Program-made: the position numbers and the translations under genes
Assembly: GCA_025677825.1 (NCBI GenBank)
Contig: JAIXMO010000023.1
Location: 186,001 to 250,000, forward strand
DNA length: 64,000 bases
Source: Helicostylum pulchrum
Taxonomy: Eukaryota; Mucoromycota; Mucoromycetes; Mucorales; Mucoraceae
Direction of reading: 5' to 3'
Shown here: positions 1-64,000 of the stretch, in pieces
Layout of the letters: each line of letters begins with the position of its first letter
How positions within the stretch are numbered: the first letter of the stretch is position 1
The notes under the pieces: model-generated
What the model was told of the DNA's origin: nothing
The model's database searches: none
The model's input: only the letters and a program-made list of their open reading frames with translations

Positions 1-2185
1 GGTTATTGTCTTCTAAAAAGAAGAAACAGAATAAAAGATCTGTTATGGATCATGTAAAGAATTTCATTAGACTGGGTCCTGCTGGAATTATTTACTATCT
101 CATTTATTTTATTATTATTGGTAAATCCTTTTTTTTTCTTCCTCTTTGTAGTCTTTACTAATACTTTATATATATATATAGCTCCACTGTTAATGTTGGC
201 TTCTGCCGTTTGTTGGATGTGTGTTGTATCGATTCCAATGGCAAAACTAACCTATATCTTAGTACGTCATTTGTATCGCCACCCGCTAGCTCTCCGTTTT
301 AAATCAAGTCCTTCTGGTCTTTCTCAAGCGGCAGCTAACGTGTCAGGAAAACCGTCAGTTATTTTATTATGTACCTATCAAGCGATTGGCTTACAATACT
401 ACAAGTATACGTACGACGGTATCAATATTATCTTTATCAATTTAATCCCGTTGGTTTTTTTCGTTATATTTGATGACTGGGTATTGAAGAAGCATTTTCC
501 TACACTGTTTATCACATCACCTGCTACTGTGTTTGGACTTTCTTTAGCTTCGGTGATTCCGCTTTCTTATTTTATCGGGATGGGCGTAAGTTCTGTTTCG
601 GCTCAAAGTAGTATGGGTGTAGGTGCGGTGATCAATGCTACGTTTGGTAGTATTATTGAAATCATCTTGTACGCTGTGGCTCTGATAGGTGGAAAAAGCG
701 CGCTGGTGGAAGGCGCTTTGATTGGTAGTTTCTTGGCGGGCGTCTTGCTGATGCCGGGCTGTTCCATGTTAAGTGGTGCTGTCAAACAAAAGGAGCAAAG
801 ATTTAATGCAAAAAGTGCTGGTGTTACCTCAACCATGTTGATTATGGCTATTATTGGTGCGTTAACACCGACATTATTTTATCAAATGTTTGGATCTGTA
901 AGTTTTTTTTTTATGAAAAAAGTAACCTAAAAAAAAAGCTAAAAAATTTGTTTTGTTTTAAAGTTTGAGTTACGGTGTATCGAATGTCCTGCTACCCCAG
1001 ATAACGGAACAATTGCTTGTTCAAGATGCTATTATGATCAATTGAACCCAACCGATGACCCTGTTTATCAAAATAGTGTGAAACCACTCATGTGGCTTTG
1101 TGCTGCCATCTTACCTTCGGTAAGTATTTTTGTTTGCGCAAAAAAAAGGAACAAATAATTAATTTATTTTGTATAGGCTTATGTGATTGGTCTTGTTTTT
1201 AGTTTGCATACACATGTAGATATGGTTTGGAAGAGCAACGATACGTCTCCAAAAAAGAACGCCAATTTAACATATTACGAGCGATTGATGCCTACACATA
1301 TTATCTCTCAACTTATCCATCATACCCCCGTTCAAGAGCAAGATGGCGAATCGCAAACTCATGTTACTACTTCAACGTCTCCAATTGCAGCATTACATGG
1401 TACACCTCAGGATACCGCCCATATCTCTTATGCATCCATAGGCAGCAGTAGTGGATCCGTTCCGGTATTAAATGCAGCAGGAACAGCATCTTCACCCGGC
1501 GCTGCTAACTTGACGACAACTTATTTACATACAAGAGAAATCGGAGAAGAAGATGAAGAAGACGAAGAAGAAGCAGCAGGTCACGATTCACCTAATTGGA
1601 GTAAAACGAAAAGTTTTGTCATATTGTTTGGGTGTACCTTACTTTATTCGCTTATTGCAGAAATCTTGGTGGATACGGTAGATGAAGTCATGGAAGACTT
1701 CCCGATGGATGAAAAGTTTTTAGGGTTGACATTGTTTGCGTTGGTGCCTAATATCACGGAATTCATGAACGCTATCTCGTTTGCTTTGTACGGTAATATC
1801 GTGCTTAGTATGGAGATTGGGTCTGCTTATGCGTTACAAGTTTGTTTGTTACAAATTCCTGCTATGGTTGCGTTTTCTGTTTGGTATAATTATGGAAAAG
1901 AAGAAATTGCAAAGTTCACGTTTAGGTAAAGTTAAACAAAAAAAAAAAAGTAATATGTTTTTATTTCTGACGTGTAGTGTAACTTATTTTAGTCTTGTAT
2001 TCCCTCGTTGGGATGTTATATCTGTTATATTCTCAGTATTTTTATTAACATATACATATCAAGAAGGAAAAGCGAATTATTTCAAAGGCAGTATTTTAAT
2101 CTTGAGCTACATTGTCTTGATTGCTGGTTTTTATTTAATTCCTCCGTTTTCTGAACATAGTGTTTTAGTTGGAATACCCATCTAA
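1..2185 (+). CDS. VNX1-type vacuolar cation/H+ antiporter (CAX family), 5' end outside window
   Basis: Partial gene; exons <1-120, 182-897, 964-1119, 1177-1925 and about 1993-2185 (acceptor 1978 also keeps frame). The product is a polytopic membrane exchanger. The first CAX repeat is visible as GVGAVINATFGSIIEIIL and the second as LVPNITEFMNAISFAL followed by EIGSAYALQVCLLQIP, ending with FPRWD...YFKGSILILSY, all typical of the family. A short Cys-containing segment (RCIECP...CSRCYYD) and an acidic, Ser-rich cytosolic loop (about 1350-1600, with an E/D run) separate the two halves, as in the long fungal VNX1 group rather than the short Ca2+-specific VCX1 group. By family knowledge it exchanges monovalent cations or Ca2+ for protons at the vacuole or endomembranes. 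Substrate is not decidable from sequence. N-terminal region is missing, so the start is unknown. Confidence 0.85.
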
Positions 2186-2628
2186 ATATTGTTTTAGTAA
2201 GTTTACTGTAAATATAATTTTAATAAAAACTATGGCGCGTTTTACATATTTAAACGTGAGTTAAACATATGATTCTTTTTCGTTTCACTATGTCTCTTGT
2301 GATGGTTACAGAAAATTATTTATACATTATCATAATAAACGTGTTTTCTGGAACAAGAATAAAGTTTGAGCTTTTTTTTTCCGTGGAATCTTCACAGGAT
2401 ACATTACAGTTTTAAGTGTATATATTAGTTTTTGTAAGTATCGCAGAAAAATACTTTTTATATCTCTTTTTTTTTTACAATTAGATATAGCACTTTATCG
2501 GACAAAGAAACGCTGTAATGTGTAACCAGCAGCATTTTCCTACACCTGATGAATGCATATAAATATGTGTATCAACATATAAAAATTTTTTTTTTTAAAG
2601 CACTTCTTTTAATTTTATTTTGCGTGTA
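2186..2628. other. Intergenic, convergent 3' flanks
   Basis: AT-rich spacer between two convergent genes with several T and A runs of 8-9. No coding frame or RNA gene seen; it presumably holds both 3' UTRs. Confidence 0.6.
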
Positions 2629-3252
2629 TTAAGGGTTCCATTTGGAAAAAGTCGGTATAAATTCTTTAGCACCTGTATTATAGCTCTTTGCTAATTTCTT
2701 TTGCTCATCGACAATAAATTCAAACGGTATAGGGCTTGAGGAACTAGCAGAAGAAGGCCTAGAGTTACACTGACTTCCTTCTTCCTCCATTTTACTAACG
2801 GCTAATTGAATGATAGGGCTCTTTAAGCCTAACACCAGATCATTTAGATTACAAGATATTTGCTCTGTATGATAGTTCTTCTTTTTTCTGGTAAAGACAG
2901 GAGCTTCTTCCCTCATTTCAACCATCCAGGTATTATTACTACGTCCATGATAATTACCTGCATTATCTGCTATGGAACCATTGTCTATTTTTCCTCCATG
3001 CTGCTGCTGCTGCTGCTGCTGCAGAGGGTGATCTGCGATCCCATTGGTATCGTTACCATAGTGACTACCTTTGGGAGCGGAATAAATTATTTCCAGTTTG
3101 TTGCTACCATCCAAGTTATGGGTACAACCTCTTTGCCAATCTGTTGCTAATGAAGAGCCCACGTTGTGATTACTATGTGCATTGCCATTTGAATATTTCT
3201 TTGATAAACCACCGTTTTCAAAATTTGGGTTTATACTATTAAACCCGTTCAT
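2629..3252 (-). CDS. Small low-complexity protein with C-terminal PAM2 motif
   Basis: Single-exon 207-aa protein, start at the first ATG (3252). Most of it is polar and disordered (Asn, Gly, Ser), with a seven-Gln tract encoded by a pure CAG run (plus-strand CTG, 3001-3021). The last 20 residues contain SYNTGAKEFIP, close to the PAM2 consensus (x-L-N-x-x-A-x-E-F-x-P) that binds the MLLE domain of poly(A)-binding protein; Tyr replaces the usual Leu. The motif lies near the extreme C-terminus. Inference: an mRNP-associated adaptor acting in cytoplasmic mRNA metabolism. No other domain recognised. A segment around residues 115-150 (VFTRKKKNYHTEQ...LNDLVLGLKSPIIQL) looks more ordered and may be a second conserved block. 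Confidence 0.6.
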   Translation of the reverse strand: MNGFNSINPNFENGGLSKKYSNGNAHSNHNVGSSLATDWQRGCTHNLDGSNKLEIIYSAPKGSHYGNDTNGIADHPLQQQQQQQHGGKIDNGSIADNAGNYHGRSNNTWMVEMREEAPVFTRKKKNYHTEQISCNLNDLVLGLKSPIIQLAVSKMEEEGSQCNSRPSSASSSSPIPFEFIVDEQKKLAKSYNTGAKEFIPTFSKWNP

Positions 3253-4949
3253 TTAATGTTTTTATACAACTGAAAAAAAAACAAAAAAAATTACTGAAAA
3301 AAAAGAAGAGAAAAAAAGACCCTTCTTTTTTTTAAGGTCTTGGAAGGATCCTGTAAGGAAGGGGGCGCCTCGATTCAAGTTACCAAATACACACGTCTAC
3401 ATACACGACACAAGTAAACAAAAACCAATTCTTAATTATGTTTTGAACATGTATATTTTTTCGCTCCCCCTAAGATATAATTCTTTCTTTAATTGGGGAT
3501 CCATTATATATCATTGTACTTTTGATTTTTTTCGTTTAGGATATCAAAAGAGAGTCTTTATTGGTTCGTACGATATGTTTCTGGGTTTTGAATAAATATT
3601 TATTAGACATACTTTTTTCTTCTGCTGGGACGGGAAAATTTTTAATGAGACGATTTTGAATAAAAAAATTGGCTGGAACAATTTAGTACATATTGTTAAA
3701 ATTTCAAGACTAGTTAGTGCGGTACGATTGGGGTTCGTAAATGGGGAAAATATGGACATAGGTTTTTGCAAGAAGATACTTTATTAAAGAGAATTATGGA
3801 AGACTGCAACAGCATGAAAAAATATCGCTTCAAAGGGTTCGCTTTGCATTCTTACAAGTGTTGGGATAAATGTTAAAACAGAGAATCCATGTAATGTTCA
3901 TTAATATCAAGAGTCAATAGTGTGGCTATAAGATTGAGGTAAGTAGCAACAATTATATTTTTTTAGAGTTTTCAAGAGAAGCTATAACATTATGTTATAG
4001 CAAAGGACAGTTTTGATTGGCTAGTTCTTAGCTGTTCGACAAAAACTATAACGCATTATTATAGTGTTGATATAACTAAACATTTTATGGCAGACGGCGT
4101 CAAATAGTTTAAGAGATTTCCTCTTAATGCTACAACAACTCCTCTCTACTTCCTTATGTCTTCTCTGCGCAATTTATACGCTCAACTATCAAGCGATCCT
4201 TCGTTGGTTCTTAATGCCTAGAATAATTTTATTTTTTTATTTTTTTTATTTTTTTATTAACTATGACAAGGGGAACATATCAATAGCTATTGTTAAAAAT
4301 TTAGTTTAAAATGATGACCGTCTTGCTCCGGGAGGCGATGCTGCTACAGATGTACCCTGTCGGTGTTCAGTTTGTTCAGTTTACTTTTGTCTTTTCATAG
4401 CACGGTGATGTGCACTTTGAGCACTTTTATACGGCTTGTATTGCTCAAAGCGGCCCAGTATTTTCTACTGTTGGAATTGAGCTTTACATAGTATGTGTCC
4501 GTTTTTTGTCCACTTGTTGCTCAGCGAGTTGAAAATCGGACAATGGACCCTCTGAGTGTCGCTTTTGTGCTGTTTCATCGGCGTGCGCAATGACATTATT
4601 TAAAATGTTTACAGCCGTTTCAATGCGCACGCCAACAGGTTGATCTTAATTTTCAAGAGCTGTGTGGTATTTTATCATAAGTTAACACAAGAGACTGTAT
4701 CTTAAATAATTGAGGCTCTCACGTAATACCTCAATATCATTATACTAATTAATATCTTAGCCATTTACTTGTACCACCTTAAACAACAGTCATGTTACAC
4801 TGGTTGTTCTTGAACTATAAAAAGAATATTGAGAGGAGCAACCTTCTGCTCCCTCTTGTTTTTTAAAAGAAATTTTAATCAATAAAGATCTATAAGAAGT
4901 TTCATCTTACTTACTGTTGTCTCTTTTATTTTTAATTTGATAATATTTA
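3253..4949. other. Gene-poor 1.7 kb with short palindromes and possible element relics
   Basis: No intact gene. The first 150 nt are probably the promoter of the PAM2 gene. Around 3921-4065 the hexamer CTATAA recurs, once as a near-perfect palindrome with 10-nt arms (about 3980-4001) and once with 7-nt arms (about 4043-4063). From about 4310 to 4680 base composition becomes noticeably more GC-rich than the surroundings and interrupted open frames exist on both strands, which suggests a decayed coding element. I cannot name the family. Confidence 0.4.
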
Positions 4950-5682
4950 TCACAGGCTGCATTTTCCCTTGTAGCATTCTGCTTTTGGTTGGGCATACAC
5001 ACTTTTAAATACATGGATATGCTCACCAAGTATATTTTTCATTTTTGTATATAAAGTAATTAATGTTGGATCATTGCTTTCTGAAAAGTTGATGAATGGT
5101 GCGTTTTGTTCGATAAGACAGTGTACAAGTGTAAAGAATGGGTTCAGTGGGGTTTCGTTGAGATGGGGTGCAATAGTCTCTGCATTGAGAAGTATATAAG
5201 AGCGGACCCAACCAATACTCGACAGCAGCTTTGCATAAGGGATACGAGAGCCAGGTATTTCAGTTTCAAGTAGTTCTCTGGTTGTCGAATTAATTACGAC
5301 TGCCACAAAAATAGGAGGCGTAGACGCGTTATATTGTCTAGAAAGCGAACGCGAGTAGTAGATGAGTCTCTGATAAAAATTCATATCTGCATTATATTGA
5401 ATCTCGATTATAATGCGAGATAGGTCATTCGAGTGGTTTACCGGCTCGTATGCGAGTATAATTAATCCACTCCGTTGGAATTGGGGCGTATTGATATATT
5501 GCATTAGGCCCTACAAAAACGAAAAGAGTTAGTAACATGCTAACAGGCATATTTAAGATCATACCAATTATAGCTGATACAACAATATTGATAACCTCTC
5601 GATCGATTAACAATAGCTTGCTCATTAAATCTGTACCGGGTAAATACTTCCTTGGAAGAGAAAAGAGAGGTTCTTGATGCAC
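4950..5682 (-). pseudogene. PD-(D/E)XK (Rpn-like) nuclease family member, frameshifted
   Basis: Two overlapping minus-strand frames make one family-typical protein. The first (from ATG 5682) reads LPRKYLPGTDLMSKLLLIDRE, then, after a 54-nt GT-AG intron (5511-5564), PIPTEWINYTRIRAGKPLE and a stop at 5425. The second frame picks up immediately at DLSRIIIEIQYNADMNFYQR and runs to 4950, ending in a Cys-containing tail. Conserved D followed by IEIQ resembles the D...E-x-Q active site of Rpn/PDDEXK_2 nucleases. The frame switch near 5424-5430 cannot be explained by an intron, so I call a one-nucleotide lesion. Such proteins occur as dispersed families in Mucorales genomes (recalled, not searched); function there is unknown. 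An alternative is a sequencing error in an intact copy. The 184-aa downstream frame has its own ATG, but this lies inside the family-conserved region and is not a natural start. Confidence 0.55.
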
Positions 5683-6107
5683 GATCAGTTTACAAGGTCC
5701 ATTAAAATAGTCGGACGTATTACTTACCTTTATAGATGTTTGTCACTCTAAGGAAGAACTGTAATAGGTTTGTAAGAACATGAAAAACAAAAAACAAAAA
5801 ACAGAATACGATAGCAAAAAGACAAAAATAAAGTAATACAAGTAAAGAAAAAGAAAAAGGATTTGAAAAAAAATGATAAAATAGGTCTAGTTATTTACTC
5901 ATCATGACGTATATACTACTATTTGCTTCATAAATATTATACAAACATAATTCCAGCCAGATTCACATAAGATTCCATAAAACCCAGTAGTAATTTATCC
6001 GACTTTTTAGGACTGCGTTTATAATTGTACATAGAAAAGTCTAAAGTATTTGCGTTTTTTTTAGTCTTAAAACGTAGCCCTGTAAAGAATTTCTTTTTTT
6101 CCCCTCA
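5683..6107. other. Divergent promoter region
   Basis: AT-rich spacer between the 5' ends of the pseudogene (-) and MAS1 (+). A GTAAGT-like site on the minus strand at about 5723-5728 could be a leader intron donor. Nothing else identified. Confidence 0.4.
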
Positions 6108-7626
6108 ATGGCTTCTAAATTCTTATTTTCAAAGTTAACCAAACCCTTATTGGGTAATGCTGCTACTAGCAACATGTTGGTAAGTCGTTAAAAAAACTAG
6201 AAAAGTACATACTAAAATTATCTTGTAGTATCGCCGTAGCTTAGCAACAGCTACTAATTTACTTCCTACATTGAGAAAGACCGTTTTACCTAATGGTTTT
6301 ACTGTAGCCACTGAAGAAAACCCAGCTTCACAAACTGCCACAGTAGGTGTTTGGATTGATGCAGGTTCTCGTGCAGAAAATGAAAAGAATAACGGTGCTG
6401 CTCATTTCTTGGAACATATGGCCTTCAAGGTATATAATAAAAAAATCAAAAAAAAAAAAAAAGATTACAAATCAAAAAAAATTGACAACTCTTTTTGCTT
6501 AAAGGGAACTAAATCTAGAAGTCAAAGAGATTTAGAACTTCAAATTGAAAACATGGGAGGACATTTAAACGCTTATACTTCTCGAGAACAAACAGTATAT
6601 TATGCAAAAGCATTTAAATACGATGTACCTCAAGCAGTAGAAATTCTTTCGGATATCCTTCAACATTCTACACTTGATCCAGGGGCTATTGAACGAGAGC
6701 GTGATGTTATTCTTAGAGAACAAGAAGAAGTTGAAAAGCAAATGGAAGAAGTGGTATTTGATCACTTGCATGCTACTGCTTTTAAAGACGAGTCTTTAGG
6801 TTTAACCATTTTAGGACCTAAAGAGAATATTCAGTCTTTAACTCGTGATGACCTTTCAAATTATATCAAGACAAATTATACTGGTGAAAGAATGATCTTG
6901 GTAGGCTCTGGTGGTATTGATCATGATGCGCTTGTCAGTCTTGCAGAGAATCATTTTGGTCGCTTACCTAACAAGTTGGATGCTTCCACTAGTAAATTTG
7001 CCATGAAGAAGGCGGTATTTACCGGAGCAGACTTTAGAGTACCTGATAGTAACGCTCAACAAGCACATATTGCAGTAGCAGTGGAAGGAGCTAGTTGGAC
7101 TTCACCAGATTATTTCTCATTATTAGTCATGCAATCAATTATTGGTTCATGGGATCGATCTTTAGGTGCAACTGGACATATGGATTCGAGATTATCTTCT
7201 GTATTACACAACAACCAACTTGCAAACTCGTTCATGTCATTCAACACATCCTACAAGGACACGGGTCTTTGGGGTATCTACTTGATTACTGAGAATAAGG
7301 AACGTATTGGTGATTTATTATCTTCGACAAAGAGAGAGTGGAGTAGATTGAGTAGTTCAGTGACGGATGAAGAAGTTCAACGTGCTAAACAACAATTAAA
7401 GGCTGGCTTATTATTGAGTTTAGATGGTAGTACGCCTATTGCAGAAGATATTGGTCGTCAATTGTTGACATCAGGCGACCGTATGTCCCCCAAAGAAGTC
7501 GAGGAATTGGTTTCCAAGGTAACCGTAGATGATGTACGACGTGTTGCCCGAGAATATTTACAAGGTGATGCTGCCGTTGTAGGTATTGGAGCAGTAGATA
7601 CTATGCCCGACTTTAACCGTCTTTAA
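6108..7626 (+). CDS. MAS1: Mitochondrial processing peptidase subunit beta
   Basis: 464 aa in three exons: 6108-6179, 6229-6429, 6505-7626. Catalytic beta subunit of the matrix heterodimer that removes presequences from imported precursors; M16 metallopeptidase. The N-terminus (MASKFLFSKLTKPLL) is Arg/Lys/Ser-rich and amphipathic, as expected of a matrix targeting signal, and RRSLATATN precedes the mature region. The zinc site HFLEH is residues 83-87, followed by MAFKGT across the second splice junction. REQEEVEKQMEEVVFDHLHATAF matches the family region carrying the distal Glu ligand. Length is the same as the yeast enzyme (462 aa). Oddity: intron 2 (6430-6504, 75 nt) is a multiple of three without stops; retention would insert 25 mostly Lys-rich residues right behind the zinc site. 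The paralogue QCR2 lies 15 kb downstream. Confidence 0.95.
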
Positions 7627-8088
7627 AACTATTATATAAAAAATAAAATAAAGTGTATTTAGAATCTTAAATTTAGCCAATCAAGTTTAAATAATATTGT
7701 ATAAATAATGCCATGTGTAGCAAGTGTGAATTTAAGTTATTATATAAGAAAAAGAGATAGACATGAAAGAAAAAACATATTAACTTTATATTCCCACGTG
7801 TCGGTTAATGTACATAGTTGACACACGCATGCGTTAAATTGTTGTGGTATTATTGGTCAGGATTCGTTTTACTTTATACACTATTTAAAAAAAAATTAGG
7901 CGATTCAACTGCAACGAAAAAGCAAAGTGTAGTTTAATGAATCATCCTATTGGACTATAATTCAGTTGGGCCCTACGTATGACATATAGTTTAACCTTAT
8001 ATTAAAAAAAAAAGAAAAAAAAAAAGATGAATAGATATCCCCCTCTTTTTCTTCTTTCTTTATCTTTTTTTTTCTCGGTTGGATCTGA
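7627..8088. other. Intergenic, promoter of the PH/LRR gene
   Basis: AT-rich. A CACGTG palindrome sits at 7795-7800. The last 50 nt before the ATG form a C/T-rich tract, a layout seen before many genes in this window. No gene seen. Confidence 0.5.
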
Positions 8089-11000
8089 ATGTCAAATAAT
8101 AGTTATTTTACTTCTTCACCTTTTTTAAGATCTCAATCAACAAATTCTCTCTCTTTTGGTAAAAATAAAAATAGGCCTGAATCCATATCATCTAATTCAT
8201 TCAGTTCATACTCTACTAGACGCTCTGCAATTTATTCAACCATGCCCAGCACTACTCAACAACAACAATACTATTCAATAATGTCTTCTTCTTCCACAAG
8301 CAGTGATTATAATCGCCCTCCTTCTTCTTTTCACTCTTCTTCTACGAGTGATTATGATGGTAGATACCAGCACCCTATACTTGAAGCATCTGATTCTTAC
8401 CACGCAACCAATAACCCAGTCATCATATCTCCTCGTCTCAGTCCTTACAGTAGATCCCGCATGACTTCTATCAACACAAATCGCGATTCGATGTATGACA
8501 CAAGAAATACCTATGACCAGCAAGTAAGAGATCCCAGTGCATCTACATCTACCCGAGCTTCTACATCTACATCCAACACCAGGGCTTCTATCGACAGTAA
8601 CGCCCCCGTATTCCCACTTACAGAAGAAGCCAAACAAGCCCTCAAGACCACACTTTTAGAAACCGAAAGCACATTTAAAGTGATTTTTGCAGGCGAGGCG
8701 ATTTATAAACCAGAAAAAGGGATTTTGAATAAATCAAAAAAAGCGTATTTTGTTCTTACCAACAATCAATTACTGTTTTATAAAAACTCGCAAAAAGCAA
8801 GAGCCGAAATCGATATGTTTGATCAGGTTGTTCAAAAGCCCAAGAAATCAATTGATAAAGAACGTGTGTTTTTAAACCTGTCAAGTATTTATGCAGTACA
8901 TGGTGTTATTACGGCAGCGTATACGTTTCGAATCGAGTACTTGCACGCGCAGTCCTCGCAACCGCAGCATCATGTTATTACAGCGGTGTCTGCAGACGAG
9001 TGCAAACAGTGGATTCAAGCGATTCGAAAAGCAGTTGCGGTTCATCAGGCACGTATCAACGCAGTCTCGCTTTCTGAACGGTACACTGTCATTGATCGAT
9101 TGACCAAGCAAAGCGATACACTTTTGAATTCCAATGATGTGAAAATCTACAAGGTCGTGTTTAAAGAAAAGCGGTTCAAGGCAGGTAGCGATACACCTAA
9201 AGAAGTGTTTCTGCCGATGCTGCTGGGAATTGGAAAACTCAGCTTTTATTTCTTACCGGTGAATGCGTTGGACGATGAGTACCTCAAGATGGTGGAACGA
9301 GATCGGTTTGGACTGCTGTCGGTGCTATCGATAAAGTTTGAAAATGCAGATGATACGATTGTACTGGAGGTCAAGCAGGTGAATAAGAATAATCGGCAGT
9401 TGGTGTTTGCGTCGGTGTTTTGTAAAGAGATTGTGCTGAGCTTACAGTGTGCTGTAGACTCGGTTTTTAAAAGGGGTTGCAGCTTGTTTACGGCGAGTGT
9501 ACCGGCGGATATCAAGAGTACGCAGATCGTGCCGTTTCAGATCCCCGTGGATCCTGAGGACGAAATGTCGGGTCGCGATGACGAGGAAACGCATAGGTTT
9601 AGTACGACGTTGAGGGCGTTTACGGCAGCGATGAATTTAAACAAGTCCAGGTACAATTATACCATTGTGGGCGCCTCCAAATCGAAAATCTTCAAGTTGT
9701 TGGCTCCTCATGAAATCGCTGGGACTCCTTCTACGTATCAAAAGTATGAACTTTTAGCACTCTTCAAAACTCTTCAAGTCAATGTAAAGTATATTTTTTT
9801 TTGTTAGAAAAAAAAAAACTGCTTATTAACTTTTTTTCAGAATATTTTTGTAGAAGTATGTTTCGCGAATTGTTCATTAGAAGAATTAGAAAGTTGGAAA
9901 ATACAAGCTAAACAAGGTTGGACAGAGAATACGACGTTACGAGACGAGAATGTCTTGGCCAATGAACTCTACGATCTTTTGGCGGGTCTTAAATTTCTCC
10001 GCAAGCTTGATCTGACCAACTGTTCCATTGGGAAAGTCCACCATCCTATGCGTCGCTACTCTGCGCTTTCGACTGTAGGCACCGTGATGCGTGAAGGGAA
10101 AACAAACCTAAGCAGGATCAGCTTTGGGCACAATCACATGTCGGAAACCGACCTGAATAAATTGATACGCGGTATCAAGGAGCACAAAAAGTCTATCAAG
10201 GAGCTGCACCTCAACGACTGCGGGCTGGAGAAAGATATGGTTGAATTGGTGCTAAAGACGTTGTTTGAAAAGAGTCCTGAGCAGGTACTTCAGTTGGATC
10301 TATCCACTAGCGCCAAAGAAGGAGGAAATATTGATCTTGACCCGATGTTAGTTCAAAAGATGATCCCTGCGTTTAAACGGTTGGAGATACTGCGTATGCG
10401 AGGGCACAATTTGCTCAGTATGAATTACGATTTTCAATTGGAAAATAGTCATCTTATCGAACTTGATATTGGCGGGTCGAAACTGACCAGTGAGGCGGTT
10501 GCTCGTGTGTGTTCGTGGATACAAACGCCTTCGTTCTTGTCTGTGGGAGCGCTTTGTCTATCCGACTGCAACTTGAACGGTAGAAATGTGTATGATATCT
10601 TGCATAGTATAACTCAGTCGGGGAACCGTGATATGCATTTGAACTTGGAACGTAACCCGATTATGAAGGACGTGGTGCACCTGCCCAAACTGCACTCGTC
10701 GATCTTGCAAGGCGAGGGACCGAAGTCAATTTCGCTTGCGTGTATTGAGTGGGACGACTCTACGTTGCGTGAGTTTATTGATTGCTTACGAGATAATCAG
10801 AACTTTACGCATCTGAATTTATCAGATATTGTGATGCGAGATACGACGGAGATCTCTGAAGACACGGTGCGTATGTTTACATCGTTGTTTGAACGCAATA
10901 ATTGTTTGGTTGAGCTGAAACTTAACTTGAAGCACTGTCTAGCTGCTCAGTCCCCCTTTGAGAGAAGTCAGCGGAAATCATTGGTTTCAGATGCGATTGT

Positions 11001-12177
11001 GAATTCGCTGGTGGGACTACGACATAATAGTACGTTACAACAGTTGGATATATCTGGTTTGAATTTTGAAGATGCGGGTGCGTTAGCATTATCTCGGGTG
11101 TTGAAAACCAATCGAACATTACAATCTATTTCTATTGACAATAACAATGTAAATTTTTATAATACTTTTTATATATATATATGTATATTAATTTTTTATA
11201 TTAAGATTTCTATTGAAGGGTACAAAAAACTTATTAAGGTAATTGAAGAAAACGCGACGCAAGTGACGCAGATTCCTATCCCGCGCAACGACCTGAGGTT
11301 TCAAATCCGGTATTTGGCGTTCCGTATAGAAGAGCTGATCATCTCTGAGAACGAAGCGCAATTTTTCCTAATCCATACTACAGCCAGCGATACGAAAAAG
11401 GGCAAGAAGCACGAACTGGAGATGGTTATTCAAGAGCGAAGAAGTAGCGAATTAGCGCTTCGGAATTTGGAGAGCGTGATTCATTCATTGATGGTGGCGG
11501 TCGCAAAGAATTCGAGAGAACACGAAGAACAAAGGTATCGGAACTTGGAGTTTCAGGTGCAGGCGCAGAATGCAGCGCAGGATTTGGCGGTTGCGCAAGT
11601 GAGACTGCAGCAGCAAGGAAGGGCAGTGAGTTCGATGAGTGGTACGAATCTAAGTGCGGTAGGTGTGCACCGTACAAGGAACATTAGTAGTAATGCAAGT
11701 ACGACGAGTAGTTCAAATAGCAGTTTTCATAACTTTGGATCATCATCAAGAAGGGATAGCTCTTATTATGGTGGTAGTACTTTATCGTCGCCTACACCGT
11801 ATCAACAAATGGAAGCTGGGAGAATGTACATGTCGCGTAATAACGTAATATCAGAAGAAATGCATCATAAACCTCATTCACATGATAATGGGTTATTACA
11901 GTCTCCGATAACGCCCAGCATGGAGTATTATCCTGATCCGTACTATCGAGAAGGTTCTTCGGATATAAACTTTGTGGATGATCCAGGGTTTATTAGTGAT
12001 TTCGGGTACGCTGATGATTATGAGCAAGGATTTGTGGTAGAATCGGCGGCGAATTTTGTTGAACAGCAGCAGCACCAAAAAAATGTTTCTGCAGATCTCG
12101 ATTCTATTTGGAATGAAGATCAACTTGTTGAAAAGTTAAACCGTGGACTTTTTCTACCACCTGATTCGAGAGATTAA
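8089..12177 (+). CDS. PH domain and leucine-rich-repeat protein, CARMIL-like layout
   Basis: 1324 aa; exons 8089-9783, 9841-11148, 11206-12177. Order: Ser/Thr/Tyr-rich disordered head (about 1-190); a PH-like domain (about 195-325; FKVIFAGEAIYKPEKG, AYFVLTNNQLLFYKNS, ending in a CKQWIQAIRKAV helix); a second PH-like stretch (about 345-475); then ribonuclease-inhibitor-type leucine-rich repeats (about 560-1010; LRKLDLTNCSIG, IKELHLNDCGLE, NFTHLNLSDIVM, TLQQLDISGLNF); a helical, Glu/Gln-rich segment (about 1080-1150) and a disordered tail. PH plus LRR is the layout of CARMIL proteins, which anchor at membranes and control actin capping; I do not see a capping-protein-binding motif, so that function is only a possibility. 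Intron 2 (57 nt) is in frame and stop-free, allowing a retained-intron isoform. Confidence 0.8.
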
Positions 12178-12672
12178 TCTCATCTTTTCATCTTTATAAG
12201 TTTTTACATAATTTTCTCTACATTCCTTTTTTTTATATATATCCCCTACTACACTATATGATACTTTTTAGTAATAATAAAATAACCTTCTTATGCCATT
12301 TAAGACCCTTTTAGGGAGCAAGATATTTTTAGGCATTTTAGAAGTTTAGTATAATAATTAAGACTGGGGAAAAAAAGTTCCAATGTATTACACTGTACCA
12401 CCTTACTCTTGTTACTGCATAACCAAATTAGGAAGGGCTTTGTTGCACCATTTCATAAAACCAATAACTGACAAATGAAAACACATTTATACTCTAGTAC
12501 ACATACTGAATAGTCTCTTTTGAAATTCATTTTAATGGATTCTTTGTCGTAGATCCATGAGTTAATAAACTTTTTAGATCGAGTTGAAATGAAATCCTCG
12601 TTTTTTTAATTATTAAAAAAAAAGGATGCTTCTTTTCTCGTATAATACTCCTTCTTTCTTTTTGAAATAAAA
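12178..12672. other. Intergenic
   Basis: AT-rich spacer between two same-strand genes; C/T-rich just before the next ATG. No coding or RNA feature seen. Confidence 0.5.
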
Positions 12673-13942
12673 ATGTCTTTTAGTATCGAAAATACAAGTT
12701 TTATAAGTTCAGTTACTGAAGTAGATGAAGGAATAGGAACTTCAACTACAGATACTATTGAATCTACTACAACAATAGAGGAGTCTGAGACGGTACCTAC
12801 AGATACGATAGAATCTATTACTACAGCAATAGAGGAGGAGGAGTCTGAGACAGTACCTACAGATACGATGGAATCTATTACTACTACAACAGAAGAAGAG
12901 GAGGAGTCTGAGACAGTACCTATAGATACGATGGAATCTATTACTACTACAACAGAAGAAGAGGAGGAGTCTGAGACAGTACCTACAGATACGATGGAAT
13001 CTATTACTACTACAACAGAAGAAGAGGAGGAGTCTGAGACAACAGTACCTACATATATCGCAGAAAGTTATTTAAATGATGCACCAATTACAACAACAGA
13101 ACCTAGTACATCAACAATAGCAGCAGATAAATTAATCCCTGATACCTTAAACTCTGATATTACAATAACTCAGGAACCAACAGTAATGGAAAGTTCCATG
13201 ATATCATATACTCAACCAGCCACTGATACCCCCTCACCCTCCCCTTCCTCCTATGATGCCGCTGATAACTTATCTGATGGTTCTATTGCAGCTCTTATTG
13301 TTGTTGGCGTATTCCTAATGATTGCATTGACTACACTATATGTCATTTTAAAAATCAAAAAAAAAAGAAAAAGAGTCGTATCACCTACTACTACTGAGAA
13401 AAGTATCAGTAGACATACGTTTAAAAGTGATGATACTTTGTTTTATGTTGATAGTGCGGCTTATAATAGTGGCGCTAATATGTCATTTGTCATTGATAAG
13501 CCAGAGCAAACATATAATAATGATACCCTTAACGAAACGGTAAATATACATGTACTTTGTTACTTAAACTTGGATATTAATTTTTAAAGAATAATAACAT
13601 TAGTATATTAATACAACATCACTATTTCCTCCTGTGCATCGGTCAAACAAAGTATACAGCATTTCGTCATCATCACCGCACACATCCACCATATATCGTC
13701 AAGAGTTAATAAATTATGGTAGAGAGAGTAACCAGACGATGGGAAGAGCAAATGGACGGTCTTTACACGAGTCTATTTTAATTGGTGGTGAGACACGTCA
13801 AAATAGTACATGTAGCTCGTATCATGCTAGCCTGTATTCTAATAAACAGGAACTACACAAGATGACACTATGGGATGATGGATTACTAGATGCGTGGAGT
13901 ACAGAAGATAGACAATTAGTAAACCCCTCAATCAATAGTTGA
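12673..13942 (+). CDS. Mucin-like single-pass membrane protein with 21-aa repeats
   Basis: 401 aa in two exons (12673-13539, 13604-13942; intron 64 nt). The first 200 residues are Thr/Ser/Glu-rich and contain about four copies of a 21-residue unit (SETVPTDTMESITTTTEEEEE), then a Ser/Thr/Pro stretch. A hydrophobic segment (about residues 202-224, IAALIVVGVFLMIALTTLYVIL) is followed at once by KIKKKRKR, so the repeat side should be outside and the basic side cytosolic. The cytosolic part (about 175 aa) is Ser-rich and ends ...DGLLDAWSTEDRQLV. This is the layout of fungal wall-stress sensors and mucins (Mid2-, Wsc- or Msb2-like), but no Cys-rich WSC domain and no N-terminal signal peptide is visible; the TM segment may act as signal anchor, although that would need a type III topology. 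Function not assigned. Confidence 0.65.
12784..13032 (+). repeat. Tandem 63-nt coding repeat
   Basis: Four consecutive units starting at 12784, 12844, 12907 and 12970. The last three are exactly 63 nt and almost identical at the DNA level (differences of one or two bases), while the first is 60 nt and more diverged. Near identity suggests recent expansion by unequal exchange or slippage, so copy number probably varies between strains. Confidence 0.9.
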
Positions 13943-14077
13943 TTATAAAACCCTTTATATGTACTGAACCACAGTACTGGTAAAGACTATATGTCGTGCA
14001 GCATACTGCAAAAAAAGTCATCAAAAAGAAAATAGAGCCTTTGTTTAATAAAAAAAAAAAAGAAAAAAGAAAAGGAC

Positions 14078-14928
14078 TTATTCTCTTTGATTATAATGAT
14101 GATGTAAATGTGGCTGTATTGCAGATAAATCCAAAGGTTGATTATTATTACTATTTGCTGTATTTGAAGTAGTATTAGCAGTAGTGGTGGTGCTTAAATC
14201 ACCCCATCTTATTCTATACATGTCCAACATACTTTCAAGTTCTTGTACTCTTTGTTGATACTGATTCACTTTTTCATGTAACAGCCTTATATGGTCCACT
14301 GATTTCCTTAATATTGTACCCTTATTGTTTTTACTGGCATCTCTTTCAGGCAAAAGTGTTGATAGTTCGAATATACGTTCATTGATGTTATCTCTTCTTC
14401 TACGTTCAACTGCATTGTGTGACTCTCTTCTTCTTCTTTTTTTATCAAACAGTTGTTGCATACTAAAAAGGGAGGAGATAAATATTCACGTGCTTATGGT
14501 TCTGATTTAAATGCATTAAAAAAATTTACTTACTGTCTTTGCTGCATTTCATCATCTATTGGGGATATATTATTATTGTTGTTATTACTACTACTATTGT
14601 TGTTGTTTTTACTACTAGATTCAGTTGGAGTTGGAGTTGTTGTTACTGCCCATGATTCCTTATTTTCTTGTGGGTAATATTTTCTACTTGAAACAATTGA
14701 ATTTGATGGCTGTGGTTTAAAACTTGGTGTAGGTGTTGTATCATAATTCATGTTATCTATTATAAAAATGAATTGAATAAGAAAAAAAAAAAAAAAGAAA
14801 TGAAAAAAAAAGAAGGATATTGTTTACAATGAAATAAAATGAAGTTATTTTAAATTACCTGCGTCTGTCTGTGCGAGCCTATCAGATGCGGCTGAAGTTG
14901 CGATAATAGGAGAAGTAGTATTACTCAT
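14078..14928 (-). CDS. bHLH transcription factor (class B, E-box binding)
   Basis: 225 aa; exons 14859-14928, 14534-14756, 14078-14462 on the minus strand. The basic region SHNAVERRRRDNINERI carries His113, Glu117 and Arg121, the H-E-R triplet that defines class B bHLH proteins recognising CACGTG. Helix 1 (FELSTLLPE), a loop rich in Asn/Lys, helix 2 (ILRKSVDHIRLLHEKVNQY) and a short heptad extension (QQRVQELESMLDMYRIRW) follow, resembling USF/TFE/MITF-type bHLH-zipper factors. The N-terminus is Ser/Thr/Pro-rich with an Asn run, the C-terminus Asn/His-rich. The basic region is preceded by KKRRRR, a likely nuclear signal. A CACGTG lies in its own second intron (14487-14492). Target pathway cannot be told from sequence; fungal relatives regulate lipid, glycolytic or phosphate genes. 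Confidence 0.88.
14487..14492. promoter_or_regulatory. CACGTG palindrome in intron 2 of the bHLH gene
   Basis: Perfect class B E-box inside the 71-nt intron 14463-14533 of the gene for a class B bHLH factor. Could mediate autoregulation, but CACGTG also occurs elsewhere in the window (for example 7795), so chance is possible. Confidence 0.25.
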
Positions 14929-15040
14929 TTCATTTTTAGATGAAAAGGATGTATGGAATTGTACATTATACATAATTGAAACTATTACCGTATTTATTGG
15001 TTCTTTTTATTTTGTATAAAAAACTATAAAGAAGGACAAA

Positions 15041-15055
15041 GAGGAAGAGAGAGGA

Positions 15056-15090
<35 letters not shown>

Positions 15091-15100
15091 AAGAGAGTGA
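15041..15100. repeat. GA-rich microsatellite
   Basis: Imperfect GAGA/GAAAGA simple repeat of about 60 nt in the spacer between the bHLH gene and the methyltransferase gene, in the bHLH 5' flank. Read from the bHLH side it is a CT tract, so it may belong to that promoter. Confidence 0.8.
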
Positions 15101-15188
15101 GACAAAGGGAAAAAAAAAGGGCAAAAAAATATATATGTATGTAATCTATGACGTTGTTAATGTGATACATCACAATCACGGGGTTCTA

Positions 15189-16320
15189 CTATGCTCTTGT
15201 ATACTCATAATATCTAAATTGAACAAGACCTTCTTCTTCTTCTCTTTCACTATCTTCAGTTCTTCTACAGACAAGACCCAAGGACATCATTTTTCTTTCA
15301 AAGTGTTGTACTTCTTCCATATGCGTATATCGAAGCGGGATCATAAAGTAAAAGTCATTCTTCATTAACTTTTCAACTGCAATCGGTAAATGCTCGGCAT
15401 GTTCCATTTCATACAACAAGTCACTGGCAACAATAATGTCGAACTTTTTATCTTTCCACTCTGGTGATTGATCGTTGGCAACCTCGATAAAATCTAGTTT
15501 TGATACAATTGCTTTTGAGTTGTTTAATTGGACGTTATAAGCAACGTTTTCTAATACGCGAGGGTGGTAATCGGTGACATGGATTTCGCTGGCGCCCAAG
15601 TGATCGCATATTAATCCAACCATACCAGTACCAGTACCAAGTTCAAGTACAACACTTGAATTTAAATTGGGTATAATCTTTTCTTGCAAGAGTTTTCTAA
15701 ATTAAAGCAATTAGTAAATATTTTAGTTTCCATGACGACAACAGTAACTTACTTGGCCATCATGGGTGCTGCTCCCCAAGTTTTAAAGCCTAAATCGTTA
15801 CCAACGTAACAAGGTTCATGCAAAGGTACAAGTAATTCTTGACGAACTCCATCGTTATTCAGGTACGGAATGTGCCACGTGCGAGTAATGGATCCCGCAG
15901 CTTTAAATTTTTTAATTCATTTTGCTCCAATTAAAAACTTTTTTTTTTGTGCTTACCTCCTCTGCCAGACATATGAGCCAATAATCTAGAAGCTCTTTCC
16001 ATACGTTCATCGTCTTTATCATCCTCAAACAAGATTTCTGTAGAAATTATCTTTAATAGTAAACCACTGGCGTATCCTTTGGCCTTTATGATGTCAGTTG
16101 GGTGAATAACGTATTGTTGATATGCTTCATTTTCACTGTCTTCAATGTTACTATCTCCCAATGTCATAAATCTATCTGCAGATAATTGAATCAAAGTATC
16201 CAACAAGTCCAGTAAGGTATCATAATTGTGAGCTCCTCCTTTTTTACCCGAGTACTTAGCTAAATTGGAAACTTGTTCAATTCTTTCCAGAAGGTTACTA
16301 TCATTTGTAGCAGTGTCCAT
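15189..16320 (-). CDS. Protein-lysine N-methyltransferase, Efm2/Rrg1 (METTL21) type
   Basis: 339 aa; exons 15957-16320, 15753-15900, 15189-15696 (minus). The C-terminal half is a seven-beta-strand methyltransferase: GFKTWGAAPMMAKKLL, then motif I VLELGTGTGMVGL (about residues 187-199), acidic loop HVTDYHPRVLENVAYNV, and the post-motif SDLLYE containing the DxxY signature of METTL21-family lysine methyltransferases. About 120 helical residues precede it, matching the longer Efm2/Rrg1 members (yeast Efm2 modifies elongation factor 2). Known relatives act in the cytosol on translation factors. Which lysine is modified cannot be inferred. Ends in a Glu-rich stretch and QFRYYEYTRA. Start is the only ATG upstream of the conserved part. 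Confidence 0.8.
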
Positions 16321-16714
16321 TTAATTAAACACAACAAAAAAGAGAAAAAAAAAAGGAAATAAAGAAAATATTTTCATTAAAACGATGTTTGAAAGGCGGC
16401 GTTTAAAGAGGATGGTAAACCAATGAACGGTACGTTGATCTTGTTTCCATTTCCATAGCAACCAAAAAAGAAAACATCATACAAGTTTCGATTTTAAGCA
16501 GACAGAAAATCATGCAATAAAACAATAAAAAAGAGCCTGTATCACAATACTTTTTTTTTTGTTTCTGTAACAAATCTGATGTTTGGCTCAAACATGTTAG
16601 TGACGTTGTACCCAGTTATTTTGTTTTATATCTAAAATAGCTTTATTTTTTTTCTCGTTTCTTTTTCTCTTTCCTTTTTTTATATTATATTCCTCATTAA
16701 CAAAAGACATTAGA
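16321..16714. other. Divergent promoter region
   Basis: Spacer between the methyltransferase (-) and the 69-aa gene (+). The last 60 nt before the plus-strand ATG are C/T-rich. No other feature seen. Confidence 0.5.
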
Positions 16715-16924
16715 ATGACTCAAACAGTAGTACCAGCTAGTAAACCAATAGATCCTGACCATCCCACACAAGAACCTTTTACTTCTCCCGGTGAACCTTC
16801 CAACGTCAATAACTGTAACTGTTGTGGTATCTTTCTTGTTCCTCTTGCAGCACTTGCTGGTTTTATTGATCAAATTATGAGAAAGACTGGTAGATTATTC
16901 GGTAGTAAAGATACTAAAGCATAA
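16715..16924 (+). CDS. 69-aa orphan protein with Cys motif and short hydrophobic segment
   Basis: Single-exon frame starting at the first ATG after a C/T-rich tract and an A-rich leader, the usual promoter layout here. Acidic/Pro-rich N-terminus (PIDPDHPTQEPFTSPGEP), a NCNCCG motif, a hydrophobic stretch FLVPLAALAGFI and a basic amphipathic end (MRKTGRLFGSKDTKA). I do not recognise the family. The Cys pair next to the hydrophobic helix could be lipidated or bind metal; this is inference. Ends 104 nt from the stop of convergent LSM1. Confidence 0.55.
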   Translation: MTQTVVPASKPIDPDHPTQEPFTSPGEPSNVNNCNCCGIFLVPLAALAGFIDQIMRKTGRLFGSKDTKA

Positions 16925-17028
16925 CAAATAAAATACATAAAGCAAAAACAAAAAACTTTTTTTAATCGAAAAAAAAAAAATGGTGGTGTTGTGGGGGATA
17001 ATATCTATATGTCTTGGGGTTTTTCTTT

Positions 17029-17660
17029 TTAATACAAATCGTTCTGTACAGAATCAACACAAAAGCCTTGATCGTGTAATATTTTACTCTTGATCTTTTC
17101 CACTTTCTCTTTGGCTTCAATTTCTTCACGTTGTGCTACTAAGATTTGCTCGACTGGAACTTCCCTTAAATTTATATGTACTTCCTTTTCCAAATCCTTT
17201 TTTATTTATTTATTGTTAACCATGTAATTTTTGTTAAAGTTTATATATAGATGTTACTTACAATTTCACCAAGAAGAACTACATTCTCTCCTCTAATTAA
17301 AAAAATACCTCTGGGAATATCGCCATAGCAATTACCAACATAAATTCTTTCAATTGTATCTTGTAAAACTAAATTGGCTATAAAAGTGAAACGGTTTAAA
17401 AAAAAGGGTAATGTACTTTTTTTTGTTTTGAAAACTAACCAAACTGATCAAACGATCTTAAGGTGCCAATCAATTTACGTCCATCTCTTAATACTACCAT
17501 AAGTTTCTCTATTATTTATTATTTTTGATGAGTATACACGCGCGTGTTTTTTTTTCTTTTGTATGATACACTTTTTTTTTTCGAAAGAAAAAAACTTACT
17601 ATCAATACTGTCAATAAGACCAGTTGATGTTGTAAAAAATGGTCCACTTGAAATCTCCAT
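17029..17660 (-). CDS. LSM1: Lsm1, decapping-associated Sm-like protein
   Basis: 137 aa; exons 17600-17660, 17440-17508, 17262-17377, 17029-17196 (minus). Subunit specific to the cytoplasmic Lsm1-7 ring that binds oligoadenylated mRNA 3' ends and promotes decapping with Pat1. Sm1 motif: [11 protein letters not shown] preceded by [25 protein letters not shown]; Sm2 motif: [18 protein letters not shown], both diagnostic for Lsm1. A charged C-terminal extension ([18 protein letters not shown]) follows, typical of Lsm1 and important for RNA binding in yeast. Intron 3 begins GTTAGT, a minor donor variant. The Edc1/PNRC-like and PAM2 proteins in this window act in the same mRNA decay area. Confidence 0.93.
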
Positions 17661-18148
17661 TTATTGCTTTTTTTAATGAGGTAAAATATAAAAAAAAATA
17701 AAAATATAAAAAAGAAAAAGTCAGTTAAAATGATTTTGCTGCCGAAATACAAACTCTTTACTTGTTGTCTTTCAATAGCAGTCAAAAAACTAGGGTTTTC
17801 GAATTAAGATTTTGCTTTTAAATAAACCTGTAATGTTTTTATAGTGCAATGTTGTATGATAAAAGCGTCTTTCTAAGAGGAAATTGGTTTCATTTTCGGT
17901 GTAAAAAAAAAAAAAGTGAGTGGAACAAAATTCGGTCAAAAAAGTTCCTTGTTCGTTCTGCTTGTTCCGTTAACTATTGATCCCTTATTGTACACCTTTT
18001 TAAAAATAGACTTTCTGAACAATTATGAATCATACCGTATCTTAAAAAAACGAAAAAAGATGTGCTTGGATATTATTTTTTTGGGATATTTAACCCCACA
18101 CTTTTTTATTTTATTTTAACCCTTTTTTTTTCTGTATTATTATTCCCT
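17661..18148. other. Divergent promoter region
   Basis: AT-rich spacer between LSM1 (-) and the Mpv17-family gene (+). Short open frames present but with no conserved look. No RNA gene seen. Confidence 0.5.
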
Positions 18149-18873
18149 ATGAGTTCATTACTGCAAAAGTATCAATACAATATAATAAATAAACCAGTTC
18201 GAACATTTGCCATGCAGTCATGTAAAAAAAAAAAGCATGTAAAAAAAACAATAAAAAAATTACGATTCTAAAAACTTAATATTTGTTAGCTTTTATGATG
18301 ACACTGGGAGACGTTATTTCTCAACAGCTTATAGAAAAGAAAGGTTGGCAAGGTCATGATGTTTCTCGATCGCTTCGAATGACTATATACGGTGCAACTA
18401 TCGGAGGACCTGTTATCGGTACCTGGTTTGGGTTTATTAACAGAGTAGTTACTATCCAAAACAAATGGACAGGTACAGCAAAAAAAGAACCACTCCTTTT
18501 TTAATTTTCGGATTACTAATATTTTTTTGAAATAGCAACGATTGTACGAGTAGGTATAGATCAAGCATTTTTCTCTCCTGCTATTTTAGCTTGTTTTATG
18601 GGCGGAATATCTGTATTAGAAGGTAGAACTGTACAAGAAACCAAAGAGAAATTCGAAAAGAGTTATTTTAACGGGTTGATGAATTCATATTGCTATTGGC
18701 CGTTTGTGAATTTATTTACGTTTGCATTAATCCCTATTTATTATCGACCTATTGTAAACAGTAGTTTTGGGATTGCGTGGAACGCTTACTTGTCTCATTT
18801 AAACCAAAAATCCATACAGGCACTAAAAGCATCGCCTTCATTCATACAATCGACCAATAAAATTGAGACTTAG
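18149..18873 (+). CDS. SYM1: Mpv17/PMP22 family membrane protein, Sym1-like
   Basis: 197 aa; exons 18149-18221, 18290-18472, 18536-18873. Small four-helix channel-like protein of the inner mitochondrial or peroxisomal membrane. Family features in order: LLQKYQYNIINKPVRTFAMQ, GDVISQQLIEKKG, SLRMTIYGATIGGPVIGTWFGF, VRVGIDQAFFSPAIL, YCYWPFVNLFTFALIPIYYRP and WNAYLSHL. The W-P-x-x-N/Q-x-x-x-F signature near the third helix is present as WPFVNLFTF. Length and order equal Sym1 (197 aa in yeast). In yeast Sym1 is needed for ethanol growth under heat stress. Start chosen because it gives the conserved Y-Q-Y N-terminus. Confidence 0.9.
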
Positions 18874-18985
18874 ACTATTTAGAACATATAAACGCGCAGT
18901 TTTTTTTTGAGCGCGTGTGTAAAAAGAGGCGTTGACAACAAATTTTTTTCTTTCTTTTTTTTCATTAAAAATAAAAACTGTCAAA

Positions 18986-21900
18986 ATGAGAGGAACAAAA
19001 AATACTTCAACAGCAACTAATTATAAAGGTCATTTAGAATGGATTAATTCTCATACAAAACCTTTCAGTGTTTCAAACCAACCTAACCTTATGGTATCAA
19101 GTAATAAAAAAAAGCTTCCACTTTTATAATACAGGCACAGTACTAACTCTTTTTTTTTTAAAAAAAAACCCTGTTAGCTAACCCACCAAGAACATTCTCA
19201 CCTAGTGAATCTAAAAACATGTTCTCTACCGCCAACTATGTCACTAGTTTTACAGACAAACCTCATTCAACCAGTTACACCCGCAGTTCTGCAGATAAAC
19301 CTCGTTCAACTAGTTACACCAGCAGCTCTACAACAGTTGATAATAGTAGCAATTGGGCCAGTTCCTTAAAGGGCAAAGAATCCGATATACCGTTTAAAAG
19401 AACCAGCAATAAAGCGGACGATAATATGATTGATTTGACAAATAGTCAACCAAAGCGATTTAAAGCGTCTATGCCTGATACACCTCTATCGTTGGATCCA
19501 CAATCGTTTTTTGCAGATAATGATTTTGGGGATGATTTTGCAGAGAGCTTTGGAATTGATGATGATGGTTTTGGAGACGATGATGATTTTGGAGACGATT
19601 TTTTTCCAGGTGATTTTGGTAATGGTGACTTTCGTAATGATGCTTTTGGACCAGATAATGATAGACAACCAGTAGAGACTGTAGACGACGATAATCAATC
19701 TTTCTTTTCTGTGGATGACGACATGATATTAAATTTGGAAGGTACAACAGCGGCAGCAGCACCAACACCTTCATTATCTAAACCAGAGATCGAAAGTCGT
19801 ATTAAAGAATTATCTGAAAAGTATAATATTTATACAAACGAAATTGTGGAAGGGATTGATAGTAAGAGTAGACAAGAGTTGACGGATTTACGTCAAACGA
19901 GAAATAAAATTAAAGATGAAATGGAGTCGTTGAAACAAAAGTTGAATCAAGAACCCGTGTTGATCTTGGATGATGATGATGATGATGAAGTGCAAACGAG
20001 CGCAATTGCAATTTCTCCATTTTTTAATCAAACAGCTCCACCTGTACCTACTACTACTCCAATGTCTGTTCCGAAAATTGCGGTAAATGCATCGACTTTA
20101 TCATCACAATCAGCTCAAGTAAATCATCCTTGGAGCAGAGATGTACGAAAGGCTTTGATTCAGACGTTTAAATTAACAGAGTTTAGACCCAATCAATTAG
20201 AGGCGATCAATACAACACTTAGTGGCGAGGATGTCTTTGTATTGATGCCCACAGGCGGAGGCAAAAGTTTATGTTACCAATTACCAGCGATTATTCAAGG
20301 ATACCAACGACAAGGCATTACCATTGTTGTGTCACCATTGCTGTCACTAATGCAAGATCAAGTAGAGCAGTTGGTAAAAGTTAGGGGTATTCCAACGGGT
20401 ATGCTTAACGGTACGATCAGTGAATCGATAAAACGATGGGTATTTGACGACTTGAATCAACCTACACCGACAATGCGTTTACTTTATATTACACCGGAAT
20501 TATTGGACTTGTCTGGTCAGTTGAAAAATACGTTACGTAATTTACATCAGCGTAACAAATTAGCGCGGTTTGTTATTGATGAAGCGCATTGTGTGTCTCA
20601 GTGGGGTCATGACTTTAGACCTTCATACAAGTTGCTGGGTGGGCTGAAGGATACGTACCCCAACGTCCCGTTGATTGCGTTAACGGCTACGGCCAATGAA
20701 CCTGTTCAAAAGGACGTGTTGAACAATTTACAGATGCGTAACTGTAAAGTACTTCGACAAAGTTTCAACCGAAATAACTTGAGGTATGAAGTTGTACCGA
20801 AATCAGGTAAACAAACGATGGCAGATATTCAGAAATTCGTAAACGATCATCGAAACCAGTCTGGAATTATTTACTGCTGCACAAAAAAGGACTGTGAAAA
20901 CGTAGCGAGTGAGTTAAAGTCAAAGCACGGTGTCTCGATTGAGTTCTATCATGCTGCGATGAGTCCGCAAGAGAGAAGTAAAGTGCAACGAGACTGGCAG
21001 ACAGGTCACGTACAGGTGATTGCAGCTACCATTGCGTTTGGCATGGGTATTGATAAACCCGATGTCCGGTTCGTGATTCATTACTCGGTTCCTTCTTCCG
21101 TCGAGGGGTACTACCAAGAGACAGGTCGTGCCGGTCGTGATGGGCTACCAGCTATCTGCAGGCTCTACTTCTCCTTTGGCGATACCAAAACACATAATTT
21201 CCTCATTGATAAAGGAGACGGCGATTTCCATCAAAAGAAACGGTTACGAGAGAACTTGACGACGATGACAAAGTACTGTGATAATGAGACGGATTGCAGG
21301 AGAAAACAAATTATGGGGTATTTCGGCGAACGGTTTGAGGCGAGTAGGTGTAATAAGATGTGCGATAATTGTATTCGCAACCAGTATACGCCAAGTGTAT
21401 TTAAAGACATGTCGCAGGATGCAATTGCGGTAATAGGGCTGGTGGAGCAGTTGGGCGATGATTATGTGACAATGCCGCAGTTGACGGATATCTATCGTGG
21501 AGCCAAACAGAAACGGATCATGGAGCATAGACATGATTGTTTGCAAGGGTATGGAAGAGGTAGAAATGCAACGAAGACAGATGTGGATAGGTTGTTGAGA
21601 GCGTTGGTGAATGAGCATGCGCTTCGTGTGGTTGTAAAGACGTCTAGAACAACTAGTTACCCTATTTCTGAAGTACACGTAAGTTTTTTTTTTTAAAAAA
21701 AAAAATGTATTAATTGTTCGTTTGTATTAATTTTACGTATTAGTTGGGTGAGAAGGCTCAAGCCGTTATCAATGGTGCGGCAAAGATTACGATTAGTTAT
21801 CATGCAAACGTAAGTATTTTTATTTTGCTATAAATATTGCTCTAATCTCTCCCCTTTCAGCCGATCAATAGCAACAATAGCAGCAATAACAGTACTACTG

Positions 21901-22452
21901 GATTTGTTTCGGCGGGGTCAATGGTATCAAGAACCCCAGCTGCTCCCGCCACAAATCGAAGGGTCTTACCCAACGTAGCGAGACCTGCTGCAAGACCTGT
22001 GGTTACTGCAAGACCTACTATGACTACTACTGCAAGACCTCTTACTGCTACGGCAAGTCCTACTAGTACGACACCACCAGTACCACGACCAGCTGCGACA
22101 CCACCGCCATCAACACCACTAAGCGAATTGGATAGATTATCATTGGACTGTTACAATGAATTAAAATCAGTACGTCAAAACATAATGAGTACATATAATA
22201 TTACGCATCCTATTAGTGTTATTGCAGACACGAATTTGAAACACATTGTAAAGTATTCAATTTTTTTTTTGAAAAAGGACAAGTGTTTTAATTTAATTTT
22301 TTGAATAGGCTAAAAAACTTCCGTTAAATAAACGAGAAGTACTGATGGTTACAACATTAAGAGAAGATATTTATGATAAATGGGGAGCATCATTTTTAGA
22401 AGTTTCAGTAAAATATGATCAACTTAAACGACAATTATTATCACAAAATTAA
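18986..22452 (+). CDS. SGS1: RecQ DNA helicase, Sgs1/BLM class
   Basis: 1070 aa; exons 18986-19100, 19178-21678, 21744-21809, 21861-22247, 22309-22452. A 3'-5' helicase that dissolves recombination intermediates with Top3/Rmi1. Acidic disordered N-terminus with repeated DFGDD units (about 150-190) and a coiled segment. Helicase core: motif 0 TFRPNQLEAI, motif I GGGKSLCYQLPA (about 396), DEAH box IDEAHCVSQWGHDFRP (about 505), motif III ALTATA, motif V AFGMGIDKPDVRFVIHY, motif VI YQETGRAGRDG. The RecQ zinc site (CRRKQIMGYFGE, CDNC) and winged helix (AIAVIGLVEQLG) follow, then a Thr/Pro/Ala-rich linker and a C-terminal HRDC domain (LKHIAKKLPLNKREVLMV). The complete RQC-HRDC layout separates it from short RecQ proteins. 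It ends 108 nt from the stop of QCR2. Confidence 0.93.
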
Positions 22453-22560
22453 AAAAATTCTCTTTTCTTTTATAAATTCAAAAAAAGTTATTCTTTTTCC
22501 CCTTTTTTTAATTGTCTTTTTTTTACGTATAAATATTTATGTATGGTTTTTTTTTTAGAA

Positions 22561-24218
22561 TTACAAAGAGACGGAATCAGCATAAGGCAAAATGTTAAGG
22601 TCACCAAGGGCAACAGTGGTAGCCTTGCTCTTCAATAACTTTTCAGCAACCTATTAAATATATAATTTAGTTTATATTCATCTATTTTTCTTAGTTTTTT
22701 TTTTATAATTCTTACTTGAGCAATATCGGCAGTAGTGACCTTCTCGAGTGCTGCAACGGATTCAGCAGTAGAGGTATACTTGCCAGCACGGAAAGCCTAA
22801 TAAAGAAAAAAATATATGAATAAAAAGCTTTTTTTTTGAAAAAAAAAAGAAACTGTCAACTTACTTGGACACCAAGAGTTTGAAGACGTTCAAGACGAGT
22901 TTCGAAACCAGCAGTGGCAGCGAACTTGGCTTGAGCAACGGCTCTAGAGAAATCTTCAGCAGAGAGACCGCTAGCAACAGCCTTCAATTGTTCAGCGGCA
23001 GCAGAGACGGCGGCACCGGTATCAGCGGTAGCAGCAGAGACTTGGACACCAAAGAGACCGGCATCAGAGTAACCAATGTTGAAAGCCTTGATCTCAGTAC
23101 CTTGAGCAAACTTGGCAGCAGTTTGAGCGAGGATACCGGAACCAGCAGTGTGCTTGACGTGAACATCACCACCGAGGGCATGACGGAGGACTTGAAGAGC
23201 AGCGAATTCAGCGGAATCGACAGCAGCACCTTCAAAGGCAAGAACGTATTCACCCTTGGTAGAGACGGTCTCAATACGAGATTCACCACCGAAATATTTG
23301 GAGGCAGTCAAGTTGAGGTTACCAGCGGGGAGGTTGAAGTAGGTTTCAGCTAAAGATTGGAGTTGTTGGTGATCAATACCGGTACCGACAAGAGTAATGT
23401 TGTCTTGAGTGAAGAGTTGTTGGGCGTAGGCCTTGACGGCGTCGTTGGTGATACGAGCAGAGGGTTTGGCAAAGATGGAGTTACCAAGACCGGTACGGAA
23501 TGCAACTTGGTGGGCAGTCTCAATTGCGTTGATCTCGGCACAGGCAAGGGCGTTACTTGATTCACTGGCAGTTTGTTGTGCAACGTCGTGGAATTCGTGT
23601 TGTTGGAACTTTTGAGAAGAGACAACATCACTTAAAATTTCAGCGAATAATTCACTATTATAAGGAATTAACAATTAGCGTCTGTTTATCTCTTTTTCTT
23701 TTTCACTCTCTTTTTTCTCTCTTTTTTTTTTAATTTTTGTACTTACGCATCCTCCTTTAAAAGCTCAGCAGAGTAGACAAGAGACTCGTGAGTAAGGTTA
23801 GAAGATAAAACACCACCGGCAAGTTCAGCTTCACGAGTGACACGGAAAGCAGTACGGTTAGCATTGTTCTAAAAGGAGGGGAGGGGATGTTAGTTGCTGT
23901 CATATCCAATTATTTCAAGAAAGTTTTTTTTTTTGTTGTATTAAAAAAAAAAAGTCGTATGCGCGCGTAGGGATTTTTTTTTACCTTGAAACCGTAGTTC
24001 TTTAAAAAGTGAGCAACACCAGCATTGGTAGCAGATTCAGCTCTGGAACCACCGTTAACAACAACAGCTAAAGAAGCAGTTTGACCGGGTTCTTGGCTAG
24101 AAGCAACCTTAACACCGTTGGATGCAGTGGTTAATTGAAGTCCATGGCTGGTGGTGGCAGTAGCATAAGTAGCCTTTGAGGCAGTGCTGAGAATGGCTTT
24201 ACGAGAGGCGGCCAACAT
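22561..24218 (-). CDS. QCR2: Cytochrome bc1 complex core subunit 2
   Basis: 438 aa; exons 23985-24218, 23747-23868, 22865-23654, 22716-22796, 22561-22650 (minus). Structural core protein of respiratory complex III on the matrix side; M16 peptidase fold without activity. The zinc motif is lost: the position of HxxEH reads HFLKNYGFK. Signatures: NGVKVASSQEPGQTASLAVV, AGVAHFLKNY, LRHALGGD and final LNILPYADS. N-terminal presequence MLAASRKAILSTASKATYA is typical mitochondrial. Codon use is strongly biased (GCC, AAG, GTC, ACC, CTT) and richer in G+C than neighbours, as for a highly expressed gene, which also creates long spurious antisense frames. Intron 1 (116 nt) is one of the longest in the window. 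Confidence 0.94.
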
Positions 24219-25848
24219 TATATAATTAATTCAATAAAAGGGAAGGGGGTTGTTGGGAAGAGAGAGTGGGGTGTATTATTGATAAATAAGCGGGGAAGAA
24301 AAAAAAAATATTTTTTTTTTATTTTAAAACTAGGGCTTATTTTTTTTCAACCTTTTTTTTTATGAGCAGAGAAAACTCCTACCCATATTCAACGTTTTCC
24401 AAGATTAAAACTCACGTCATCAACCTTGTCCCCCTTTTTCTCCGCGTTTTTGTAGACCTATTTTTGGAAAAGAATTATTATTTTTACCAATCCCTTTTGT
24501 ATGACCTTGCTGTCTGGGTCTTCCCAGGTCTTCAAGAACCAGACCAGATAGGCGAACACATATACCACTTGTTTTTAGAATCATTAGTGTATATATCCCA
24601 CAACAAAGTTATATAGTTGCTATACCGAAGAACCTTGCAGTCGGATACGAGACTTAGTACATGTTCAGTATCGCCTTTTAACACTTTCATAAACTATAGA
24701 CCTTACATCAAGTTGGTAAAACGAACGCTATCTTTGTTAAACATTCTATCTCCAGAATCTGGATTCTAAGCAGCTTCAGTGGATCCTAAGACCGTCCGAG
24801 AAGCCACAGACACAAGTTTTAACCGCAGATAATGTAGCTTAAGTTCTTTAAAGATGCATAGTTGCAATACTCGATAGATTCTTTCTACAATTTGACTTGA
24901 CACGTGTGAGCTATATTTCGCTTAATTCAGCAACCATTCTTCTAAATGGTTTAGTAAGTAAGTCAAGAGACCCTGCTTTTGTGGGAGGCTCTACTTCAGG
25001 TGAGTATGTCGTTTTTTATATCTGTACTAAGCTCCCTATTATATGTTGCTTTCTTGTATCTTCTGTGATGAGATCAAATTCCCCTAACTATACCTGACTT
25101 TCTCTGTATGAGCAATTAAATTTCAGTTTTTCTTGAAACGTTTCCACATAGCAGTCGTTGTAAGTTGTCGCAACGGCGACACTCGCTGCCTCTCTTATAA
25201 ATGGGGATATGACCATCACTTTATCTGTAAACCCATATTTGAGCTGAGACCTTATAATTGAATTAAAGAAGATGCAAGTATTACATTCAGAGCTCGGTTT
25301 ATTTAACGTTATTGTTGCTAGTTTCATTGTATCTTGACCGGCACTGCTCTGGCTCTCTTGATCTCTAAAAAGGGTTAATTCATAGAAGATGCTTAGCAGA
25401 AGTATATGTATGCAGCTAGAATAATTCAAGCTTCTAGTGCTTCCGTATCTTGTAAATTTTGATGTTTGGTTCAGATGATTTATTTTGTAAGAGTCTTTAT
25501 TAAGTTTGAATTCTAAATTTTTTTTCATTGAACACTCAAGTGGAACGACTGTATTGCTTTATTTAAAGACCTCTAATTTAGAGAGTACAAAGCATAGTTT
25601 ATCAAGATAACTTGTGTCCAAGTAATTAAACCGAGTATATATTATAAATAGTTACACTCGAAAAAAAGCTTTTTAATGTAGTAGAGAGTGTCACAAAAAC
25701 CTTTTTTTTGACAGAGTTGGCTTCTTTTCCAAAAGCAGTGCTGAAAATAGTCACATTTTTTATTTTTTTTGCCTCCCTTTTATATAGCTTTTTGTGTGTG
25801 TGGATAACTAAAAAAAAATATATATACTCTCATTCGCAGCAAGACAAA
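24219..25848. other. 1.6 kb without an intact gene
   Basis: The first 150 nt are the QCR2 promoter (C/T-rich on the minus strand). From about 24360 to 25550 base composition is less T-tract-like and frames are longer than chance would suggest, including a 146-codon minus-strand frame (25088-25528) and short plus-strand frames, none with a recognised domain. This looks like decayed coding sequence, possibly an old mobile element. A C/T-rich tract just before 25849 serves the next gene. Confidence 0.4.
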
Positions 25849-28800
25849 ATGCCAAGTGCACCCACTAAAGTAGTTTTCTTGATAGATGAAGAAAGTTTAA
25901 TGAGACCAGACGGAATAAGTCTGGAGCAACTAAAGTTAACTATTGTTCGTATTCTCTTATTTTACTACTCGTGCCAACCCAATATATTATGGGGGTATCG
26001 ATTTTTTAGTACCAAGACGAGATACGGGTCTTCTTCTATCCGACAGTTTTATACATTGTCCAATGACACGTTTAACACAATCCAAGAAGAATACGAAAAG
26101 CGAAATGCGGAACGAAAGAGCACGGTTGTTCTTGGTACACCTTTTATGCGTATCAAGCAAGTATTAAAAGAAGCTATTGGAGACTTTCAATGGGAACATA
26201 TGGACTGTACTACCAGCAGAAACAAGAATAGTAAACATTATGTCTATGTATTAACTGACTGTCCTGCCAGTTTAAGTGACATCAATACATTTTTTGTTTC
26301 ACCTAATCAGGAAGAAGTAACTAATTTAATGCCTTGTGCAGCTTACTTTCAACAAACAAAAGAAGATTTGGCAACAACTTTATTAGATAGTTATACACGA
26401 CGACAAATCTCTATTAATTTGATTGACACTACTTACAATGTACCTGCCATTAATCCAGAAGCGTTGCTGGTGGATAGAATGATATATCAAGGATTTCAAA
26501 GTTGTTTTGATCAGTTTAATGGCAAGTTTATTCAGTTTCATTCGCTTATAAAGAATTACAGTATTTATGGACATTCGTTTGTGGCCGAGTTTACAAGTCT
26601 GTTACCGAATCCGTTGGTGAAAAGAGATAAAAAGCCAATAGCTCCTGCTTGGAAAGGGCCCTTTAAAACCAAATTGGGAAAATGCATTGGTGATTTTGTA
26701 TTGTTCCCAAGTCAAAGAGATGAATTTTATAAGGCAAATACATTGTTTTTTATATCGGAAATACGAACCTACGGTATCGTTCATGCTAGTCAGTTTTCAC
26801 TTTCTTGGTTGTTAGAAGAGAAGGGAGTAGAACCAAATCATGATTATCGATTTACGTTTGAAAATGGAGATTCGGCCAGACTGTTTCATACGCTACTTGA
26901 TGAATTATATGCAACACAATCGATTTTAATTGCAGAATTAATTCCAATGGCAGGATACGAAGAAATGTCGAGGAAAGTTTGCATTGAACCATTTTCAAGA
27001 AGTTGCGCTTCATTTCGATTGTTAAATATTCAAAATCTACCAAATACAATTCAATTAGGACCTGTTCGACTGGATCAAGATTATCCGATTGGTACATTTA
27101 CGTTTGGTACGAATCTTACGGCTGAATTACCAGTACCACTGAATCAAGATTCGGCAACAGCACAATTAAATATCGACCCACCTAGTTTTATTAAAAAAAT
27201 GAATATCGAAAAGAATACGAATCTAATCAAGGAAAAGTTAAATGTAAATAATTCTCAAGTAGAAGAATGTGTAGAAAAAATTATTCAATTACCTGCCAAT
27301 GTAAATATGATGGGAAAGGCATTAAAAAAATTATATCTAGAATTATTATACACACAAAATGTAAGTTCTTTTGTAACAACTGGTGAAGTAAAAAAAAAAA
27401 AAAATTGTTTTAATCATTATTATCTTTTAGGATACGGTTGAAAATAACTTGATTATTATTGATCAATGGATTAAACACTTGCTAAAAAACAATTATACCA
27501 AACAAGAAATCATCTCGACTTTATTTGATTATACAATGACTTTGGAAGATTTGGATGTTAAATACAAAAATGGGTTCTCGCAATCTTTTAAAAGGGATTC
27601 AAATGCACTGGAACAAACCTATGTAGCTGAGTGGTGGGATAATGTAAAGAATAGAAGCGCATCGCACTCTAATTTCGAGAAAATGAGTTGTACCATATTA
27701 AAATTAAAAGAGTAAGAGGTTATTAAAGAAAGGGTATCTATAATTTTGCTTACATTTTTTAAAAATAGAGCAAGAATTCAGGTCATTCTTTATTGCTTTA
27801 TAGCTAGATTAATGAATGACTTACTGGCAAATACGATTAAAAGAAATCCACTTGAATTAGCAGAAAACTTTTTCAAAAAGACAGTATTACCATACGCATT
27901 ACACGATATTACTGATTTCCTGACAGAAATTGATTCTGACGAGGGTTCAAGTGCAGTTGCTAGAAGAGATCCAGCTGATTTAAACGATTATGTGTTTATG
28001 CAATTATTAGAAAAGTGGTATTTATTTTATTTTAGTTTGTTTTGTTCTTTTAATTTATAGTTGTATTATAGTTTTACAGATTTGCCAAGTTTAACGAGTA
28101 AATTTAAGGATAATGTTGGTATGGATGATATGTCTTCTTTTACTTCTTCTCCATCGCGTATGGAAGAAGTAGGTGATGAATTTTTAGAAGATGATTCTCA
28201 ATTAATTGCTATGCCACTTTCTCCACCACCGCCTCTTCCTACGCCACCGCCTTTAAAAGAAGCGTATCAACCTCAAAGACATTTATTAAAACGTGCTCAA
28301 TCTGATCGATCTTTACCTAAAGGTACACACTCTGGTAAGGCGAAAGAAAAAAAAATTATAATATTACAAAAAAAAAAAAAAAAAAAAAAAAGAATATTTT
28401 TTAATAATGTGTGTAGATAATTTACATTTATCAAAACCAGATCATCGTAAATCTACACCATCTTCATTGGCAGCGTTATCAAAATACTCTAAACCATTAT
28501 TACCTATACCAATGCAAAGAGCAAGTAGTAATAGTAAATTAGACGGGTTACATAAACGTATGATTCATGTTCCTTCCAGTACAACCAAAGCAGCGGAAAT
28601 TAAACGCGGAGAAGCAGCACAGGAAGCGATTGCGAAAGTAAATCGATCAAGTGTGAATGGTAGGCCTACAATGAAAAGAACGGGCAGTTTTACCAAGAGT
28701 GCTCAGTCTCCTAAACGAGTTAAAAGACATGCTTCCATGTTATCCACGGATACGAATTCGGTTGTGCTGCGAAGAGAAAATATTCCAGATCCTCAAACTA

Positions 28801-29437
28801 CTCCACGTACTTCGCTAAATCGACATTTAGGAACCAATTTATTTGCAGAGTATTCAGAGACGTGTTTGGTATGTTTTTTTTTAAAAAAAAGAAACTAAAA
28901 CAGATTGGTAATGCTAATGTATTGTATATATAGTCTCCTTCGTTTAGAACAACAGATGATGATGAATCGAGACACTCACAAGAATACGTTCAATCCGAGT
29001 ACCCACAAGGATCTACCACACCCCAAGGTACAGCGACGCGATTTAAAAAGATGATGAATATCACGCCTAACCGAGATGGCGAGGACGAGGAAGAAGACGA
29101 ATTTAGTGTACCACGTGATGAATTTGAATCGATTCAGCTACCTTATACCCCACGTACAGCAGCACGCAGAGCCAAAGATAGAATGGATCGCAGTCAGATA
29201 TCGGTGGGCCGTAATTTGACGCCTAAATTTCAAAATATATTTGATCAGGAGAAACAAGAAAGACCGTATAAACGAAGTAATTATATGTTTGATGGAGATG
29301 ATGAAAATATCGATCCGTTTTCGGATAATGATTCGTCGTCGTCGCGTGCATTGTTTGATAGAATTGGGTCGTTTAATGAGAATATAAAGTTGGGCGATGG
29401 TGGGTTTCGCTATGAGGAAGATAGTGATAGCGAGTGA
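25849..29437 (+). CDS. Treslin/TICRR (Sld3)-like replication initiation factor
   Basis: 1086 aa; exons 25849-27360, 27431-27711, 27769-28017, 28072-28334, 28417-28868, 28934-29437. N-terminus resembles the VWA-like head of vertebrate Treslin: TKVVFLIDEESL, LLFYYSCQPNILWGYRFFS, IGDFQWEHMD, HYVYVLTDCPAS, RRQISINLIDTTY, each aligning in order to Treslin by eye. A helical mid-region (about 480-680; KALKKLYLELLY, ARIQVILYCFIARLM, LPYALHDITDFLTEI) matches the position of the Cdc45-binding Sld3/Treslin domain. The C-terminus is basic, disordered and rich in S/T-P: QSPKRVKRH at about residue 866 resembles the CDK site of Treslin/Sld3 that binds TopBP1/Dpb11 BRCT repeats. Role by homology: CDK-regulated loading of Cdc45 at origins. 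The match is from memory of family features. The exon 3 donor (28018) and exon 4 acceptor (28071) are the least certain junctions. Confidence 0.65.
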
Positions 29438-29955
29438 AAGTAATGTAACAACAATGCTGTAAAAAAAAATTAAAAAAATGTAGTAGCTAGTGTGTTTGGG
29501 AAATAGGGGTGCTGAAAATAAATAAAAATTGGGATTGTTTTTTTTTTTGTGTACATTAGGCTTTGTTTTCATGATACGTATTTTTCTTTTTTTGTTTTTT
29601 TTGTTTAAAAGAAATGGAAAGAATGTAATATAACTCTAGCACGACATCTTTTCTTTATGTATACCTCCATAGATAGTAAACAAGCTAAAAATGTTTATAT
29701 AGTACTAAAAATGTTTATGCTAAAAATGTTTACATAGTGCCAAAAAGGCTACGTTAAAAAAATAATGCAGGATTTACACAACAAGAAATCAACTCCCCAA
29801 AAAAGGCTTTTTTTTTTCCTTTTTTTTGCCTTCAGCCACAGATTGGCTGTAGTATTTATATATAGTACGCATCATAAGATTGATCTCTCTCTCTCTTTTT
29901 TTTTCTCTCCTTTTCTTTTTCTTTTTCTTCTGTTTTACGTATATTAAAAAAAGAA
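29438..29955. other. Intergenic
   Basis: Three imperfect copies of the phrase CTAAAAATGTTTA occur at about 29683-29737. A long C/T-rich tract (29883-29937) precedes the next ATG. No gene seen. Confidence 0.5.
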
Positions 29956-31265
29956 ATGAGTTCAACAAATGGAACATCAAATCCATTCGCAACAGATACA
30001 ACAGGAAGTCAAGCAGGACTATATAAAGGGATCGGCGTTAGTTTAGCTGTAGCCAGCGGTAAAAAATAAAATAAAAAAAAAGAAGATTTAAAGTAGATTA
30101 AAACTTACCTTCTATTAAAAAAAAAGGTATTTTTATTGGTAGCAGTTTTGTTTTTAAGAAGAAGGGACTTTTGCAATCAATTGAACAATCTGGTAATATA
30201 AATAAAAGAGCCCCAAAAATAAACACATGATATTAAAATGAAATTTAGGTGGTGTTGCTGGTGAAGGATATACCTATTTAAAATCACTCATGTGGTGGTC
30301 TGGAATGATATTGAGTAAAGTATATTTAAACGATTATAAACAAAACTTTATATCTTAACCCTTTTTTAATGTATAGTGATTGTTGGAGAGCTGTGTAATT
30401 TTATTGCTTATGCTTTTACACAAGCAATTCTAGTGACTCCATTAGGAGCACTAAGTGTAGTGATTAGGTAAAATATATATACGTATATAACATGTACACA
30501 AAACGTTTACTAGATTATTAACTTTGAAATAGTGCAGTACTTTCATCGCTATTTTTAAATGAGCGATTAAGTTTTCAAGGTAAAATTGGATGCCTGCAAT
30601 GTATTTTAGGAGCTATTGTTATTGTACTGCATGCACCTGAACAAAGTTCTGCTGATACTACCATTGAAGCATTTAAAGGTCTTGTTCTTTCCGTAGGTAA
30701 ACTATAAACTCTTCGATAAAAAATTGGCAGCAGTGCAAACTAAAAAAAAAAAACTCTCTGTTAAATAGGTTTTTTAGTTTATGCTGGTATTGCAGTTGTA
30801 GTATCACTGGTACTAGTGTTTTATTGCGGACCAAGATGGGGAAAACAAAACATGCTGGTGTACATCACAGTTTGCTCATTAATCGGGTCCATCTCTGTGG
30901 TGTTCACTCAAGGGTTAGGGTCAGCCATCGTACACTCTGTTACGAACGGTAACGAAAACCAGTTTAAAAATTGGTTTATTTATGTCGTACTGGGCATTGT
31001 TATTATTACGCTAATCATTGAAATTGTGTACCTAAACAAGGCATTAAACCTATTTAACACTGCGCTGGTGACACCTACGTATTACGTGATTTTCACTACA
31101 ATGACTATTGTCAGTTCAATTGTGCTTTACCGAGGATTTGATGCGTCTCCTGTTGACGTGATCACCTGTGTGCTTGGATTCCTTAGTATTTGTTCCGGTG
31201 TTGCTTTACTGCATAATTCAAAGAGTCAACCGGAAGAAGGCCAGGCAAAAAAAACAAGACGCTGA
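29956..31265 (+). CDS. NIPA-like magnesium transporter
   Basis: 328 aa as read; exons 29956-30058, 30127-30192, 30249-30314, 30377-30467, 30533-30696, 30769-31265. Multi-pass membrane protein of the NIPA/DUF803 family within the drug/metabolite transporter fold. Family features: [91 protein letters not shown] and a final transmembrane helix [20 protein letters not shown]. About nine helices; known members carry Mg2+ at plasma or endosomal membranes. Reading ends at TGA 31263-31265, directly after an eight-A run (31247-31254). Downstream, another frame stays open for 205 codons with hydrophilic, phosphosite-like sequence typical of the fungal NIPA tail. With one A fewer the protein would be about 530 aa. 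Confidence 0.88.
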
Positions 31266-31872
31266 TGATGAAAAGGTGCTGTTGGATCAGGAGCCACCAA
31301 CTGTACGTCGTAAAAGTGTATTTCAAATGTTTGAGCATAAGCATGATAGTTTAGAGAATGACCATGGTTCGCAAAATCCAGGTGCCGCAGACTTGTTTCC
31401 AGCACCTTTCTCGGGTATCAGCCGATACACTAGTACAACCAAACGTAGCCAATCAATCATTACAAAACATCGATTAAAGTCGGCAGCAGACGCTAGTACG
31501 TTACGGTCAGATACCATCAAGTCAAGACCGCATTCAAATACGATTTCGATTGGGAATACGGTAGCTGGGGAAGAAGGGTACGAGCGAGAGTTAAAGTGGA
31601 GGGATTATGCTACAAAGGATATCAGTGTTTCTTCTTCATCGCCGGGTCAGTACGCAAGTCGGTTACGAGACGACGATGAGGATGTAAAAAGTACGACTAC
31701 AACCATTGCATCAAATACTGAGTTTGTACGTAAACAGACAGCGTCTCCTACGTCAACAACACATCGAGCTCAAGATGATTTAAATCCACTTTGTAGTTTT
31801 AAATTACAAATTCATGGAGGAGAATCAGAAGATAGAAAAGGTTTAGTTCAAGATTGGGACAAGTCAAGTTAA
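31255..31872 (+). pseudogene. Out-of-frame C-terminal tail of the NIPA-like gene
   Basis: Open frame continuing from the NIPA gene in the +1 frame: [20 protein letters not shown]..., Ser/Thr-rich with RRKS and KRSQS motifs. No start codon, promoter or intron of its own and it begins exactly at the A8 run, so it is most simply the natural tail of the transporter, separated by a one-base insertion (real mutation or homopolymer error). Ends 56 nt from the stop of the convergent gene. Confidence 0.6.
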
Positions 31873-31928
31873 AAAAAAAAAAAAGCGTTTTATTTACTAC
31901 TACTACTACTATATTAAAAAAAAAAAAA

Positions 31929-33464
31929 TTAAATTACTGTTTGAAGTGCAGTAAGGATTGTTTGTAACCCCTTTTTATCATCTGCAAAAAATTGGTAAGA
32001 ACCATTTTGTTCGGTTTCCAATACAAATGCATTAGGAACAAAAGTTTCGATATCGACATTAACACTGTTTAATCGAATGACGCTCTTCAAGTCAAGAACG
32101 ATAACAGGTGTAGTTTGTAATTCGTCTCTAAAAAAGGCCATACTCTTTCCTTTAATTGTGAAATATCTACGTCTCCAAAACTATATATTTAACGAGTTAA
32201 AACAAGTTTTTTTTTGTTACTTTTCGTTAATTAAATTACTTACGGGACTGGTATGAGGTTGTACTGACACGTAACCGGAAAGAACAACATCTTTATTCTT
32301 TTCAGCTTCCATAATTCTTTGTTGAAACAATTTCTTTTCTTCTTGTACACGAACTTGTTCCATTTGCTCACGTTGAATTTTATCTTCCTCGGCTTTCTTT
32401 GCAGCGACTTCTCTTTCGGCAGCAATACGCTTGGATTCTCTTTCAGCAGCTACAGCAGCAGCAACAGCTCTATCTTCTTCCTTTTTTCTATTCAATTCAT
32501 CTTGTTCTTTAGCTGCTGCTGCTTCTGCTTCCAATTGCTGTTGCTGTAACTTGTTTTGATCATCAAGAGTTTCTTGAGTGACAACAGATGGTAAAGACTC
32601 ATTAGCATCCACAAATTCGCTTTGAGGCATAGATGTAGTAGTAGGACTGGTAGGAGTTTGAGGCATGGCTGTAGTAGGACTGGTGGGTGATTGCACGGAT
32701 TGTCGACGAGAAGCTCTCTTTTGAGAGGTAGAGGTAGATCTACGGGGAATTTGGCTGTCGCCCAACTTGAGTCGAGTACGGATATTTGCATCGCTTAAAT
32801 CATTAGTTGTGGAAGCGGTTAATTGAGCATTATGAAGCTTTAAAATTGCTGCAACAGATCTACTATGCACGAGTGCTCGTGCTAAATTTATATATTTGTG
32901 TTAGTTTTATTTTTTCGTACTCCATAGTGTTTGTGTTTTACCTCGTCGAACACCACTATATAAAAAAAAAGAAGGTTTTTTTTTTAGTTTTGATGGTAAC
33001 TTGTAATATAATGCAATTTCTTTTTTACCTGACTTGTTCAGATACCCAAGTAATTAAAATAAATCTATCATCTACTCTAACAAAACCGTATAATACTTCA
33101 TCACGTAAATTATTTCGGAATTCACTACACAAATAAAAAAAAACATTTAAAAAGCTTATTTTTTTTTAAAAAGGGAAAGTGGGTATTTTACTTTAAACCT
33201 TCAGAACCTTTTGAATATAAAGAAATAACGTCTCTGGTATCATTGTAACCGAGAATAAGCCTAGTATTTAGTTTTTTAGTTTTTTTTTTTTACAATTTCG
33301 AAATAAAAGGTGTCATCATCATCTTTTTTTTTTTTTCTTTTTTTTTTTGTAAATGAAGATGGGGAACCACCTTTTTTTTTTTTTGTATTTTACCAGTTAG
33401 TGGGTTCTTCTTCTACAATAGAGGTATAAGTTTCAAGAATACGAGGATCTGACAAGTCACACAT
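31929..33464 (-). CDS. Coactosin-like ADF-H domain protein with coiled coil and C-terminal PH domain
   Basis: 379 aa; exons 33394-33464, 33192-33260, 33029-33124, 32942-32955 (14 nt), 32244-32881, 31929-32180 (minus). ADF-H domain at about 1-110: WLILGYNDTRDVISLYSKG, DEVLYGFVRVDDRFILITWV, SEQVSGVRRARALVHS, which follows coactosin closely (LITW, V-S-G-x-x-R-A-K). Then a Ser/Thr/Pro linker with TSPTT repeats, a long charged helix (about 190-280, Glu/Lys/Ala/Arg) and a PH domain (FWRRRYFTIKGKSMAFFRDE to the end; lost C-terminal helix LQTILTALQTVI). ADF-H binds actin filaments and PH would give phosphoinositide or protein targeting. The combination suggests an actin-membrane linker; that role is inference. 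The 14-nt exon encodes SGVRR and is required for the domain. Confidence 0.85.
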
Positions 33465-34004
33465 ATTATAAACAAAAAAAGGTAATAAAGAAGAGGAAGA
33501 GAGATTTTGTTTTTCTTTTTTCTTGACAAAACTATATCCTCCTCCAAAGTGATTTCAAAAACCGATGTGTGTACCTTTTTTTTTTTTTTTTTTTTTTTGG
33601 GATGTGAGCTTTTTAACACCATCAAACACATGTAACAAGTACAGGTATCAGTTTACCTTTCAAAAAAGGTTTTTGGTCGTACATCCATGACATGTAAGAA
33701 ACTTTATGATATACAACAGTATCTAAAAAAGAGCTATTTTTGGGAGGGTAGGTCAGTTTCGATATGCATCCAACTCTCCTTATAATTCTAATGCATTCAG
33801 GTAAGAAACAAGATATGAAATATTTTTTTTATTGAAGTATATAAAAGAGACAAAAAAGGGAAACAAATTATGTATGAGAAAGGGGTTGGGGTGGATAAAT
33901 AAAAAGAGGTATATAAGTATATATTATATAGAAGAGGGGGGGATAATGTATAAGGGTTGAAAAAGGAGAGGAAAGGAAGAAAGATATACAAGAGGGTTTT
34001 TTTT
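33465..34004. other. Intergenic with long T runs
   Basis: Contains a T20 run near 33579-33598 and several others. C/T-rich flank of the ADF-H/PH gene on the minus strand; the remainder is the 3' flank of the CLIP-170 gene. No gene seen. Confidence 0.5.
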
Positions 34005-37000
34005 TTAAAAGGTTTCGTTTTGGTTAGGACACTTGTTTGTAAAATGAAGCCCAAATTCTTCACAATTTTCACAATACTTGATAAAAAATAAAAAGTAAGA
34101 AATTAAAAACGTTAAACTTCACCCAAAAGAATTAACTTACAGGTCGTTCTAATTCAGTATTATGCTTATCAATAGAAACGGCTTTACAACTAATCAAATC
34201 ATGACCACTAATTTCACATATTTCACAATAACTGGTACTAGTTTCCGACTTTTTCTGTGGTGGTGTTGCTGGTGTTGTTGTTGTTGTGGTAGTGGGTGAA
34301 TATACTTGTCGGTCTTCTTTAGCATCTTGAACTTCCAACAGTAATTTCTTTACTTGTTTACGCTCTTTCTCAAGCGCTTCTTCTAAATCAGCCTCTTTAA
34401 AGATCTTGGACTCAATTAGACTCTCGAGTTCAGAGATATCTCTATTCAGCATACCGATCTGACGCTTTTGTTCTTTTTCAGTGTGCTCGCCTTTTTCTTT
34501 CATCTTTCTTAGCTCTGTAGCGTGCTCGACTAGAATTTTTTCAAATTTCTTTTGGTTTTGTTGCAAGATACTAGCGATCTTTTCGTCCTGCGACATGTCG
34601 CCACTGAGGATCATCTTGGTGGCGTCGTCTTGAGTTACTTGACCGTGAAGTTTCTCAACTTCTTCCATTAGTTTCAAGCATTCCATTTCGGTTTGTTTAT
34701 GCACTTCTTCCAGCTTGGCATGTCCTTTGCTCAATTTCTTGTTCTCGGTCTTGAGGGTGGCGATCAAGTGCTGGTACTGGCTGAGGTCTTGGTTGGCTTG
34801 TTCAGCTTGCTCCTTTTGCTTTACCAGCATGGCGTTTTGAGCTTGCAGTTTTTCAATTTCGCTTCTAAAAGTTTCTACTTCCAGCTGGTACTGTGTATGG
34901 TCAACTACCACAGTGCTCTGTTTTTGCTGGTCGGCTAATTCGCGTTCAACCTTTTCTTTGGACTCAGTCAGCCTACGAAGCTCACCCTCAGTCTTCTTTT
35001 GACTTTCAACCGCAGCGCGAACTTCGTCCAAGTATTTGGTACGTGAGGCCAACTGCTGATCAAAGTCCACTTGCAATCTACTCAACTGCTCCTCCAATTT
35101 CAGCTTTTCTTTAGTGATTCTCTCAGTGTCTTTGGACTGATCTTTCAAGATTTCAGTTTCGACTTTAAGCGCTTCGTGGCTGATTTTCTCGTGCTCCAGT
35201 AGGTCGATTTGGTCCGTGAGCCGCTTACGCTCGCTTTCCCAGACGTCTTTTAAGATGGCGTGTTTTTCCTCGGTTTCCACGTTCATGATCAGCTGGTCGA
35301 TTTCTTGCTTTAGGGTTTCGATAGTGGATTGCAGGTTTTCGCGGCGGTGTGCGTGGTCTTCAAACTGAGAGGCTCTTTCTTTTTTCATCTCTTCAATAGT
35401 AGATTCGTACGCTTCAATTGCGTCTAGCCCAGCTTTACGCAAGTCTTCTCGCTCCAGTTCTAGTGACGCGACTTTTCGACGCTCGTCAGCTAAACTGGCA
35501 TTGATGGCTTCACGGTCCACGCGGTTCATCTCGACCGAACTTTCGTACAGCTCGATACTCTCCATGCCTGCTCGCTTCAGCTCGTCTACAGAATCTTGAA
35601 GTTGGCTAATACGGTCCCTGTACTCGCCGGCGGCGGTGTTTTCTTTGGCGTATTTTTCCTTGAGCTGATTTAACTCTGTTTTGAGCTTGTCAAAGGACTC
35701 CTTGGAGTTACAGTCTTGATGATCCAACCACTTGGTTTCAACGTCTTTGAGCTCGACCAAGAGCCTGTCTTTTTCGCGGCAGTGGCGTTCAGCGTCTGCT
35801 TTGATGCGACGGATCTCGCGCTCCTTTTCTTCAACAGAGTTGCGGTGGGTCTCCACTTGCTCAGACAGCGTAGCTAAAAACATGTCCTTTGCACGCGCGG
35901 TGTCGCGTAACGAGCTCATCTTTTCATGCACTTCCTCCATCTCCATTTCAAGCTGCATTTGACGGTCCCCAGCATCGCTATCAGAGCCCGGTTGAAAGTA
36001 CTGTTGGTGGTGTTGCGTAGATGGAGACATTTGGGATTGAAGAGACTTGTTCTTTTCTAAAAGTAAGCGTTCACCAGCTTGTGCAGCAGCAGTGGCAGCT
36101 TCGGCTTCAGCGATTTTGCTCTCAAGCTCGTGCACGCGGTGCTCAGCAAGCGATTTTTGCTTACGCACAGTGCTCATTTCAAACTGAGACTTGTCTCGTT
36201 CTGTTGTCAGCGATACTTGTTCGGCCTCCAGGTCCAGGACCTTTGTTTCTAACCGTTGGATAGCTTGCTGCAACTCAGTGTTCTGTTTACCTAAAGTCTT
36301 TTGCTCAGTCTCATGCAGGTCCTTGATCTCTTGCACAATAGTTTTATGACCCTGTAACGTAAATGTGTCTTGCTGACCACTACCACCATCTTTTCGGTTC
36401 AACACAATCGACCGTTCCAGAATTTGCTCAGCGGTTTTATTCTGCGTGTTTTCAAGCTTCAAAAACTTGTTTTCAGCTTCAAGCACTTCAACACGTAACT
36501 GCAGTTGCTGTAACCGCATCACAGTTTCGTCTGGTGCTTGTGCAATAGCTTCACCAAGCACACGCTCCAATCGTTCTTCAGGGGACTCTAGTGACGACGA
36601 CGTGGAGGAAGAAGAAGGTTGCACGTGCGTGGTCAGGGATTTGGAAAGTGCCAAGTTCTCTGGTATAGGTGTGTCGGTGATCAACATGTCGTCAGATGAA
36701 GAAAGGATGCTGTCGTGGTAATCGTCGTCGGTGTTGATACTGTGGTTGTTGGTAGGTGTCATGGCCGGGGACGGAATACCTCGGTTGTAGTGAGTGGGTG
36801 TCGGAGATTGAACCAACGGTTGAGACCTACGCAGGCTGTTGCGGTTGTTGCCTGTAGTAGGGGAGGTTAATGGGGTGTTTAAAGAAGAAGAAGAGTTGGA
36901 GCGAACGGAAAATGTACGGGGTGGTGGTGCTTGAACAAGTTGGTTTGCGGTCATACCAATATATCGTGCGGCTCGTGAGCCTGAGGTGATCAGTGAAAGA

Positions 37001-37584
37001 GAGGTACGATTGTTAACAGGCGGAGACAGTGAGCGTACGGAATCGGAGTCACCGTCCAATGGAGACAGTTTTGAAGCTAATACGAAAAGACCAGTATTTG
37101 CAGGACAAGAAAAATATCGTACGCTAAAAATGTTGTTAGAAATTTTGTTAAGGTTTTTTTTTTTTTTTGTGTAGTGTGTTTATGCGCATTACCCTTTTAC
37201 GGATCCATCATTTTTACCGGAACCTACAATATCTAACTGAATACCAGCCCAGTATCCTTCTTTAAATTCAGCTTCGCCTAAAAATTTTAAGGTGCCTACG
37301 ATGCCCATGGAGTCTACAGCGACACGTTCATTGATAATAAAGGAGGAGTTGGAGTTTGAGATGATAGAGGATCGCGGAGTGTTTGGTACGGAAAAGTTAT
37401 GGTGGTCTGCAACAAATGAACGTGAACGTGCTTTGGTGGATTTCGATAGTTTAGGTAAAGGTGGGACGTTTTCTGGTATGGTCTTTCGCTTTCTTAGATC
37501 AAGAGAGGGTTGTCTGGATAGTCTTCGCTGTGTGGGAATAGTACTCACGGCTATTCCTCCTGATGTTGTTGGTAATCTAGACAT
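34005..37584 (-). CDS. CLIP-170 family microtubule plus-end tracking protein
   Basis: 1148 aa; exons 37193-37584, 34141-37123, 34005-34076 (minus). Order: basic Ser-rich head; one CAP-Gly domain split by intron 1 (INERVAVDSMGIVGTLKFLG, GYWAGIQLD, GSGKNDGSVKGVRYFSC, NTGLFVLASKL; about 80-155); Ser/Pro linker; about 800 residues of coiled coil with repeated ESxxELYESS/DAIEAYEST units; two C-terminal zinc knuckles (YCEICEISGHDLISC and YCENCEEFGLHFTNKCP). CAP-Gly binds EEY/EB1 tails at growing microtubule ends and the knuckles bind dynactin or LIS1 in animals. Yeast Bik1 and fission yeast Tip1 are the fungal counterparts; two knuckles, as here, are the animal-like state. The second knuckle is on its own small exon, so alternative splicing could remove it. 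Confidence 0.93.
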
Positions 37585-38973
37585 TTTTTTAATAGAGATG
37601 GTGAGAGAGAAGAAGAGAAAAATTAATTTAAAAGAGAGAGAATTTATTTTAGCTTGTGATACGAAAATAAATAAAAGGTCTTTCCCCTTTTTTTTTTTTT
37701 TTTTTGTAATAGAACACAAATCACGCGGAAATCAATCCGCAATTATAATCAAATTATTTAAATTGTATTGTCTTTTTTGCACTCTCTCTTTTTGTCAAGC
37801 ATTCGTTATATAAAACTTTTTTAATCAAACCCGTTTTTTTTTTTTAGGTTGTAAGTGGCGTGCAAAAAAAGAAAAATATGATTAGCATTCTCCAAAGTCC
37901 AGACGAAATTGTAATAAAATATCTTAATCTGTTACACTAAGCTTTTTTTTATTTTAACCATCTTTATTTTATTTTATTTTTTTCCCTTTTTTTTTTTTAT
38001 TTATTGTATTGACAACAACGATAAGAAAGTAAAAAAGAAGATGTAAAATGGGCTTTTGAGGGAAAAAGAAAGCAAAAAGGTAGGGTAGTAACCAAGTTGC
38101 ATAAGTAACCTTAATTCGCTGCTAAAAAAAAAAGATGGGTTTTTAGCGTGTGAGAGAGGGGAAAAAAGATCGCAAGTTTAAAATGAACGGGTAACAATCC
38201 AGTAAGAACTTCCAGGGCGAAAAAGTATCTTGTTCTGCTTTATGCTGATAAATTGAACGAATCATCAGACGTACAAAATTTAGTATTTCGTTACACATTT
38301 ATCCCTTAATCGAAGCTCAAAATGACGTTAGAGTAAGTTCTGCATCATATGCTGTGATTCAGTTGGGTTTACATGAATCTATTGTTCCTCCAAAACGTTT
38401 TGGCTGCTCTCTCCAATCAGACAAAAGACTGCTGACCAAGGTTTTTGTTGCGTGTAAAATAAATTAGTAGTGTTTGGATTATTTCAAGGTCAGCCTTTTT
38501 TTTTTTTTTTTTTATAGTGACGGTAAAGCTTTCTAAAGGGATTTTTTTGCGTATGTAGTAGTAGTAGGTGTAGAATGATGCCAACACATATTACAAATAT
38601 ACATAATAAAAATGTAAACAGTTAACTTTTTATTTTTTTTGCGTTGTTTATTTATAGCCTAAATTGCGGAAGACGAATTAAAAAAGCTGATTTTCTCTTT
38701 CCTGACCCAACAAGCCCTCATGTTTCTCCACGCAAACACCAATTAAAATGTTTTAAATAGTTTATAATACAAATATACATGTCTCTGATTTCTTTTTTGT
38801 TCACCTATAAAAAAGCAAAACTTTTTTTTTTTTTTTTGCTGTTCTTCTTCTCTTTACTTTATTATTTTTTTTAGAAAAGTACAATATAATCTTTCTCTCA
38901 AGACTCTCTTGTTTACTCGAACTTCCCCTCCTCTTCCTTTCTCCTCCTTTTGAACAAACTATACAAAAACCCA

Positions 38974-39004
<31 letters not shown>

Positions 39005-39032
39005 AAAACTAAAAAAAACCATTAAAAAAGAA
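37585..39032. other. 1.4 kb divergent promoter region
   Basis: Between CLIP-170 (-) and the Edc1/PNRC-like gene (+). Very rich in T and A runs, including an A23-type run near 38972-38997. A less biased patch at about 38200-38470 might be transcribed, but I found no tRNA or snoRNA hallmarks that hold up. Nothing else. Confidence 0.4.
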
Positions 39033-39682
39033 ATGTCTGCTCGTAACGTATCTGTAAAAATCAACAACAATCATAAGCAAGCTTATAACAATTTTGCCAC
39101 CAGTGCTACTACTAGCAAGACTAACAATTTTGCCACTACTACTAGCAAGTCTGTTGCTTCTTCTAAATCCAAGAATAATCATACCATTCAACAACCCAAG
39201 AAGAAATATGGTCGTAAAAATAAAAAATCGGCTGTAGTTGAAGACGATACCTCTTCTTCATCATCATCATCATCTTCATCTGAAGAAGAACAACAACAAC
39301 AACAACAACAACATACTAGAAATCACTATAAATATAAAAGGTAATTAATTAATTTATTTATTTGGAAAGGAGATTGTGACCTAATTTTATATTGTATTTT
39401 ATTAGCCAATTTGTTGATCAAGTCTACGCTGGACCTACATTTAACAATGCTCCTGCTCCCAGTGCACTTCCTATCCCTGCTTTTAATGCCCGTGGTTCTC
39501 CTATTAATTATCCTCAACCACTCTATCATTCTGTAAATCCTTCCCTCCAACAACAATCTTTGGATCTTATGAATCTGATTACTCCTCAAAAAGTAATTAC
39601 TGCTTATGAACTTGAAAAGACCAATTTGGCACTTTCTGAAATTCAACGTGGTCTTCGTTCTATGCTCAAGATTGAATCCTAA
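39033..39682 (+). CDS. Edc1/PNRC-like mRNA decapping activator
   Basis: 194 aa in two exons (39033-39340, 39406-39682). Basic Asn/Ser/Thr/Lys-rich N-terminus with Ser and Gln runs. The conserved core in exon 2, YAGPTFNNAPAPSALPIPAF, matches the PNRC/Edc1 short linear motif in which the Leu-Pro-x-Pro part binds the EVH1 domain of Dcp1 and the N-terminal YAG part touches Dcp2. A C-terminal helix (NLITPQKVITAYELEKTNLALSEI) follows. By family, it stimulates decapping of mRNA in P-bodies. It sits in the same window as LSM1 and a PAM2 protein, but not adjacent. The 3' flank is extremely A-rich, then T-rich. Confidence 0.7.
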
Positions 39683-40774
39683 AGAAGAACAAAACTAAAA
39701 AAAACAAACACACTAAAAAAAACACTACAAAAAAAAAAAAAATCAAAAAACCAACAACAAAAAACTACTAAAAAAAAAAATAACAACAACAAAAAAAAAA
39801 AATCCGAGGAACAAGAAAATAACAGAAACAAACAACTCTTTTTCAATTTTGATCACTTTCTTAAAAAAGAAATACAAGCAAGCTGCTTTATTTTTTTTTG
39901 ATTAACGGAGAAAACAAGAACAAATACCCAATTTTTATTCTTACTGCTTCTCAACAACTTCATCTCCCAACCCCTTTTTTTATTCACTCCCTTTTTTTTT
40001 TTGTACATTTTCTCTCTCTCTCTTCAACCTTGTGTTTGTATATTATTTTTTTCTTGTATATTTTGCTTTTTTTTTCTTTTTTCCTCCCTTTTTTCATTTT
40101 CGCATCTCTCTCTCTCTCTCCCTCCCTTATTATTCCATATTTTTTTTTTCTTTAATTTTTTTTGATTTTTTTTTTTTTCTACTTTTCTATTTTTCTTTTT
40201 TTTCTGTTTCAGTCGATTATTTGTTTAGACTATTTTTTGCAAAAAGAAAAAAGATTCCCTCCTCATCCCTTCCCTCTACTTCACCTTTTTTTTTAAAAAA
40301 AAAAAGAAAAAAGCTCAATTTTGATCTCTTTTTTTGTATTTTTTTTTTGCTTTTTTTTTGGCTTTTTTTTTTTTAATAAATCATCTCACTTTTTTGTTTT
40401 CTGATTAAATTTTCTGACTCTTTTCTTTTTGGTAAAGATCTTGACGATCCATGCCGGACCGGACGACGAAGTGCGGAGTTGTCATTCTTTTTGTATGCAG
40501 ATTGTGTACGACATTTTTAAAGCAGCATTTGACGACATTCTTTTTATAGTAGCACTCATGCTGCTTCATCACGTACAGCAGAAAAAAAAAAGGTTGGGGT
40601 TAAAAGAGTGTTTCATAAAACTTGTTGTTGTCTCGCTCTTGTTACGTACAAAAAAAAAAAGTTCCCGTGATAGAGATAGCACATATAGCATTCAGCTGAT
40701 ATACACTCTCCTTAAATAAGTGGGTTTTATTTGTGCGCCACTTCTTTTTCTTTTTCTCTCTCTTTATAATTATT
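39683..40774. other. 1.1 kb with asymmetric A-rich then T-rich blocks
   Basis: From 39690 to about 39880 the plus strand is A-rich with AAC units; from about 39890 to 40420 it is nearly pure T with C/T stretches. A short patch at 40435-40520 is far more GC-rich (GGACCGGACGACGAAG) than its surroundings and stands out. A pyrimidine tract (40741-40765) precedes the next ATG. No gene seen. Confidence 0.45.
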
Positions 40775-41203
40775 ATGTTAGCGGAAACTACAGTTTTAAA
40801 ACGAAAAAGAAAAGTAAACTTGCAAAGTTTACCAGGAGCTTGGATAGATGATGAACAGCAGGAAAAAGAAGAAACGAGTTGTGATCAAGATATCGAACTA
40901 TTAAAGCAAACGATTGCTAATCTTCGTAAAGAAAAGCAAAAACTAGAAGAAACAAATGATATTGTAAAAAAGAGTATTCAGATTGTTGCAAGGAAAAGGT
41001 TAATCGCTCAAAAGAAGAACTTGCTGCTGTCGTCAGATACTAGTAGTGAAGAAGAAGATGAAGAGGATATATATGTTGTAGTTCCAAATGATTCTATGCC
41101 TTCGCAAGAAGAAATGAACGCAGCTGGTCTTGACGGTTGGGAATGGATATCTGCATACACACTCACTGAGATTTTCGGTTCTTTAAAAGCCAATGGGGTT
41201 TGA
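40775..41203 (+). CDS. 142-aa coiled-coil orphan
   Basis: Single exon, start at the first ATG after a C/T tract. Basic start LKRKRKVNLQSLPG (possible nuclear signal), a Glu/Lys heptad helix (DIELLKQTIANLRKEKQKL...), basic ARKRLIAQKKN, an acidic Ser stretch SSEEEDEEDIYVVV and a hydrophobic C-terminus GLDGWEWISAYTLTEIFGS. I do not recognise the family. The basic-helix-acidic order would fit a nuclear protein, possibly a small regulator. Confidence 0.5.
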   Translation: MLAETTVLKRKRKVNLQSLPGAWIDDEQQEKEETSCDQDIELLKQTIANLRKEKQKLEETNDIVKKSIQIVARKRLIAQKKNLLLSSDTSSEEEDEEDIYVVVPNDSMPSQEEMNAAGLDGWEWISAYTLTEIFGSLKANGV

Positions 41204-41378
41204 GTATTTTGTTCACCGCACGTGTGCCAAAAATATTAATAAAAAAAAATCAGCATGATTATCATCATTTATACAGTCACGATTATTGTGATTTGTTATT
41301 TTCATCCTCCACTTTTTTTTTTTTTTTGCTCTCTTTTTTTTCTCTCTCTTTGTTGTTATTGTATTTAAAAAAAAAAGA

Positions 41379-42608
41379 ATGTCTTCATCTCAAAGTCAAA
41401 ATAGTATGTTTAGACAACAACAACACTTGTATAGGTCTGCTCATTATTTAGCAAAGTCTAAAACACCTACTTTATATACACCTCCTTCTAACGATGGAAG
41501 TACAAAAGGTAAAGAAAAAAAAAAGGAGACGAAAAAAAAGAAAAAAAGGTAGCTTACGATTATCAAAAAAAAGGTCGTAAAAGACGTGCTTCTTATGAAG
41601 ACGAAGAAATGACCAGTAGTGAAACAATTGACTACAAACCAGCCATACTACAACAACAACCGCAGCAGCAGTATAGAGAAGATAATATATTACACACAAC
41701 CAAACGTAATCGTATGAGTTTAAAGAAGGAGTTTCCAATCAGTAAACTACTAGGTAAAAAAAAAAAAAAAAAAAAAAAAAGAAAAGATAAATTGTGTGTT
41801 TTTTATATGCATTAATGTTCTTATCTATATAAATTACAAGCTACATTGGATAAGGATAAATTGATCGAATTAATTAATGATCTAGTGGATTCGAACCCAC
41901 ATTTAAAGACAGAAGTGGATGCATTTATACCGCCACCTACCACACAATCTATCTCACTTGTCATTGCAAATCTAGAAAAGAAGTTGCAAGAGAGTTTTCC
42001 GTTCAATAAGACTTTAGCTAGAGATGATTACAGCTACAACCGAGTTAAACCTGCTCTAATAGACATTGTGGTTAGTAAAATGTCGTTGGATTTTAATTGA
42101 AAAATATTTTTAAAATTGTTGTCGTATAGAATGCTTTGTTAGAATACGCTGAACATTTCACTTGTTCACCAGACGAATTTCCAACAACGATATTTTCGTA
42201 CCTTCATTTTGCCACCAGTGTAGCTAACCGTTTACCAACATGGGACAACGAAGGTACATACGTATTTTAAAACTAAAGCGAGTAAGAAACTAACCTTTTA
42301 ATGTAGCGCATAACCAAATAAAGAGGGATTTATATACCGAACTAATAAACTATTGGAAAAAAGCGATCGATATTGCATCATCGAAATTAGACCAAGGCAA
42401 GATATTTGGACAACAAGTAGTGACAGAGTGGGCAAAAGAGTACGGTAAAATTACCAAAAAAAATAACAAAAAAGGTTTTTCTAACCTTTTTTTTTTTTTC
42501 TTTAGACTTGCGCAGCATGATGCAGAGACTCACGGTCTGTTCAGTGAAGTTGTACAAAAGTTTACAGAACGTTTAGGTTGGATCATTGGTCTGACAGCAA
42601 CTAAATAA
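41379..42608 (+). CDS. Cut8/Sts1 nuclear proteasome tethering factor
   Basis: 306 aa; exons 41379-41508, 41553-41753, 41841-42070, 42130-42253, 42307-42439, 42506-42608. Cut8 (Sts1 in yeast) holds the 26S proteasome at the nucleus and is itself short-lived. A basic N-terminal segment with KKGRKRRAS and KRNRMSLKKEF is the nuclear-import/ubiquitylation region. The helical core reads KDKLIELINDLVDSNPHL, NALLEYAEHFTCSPDEFP, YLHFATSVANRLPTWDN, RDLYTELINYWKKAIDIA and VVQKFTERLGWIIGLT, in the order known for Cut8. Exon 5 uses donor GTACGG at 42440, chosen because it alone keeps frame into LAQHDAETHG. Confidence 0.88.
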
Positions 42609-42670
42609 CTGTTTTGACGTTTTAAAAGCAAGCGAAAATAAAAATCTTTTTTTTTTTTTTTTTGTGGTAG

Positions 42671-42715
42671 TACCATTGGCAGTTGTACCATTGGCAGTTG
42701 TACTATTGGCAGTTG
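42671..42715. repeat. Three tandem 15-bp repeats each holding a CCAAT box
   Basis: Units 42671-42685, 42686-42700 and 42701-42715 read TACCATTGGCAGTTG with one change in the third. Each carries ATTGG, the reverse complement of CCAAT, the site of the heterotrimeric HAP/NF-Y complex. They lie 63 nt after the Cut8 stop and about 115-160 nt before the first ATG of the WC-2-like gene. Confidence 0.7.
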
Positions 42716-42829
42716 TAAAAAGGAACCGGAGAAGATGTATATGTCATCCCACTTTTTTTTTTAAAAAAAAAAAGGCCTGGGCGTTTTAACTTGATGTTTT
42801 AAACACGAAAACCTTCTGATTTGTAACAA

Positions 42830-44463
42830 ATGACGATATATTTAGCACAGTCTCAAAAAAAGTGTGTTTTTTTTACGCCTCTTTCTCTCCCTTTTTTTTT
42901 TTTTACAAGACAATTACAAGCTTTACATGTCAGTCGCATCTTGTTTTTGGGCTTTACTTTCCCTTGAAAAGTTTGAATACATTTACTTGCCTGACTATAT
43001 AACTGACACTCAAATAGCACTTGGTAAAACTCCAGCTGATATTCTGTTATGTCAATCTCTGTTACAGTTTATTCATCCAGATGAGTTTGCTTTGGCTAAA
43101 ACTGACTTGATGAATTTTACACGAATAAAGACTTTAGCTGGAGCTGTTACAAGGTATTTTTTTTTTTTTTTTTTTTTTGAAAAAATAAAATTTCTTATAT
43201 ATTATTTTTAAGGTGTCGTTTAAAAAGTATCAAGTCAACCATTTATCAAGAATACGGACACGACAGAAATACGGCAAGTACTGCGGGAGTGTACATGTGT
43301 GTGTGTGTGTTGTTTACTAAAGTGTGACTTGTTGTTTAATTAGAAGGAAGAGTGGGTGATTACAGATGTAGTCATGTATACAGCTACCAACAATACCATC
43401 TTGACTTTCTTTCATAGTCATGAACTAGGTAACGTATAACACAAAAAAAAAAGAACAATTGGATAAAGATAATCGTTATATTTAAATATGTACAATAGAA
43501 AACCCTAATGATTACATTAAGTAGATAACGATAATACGACTTGTTGTGGTAGTCGCCAAGTTTTAAACGTAAGTATTTTTACTCTTTTGTATAGTGTGGA
43601 TAATTAACAAACACACACGCACAGGAACCAAGTACATTACAGAATCTATTGAATGCAACAACATTGGAAGACCCTATTCGAATCTTTCAAATATACGATA
43701 CCCAAACCAAACAATTAATTATATCATGGCCTGGTTGCTTAGATGATACAATTACAAAACTCGCTACGCTATTGACGGAAAAAGAAATGGATAAACGTAT
43801 GGAATACCCGCTGCTGAAAACAGACACTGCTTGTACACATCATTCGCATTCGAGCTCACACCAAATATTAGACCCGTTTGGACTGTGTCAGATCGAGCGC
43901 ATCATTATCACGTACGGCAGTTTGACGTTTAGTTCGTTTCAGTTCACTCCCGTTATAGAAAACAGTACAAGTACCTATCATCATTACATGTACATGACTC
44001 CACATAACTACCAAGAGTAAATGTCTTTTCTTTTTTTTTTTACTTTCGTACAAACATCATTAATTTTTTTGATTTTGTAGTTTTAAACGTAAATCAAATA
44101 TCAATGATATTTTAAATAATCCGACAAGTTCTGCATGTTTATTAAATACAACTTACTCACCTGCGAAAAAGTACTCGGAAGAAACAAAGTCTCCGTTACC
44201 TAAAGCGTGGAGAGGAAGGTTTGGTGCGTATGAAAAAAAGTGTGAAAATTGTCAAACAAGTACAAGTCCTGAATGGCGTAAAGGACCTACTGGACATAAA
44301 ACGTAAATATTTATATATTATTGTCCCCTCTTGTTATTTTAACCTAGTATATTATAGATTATGTAATGCGTGTGGTCTACGTTATGCTAGATTAATTGCG
44401 AAACATGAAAGATTACAAGGTCCAAAAGAAGAAGAGATTTCGCTTTTGAGATTCAAGAAGTAA
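42830..44463 (+). CDS. White-Collar-2-like PAS and GATA zinc-finger transcription factor
   Basis: Exons from 42910-43153, 43213-about 43288, 43344-43428, 43522-43568, 43625-44016, 44081-44302 and 44358-44463, with a short proposed first exon from ATG 42830. Start and the junction near 43288/43344 are uncertain. A PAS domain occupies the first 130 residues (FEYIYLPDYITDTQIALGKT, LLQFIHPDEFALAKTDL, EEWVITDVVMY, TILTFFHSHEL). The C-terminal GATA finger is CENCQTSTSPEWRKGPTGHK followed by TLCNACGLRYARLIAK, with the four cysteines and the WRKGP loop specific to WC-2/plant-like GATA fingers. By family, it pairs with a WC-1 photoreceptor in blue-light signalling. It has no LOV Cys motif itself. A tandem CCAAT repeat lies upstream. 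Confidence 0.85.
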
Positions 44464-44546
44464 TAATACCACACATTAAAATAAAAATATTATTTACAAA
44501 CTAAGGGGTCTTTTCTTTTTTATTATTTTTATTGTGTTTTTTTTTT

Positions 44547-44924
44547 TTACTTCTTCTTGTTAGAAGCACGCTTGCCTTGACCTACACACACACAAATTAT
44601 TAAATATCTCTCTTACTCTATGTCGTATTTTTTTTTTTTTTGTTACTTACCCTTCTTGGGTGCACCCTTTCCTCTTCTCTTTCTTCTAGCGATTTCATCA
44701 AGTCGTTCCTTCTCTTCTAAATCAACAAGCCCAAGTTGAGGATACAAGGCTTGAATGTCACGAAAGTGAATCAATTTTTGTGGATTGTAACTGGTTAAAC
44801 CGGGTCCAATTAATCGTTGTCTCAACACTTTGTTTCCGGTACGTGCGCACGTTGGGTTATACACATTGGAAAAGACCTTGCAAGATAATTGTGTCAGTTG
44901 TGCTAATCTCGACGGTTGACTCAT
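44547..44924 (-). CDS. MRPS33: Mitochondrial small-subunit ribosomal protein mS33
   Basis: 102 aa; exons 44651-44924 and 44547-44581 (minus). Small basic protein of the mitoribosome small subunit (Rsm27 in yeast). Features: LSCKVFSNVYNP near the N-terminus, KVLRQRLIGP, ...YPQLGLVDLEEKERLDEI, and a conserved basic end RRKRRGKGAPKKGQGKRA. Length matches the family (about 100 aa). No distinct presequence, which is normal for this protein. Ends 83 nt from the stop of the convergent WC-2-like gene. Confidence 0.88.
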
Positions 44925-45648
44925 TTGTTAATTGTCCTTTCCAAAAAAAAAAAAAAAGGGACAAAAAAAAAATGAGTGTCTTTTTTTTTTTATTGACCCC
45001 CGGGCGTAAAAGTGACCTTTCTTTTTTTTTTTTTGTGTATTCCAAGCTCAGTTTTTTGAACGAATGTGTACCTATGCAAAAAGACTTTATTAATAAGAAA
45101 AGGTTCTGTACATAACGCTACGTATACATAGAATTTATTCAAGGACTAGGAGCAATTCCAGTTAAAAAGCCTGGACCATGATTCTAACATTTGATTCTTG
45201 TTGACAGTTTCTTATCATGAATGGTTCCCTTTCACTACTTTTCTTGAATGTATTTTTAAAAAGTCGATACCATTGATATATCCGTCTAACTAGCTGGTCA
45301 GGGACCCTCTGTGATGGCCGTCTTTTCATTTGAGTCGTTCCCGGAATGATAATTTCAATGTGGGGAATTTTTTTAGTGCACGTTCTTCTATAATATTTTG
45401 AATAGCTTCTTATAAACTCTCTATATAACGAGTTTGATTTAAGGGTGGATTTTTCACCGTGTGTCTTTCCAGGATGATTGTGAATGTTTGCATGAATTTT
45501 TTTTTTTTTGGGTTACTCTTTACACTAAAAACACATGTGCATATACTTTTTTTTAACTTTTTTTATTATTATAACTATAAAATCGGGATATATACAAACA
45601 GAAAACAAGAAAATAAACCTTTTTTTTTTTTTCTCTCTTTTTTGATTT
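44925..45648. other. Spacer with an uncharacterised open frame on the minus strand
   Basis: Holds the MRPS33 promoter and T runs. On the minus strand one frame is open from about 45512 down to a stop at 45162, about 116 codons, without an ATG in its first half (first Met at about residue 62: MKRRPSQRVPDQLVRRIYQW). It is basic and helical-looking and has no recognised domain. It could be a relic of a larger gene or element. Confidence 0.35.
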
Positions 45649-46172
45649 TTAAGGATTATCTAAATCTAAATCTTCGATAACAGTAACAGTAGTTAAAGTA
45701 TTGTTGTTTTTAAATTCTTGAACAATAGGTTCCTTCTTCTCCTCTACTTCTTCCTCTTCCTCTTCCTCAAAGGTTTCCTTTTCAGGTTGACCACTGATAG
45801 TACGCAAAAGGGCAGCCATCTCTGCAACATTCTTTTCAGCTAAAGCTTGACGTTGTTCTCTAACCTCTTTACGATGAATAAGTTTTTCTTCTTTTGCTAA
45901 TAAAGCATATTTCTCTCTCGTCTTGTTCTTTCTTTCAACTTTACGTTTATGGAAACCTGTTAAAAACTCACTATATTTGTTGTTTAGTATACTTAATTTT
46001 TTTTTTAAATGAAAAAGAGAACTTACGTTCTACTAACTGGATCAAAGTCTACTGATTCAACTGTTTCCTTCTTAATTTTTCTCTTTTTAGCATAGATTTT
46101 ACTACCGGCAGATAAGATATCGGTATTCTTCTTTTTGAAATTGGGTTTTAAGAAACTGGACTTTGGCTTCAT
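45649..46172 (-). CDS. RRP17: Rrp17/Nol12-family rRNA processing protein
   Basis: 155 aa; exons 46027-46172 and 45649-45970 (minus). Nucleolar protein of pre-60S assembly; yeast Rrp17 has 5'-3' exonuclease activity on rRNA spacers. Signature across the junction: SRTEFLTGFHKRKVERKNK, followed by a basic/acidic coiled segment (LAKEEKLIHRKEVREQRQAL) and an acidic tail. The acceptor at 45971 (not the AG 16 nt further in) was chosen because it alone preserves the signature and frame. Basic N-terminus KKKNTDIL...KKRKIKK is a nucleolar-type signal. Confidence 0.85.
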
Positions 46173-46349
46173 TTTGGTAGGGAAAAATTATATATGTAGT
46201 AGAAAAAAGAAAAAAAAAAAAAAAAAAAAAAAGTTGGAAGTGTATAGCATAATAGGATGAATAATAGTCACGGATAAGCCTCTCTTCCTGTATTTAACTC
46301 TTTTTTCTATCGAACACACCCCCCCCCCCTTTTTTTAAAAAATAATAAC

Positions 46350-47313
46350 ATGGTCTTATATTATACTAGTAACCGTAAGTTGTGTATTTCTTTTTCATAC
46401 GCTTGAGCTAATTTTGTTTTATAGTTGTCGACCCTCCTGTCACCATTTATATGGGAAAGGATAAATTTGAAAGTAAATATTTTTTGAACCCCTTTTTTTT
46501 CTTCTTTTGTTGACTGATGAATGTATAGATGATGACTTGATTACTTATGGCTTTCCTGAAGATATTTGGTAATAAAAACGAAAGGGCACACTTTTTTTTT
46601 AAAAAAAAAAACTCTTGTTAATAACATTTATTATTAGGGTAAAAAAAAAAAATACAAATATGCATCACTCAAAAAAAAAAAAAAAACCTAAAATCATTTT
46701 GCATGATTTTTTTTTTTTTATAGTTCCATGTTGATAAACTTTCTAGTGCACACGTATACGTTCGATTACAACCTGGACAAACATGGCTTGATATTCCTCA
46801 AGAAGTAGTTGAAGACTGCGCTCAGCTTGTAAAAGCCAACAGTATTGAAGGTAATAAAAAGAACGGCATCACGGTCATTTACACACCTTGGGATAATCTT
46901 AAAAAGACACCTGGTATGGAGACAGGACAAGTTACTTTCCATAATAATAAAAAGGTGAAGCGTGTGTTTGTGGAGAAACGTATTAATGAAGTGGTTAATC
47001 GATTAAATAAGACCAAGGTGGAAAAGTTCCCTGATCTTCGATTAGAAAGAATTCAAAGAGAAAAGATTGATAGAAAGAATGCTAGATTAGATGAATTTGC
47101 AGAGGTATAAAATGGAAAAAAAAAAAAGTTGGGGTTTTTATAGAATAACTAATATAGGCGATAAAATAGAAAGAAAAGGCTCGTATTTTATCCGAGGAAA
47201 AGAAGAGGGCAGAAAAGGAAATCAATGATATGTTTGATCCTACTCAAATGAAGTCTAATTGGAGAGAAACCGAAGTTGAAGATATTAATGAAGCTGAAGA
47301 AGATTTCATGTAA
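46350..47313 (+). CDS. CCDC25: CCDC25 homologue (NFACT-R domain), with a one-nucleotide exon
   Basis: 212 aa; exons 46350-46374, 46425-46472, 46529-46568, 46638 (single G), 46724-47104, 47170-47313. Order as in animal CCDC25 (208 aa): [84 protein letters not shown], then a charged helix and final EEDFM. The NFACT-R domain is shared with Rqc2/NEMF; human CCDC25 has been described as a DNA sensor at membranes, while the ancestral role is unclear. Exon 3 ends in TG (phase 2) and the next long exon starts in phase 0 with TTC CAT. The G between AG (46636-46637) and GT (46639-46640) supplies the third base of the conserved Trp codon. Both flanking introns (69 and 85 nt) are canonical. Confidence 0.88.
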
Positions 47314-47426
47314 TAAAAAGTAATAGTTTATTTTATTTTATAGAGTATATGTAGTGGATTCATTGTCATTTGAATAAGACTAATGAAAAGTATATATGTA
47401 CAAGATGGTTCTGTTTTTTTTTTTTT

Positions 47427-50392
47427 TTACCGGTTTAATCTAGCATGTTGAGGTGCTTCTAGTTTAATTAACGGCATTGGATTTGTTATTTCGTTTGGCA
47501 CAACTAGAAGCTTTAAAGTACTTTTAATTTCCTTTATTTCGACACCAGCGTCTCTTAGTTCTTTTTCTTCTTCTGTTTCCATCTTCTTTCTTCCAAATAA
47601 TGACGACGTACTACTAAATAAATTGGATGATCTACTACTACTAGTAGTTCGACTTGTGGCTTCTAAACTAGTTGATTCGGATTTAGATCCGCCGCCAAAT
47701 AAATTATTCAAGGTGGTTGCTCTTCGATTAGATGTAGTAGTAGATGTAGTAGAACAAGTAGCTGTTAAGCTAGGTTCAGAAGACATACTACTGGTAATAG
47801 ACGCTTTACCGGATGATAAAGAACTGTAGGTACCTGGTTTTGAAGACGTTGCTGCTGTTGCGTTAGCAATAATATCTGCAATAATATCAAAATCCGATAG
47901 TTGACTTGCTCTTTTTTCGTTTGATGAAGATCTTGGTGATGATGTAGTATGAGGTCCCGTGGATGAAGAAGATAGGGTACGCTCTGGTATAGCTTCAGTT
48001 AAACTTTGCGTGTCTGCAGGGGGAGACTTTGAAAGTAGAATCGATGCTTTTCCAGAAGAAAGAGAAGAGAAGGAACTTGTTTTTTTCAGTGAAGCAGAAC
48101 TCAAGTGTTTGTTTTTGAGGTCGCCTAAATTGGCAATGATATCTGCTTCTGGTGCATCGCCTTCTTTTTCGATGATAGGAAGTTCTTCTGAAGTAACTAC
48201 AAAACCAGCACGCTTTAATAGTTTAGGCATAGATGATCGATAACTTAAATGCCCTGTCACCAAATCTGTACAATCCAGATTCTGTACCCTGTTTCCTTCA
48301 ATATGAGAGAGTGGACGGAGCCCAGCGATATTGCCAAGGCCTGCAGTAGAAGTTCTAAACAAGAAACCTAATAACCAATCGTTGGTGGCGTACCCGTTTA
48401 CGAATCTACCGGACACGATGGTGGTACATTCGTTCCATTCGGCTTTAGAAGCACTGACAGGCGTGCCAAACAAGGCAACGTTTTCAATTAAGCCAAATGC
48501 CTTGACTCTGGCCAACTCTAATAAACAAAAGAAAATGACTCGGGCCCCCAAAGAATAGCCAACAAGTGTGATGGGTCTAGCACCTAAATTTCGGTTCATT
48601 AAACTGTCTGCTAGAATAAGTCCTGCTAGTCTAGAACGGTCTAATGCGTTTGCCCAAGGGTTATCGACAATATAACCTAGTTTGGTCAAGGCAAGTGGGA
48701 AGGCTAAACCGGCTAACAAGGCTCCCATGATTGTATGCGCTAAGGCTTGCTGGATAGAGAATGTAACGGCTTCAGTGGCAAATATTCGAAATGCTCCACC
48801 GAGTTCTTCAAGCATCTCGGGTTCCCAATAAAGTGTATAATGATCGCCCATTAAATGATCTAGCGTGCTAAAAGGTAACGAAGTTTCTTCCTTTTCTTTA
48901 TTTGGCAACCATCTAAAAATAGCAAAAAGTTAAATATAAATAAATTATCGAGTTTTTTCTATTTTATTTTTTTACCCAGTAACTGTGATTATGCAATTTA
49001 CATTTTCATCCACATGTACTGGAAGAAATTCAAACGTATTGATTGTTTTCATACGTTTATTCATACTTCTACCTTTTTTTTTTTTATGTGTTAATATTAA
49101 CTCTCTCTTTTTCGCTTGTTTATATAAATACTAACCTCCAATTCCTAAAATAAAAAGTTACACAATAAAAAAAGATCAGCAAAAAATAAAAGCGGATGAG
49201 AGTACATAAACTTACTTCCACCTGCAACCGTAGCACCACCGGTAATTAAAGCAATACCTGCGGTGCCACCTAAAAAGCTTCCAGTACCTGTGACACCTAC
49301 AGTAGTCAAGATGGCACCAAGACCACCAGCAATCACGGGAGCCATTAATCCAGCGCTAAGGCCTAAAATCAGGCCGCCGCCAATGGTAGCCAATCCAATC
49401 ATGACATATCGCTTCTTTTTTCTTTGATTGTTTCTGCTCTGTCTTTCCATATCGTTTTTTACAAAGCCTGTGCTATCTACGTTGGTCATGGTCATGGTGG
49501 TCATGGTAGTGGCTACACTGGTTACAGTCTCTGTTTCCCAAGCGTTTGTGTCTTGTAAGAGGTGTTGCGCAATTCTCTTTTCGAAACCGATGAGTTGAAA
49601 CCAGTCAAGGGAGAGGTAGGACGCGATACGTGCGACGAATACTCGGGAACGAGCGTCGTAATTTTCAGTGCTGAGACAAATTAGAAATAAATCGCACATT
49701 ACTGTCCAGCTTAAATCAACAATGACTTTGGTTTCTTGCGGTAGTTCGACTTCAGTGGTTTCGCCTTGTGAGGTGAATTGGTGCACCAAGTCAGTAGGTA
49801 AAATGTTATGTTTAGATAAAGATTCAACCATTTTAATTTCTATAATATATTATAATTTAATTTACAAAAAAAAAAGATAATTTATAAAAGTAAATTAAAA
49901 AAAATAAAAGGTTTTTTTTTTACCGTCATTGGAAATATTCATGTGAGAGAATAGGATTCTCATTAGTTTTCTTTGCCAATTGTTTGCACTCATTCGAGCA
50001 TAAGTAAAATCTTTTCCTTCAAAATCATATACTACTTCTAAACTGGTTAAATAACATAAGCTGACATAAGCAATCTTTTGCGTTTCAGAAAAGACGTCTT
50101 TTGTTTCTTGAATTTGATGTGTTTGCGTTGTTGGTTCTTGGTGGTCGGTTGTGATCGATTCCATTTCAAAGATACTGGAGGTGGTCAGGATAGGTTGTAC
50201 TGTATCTGGTACCTCTGGTAAATCCGCTGCCCATTCTCGAATAGCGTTTGGTTTAGGTAATAATTTATTTGAATATAATTCATTTTGTTCCGCTAATAAT
50301 TCGGCAGTAAGTTGAGGAGTTTCTGCTGTCACTACTATCGAACTCTCTACTTCATCGTTCTCTGTGTTTATCGTAGAGTCTGTTTTACTCAT
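47427..50392 (-). CDS. DUF726 alpha/beta hydrolase, TMCO4/Mil1-like
   Basis: 893 aa; exons 49924-50392, 49216-49839, 49132-49144 (13 nt), 48976-49065, 47427-48912 (minus). Acidic N-terminus; helical domain; Gly-rich hydrophobic region (MIGLATIGGGLILGLSAGLM to GITGGATVAGG, about 310-365) that probably inserts in membranes; then a hydrolase fold with INTFEFLPVHVDENVNCIITVTGWL, the nucleophile elbow GYSLGAR (GxSxG) and NDWLLGFLFR. A Ser-rich 250-aa tail with repeated SSGKASI units follows. Human TMCO4 and yeast Mil1 are relatives; Mil1 is linked to clathrin adaptor trafficking. The 13-nt exon restores phase and supplies the conserved Tyr before MNKRM; acceptor at 49066 rather than 49070 is required. 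Confidence 0.82.
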
Positions 50393-52379
50393 TTTTTTTT
50401 AATTAAGCAAGTAGTTAAAAAGGGAGAAGAAGGGAAAAGGAAAAAAAAAAAAAGAAAGAGAAAGAGAGTGAAAAAGGGGGAGAGAAAAAAGGGGGGAGAG
50501 GAGGGGATAAAAAGACATTTTACATCGCCAAGTAAAATAAATTGTCGGGAATAACAATGCAATTAAAAAACGTTTTTAGCAAAGTAACACAGAGCCTGAA
50601 TCTTAAAAAAAAAGGCAGTTGAGATAAAACACTTTTACAACTTTTTTTGTGCTCTATTCTATCGAACAATAGAAAGCGTTTTGTAGCTTAATTATATTAA
50701 AAAGTTATCAATTAATTAGTTTAAAGCACAGTTTATCTTACGGCCAACGTTGTTTCATACGACAAAAAAAAATATTAAAATCCTGCAGCAAAAATAGAGT
50801 ATATGAGTGGTGCATAGAGTAAACGGCTTTGTGAAACAACAACCCCCCCTCACTATTCCAACACAGCTGATCTTCTCGACAGTTTACTTAATACTCTTCC
50901 CTACCAAAGAGCCATACAAGACACTCACTTATCACTTTTGGCTGAAACGATGGACTATTATTCTACAATTTCTCTGCACCATAGATGAACAGTGTCACGC
51001 AAACGATATATTTATCTTTGACGTCCTACAGCCACTCCACCATGAAACAATGCCTGTTTTAGTCTTGTAATTAGTTAGTATATCTACTTAACACTCCACC
51101 ATCGTTCCATTGTTACTCATAGTTCTCCTTTTTATACCTTTTTCTTTTTCTTTTATGAACTAAATCAAGTTACAAGTACGTACGCGAAAAAATTAATGAT
51201 AAAATAGATCCACCCCACCCCCTCCCCCCTTTATTATGATTAAATTACCTTTTATTCTATCTTTTTTTTCCCGCCCTCTTTTCCTTTTTAACCGTGAACT
51301 CATACATAGGCAAGTATTTCTTATATGTATGCAACTTTCAAAAGAATCTTTTTCCTGTGGTATAGTGGTGTCTGTGCAAAAACGGGTACGGGCGAATGAA
51401 AGGTAACGCGTCTCACTTCTTTAATCTACTGCGTAAATTGACCGTGCATCAAGAACTTTGGTTTCCTCAGAAATGGCAGTATCGCCTCAAATTTTCCCAG
51501 TTGTAAAAGCGAGGTCTTGAAATGAAAGGCTCTTTGAAGCATTTAAATCTCAAAGAATTAATTCGAAAATACCCCCCGGATACAGGCGTTTGTTTCTCTT
51601 TAAAAAATGCCAAGTAAACGATCAAAAAGTAGTTCGTCCGATTATCCAGCACACAATAAGAGAACAAGATTTAATGGTCTTAAAAAAAGAATACAAATAT
51701 TTGAATCGGGCAGAAGCAAAGTTTGGAGAAATCGACTCCTATATTGGATTATTTTTCGTTCGCAGAACAAGCGATAACGAATACCAACTTCAAGGATCTC
51801 TTTATGACACTGCAGAATAAACAAAAGGAATTCTTGGTACATGCTCTATTTACACACTTGGGAAAAAAATGTGTGACGCCTGAGACATTTTTGGTTTGTT
51901 AAATAAGTTGTATAAACAAGTTTGTAGACGTGCACTAATATAAAAATGATTAAATAGGTCGCATGAGAAAATAGACCCGTTATTTTATCAATCCAATAAT
52001 TATTTATTTTATCTTTTTTTTAAAAAAAAAAAATCACTTTTCTTTCTTTTATTATCCATCTTTTCTTTTATGTTCTTACAAAATAATACTGTTCTTCTTA
52101 AAGCAGCCGCCGTCCAAAAGAGCGCTTGATACAAAACGTTCAAATGTGGTCCGCCCGACTGTGATAGCGTATAGATATCAGACTACCACTTTATAAAAGC
52201 AAGTAAAAAGCAATGCCTCATAAACAAACTAAGAAGTTAACCAACATTGCTCATGGCGCTGAGACTACATTCAATATATGTATATACTAAATTATAGATA
52301 TATTAATAGCTACTGATTATTTTTTTTACGCCATAGTACTGATGCAAAAAAAACTCAGAATTTGGAAAACAGTACTTGA
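50393..52379. other. 2 kb of gene-free, relic-containing DNA
   Basis: Begins with the DUF726 promoter, a G/A-rich block at 50425-50510 (C/T-rich on the gene strand). From about 51400 to 51860 there are overlapping broken frames in three phases (for example LTVHQELWFPQKWQYRLKF), typical of a decayed transposon-encoded gene, family not recognised. Nothing intact. Confidence 0.4.
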
Positions 52380-52399
52380 AATATTGAAAAGATCGCAAA

Positions 52400-53413
52400 A
52401 ATAGAGAATTAGAAGAAGAGATCAACGATGAATCACGTGCTACTATATCATCTGTTCAAAAACTTGTCAACGTCAATATAAGAGAAAGAGCAGAAAAGAT
52501 ATGAAAAAGTAACAAATACTCCTTTTTTCTTTAGAGCTAATATCTTTATGTAAGTGTGTTTAGTTACTTTTAATAATTATATCCCAGATCGCGACATAAA
52601 TATTGTGGACTTATGATCACAATCTGTACTTGAATCGCTTAAATTAACTATCATTGATGAACAATACGATGATATTATTCAATCTGTAACAATTAAAGAT
52701 GCTGAAGTTGGTGAAAATGCAAACAAATTAATTCAAGCTATAGGGTTGATTAAAAATTTCTCAAACCGAGAGCTTCGAAACACATTGTATGAAAATGGTT
52801 ATAAAAAAGACCTTGATTTTATTAGTGAAGCTGATACTTGTATTATCGAGAACCTGGTTAAACACTTGTAAGCGCCCTTTTAGTAAACTATTTCACATTG
52901 GCTTATTACTTACCTATTATTATTCTATCTAGTTTGGATTTAATTGAATCCCCAAAGAACCCTCTGAACGCAAGAATCCTGGAACGAACTGCAGCTGTGT
53001 ATACAAGCATTATAAATCAATTATTCTTGTCAAAGCGCGGTTCAGTTTTTTTTTTTACTTTGGACGTCTAAAAACAGTCAAACTGACTGTAAATTTGAGC
53101 TCATTTTTTACAAATCTGTGAGACTTGTAAAAAGGAACGGGACTAGGTCTCTTGTTTGTAAATGACATCGTCGAATTGGAGTGGCTGGAACGAGAATACT
53201 ACCGAACAAATAAAACTAAATGGGACGGTATATTCTTCAAAACCGGGTGATCACACCATCTCACCCGGTTTTATAGAATTCTCTGGTGGCGCCAACGGTG
53301 CAGCTACCGCTGACAAGGAACGTCGGGACATTACCAAGCTGTACAAATTGACGGCTGAAGTAATTAAAGAATACCCTGCCCATATATTGAACTTTGTTAC
53401 AGAAGTAACTTGA
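52400..53413 (+). pseudogene. Degenerate member of an EFSGG-motif (PD-(D/E)XK-like) family
   Basis: Pieces of one protein appear in order but in different frames and with stops: RELEEEINDESRATISSV (from about 52403, stop at about 52502), LKLTIIDEQYDDIIQSV with a TGA upstream (about 52620), IIENLVKHL joined by a GT-AG intron (about 52869-52932) to LDLIESPKNPLNARILERT, then TDCKFELIFYKSVRLVK, VNDIVELEWLERE...KWDGIFFKTG in a second frame, and DHTISPGFIEFSGGANGAAT in a third up to the stop at 53413. WDG followed by EFSGG looks like the D and E-x-G core of a PD-(D/E)XK fold. I recall many such proteins in Mucorales genomes, without known function. At least three frame lesions and stops mark this copy as dead. 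Confidence 0.6.
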
Positions 53414-53843
53414 TCTCTCTCTGCTTTAGTTTTCCAATTCTAATAAAATGATCTTCTACTTTTACCAAACATTACCCTGGAAGTTCACTTACTATCATAT
53501 TATGTTTTACTATTTTTTTATTACTTATTCTACATCGCTGGAAACATGTTCTATTATTATAACGTACATTAGTCGGACAACTATCATAAAGCTATTGCTC
53601 ACTATGTTTCTACCTATCTTACCTTACTACTTCGTCACCTACGTAAGTCACATCCGTTACAACTTAAATATATGGCAGAAGCGAACTCGACAATTGTATG
53701 TTTTTCAATCACCCAATTACATTTTCAGAAATCGACCATATCATTTTTCTATGACCGCCAATTTTATTATTTTGTAACTGTATTCAAACACGAACAAGCA
53801 TTTTTGTGTTTTGTTTTCTCTGTCTCTCATCTTTTTTAAAAAT
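53414..53843. other. Tail of the relic and next promoter
   Basis: A broken frame continues to about 53780 and may be the decayed 3' end of the EFSGG-family gene. The last 50 nt, C/T-rich, serve the next gene. Confidence 0.35.
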
Positions 53844-54593
53844 ATGGAATCTCTGCAAAATACAGTTCAACAAGCAAACTTGGCAAGTCTTTTAGGTTTA
53901 CACTTGGTACAAATAGTTTTTTTTTATTAGTGTTTTTTATTATAACTAAAAAGTTGCTTAAAATAAAAAAAAAAGGGTCTTGCACTTTTAGGTGCTGTTG
54001 CTTCTAATCCAACTTATAACATTCCCATCTTCTTTTTCGGTATTTGGGCATATAATAACCGAGAGTCTAATTCACCCATTAAAACGGTATGTTTTTTTTA
54101 AATGTTACTCGAGTTTTATTTTATTTACACACACAGGTATAGTTCACGGGTGTATTGGCTTTTAGTATCTTGTTGGATTTAATATGGCTTTATTTACACG
54201 GTTCTAACCCTCAAGAAGAAAGTGGGTTTGGGTTTGCTAAATTGTAAGCTAAAACTTTGGTATTATTATTAACATGGATACTAAAAATATTTGTTATTAG
54301 TTTCAACATTGTTAGTTTAATTATCAAGGTTAGTTCAAAGTTACCACTTTTTTTATTTATTTTTTTATGCGTAACTGATTTTTTTTTTTTGTTGTTGTAG
54401 CCGATCTCTGTATATTCTGGTATTAATAACCTTAAAGAACGTGGTGATTCTATAAGTGCTGGTAGTAAGTAAAAAAAAAAACTTTGCATTTGATATATTA
54501 ATTGTTTGTATAGATTGGTCAGAAGCTCCAGGTGCATTCCCCTCCGGCGCTTATCAAAATGTCAGAGATGGTGATAGTGCTGAATTTGCTTAA
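53844..54593 (+). CDS. AGTRAP-like four-helix membrane protein
   Basis: 148 aa; exons 53844-53906, 53976-54086, 54143-54243, 54301-54328 (28 nt), 54401-54464, 54514-54593. Hydrophobic segments: GLALLGAVASNP..., NIPIFFFGIWAYNNRESN, TGVLAFSILLDLIWLYLHG, and FFNIVSLIIKPISVYSGIN. The pattern IWAxxxRES...ILLDLI...LxxKPxSxY matches AGTRAP (type-1 angiotensin receptor-associated protein) family, whose animal members sit in ER/endosomal membranes and promote receptor internalisation. The fungal role is unknown. Hydrophilic C-terminus WSEAPGAFPSGAYQNV is cytosolic. Confidence 0.75.
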
Positions 54594-54729
54594 AGACAAC
54601 AACTTATAATAAAAAAATACTATTTAAAAAAAAAGGGGGGGGGGAAACAATTTTTGTGTGCTTTATTATTACGGAAGGGAAAAAAAAGAAAATAATATAT
54701 CTAGCAATCAAGGAAAAAACGTTCATCAT

Positions 54730-55418
54730 TTAACCGGTAAAAACATAAGCAGCCACGGCATCAGTGAAAGCAGACTTGATGGCAGTAAGGTGAGTAGTAG
54801 CAATAGTAGTGTGAGAGGGAGGAATGACATCGGACAAACAGCTATTGAACACATGGTTGGTTAGCTCGCTCATGTCCGAGATATTGGTTCTGGCAATGGT
54901 GTTAATGAGGAACTTGAGATCGAATTCGGGCTTCTTGGCGACATAAGAGGTTAAAGTACCTTGAACTGAGGGAACCTTGGTATCGATGACACCGAGCAAA
55001 GCATCGACATCAGCCGTGCTGGCAACAGCGTTAACAGCACAACAGGTTGTACCGGCCTTAGTAAGATGTTGTTCAACAATATCCTCCTTCATGTGGATAG
55101 CGAGGGCACCGTCATAACTGAGAGAAATGGTGTAGGCATCAACCTATATATATGTTGTTTTTTGTTCAAGATAATGTTTATATAAAACTATCTCTCTCTC
55201 TCTGATAAATACTTACGGCATCCTTAACAATAACAAGTTGAGAATTGGCAGCGGAGAGGTCGTCCATACACAATTGGATTTGAGGATCATCGGTACGCTT
55301 AATCAAAGTGGCGTTGGCTAATTGTATATATTAGACAATCGAATAAACCCCCCCCCCCAGTTTTAACTTACCAGAGAGTGCAAGAGCAGTAGCGATGAAT
55401 AAAGTGGAGAAGGCGCAT
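54730..55418 (-). CDS. HsbA-like secreted hydrophobic-surface-binding protein; start codon out of frame
   Basis: Exons 54730-55143, 55217-55317 and 55372-55418 (minus). Mature part (about 170 aa) shows the helical HsbA pattern: QIQLCMDDLSAANSQLVIV, DAVDAYTISLSYDGALAIH, VDALLGVIDTKVPSVQGTL, IARTNISDMSELTNHVFNSC, with Cys residues. Exon 1 encodes a signal peptide (AFSTLFIATALALS) in the frame that joins exon 2 correctly, but the only ATG near the TATA box (55416-55418) lies in another frame, one base off. So the coding start is either lost by an indel, or misread in the assembly, or a non-ATG codon is used. Biased, GC-richer codons point to high expression. HsbA proteins coat hydrophobic surfaces and recruit hydrolases in Aspergillus. 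Confidence 0.7.
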
Positions 55419-55481
55419 TTTTGATATTGTTTATACAAGAGTTTGATAATGTAAAAAAAAATCTCGCTTTATCCTTGGACC

Positions 55482-55489
55482 TATTTATA
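55482..55489 (-). promoter_or_regulatory. TATA box of the HsbA-like gene
   Basis: TATAAATA on the minus strand, about 65 nt upstream of the ATG at 55418, a good distance for a short leader. Most other genes in the window show a C/T-rich tract instead of a clear TATA box, fitting a strongly inducible gene here. Confidence 0.6.
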
Positions 55490-55499
55490 CTTTTTTCTT

Positions 55500-57401
55500 T
55501 CTTTGATGTTTCTAGACAAGATATTATGGGATTTACTATAAGTCACACACATCTTGTTTTTCTGGTAGTGAGAAAATCAAAAGACAATGTATTATTGTGA
55601 ATTCCACGTCAAATAAGTGCGATACCTATGTTACATTGACTTTATGCGTGCACGTAACCTATGCCATGCGTGATCAATTGACACGGACGTATTCACTCAA
55701 GGAAAAAAACATACACGTTCGGTAATCATGCCTTTCCCAGTGTGCGTTTTTTTTTTTTTTTAGAAAAAAAGTACGTGTAATAATTGACTATTAGACATCA
55801 AAAATATAAATTGTAAATACTTTTTTTTTTTCGAAAAAAAAAAGAGTGTGTGTGCGCGTAATGTTACGAGAGTTGGGGTAAAACAAATTTGGATGACAAT
55901 GTTATTTGTGCTACGCTTCTCTTTCACTTTCTCACATCGAGATCGTGGTAATTGTAGAATTACACGTAGATTTTGTTTGCTTGAGAGAATGACGTAAAGA
56001 CATGTTTTTTTTGAATATATAGATTTATTTATACAAGCGTCTAATGGATACATATCTTTTTTTGCAACTATTAAAACAGTAATTGCAGAAGCAGATAACA
56101 CAATTTTTTTTTTAAAAAAAAACAAGAAAGTTGTATCACACATAGCATTTTTTTATGCATTTCGAAGTACCATTTTGATCGAGTTCACGTACCACACAAA
56201 AAGAAATCAGAATATTGTAGCCTGCTGAGTCGCATCTGAAAGATGCTCTGGTTAGTACCTAGTACTTTCCGTTTTAAGATATATATCATTATGTTTGAAA
56301 TTGACCTCAATCAAATAGTGCTATACTACAAAAAAAAAAAAAAAAAAAATGAAAAGCTTCATATTTCTAATGAAACGCGACTCTTTGATGAAAAAATAAT
56401 TAGGATAAAAAGGATGCAAGTCTTTTTTATACTTACAAAGCGGTATGTAAATGCAAATGTCGAATAAGTATGATAGTTTTCTTCCCCTTTTTTAAATGTT
56501 ATTTACAAAACAAAATGCATTTGCTTCAATTAATTAGTACTACTTTAGTAACTCTCTCTCTCTCTCTCCGTCTTTATAAATATATACAGAGCTTCCAACA
56601 AATGACTAGTTTTGCTTTTATATATCGTTTTTACGGTTTCTTAAAAGTCAAAGGAATAAAGAGATTATCATCTTCCTTCAATTGATGATTTTGTAATTAA
56701 ATGGCTTGGGCGAAATTGCTTTCTTGAATGAAAATCGTTCATATAGAAAAAAAAAGTGTCCTGCTTGTGTGTTGATTATGTAGCGCGGGTGATAGGTTCT
56801 ATAAATACACTTGTTTTGAAAGATAGGTATCGAATACGTGTTCATTAGTATACATGACAGAGTCTAAAAATACAAAACATTTCCGCCCCGGGGGTACCTA
56901 CTTGGCGAAAGAGCCTAAAATAACCATGCTTGATTTTTATACTGTCCCCCCGCCTATACTACCACTTCAACTCCGTATACAAAACTTTTTATATATATAC
57001 ATTACTTTTTTATATGAGAGAGGTAGGTAAATGGTTTAAGTTTAGATAAGTTATAGAACGTGTTTTTTATACTTGCTTTAATTTGTATGCGGATGAGTAT
57101 AGTATTTGAGGTGTACGTTTTTTTTTCTGAATCGAAGAAAAGAAACGTATCTCCTGAATGACAGAAATAAACTCTTAATCCTTATTTGTAAAAAAAATGC
57201 TTCTTTTGAAGCGCGTTTTCTAAAAAAATTGATTAAAATAGACGGGGATGAGCAGCCAACTAAAATATATTGGATGCACGAATAAGCCAGGGTTGACGTG
57301 CAATGCAGGTAATTTTTATTTTCATAAAACGAATTGCATCTGTTGCTTCTTTTCTCTCTTTTTTGTTATTTTTTCTTCTTCTTTGTTGTGTATAAGCAGT
57401 A
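55500..57401. other. 1.9 kb divergent intergenic region
   Basis: Between HsbA (-) and CotH (+). Several A and T runs. At 57249-57311 there is a short frame (MSSQLKYIGCTNKPGLTCNAG) ending at a GTAATT donor; it may be a 5' leader exon or the remnant of a Cys-rich secreted protein. A GC-richer patch occurs around 56880-56960. No intact gene. Confidence 0.4.
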
Positions 57402-59366
57402 ATGACATTTATTATTGGTATAAGTACGTAAAAACTAAAAAAAAATTTAAAACAAAATACATTGTTGCTAATAAATTAAACTTTGCTTGTAGTTAAAGTC
57501 CTTTTTATTTCGCTTTTGGCAACAGTCTCTGTCAACTGCGCTCAAAATGTTACCTACAGTGTTGTATCTTATTCTTCTAGTGAGCGACATTCGTTAGCGG
57601 TGATGATCGATAATGATAAAACGCTATATCATTTATTAGTATCACCAGATACCCCTTATATTTTCACGGGTAGTGCGCCTATGGCTACAATCGGGTACAA
57701 GTACGCAACAATAAGTACTTTTAAACAGAAACATATCGAACCTTTTTCTCGGGCACCCGTTGTAAACACCACCTACAATGAGGTGTATGGTATATCGAAG
57801 AACACATACCTTATTCCAGAGCTTCCGCAAACGTACCCTCCTTTATCCTCCATTAACAGGTTGAGCTCAGGTATTCACAAAGACGGCCAAATCCCTACGT
57901 TGTTTTTATCTGGGTCGAAAGCTGATGTCAGAAATATTCACTCAAACGTTTATTCAAAAATTAAGATTAATTTGAATTTAACGTATATTGGGTAAAAAAG
58001 AAAAAAGATGTAAGGCTTTTTTTTTTTGTATTAACCAAAATGTAATAGATTAAGTGAGGTTCATGCATTGAATGCAGTTGAGGTGAAAATTTCTGGAAGG
58101 GGTACTAGGTTCTCCCCTAAGTCTTCTTATAAACTAGATTTTGGTAAAAAAGGTAGTTTGTTTGGTTATCGAAGACTCAAGTTACGCTCGCTTAGCACAG
58201 ATCCTTCTTATCTTCGGGAAAAGATATGTTACGATATGATAAACTCTTTTGGTTTAGCTTCCAGTGGTTTTTCATTTGTGAGGTAAGCGAAGAAAAAAAA
58301 GAAAAGAAAAAAAAAGCTTATTTATTCATTAACAAAAAAAAATAGAGTATTTATCAATAATAAACCATTTGGATTATTTGGACTTCAAGAAGATTTTGAT
58401 GAAGTATGGTTGCCAAACGAGTTTAATAATGGCGATAAAGCAAACTATAATCAAGGAACGCTTTATACTGGTAAAATACGAGCAGGGTTACGTTATCTTG
58501 GTGAGAATGAAACACTCTATGTATCAACAGACAATCCGTTTAAACAGCCTACGTATGAGATTGAAGAAGCCCCTAGAAAAAACGGAGAAAAGTCAGCTGC
58601 TAGCTTCCAACGACTCATTGATTTTACCAAGTTTTTGGTGAACGCACCATCAACTGAACCAAATTCAGTTGCTCTTTGGAACCAACAGATAGATACAGAA
58701 AGTGTATTACGAAGGTATATACATACAAAAGTATTTTACAAAATAAGTCGACTAAAAAATTATATTTATAGTCTCGCATTAGAACAGTTCCTAGGAAGTA
58801 GTGATGGTTATATTACGGCAGCTTGCAATTACAATCTATTTACCAACGCCAATCAAAATGATCAACTTGTTTATATTCCTAGTGATATGGATATGACTTT
58901 AGGCTCATCAAGTCTGTATAGTGTAAATACTACACTATACAGACGATTTGAAGATCATCCTAAATTTAACATTTCGCGCCCTTTATTTTATAATATCCTT
59001 AAAGTACCAGAGTTTAAATTAGTATTTAATGATATGGTTGCAAGTGCTTATAACAATTTGGAGTTGGTGTATAGCCGGATTAATGCACTTTCAAGTCTCA
59101 TCCAGGAAGACGTTTCTAATGACGTTTCGATTGTCAGAAACTACGTAGTTTTACCACCCTATTCTATTGCTCGAAAATTGATCAAGGTGTCAATTAAAGA
59201 AGGAATATTTGAGGACGGAGACGCTTTCTTGGATTTTTTTTCAAGAACTCAGAAAGAGAAAATTTCGTTTGAAGAAGCAGTCAACGGCACAATTAACAAA
59301 CCTTCTCTTATGGGATTAAAACAATGGATTTCCATGTCAGCTAACTCCTATTTGAAAAGCAAATAA
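57402..59366 (+). CDS. CotH-family secreted protein
   Basis: 572 aa; exons 57402-57423 (22 nt), 57493-57991, 58049-58282, 58346-58714, 58772-59366. The tiny first exon supplies Met and completes a signal peptide (MTFIIGIIKVLFISLLATVS, cleavage near NCA/QN). The CotH kinase-like core follows: KISGRGTRFSPKSSYKLDF, LKLRSLSTDPSYLREKICYD, VFINNKPFGLFGLQEDFDEVW, QFLGSSDGYI, and YIPSDMDMTL (Asp-x-Asp typical of the domain). CotH proteins of Mucorales are cell-surface proteins, some acting as host-binding invasins; the bacterial relatives are spore-coat kinases. I see no hydrophobic C-terminal GPI signal (ends SANSYLKSK), so this one is probably secreted or retained by other means. Intron 4 (57 nt) is in frame and stop-free. 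Confidence 0.88.
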
Positions 59367-59630
59367 GCAGAAAAAAAAAAACTTATCATATACCGCCATA
59401 ATAATATAATTGCATAAATAAAAAGACTATTTTTTAGTTTTTTTGTCACTCCCTAATAATTGGAGCTAAGTACGGATTTATACTATTATTACAAAATTAA
59501 ATGTATAGTCAGGGCTTTTTTTTTTTTTTTTAGTCTAGGATGATAGCCACGATTTTAATTTCAATACATTCTATGTGGGCGCGTGCACTTGTGCCTTTTT
59601 TTCATAAATACTAACATTCACAATGCAAAC

Positions 59631-59662
<32 letters not shown>

Positions 59663-60501
59663 TGTAAAGACGGATTTACCGAGAAAAAAAAAAAAAAAAG
59701 AAAAATTAGTTACGTATCACCGATCAATTTGAAAAAAATAAAGGGGATAAACCCAAGCAATGGAACTTCTCAAACTTTCTCTGTCCAATATTTTAAATTT
59801 TACAAATCCGCACCTCCATCTGTCAAAAAAGGCATGAATTTTTTAAAAGTATTTATTCAACTTTTTTTTTGTAGTACCTCTTGGTGATGATAGAAAAAAA
59901 GGCTTAAAAATAAATTCGGAGACCAATGGATGAGGGCCGACAATTGTTACACATATGTCTGCAAGGGAAATATTGTTATAAAACGGTATATAAACAAGTA
60001 TGTGATATGTGTTCTTTTAAGAAAAATAAGTAGATCTTTTGACCACTAAAAAGGCAAAGCAATAAGATTTCTTTATGTACGTAACACATTTGTATATGTA
60101 TAAATATATCTACGAAAACTATTAGAACGAAGTAACTGTGTAAGTAGTGAGGAAATTTCTTTATTAAATATGTGTTTTACACACCCCTTTTTTATCCACC
60201 ACACCTAATAATAAAAAACTCCGCCAAGAAAATTATAAATGTAATCATTCCAAGTTAAAAGGAGGTTTTTAGTTTGCATTGTGTACTCCTACGTTTTATT
60301 TTTAGAGCTTATATTGCTAGGCAACCGCCAAAAAAAACTCGTCGCCGATCTTGTTCTATTTTTAACAAAAAGGAGTTTTTTTTTTTAAAAAAAAAAAAAA
60401 AAGTATTTATAGTGAAAAGAAAAATATATAAAAACTCTCTTTTTTTCCCCCTTTTATAATTATTATAGAAAAAAAAATAACAATAATACTTGCTTGAAAA
60501 A
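59367..60501. other. 1.1 kb intergenic with an A29 run
   Basis: AT-rich with homopolymers, including A29 at 59631-59659 and another A run at 59681-59698. No gene or RNA feature seen. Confidence 0.5.
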
Positions 60502-60993
60502 ATGACTGCAATTTCAATGGTTCCTAATAATAACAACAATGATGGCTCTTGCCTTGTTTCTTCAAGAAAGAGAAAGAGAAGAGCGGAATTACATGTTCGT
60601 TTCTGTACACAACCTGAAGTTATTGTATACACTTATTCCCAATCAGATTATGACAGAAGCGGTTTATTCCCTGACGCTAAAAAGGAAGATCAACAAAATC
60701 AACAGTTTATTTTCAGACTTTCAATTAACTTTGTTCAAAATCAACCAGAGATAATCCAACAACCACCATTATTTAAAAAGAAGTCAAAGTTTAATAACAA
60801 TAACAATAATAGTCAACGACCAAAGCTTTCTATCGATACAAGTAATTTACACGGTCCACTTTACTTTACAAACATGACAACCAATCATCAAAAGAAGCAG
60901 GAAATCATCATAGACGAAGATGAAACCAATGCTATTGATTTAGTAACAAAGGAAAACACTAGAAGAAATAGCTTACCGCTTGTATCATGTTAA
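60502..60993 (+). CDS. 163-aa Asn-rich orphan
   Basis: Single exon from the first ATG. Low-complexity Asn runs at both ends, a basic KRKRRAE patch followed by the best-conserved-looking block HVRFCTQPEVIVYTYSQSDY and YDRSGLFPD, and a C-terminal EDETNAIDLV and RRNSLP. The VRF...YTYS...YDRS block recalls short blocks in other fungal proteins of unknown function; VRF could be a degenerate PP1-binding RVxF motif, but this is speculative. Likely nuclear or cytosolic regulator. Confidence 0.45.
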   Translation: MTAISMVPNNNNNDGSCLVSSRKRKRRAELHVRFCTQPEVIVYTYSQSDYDRSGLFPDAKKEDQQNQQFIFRLSINFVQNQPEIIQQPPLFKKKSKFNNNNNNSQRPKLSIDTSNLHGPLYFTNMTTNHQKKQEIIIDEDETNAIDLVTKENTRRNSLPLVSC

Positions 60994-61875
60994 AACACAC
61001 ACTCTCTTGTAAAAAAAAATCTTTCCTTTTTGTAAATATAATATTCCTACTCCCTCCTTTTTTTTTTTCATTATATCCCTTATTCCATCTTTTATTGTAA
61101 CAATCTAATTATAATAACATTAATACTTACTACTGCTGCTTACTACCTAATAATAATAAAAAAGTTACTGTAAAAACATCATCATAAAATAGCCGGGTCT
61201 GTTGCCGTCGTCTCTTTCTCTCTTATTGTCTAGAACTTATTTAGTGTTGTGTCACTATCTCTCGATTTAGTTATTTTTAGCTACATTTTGAAGAATTCAG
61301 AAAAATTAGTAGTCTATTTATATTTTATTTTTTGCTACCCAAATTGAAAATGTAATAAAAAACGACAGGTTACAGTGTTCATTATTATATTGTTTGTTTG
61401 AAAAAAAAAATCAGGTTGTTCTTTTTATGTATCCATAGCAACAACTAATTTATCTTTATTTAGCACTGGAATTGAATTAAAAAAAAAGTAATCTGTGTCA
61501 CAACTAATGCTTTTGTGCAAAAAAAAAAAAAAAAAAGATACATGTTTTTCATTTTCCTTTTACTGTATAACCGGTGCTTAATACCGGTACTATAAATGAA
61601 AAAAGTCCTAATAAGCGATACTTACTACCTGTAATGGTGGCACTAAATATTCTCGATTTTCCTTTCGAGATTTATAATTACCACGCGCTTTTGACGTAGA
61701 ATTTTTGTTGTGCCTAGCCTGTAGAAACGTCGCAACGTGGCTAGTCATTAGCAAAGTATTGATATTACAATGTGCTAATAGTACCTTAAAATCATCATAT
61801 AATGAGAAACAACCAATGTTGGTCCCCTCCCCTAACAGTCACTCATAAACAGTCCTTACGAAAGAAAGCTGCAAT

Positions 61876-61929
<54 letters not shown>

Positions 61930-61954
61930 CTTTGGACGTGTTTATTCTTATACA
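60994..61954. other. Intergenic with T45 run
   Basis: AT-rich; the T45 run at 61880-61924 directly precedes the SSL1 leader. No gene seen. Confidence 0.5.
61880..61924. repeat. Poly-T tract of 45 nt
   Basis: Longest homopolymer in the window, 30 nt upstream of the SSL1 start codon. Its exact length is unlikely to be reliable in any assembly. Long poly(dA:dT) tracts exclude nucleosomes, which would suit a promoter. Confidence 0.9.
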
Positions 61955-63416
61955 ATGGCTTCTCGGAAACCAACAGACGAAGACTATATAGATGTCGATG
62001 ATACTTATGATGCTAACCAAGATGACGATGCAGGAACTGGAGGTTATGCTTGGGAAGAAGAGTATAAAAGAAGTTGGGATATTCTTCAAGAAGATTCTGA
62101 AGGTCGTTTAAGTAGTGTGGTCTCGCAGTTACAACAACAACGTAAACGTCGAAGGTATAATATATAGAGAGAGTATGATAATATGGCACACTGACTAAAA
62201 TACTGTTTATTTAGGTTATTAAAAGATACAGCTATTATTCAACGTGGTATTATTCGACATTTATTTTTAATCTTGGACTTGTCTGAAGCGATGAACGAAA
62301 AGGATTTACGACCTAGTCGTGTAGAGTTGACATTAACATACGCTCAACAATTTGTTATTGAATTTTTCGATCAGAACCCTATATCGCAACTCGGTATTAT
62401 CGCTACGAGAGACGGTATTGCGGAAAAGTTGACCGAGTTAAGTGGAAACCCAACAGATCATATTAAAGCGTTAAAGACCAAAAAGAATACAGAAACAAGT
62501 GGTGAGGCTTCTTTACAGAACTCATTACAGTTAGCTAGAGCTAGTATGTTGGGTGTGCCAAGTCATGGGTCAAAAGAGGTGTTGTTGATATTTGGGTCTC
62601 TTACTACGTGTGATCCGGGAGATATTCATGAAACGGTTGATTTATTAAAGAAGGAAATGGTTAGAGTAAATATTGTAGGACTTGCAGCTGAAGTACAGAT
62701 TTGTCGTGTATTATGTGAAACTACTAAAGGTAAAAAATAGAATATAGGATTGCAATAATGTGATTGCTGAAGAATAGTTCAACTTTTTAGGCAGTTATGG
62801 AATTGTATTAAATGAGGCTCATTATAAGGATTTGTTATTTGAAGTTGTTCCACCACCAGCGGTTTTACCCAACAAAAATACATCCAATCTAGTCACTATG
62901 GGATTCCCTAGAAGATTGATAGAAGACCAAGCTTCCTTTTGTGTGTGGTAAGGTTTTTTTATTTTCAGAGTTATGACATGTTGACATAATTTCGTTTGTT
63001 TTTCTAGTCATTCGAAATTGACGGTAGGAGGCTATATTTGCCCTAAATGTAAATCCAAAATTTGTGAATTACCGAGCGATTGTGATATATGTGGGTTGAC
63101 GCTGGTATCGTCACCTCATTTGGCTAGATCTTACCATCATTTATTCCCTGTCGATAATTTCGATGAAATTAAAGGCAACAGGTAACAAAAAAAAAAATAG
63201 AGAGGGAGACTCAGTTGAATACTAATGCATTATAAAAGTGAACATGGAACGCATTGTTTCTCTTGTTTAACACAGTTTGATAAGTTAGAAACATCTGGAG
63301 CGAAATTTTCATGTCCAAAGTGCGCGCAAGAGTTTTGCGCAGAATGTGATATATTTGTTCATGAAGTATTACATAATTGCCCCGGTTGTTGGAGCGTCGG
63401 TAAAAAATCAGTGTAG
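61955..63416 (+). CDS. SSL1: TFIIH core subunit Ssl1/p44
   Basis: 407 aa; exons 61955-62154, 62215-62729, 62791-62947, 63008-63181, 63239-63416. Part of the TFIIH core in transcription initiation and nucleotide excision repair, where it stimulates the Rad3/XPD helicase. Order: acidic start and [15 protein letters not shown] domain ([72 protein letters not shown]); zinc finger ([21 protein letters not shown]); C-terminal RING-like C4C4 finger ([27 protein letters not shown]). All zinc cysteines are present. Length is close to human p44 (395). The last acceptor (63238) follows a CTAAT branch-like sequence and keeps frame. Confidence 0.95.
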
Positions 63417-63646
63417 TTTTGTCTCGGAAAATTCGTCCCCCCAAAGAATCATAAAAGCTTTTTTGAAAAAAAAAGAAAGAGGGACGAACTTTCGTTTTTG
63501 TCGATGAAACGCAGCAATCATATTCTTTTCTTCTTCTTTTTTTTTGTTACCCTTGTATATAATTAAAACAAATTTATAAACAGAACCCCACAAAAAAGAA
63601 GGCTATTTTTCTTTTACTTTTTTACTTCTTTTTTTTTACTAGAAAA

Positions 63647-64000
63647 ATGTTTGGAGAATTACCACCAGAGTTAGTGTTGAATATAACATCGTTCATATCA
63701 TGCAGAGATTTATCAAGTTTACGCCTAGTATCTAAAATCTTTCGTACCTTTTGTGATCATCCTCGAAACTGGAAGTCAATTCATTTGAAGCCAGATTCAA
63801 TTTCTCTGTGGCAATTAACCGATCTCAAGTCGATCATATCACCTCACTTATTGCATATCCAGTCAATTTATATTTGGGGTGTCAGAGACAATATTATTTA
63901 CTACTTATTATCACAATGCAAAAACCTACAACATTTAACGATTTGCGGCTGGACGACACTATCAGATCACTGCCTTCGTATTGGACCTGCTCAGTCGCTA
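63647..64000 (+). CDS. F-box protein, N-terminal part
   Basis: Open to the window end (118 codons seen, no intron). Starts with a canonical F-box: MFGELPPELVLNITSFISCR then DLSSLRLVSKIFRTFCDHPRNW, expected to bind Skp1 in SCF ubiquitin ligases. What follows (HLLHIQSIYIWGV, CKNLQHLTICGW, LSDHCLRIGP) has leucine-rich-repeat spacing, so an F-box/LRR protein is likely. Substrate unknown. C-terminal part is outside the window. Confidence 0.85.
   Translation, partial: MFGELPPELVLNITSFISCRDLSSLRLVSKIFRTFCDHPRNWKSIHLKPDSISLWQLTDLKSIISPHLLHIQSIYIWGVRDNIIYYLLSQCKNLQHLTICGWTTLSDHCLRIGPAQSL

Follow-up and report, generated by a model that had tools for sequence, protein, structure and literature searches.

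A probable single-nucleotide exon in the nuclear CCDC25 gene of Helicostylum pulchrum (Mucorales)

The CCDC25 locus

The window—the whole stretch of 64,000 nucleotides analyzed here—comprises bases 186001–250000 of a contig of 452,374 bases (C85) from an assembly of Helicostylum pulchrum (Mucorales), which assembly consists of 168 contigs with 32,194,346 bases in total. Positions 46350–47313 of this window, when spliced as listed below, encode a CCDC25 (NFACT-R_1) protein of 212 residues identical throughout (100%, 212/212) to a deposited H. pulchrum hypothetical protein (EDC94DRAFT_520570, here P0001), whose sequence includes the Trp that the single-nucleotide exon would supply. P0001 scored 117 bits against Pfam PF05670 (NFACT-R_1; cut-off, 29.8), and the spliced product resembled the solved CCDC25 chain 7eof_B over residues 1–179 (E 3e-64); both results place the protein in the CCDC25/NFACT-R_1 family and, together with the identity to P0001, bear out the gene assignment made in a preliminary description of this DNA. 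The main exon matches the H. pulchrum genome once. The features, all on the plus strand, are the following:

46350..46374, plus strand: CCDC25 exon 1, with the ATG start of the product identical to P0001
46375..46424, plus strand: intron 1, 50 nt, GT-AG
46425..46472, plus strand: CCDC25 exon 2
46473..46528, plus strand: intron 2, 56 nt, GT-AG
46529..46568, plus strand: CCDC25 exon 3, 40 nt, ending GAT ATT TG (phase 2)
46569..46637, plus strand: intron 3a, 69 nt, GTAATA...ATTATTAG
46638..46638, plus strand: probable single-nucleotide exon (G), which completes the Trp38 codon as its third base (TG/G/TTC)
46639..46723, plus strand: intron 3b, 85 nt, GTAAAA...TTTTATAG
46724..47104, plus strand: CCDC25 main exon, phase 0, starting TTC CAT GTT (PF05670, 78.1 bits; cut-off, 29.8)
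47105..47169, plus strand: last intron, 65 nt, GT-AG
47170..47313, plus strand: CCDC25 last exon, with the stop TAA

Judged by eye, a divergent minus-strand gene seems to start at about 46172, some 180 bases 5' of the CCDC25 start at 46350, and the region between the two, which holds long runs of A, C, and T, suggests a shared promoter.

Splice sites and reading frame at the single G

A GT at 46569–46570 directly follows exon 3, and an AG at 46636–46637, a GT at 46639–46640, and an AG at 46722–46723 come after it, so that a single base, the G at 46638, has a canonical AG immediately before it and a canonical GT immediately after it; all the coordinates previously given for the interval 46529–46760 were exact. 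From exon 3 to the main exon there are 155 bases, and a direct joining without the G results in a frameshift with early stops, which outcome confirms the earlier statement that a single combined intron of 155 nt would be out of frame.

We enumerated the splicing solutions with GT or GC donors at 46529–46722, AG acceptors at 46560–46880, and introns of at least 40 nt, taking in all single introns and all GT-AG intron pairs. Three GT-AG pairs preserved the frame, all three of them through the lone G at 46638, and among the enumerated canonical solutions only the pair 46569–46637 plus 46639–46723 yielded the conserved WFHVDKL. Two single GT-AG introns were likewise in frame, one with the acceptor at 46746 (...EDIC-AHVY..., 8 residues fewer) and the other with that at 46842 (...EDIC-IEGNKK..., 40 residues fewer), as were six single GC-AG introns, all with the donor at 46550, by which the region is removed. 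The enumeration and the identity to P0001 thus make the G at 46638 necessary for both the frame and the conserved protein sequence. The earlier assertion that this base offers the only way of keeping the frame and the Trp-Phe pair stands for canonical introns; it does not extend to a non-canonical TA-AG or GT-TA intron, which would give the same mRNA.

On the strength of the enumeration, the identity to P0001, and the models of related species considered below, we infer that the G at 46638 is present in the mRNA, and we put at about 0.92 the probability that the nuclear CCDC25 (NFACT-R_1) gene includes this base, the originally proposed single-nucleotide exon, constitutively.

Splice-site scores and chance occurrence

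The two putative introns were compared with 208 reference introns that a simple gene finder predicted on 267,375 bases of the same contig, all of them of at most 110 nt and ending in TAG or CAG, whose length range (median 65 nt, 5–95% 54–92 nt) was partly set by that 110-nt cut. Against these, intron 3a had a donor at the 13th percentile, an acceptor at the 69th, and a total at the 25th, while intron 3b had a donor at the 54th, an acceptor at the 97th, a branch-point match at the 3rd, and a total at the 40th; the weak elements are therefore the donor of the former and the branch point of the latter. Each of the flanking introns is plausible on its own, though with that weak branch point in intron 3b, and the earlier view that sizes of 69 and 85 nt are normal for this genome is supported. 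The total of the undivided 155-nt intron fell at the 12th percentile of the same 208 introns. With the higher of two intron penalties, the introns of our gene finder formed a clear peak at 50–90 nt plus a flat tail of long predictions, which tail we take to be mostly false; we regard the proportion of introns of at least 150 nt (67 of 320 predictions) as a maximum.

When the intron interior was shuffled 4000 times with its dinucleotides preserved, 97 of the shuffles contained an AGGGT flanked by 45 nt or more on either side; when non-coding stretches from the same contig were substituted in place, 62 of 1794 did so. At a workable spacing, the pentamer occurs by chance in 2.4–3.5% of the controls. 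Two introns both scoring as well as observed were found in none of the 4000 shuffles and in none of the 1794 non-coding stretches.

CCDC25 protein models in other fungi

Three protein searches, from each of which the best 120 of thousands of matches were taken, gave 185 proteins that we sorted by hand according to the displayed name into 42 named Mucorales or Umbelopsidales models, 107 further rows carrying a source name (a group that takes in the Endogonales model P0055 and three EukProt rows that give no organism), and 36 unnamed rows, which were set apart. Each row is a cluster at 90% identity, and several species appear more than once. Among the matches listed, 27 of the 42 Mucorales and Umbelopsidales models were broken at Trp38-Phe39 versus 7 of the 107 others, a difference whose Fisher p of 6e-13 is descriptive only, since the rows are not independent. 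The Trp-Phe-His core was intact in 100 of the 107 listed models from outside those two orders and was present in 28 of the 36 listed rows without a source name. Of these 42 models, 11, 7, and 3, respectively, were gapped at or lacked the other three exon junctions, and none was so affected at two control points within the main exon; among the 107 listed models from outside the two orders, 49 had a gap at the last exon junction, owing to the divergence of that end of the protein.

The 27 broken models took the forms DIC-AHVY (5), DIC-IEGNKK (1), ED-FHV (7), Trp followed by inserted residues (6), frame-shifted (2), and truncated at or after the junction (6). Six of them—the DIC-AHVY models of Thamnidium, Mucor plumbeus, Choanephora, Cokeromyces, and Rhizopus delemar, and the DIC-IEGNKK model of Mucor circinelloides—thus display the very in-frame detours computed from the H. 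pulchrum locus, an agreement that would put the end of exon 3 at TG for these fungi as well. The codon readings at the relatives' junctions are deduced from the amino acids of the protein models. The seven ED-FHV models, which are without the Ile/Val-Trp, would fit the use of a GT inside a Val codon, and the W-Y-... of two Phycomyces models and one Umbelopsis model would fit a read-through of TG/GTAY. A Val stands directly after the Trp in Mucor saturninus (IW-VIYFNFV-FHV) and in Absidia (IW-VSHTN-FHV), and P0021 and P0032 read ...IW-V...; a read-through of TG/GT cannot give that residue because the next codon would begin with T, while AG/G-GTN gives Val, so that in those two fungi the gene callers seem to have used the micro-exon acceptor and then run on to a later donor. 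The open reading frames P0042, P0054, and P0059 enter FHV from apparent intron codons, so that the main exon begins at phase 0 in them as well.

In five species an intact model and a broken one occurred side by side, the aligned parts of each pair being almost the same (173/175, 203/204, 196/202, 208/210, and 210/210 identical residues). One broken model, P0018 (HPULCUR_008198), comes from H. pulchrum itself and starts M-FHVDKL; the prefix HPULCUR probably denotes strain KT1b, whose genome was described as a PacBio HiFi assembly annotated with Funannotate, RNA-seq not being mentioned (PMC11385716). The NFACT-R_1 scores were 117 bits for the intact P0001, 82.4 for P0003 of the DIC-AHVY form, and 77.6 for the truncated P0018. 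The 15 intact models among the 42 are what transcript-supported models would look like, which agreement is no proof of the single-nucleotide exon in those species, and the 6 broken models that are just 5'-truncated may have other causes. When the main exon was scanned against viral and prokaryote genome contigs, no relative turned up, which is unsurprising with fungal DNA.

Alternative explanations

The preliminary description had itself named, as what would overturn its reading, a G missing from the assembly. Were one base lost, be it where exon 3 ends (a GGG having been shortened to GG) or where the main exon begins, an ordinary 155-nt intron would keep the frame. A single-base change would be enough, homopolymers are frequent at the locus, and the score of the undivided intron, at the 12th percentile, is low but possible; the assembly has TTTGGTAAT and ATAGTTCC at this locus. 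The comparative evidence nevertheless speaks against such an error, which we consider very improbable: the same junction is broken in 27 of the 42 listed models, which come from many species and assemblies and among which is P0018 (HPULCUR; M-FHVDKL), a model belonging to a second H. pulchrum genome, and an in-frame ordinary intron would have left the gene callers no need for detours; the error would, moreover, leave the AGGGT at a workable spacing as a coincidence of 2.4–3.5%. Hardly any probability, in like measure, attaches to a single non-canonical intron of 155 nt cleaved one base off (TGG/TAATAA...ATAG/TTC or TG/GTAATA...ATA/GTTC), with 46638 left unused. The protein would be the same, and transcript aligners unable to place an exon of one nucleotide might draw precisely that intron, but TA-AG or GT-TA borders would be required despite a GT and an AG lying one base away; the AGGGT with two normal-scoring introns around it, a combination found in 0 of 4000 shuffles, would go unexplained; and the Val directly after the Trp in P0021 and P0032 fits AG/G-GTN.

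That the true mRNA should use a single in-frame intron up to the main-exon acceptor at 46746 (...EDIC-AHVY) appears more improbable still: that intron is bounded by GT-AG, and five of the named models listed were built in that manner, yet WFHVDKLSS would be replaced by one Cys, the NFACT-R_1 score would drop from 117 to 82.4 bits, and the AHVY form does not match the deposited P0001, while 100 of the 107 outside models listed have an unbroken Trp-Phe-His core and the conserved stretch of 13 residues is present in the solved chain 7eof_B. Finally, the overlapping AG and GT resemble a recursive, or ratchet, splice point, and 46638 could be conceived as part of one within a single intron, without a coding role. 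Ratchet points consist of AG/GT with nothing retained, whereas here one base lies between the two dinucleotides and is required for the frame; juxtaposed splice sites of this kind have been described in long fly introns, the present intron being of only 155 nt, and we attach next to no credence to this last explanation.

Proposed splicing mechanism and origin

For the single-nucleotide exon that we favor, introns 3a (69 nt) and 3b (85 nt) would be ordinary short spliceosomal introns, each recognized by intron definition, and since introns this short are presumably recognized across the intron, two sets of factors would not have to be accommodated on so small an exon. The 3' and 5' splice sites would meet in the pentamer AG-G-GT, where a successive rather than a joint removal is probable because an AG and a GT one base apart are hardly usable at the same moment; a stepwise removal of introns was proposed by Guo and Liu for APC11 (PMC4674806). 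The order of removal can be envisaged as follows: should intron 3a leave first, the joining of exon 3 to the G would leave ...TTTG-G/GTAAAA, a fair donor for intron 3b, and the predicted mRNA junction would be ...GATATTTG-G-TTCCATG..., read as TGG TTC (Trp38-Phe39), while skipping of the G at 46638 would entail a frameshift and early stops. As to the origin, either a lost base might have been rescued by a cryptic AGGGT, an option raised by Nelson and Syed (PMC12940212), or, as we ourselves suggest, two introns might have been gained one base apart.

Other tiny-exon candidates in the contig

A search for tiny exons on both strands of the 267,375 bases found, with thresholds that were relaxed afterwards and with the locus already known, the base at 46638 as the only single-nucleotide exon that lies between a pair of acceptable introns and has coding sequence on either side of them. 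The stricter first scan (exons of 0–12 nt, 60 coding bases required upstream) returned no single-nucleotide exon, that at 46638 included, along with one candidate of 0 nt and one of 9 nt; the locus was missed because exon 3 provides 40 of the 60 coding bases required. The relaxed scan, over 0–30 nt, gave one match each at 0, 1, 9, 14, and 15 nt and two each at 26, 27, and 30 nt.

Among these other matches, a zero-length candidate (GTGCAG/GTAAGC) at about contig position 88832 on the minus strand, outside the window, has well-scoring introns of 75 and 70 nt and coding flanks, and may reflect chance or else a ratchet-like point within an intron of 145 nt. Inside the window, a candidate micro-exon of 14 nt (TGGTGTTCGACGAG) at 32955 on the minus strand, near the start of a minus-strand open reading frame of 217 aa, is flanked by two introns (73 and 60 nt) whose splice sites score highly. 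The remaining candidate micro-exons were one of 9 nt at about contig position 149210 on the plus strand and one of 15 nt at about 25854 on the minus strand.

Comparison with known single-nucleotide exons

As a kind, the single-nucleotide exon is already known from the plant genes APC11 and VPS55 and from Fusarium CYP621A. The earlier remark that none was known in fungi gives way before the last of these: the CYP621A P450 genes of Fusarium contain a single-nucleotide G exon within the pentamer AGGGT, with support from RNA reads (PMC12940212, February 2026). The case resembles ours in being a fungal nuclear gene whose G exon in AGGGT completes a codon of a conserved motif and whose automated models are wrong, and the introns are likewise short, amounting together to 139 nt in F. 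graminearum versus a median intron of 56 nt (PMC12940212). The differences are that CYP621A belongs to the Ascomycota, is an unrelated gene, has the central base of a glycine codon as its exon, and is documented by RNA reads, whereas in CCDC25 the exon would be the third base of a Trp codon, is predicted from sequence, and has a signature in the models across Mucorales and Umbelopsidales.

The APC11 gene of Arabidopsis likewise has a constitutive exon of one nucleotide between AG and GT, which exon is required for the frame and for which a stepwise removal under intron definition was proposed (PMC4674806); that exon is, however, an A within 422 nt of intronic sequence and was proven by protoplast mutants, the altered exon base being recovered in the cDNA, in contrast to the predicted G between short fungal introns in CCDC25 (PMC4674806). 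In VPS55 and the APC11 of land plants, widely conserved exons of one nucleotide are also absent from the reference annotations, with short or altered protein models as the consequence, but their inclusion is alternative in some species and was proven by RNA-seq and RT-PCR (PMC8831610). For soybean APC11, an aligner that was not supplied with the exon put the reads in the wrong place (PMC8831610). Exons of a lone base occur in organelles as well, in the placozoan cox1 (PMC5436844) and between group II introns in the fungal rnl (PMC12308204); the genes and introns are mitochondrial and not spliceosomal. We found no mention of CCDC25 among the open-licence articles listed on microexons, Mucoromycota, and splice sites, and within the open-licence literature searched the gene would be the second fungal nuclear gene with a single-nucleotide exon and the first in the Mucoromycota.

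Age and significance of the arrangement

All five of the named Umbelopsis models listed were broken at the junction. Two uninterrupted open reading frames of 212 residues that contain the Trp, P0028 and P0033, lie on contigs of 915 and 1065 bases and are identical to those models at 201 of 212 and 164 of 184 aligned residues; we infer that both represent cDNA. The same intron-G-intron arrangement would appear to be common to the Mucorales and the Umbelopsidales. Among the matches listed, the single Endogonales model (P0055) was intact, as were all 23 named models that, from their genus names, we take to be of the Mortierellomycotina; an intact model is no proof of the absence of the arrangement, which may have arisen on the line leading to the Mucorales and the Umbelopsidales. 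The seven broken models from outside those orders (P0047, P0134, P0144, P0148, P0150, P0157, and P0158; Calcarisporiella, Basidiobolus, Rhizophlyctis, Spiromyces, Elasticomyces twice, and Aspergillus chevalieri) all restart exactly at Phe39, which coincidence hints at an intron at that place in other fungi. The Calcarisporiella model has the ED-FHV form, as do several from the Mucorales.

We lean toward the view that the single-nucleotide exon of CCDC25 is ancient, having been present in the ancestor of Mucorales and Umbelopsidales—with a possibly wider distribution—and retained by selection on the overlapping splice sites. The gene occurs from fungi to animals and the Mucorales have many sequenced genomes, and the trouble apparently caused by an exon of one nucleotide, which annotation software seems often to overlook, is visible in the public databases, where 27 of the 42 models listed in our sample were broken. 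That pattern suggests that gene-model breakpoints recurring across relatives could be mined for further single-nucleotide exons. A series of species is thus at hand for the questions of which intron leaves first, how an AG and a GT with a single base between them serve in turn, and by what means so small an exon persists. If the above view is true, CCDC25 would hold a fungal single-nucleotide exon kept for a very long time and would furnish a natural series for the successive use of overlapping 3' and 5' splice sites.
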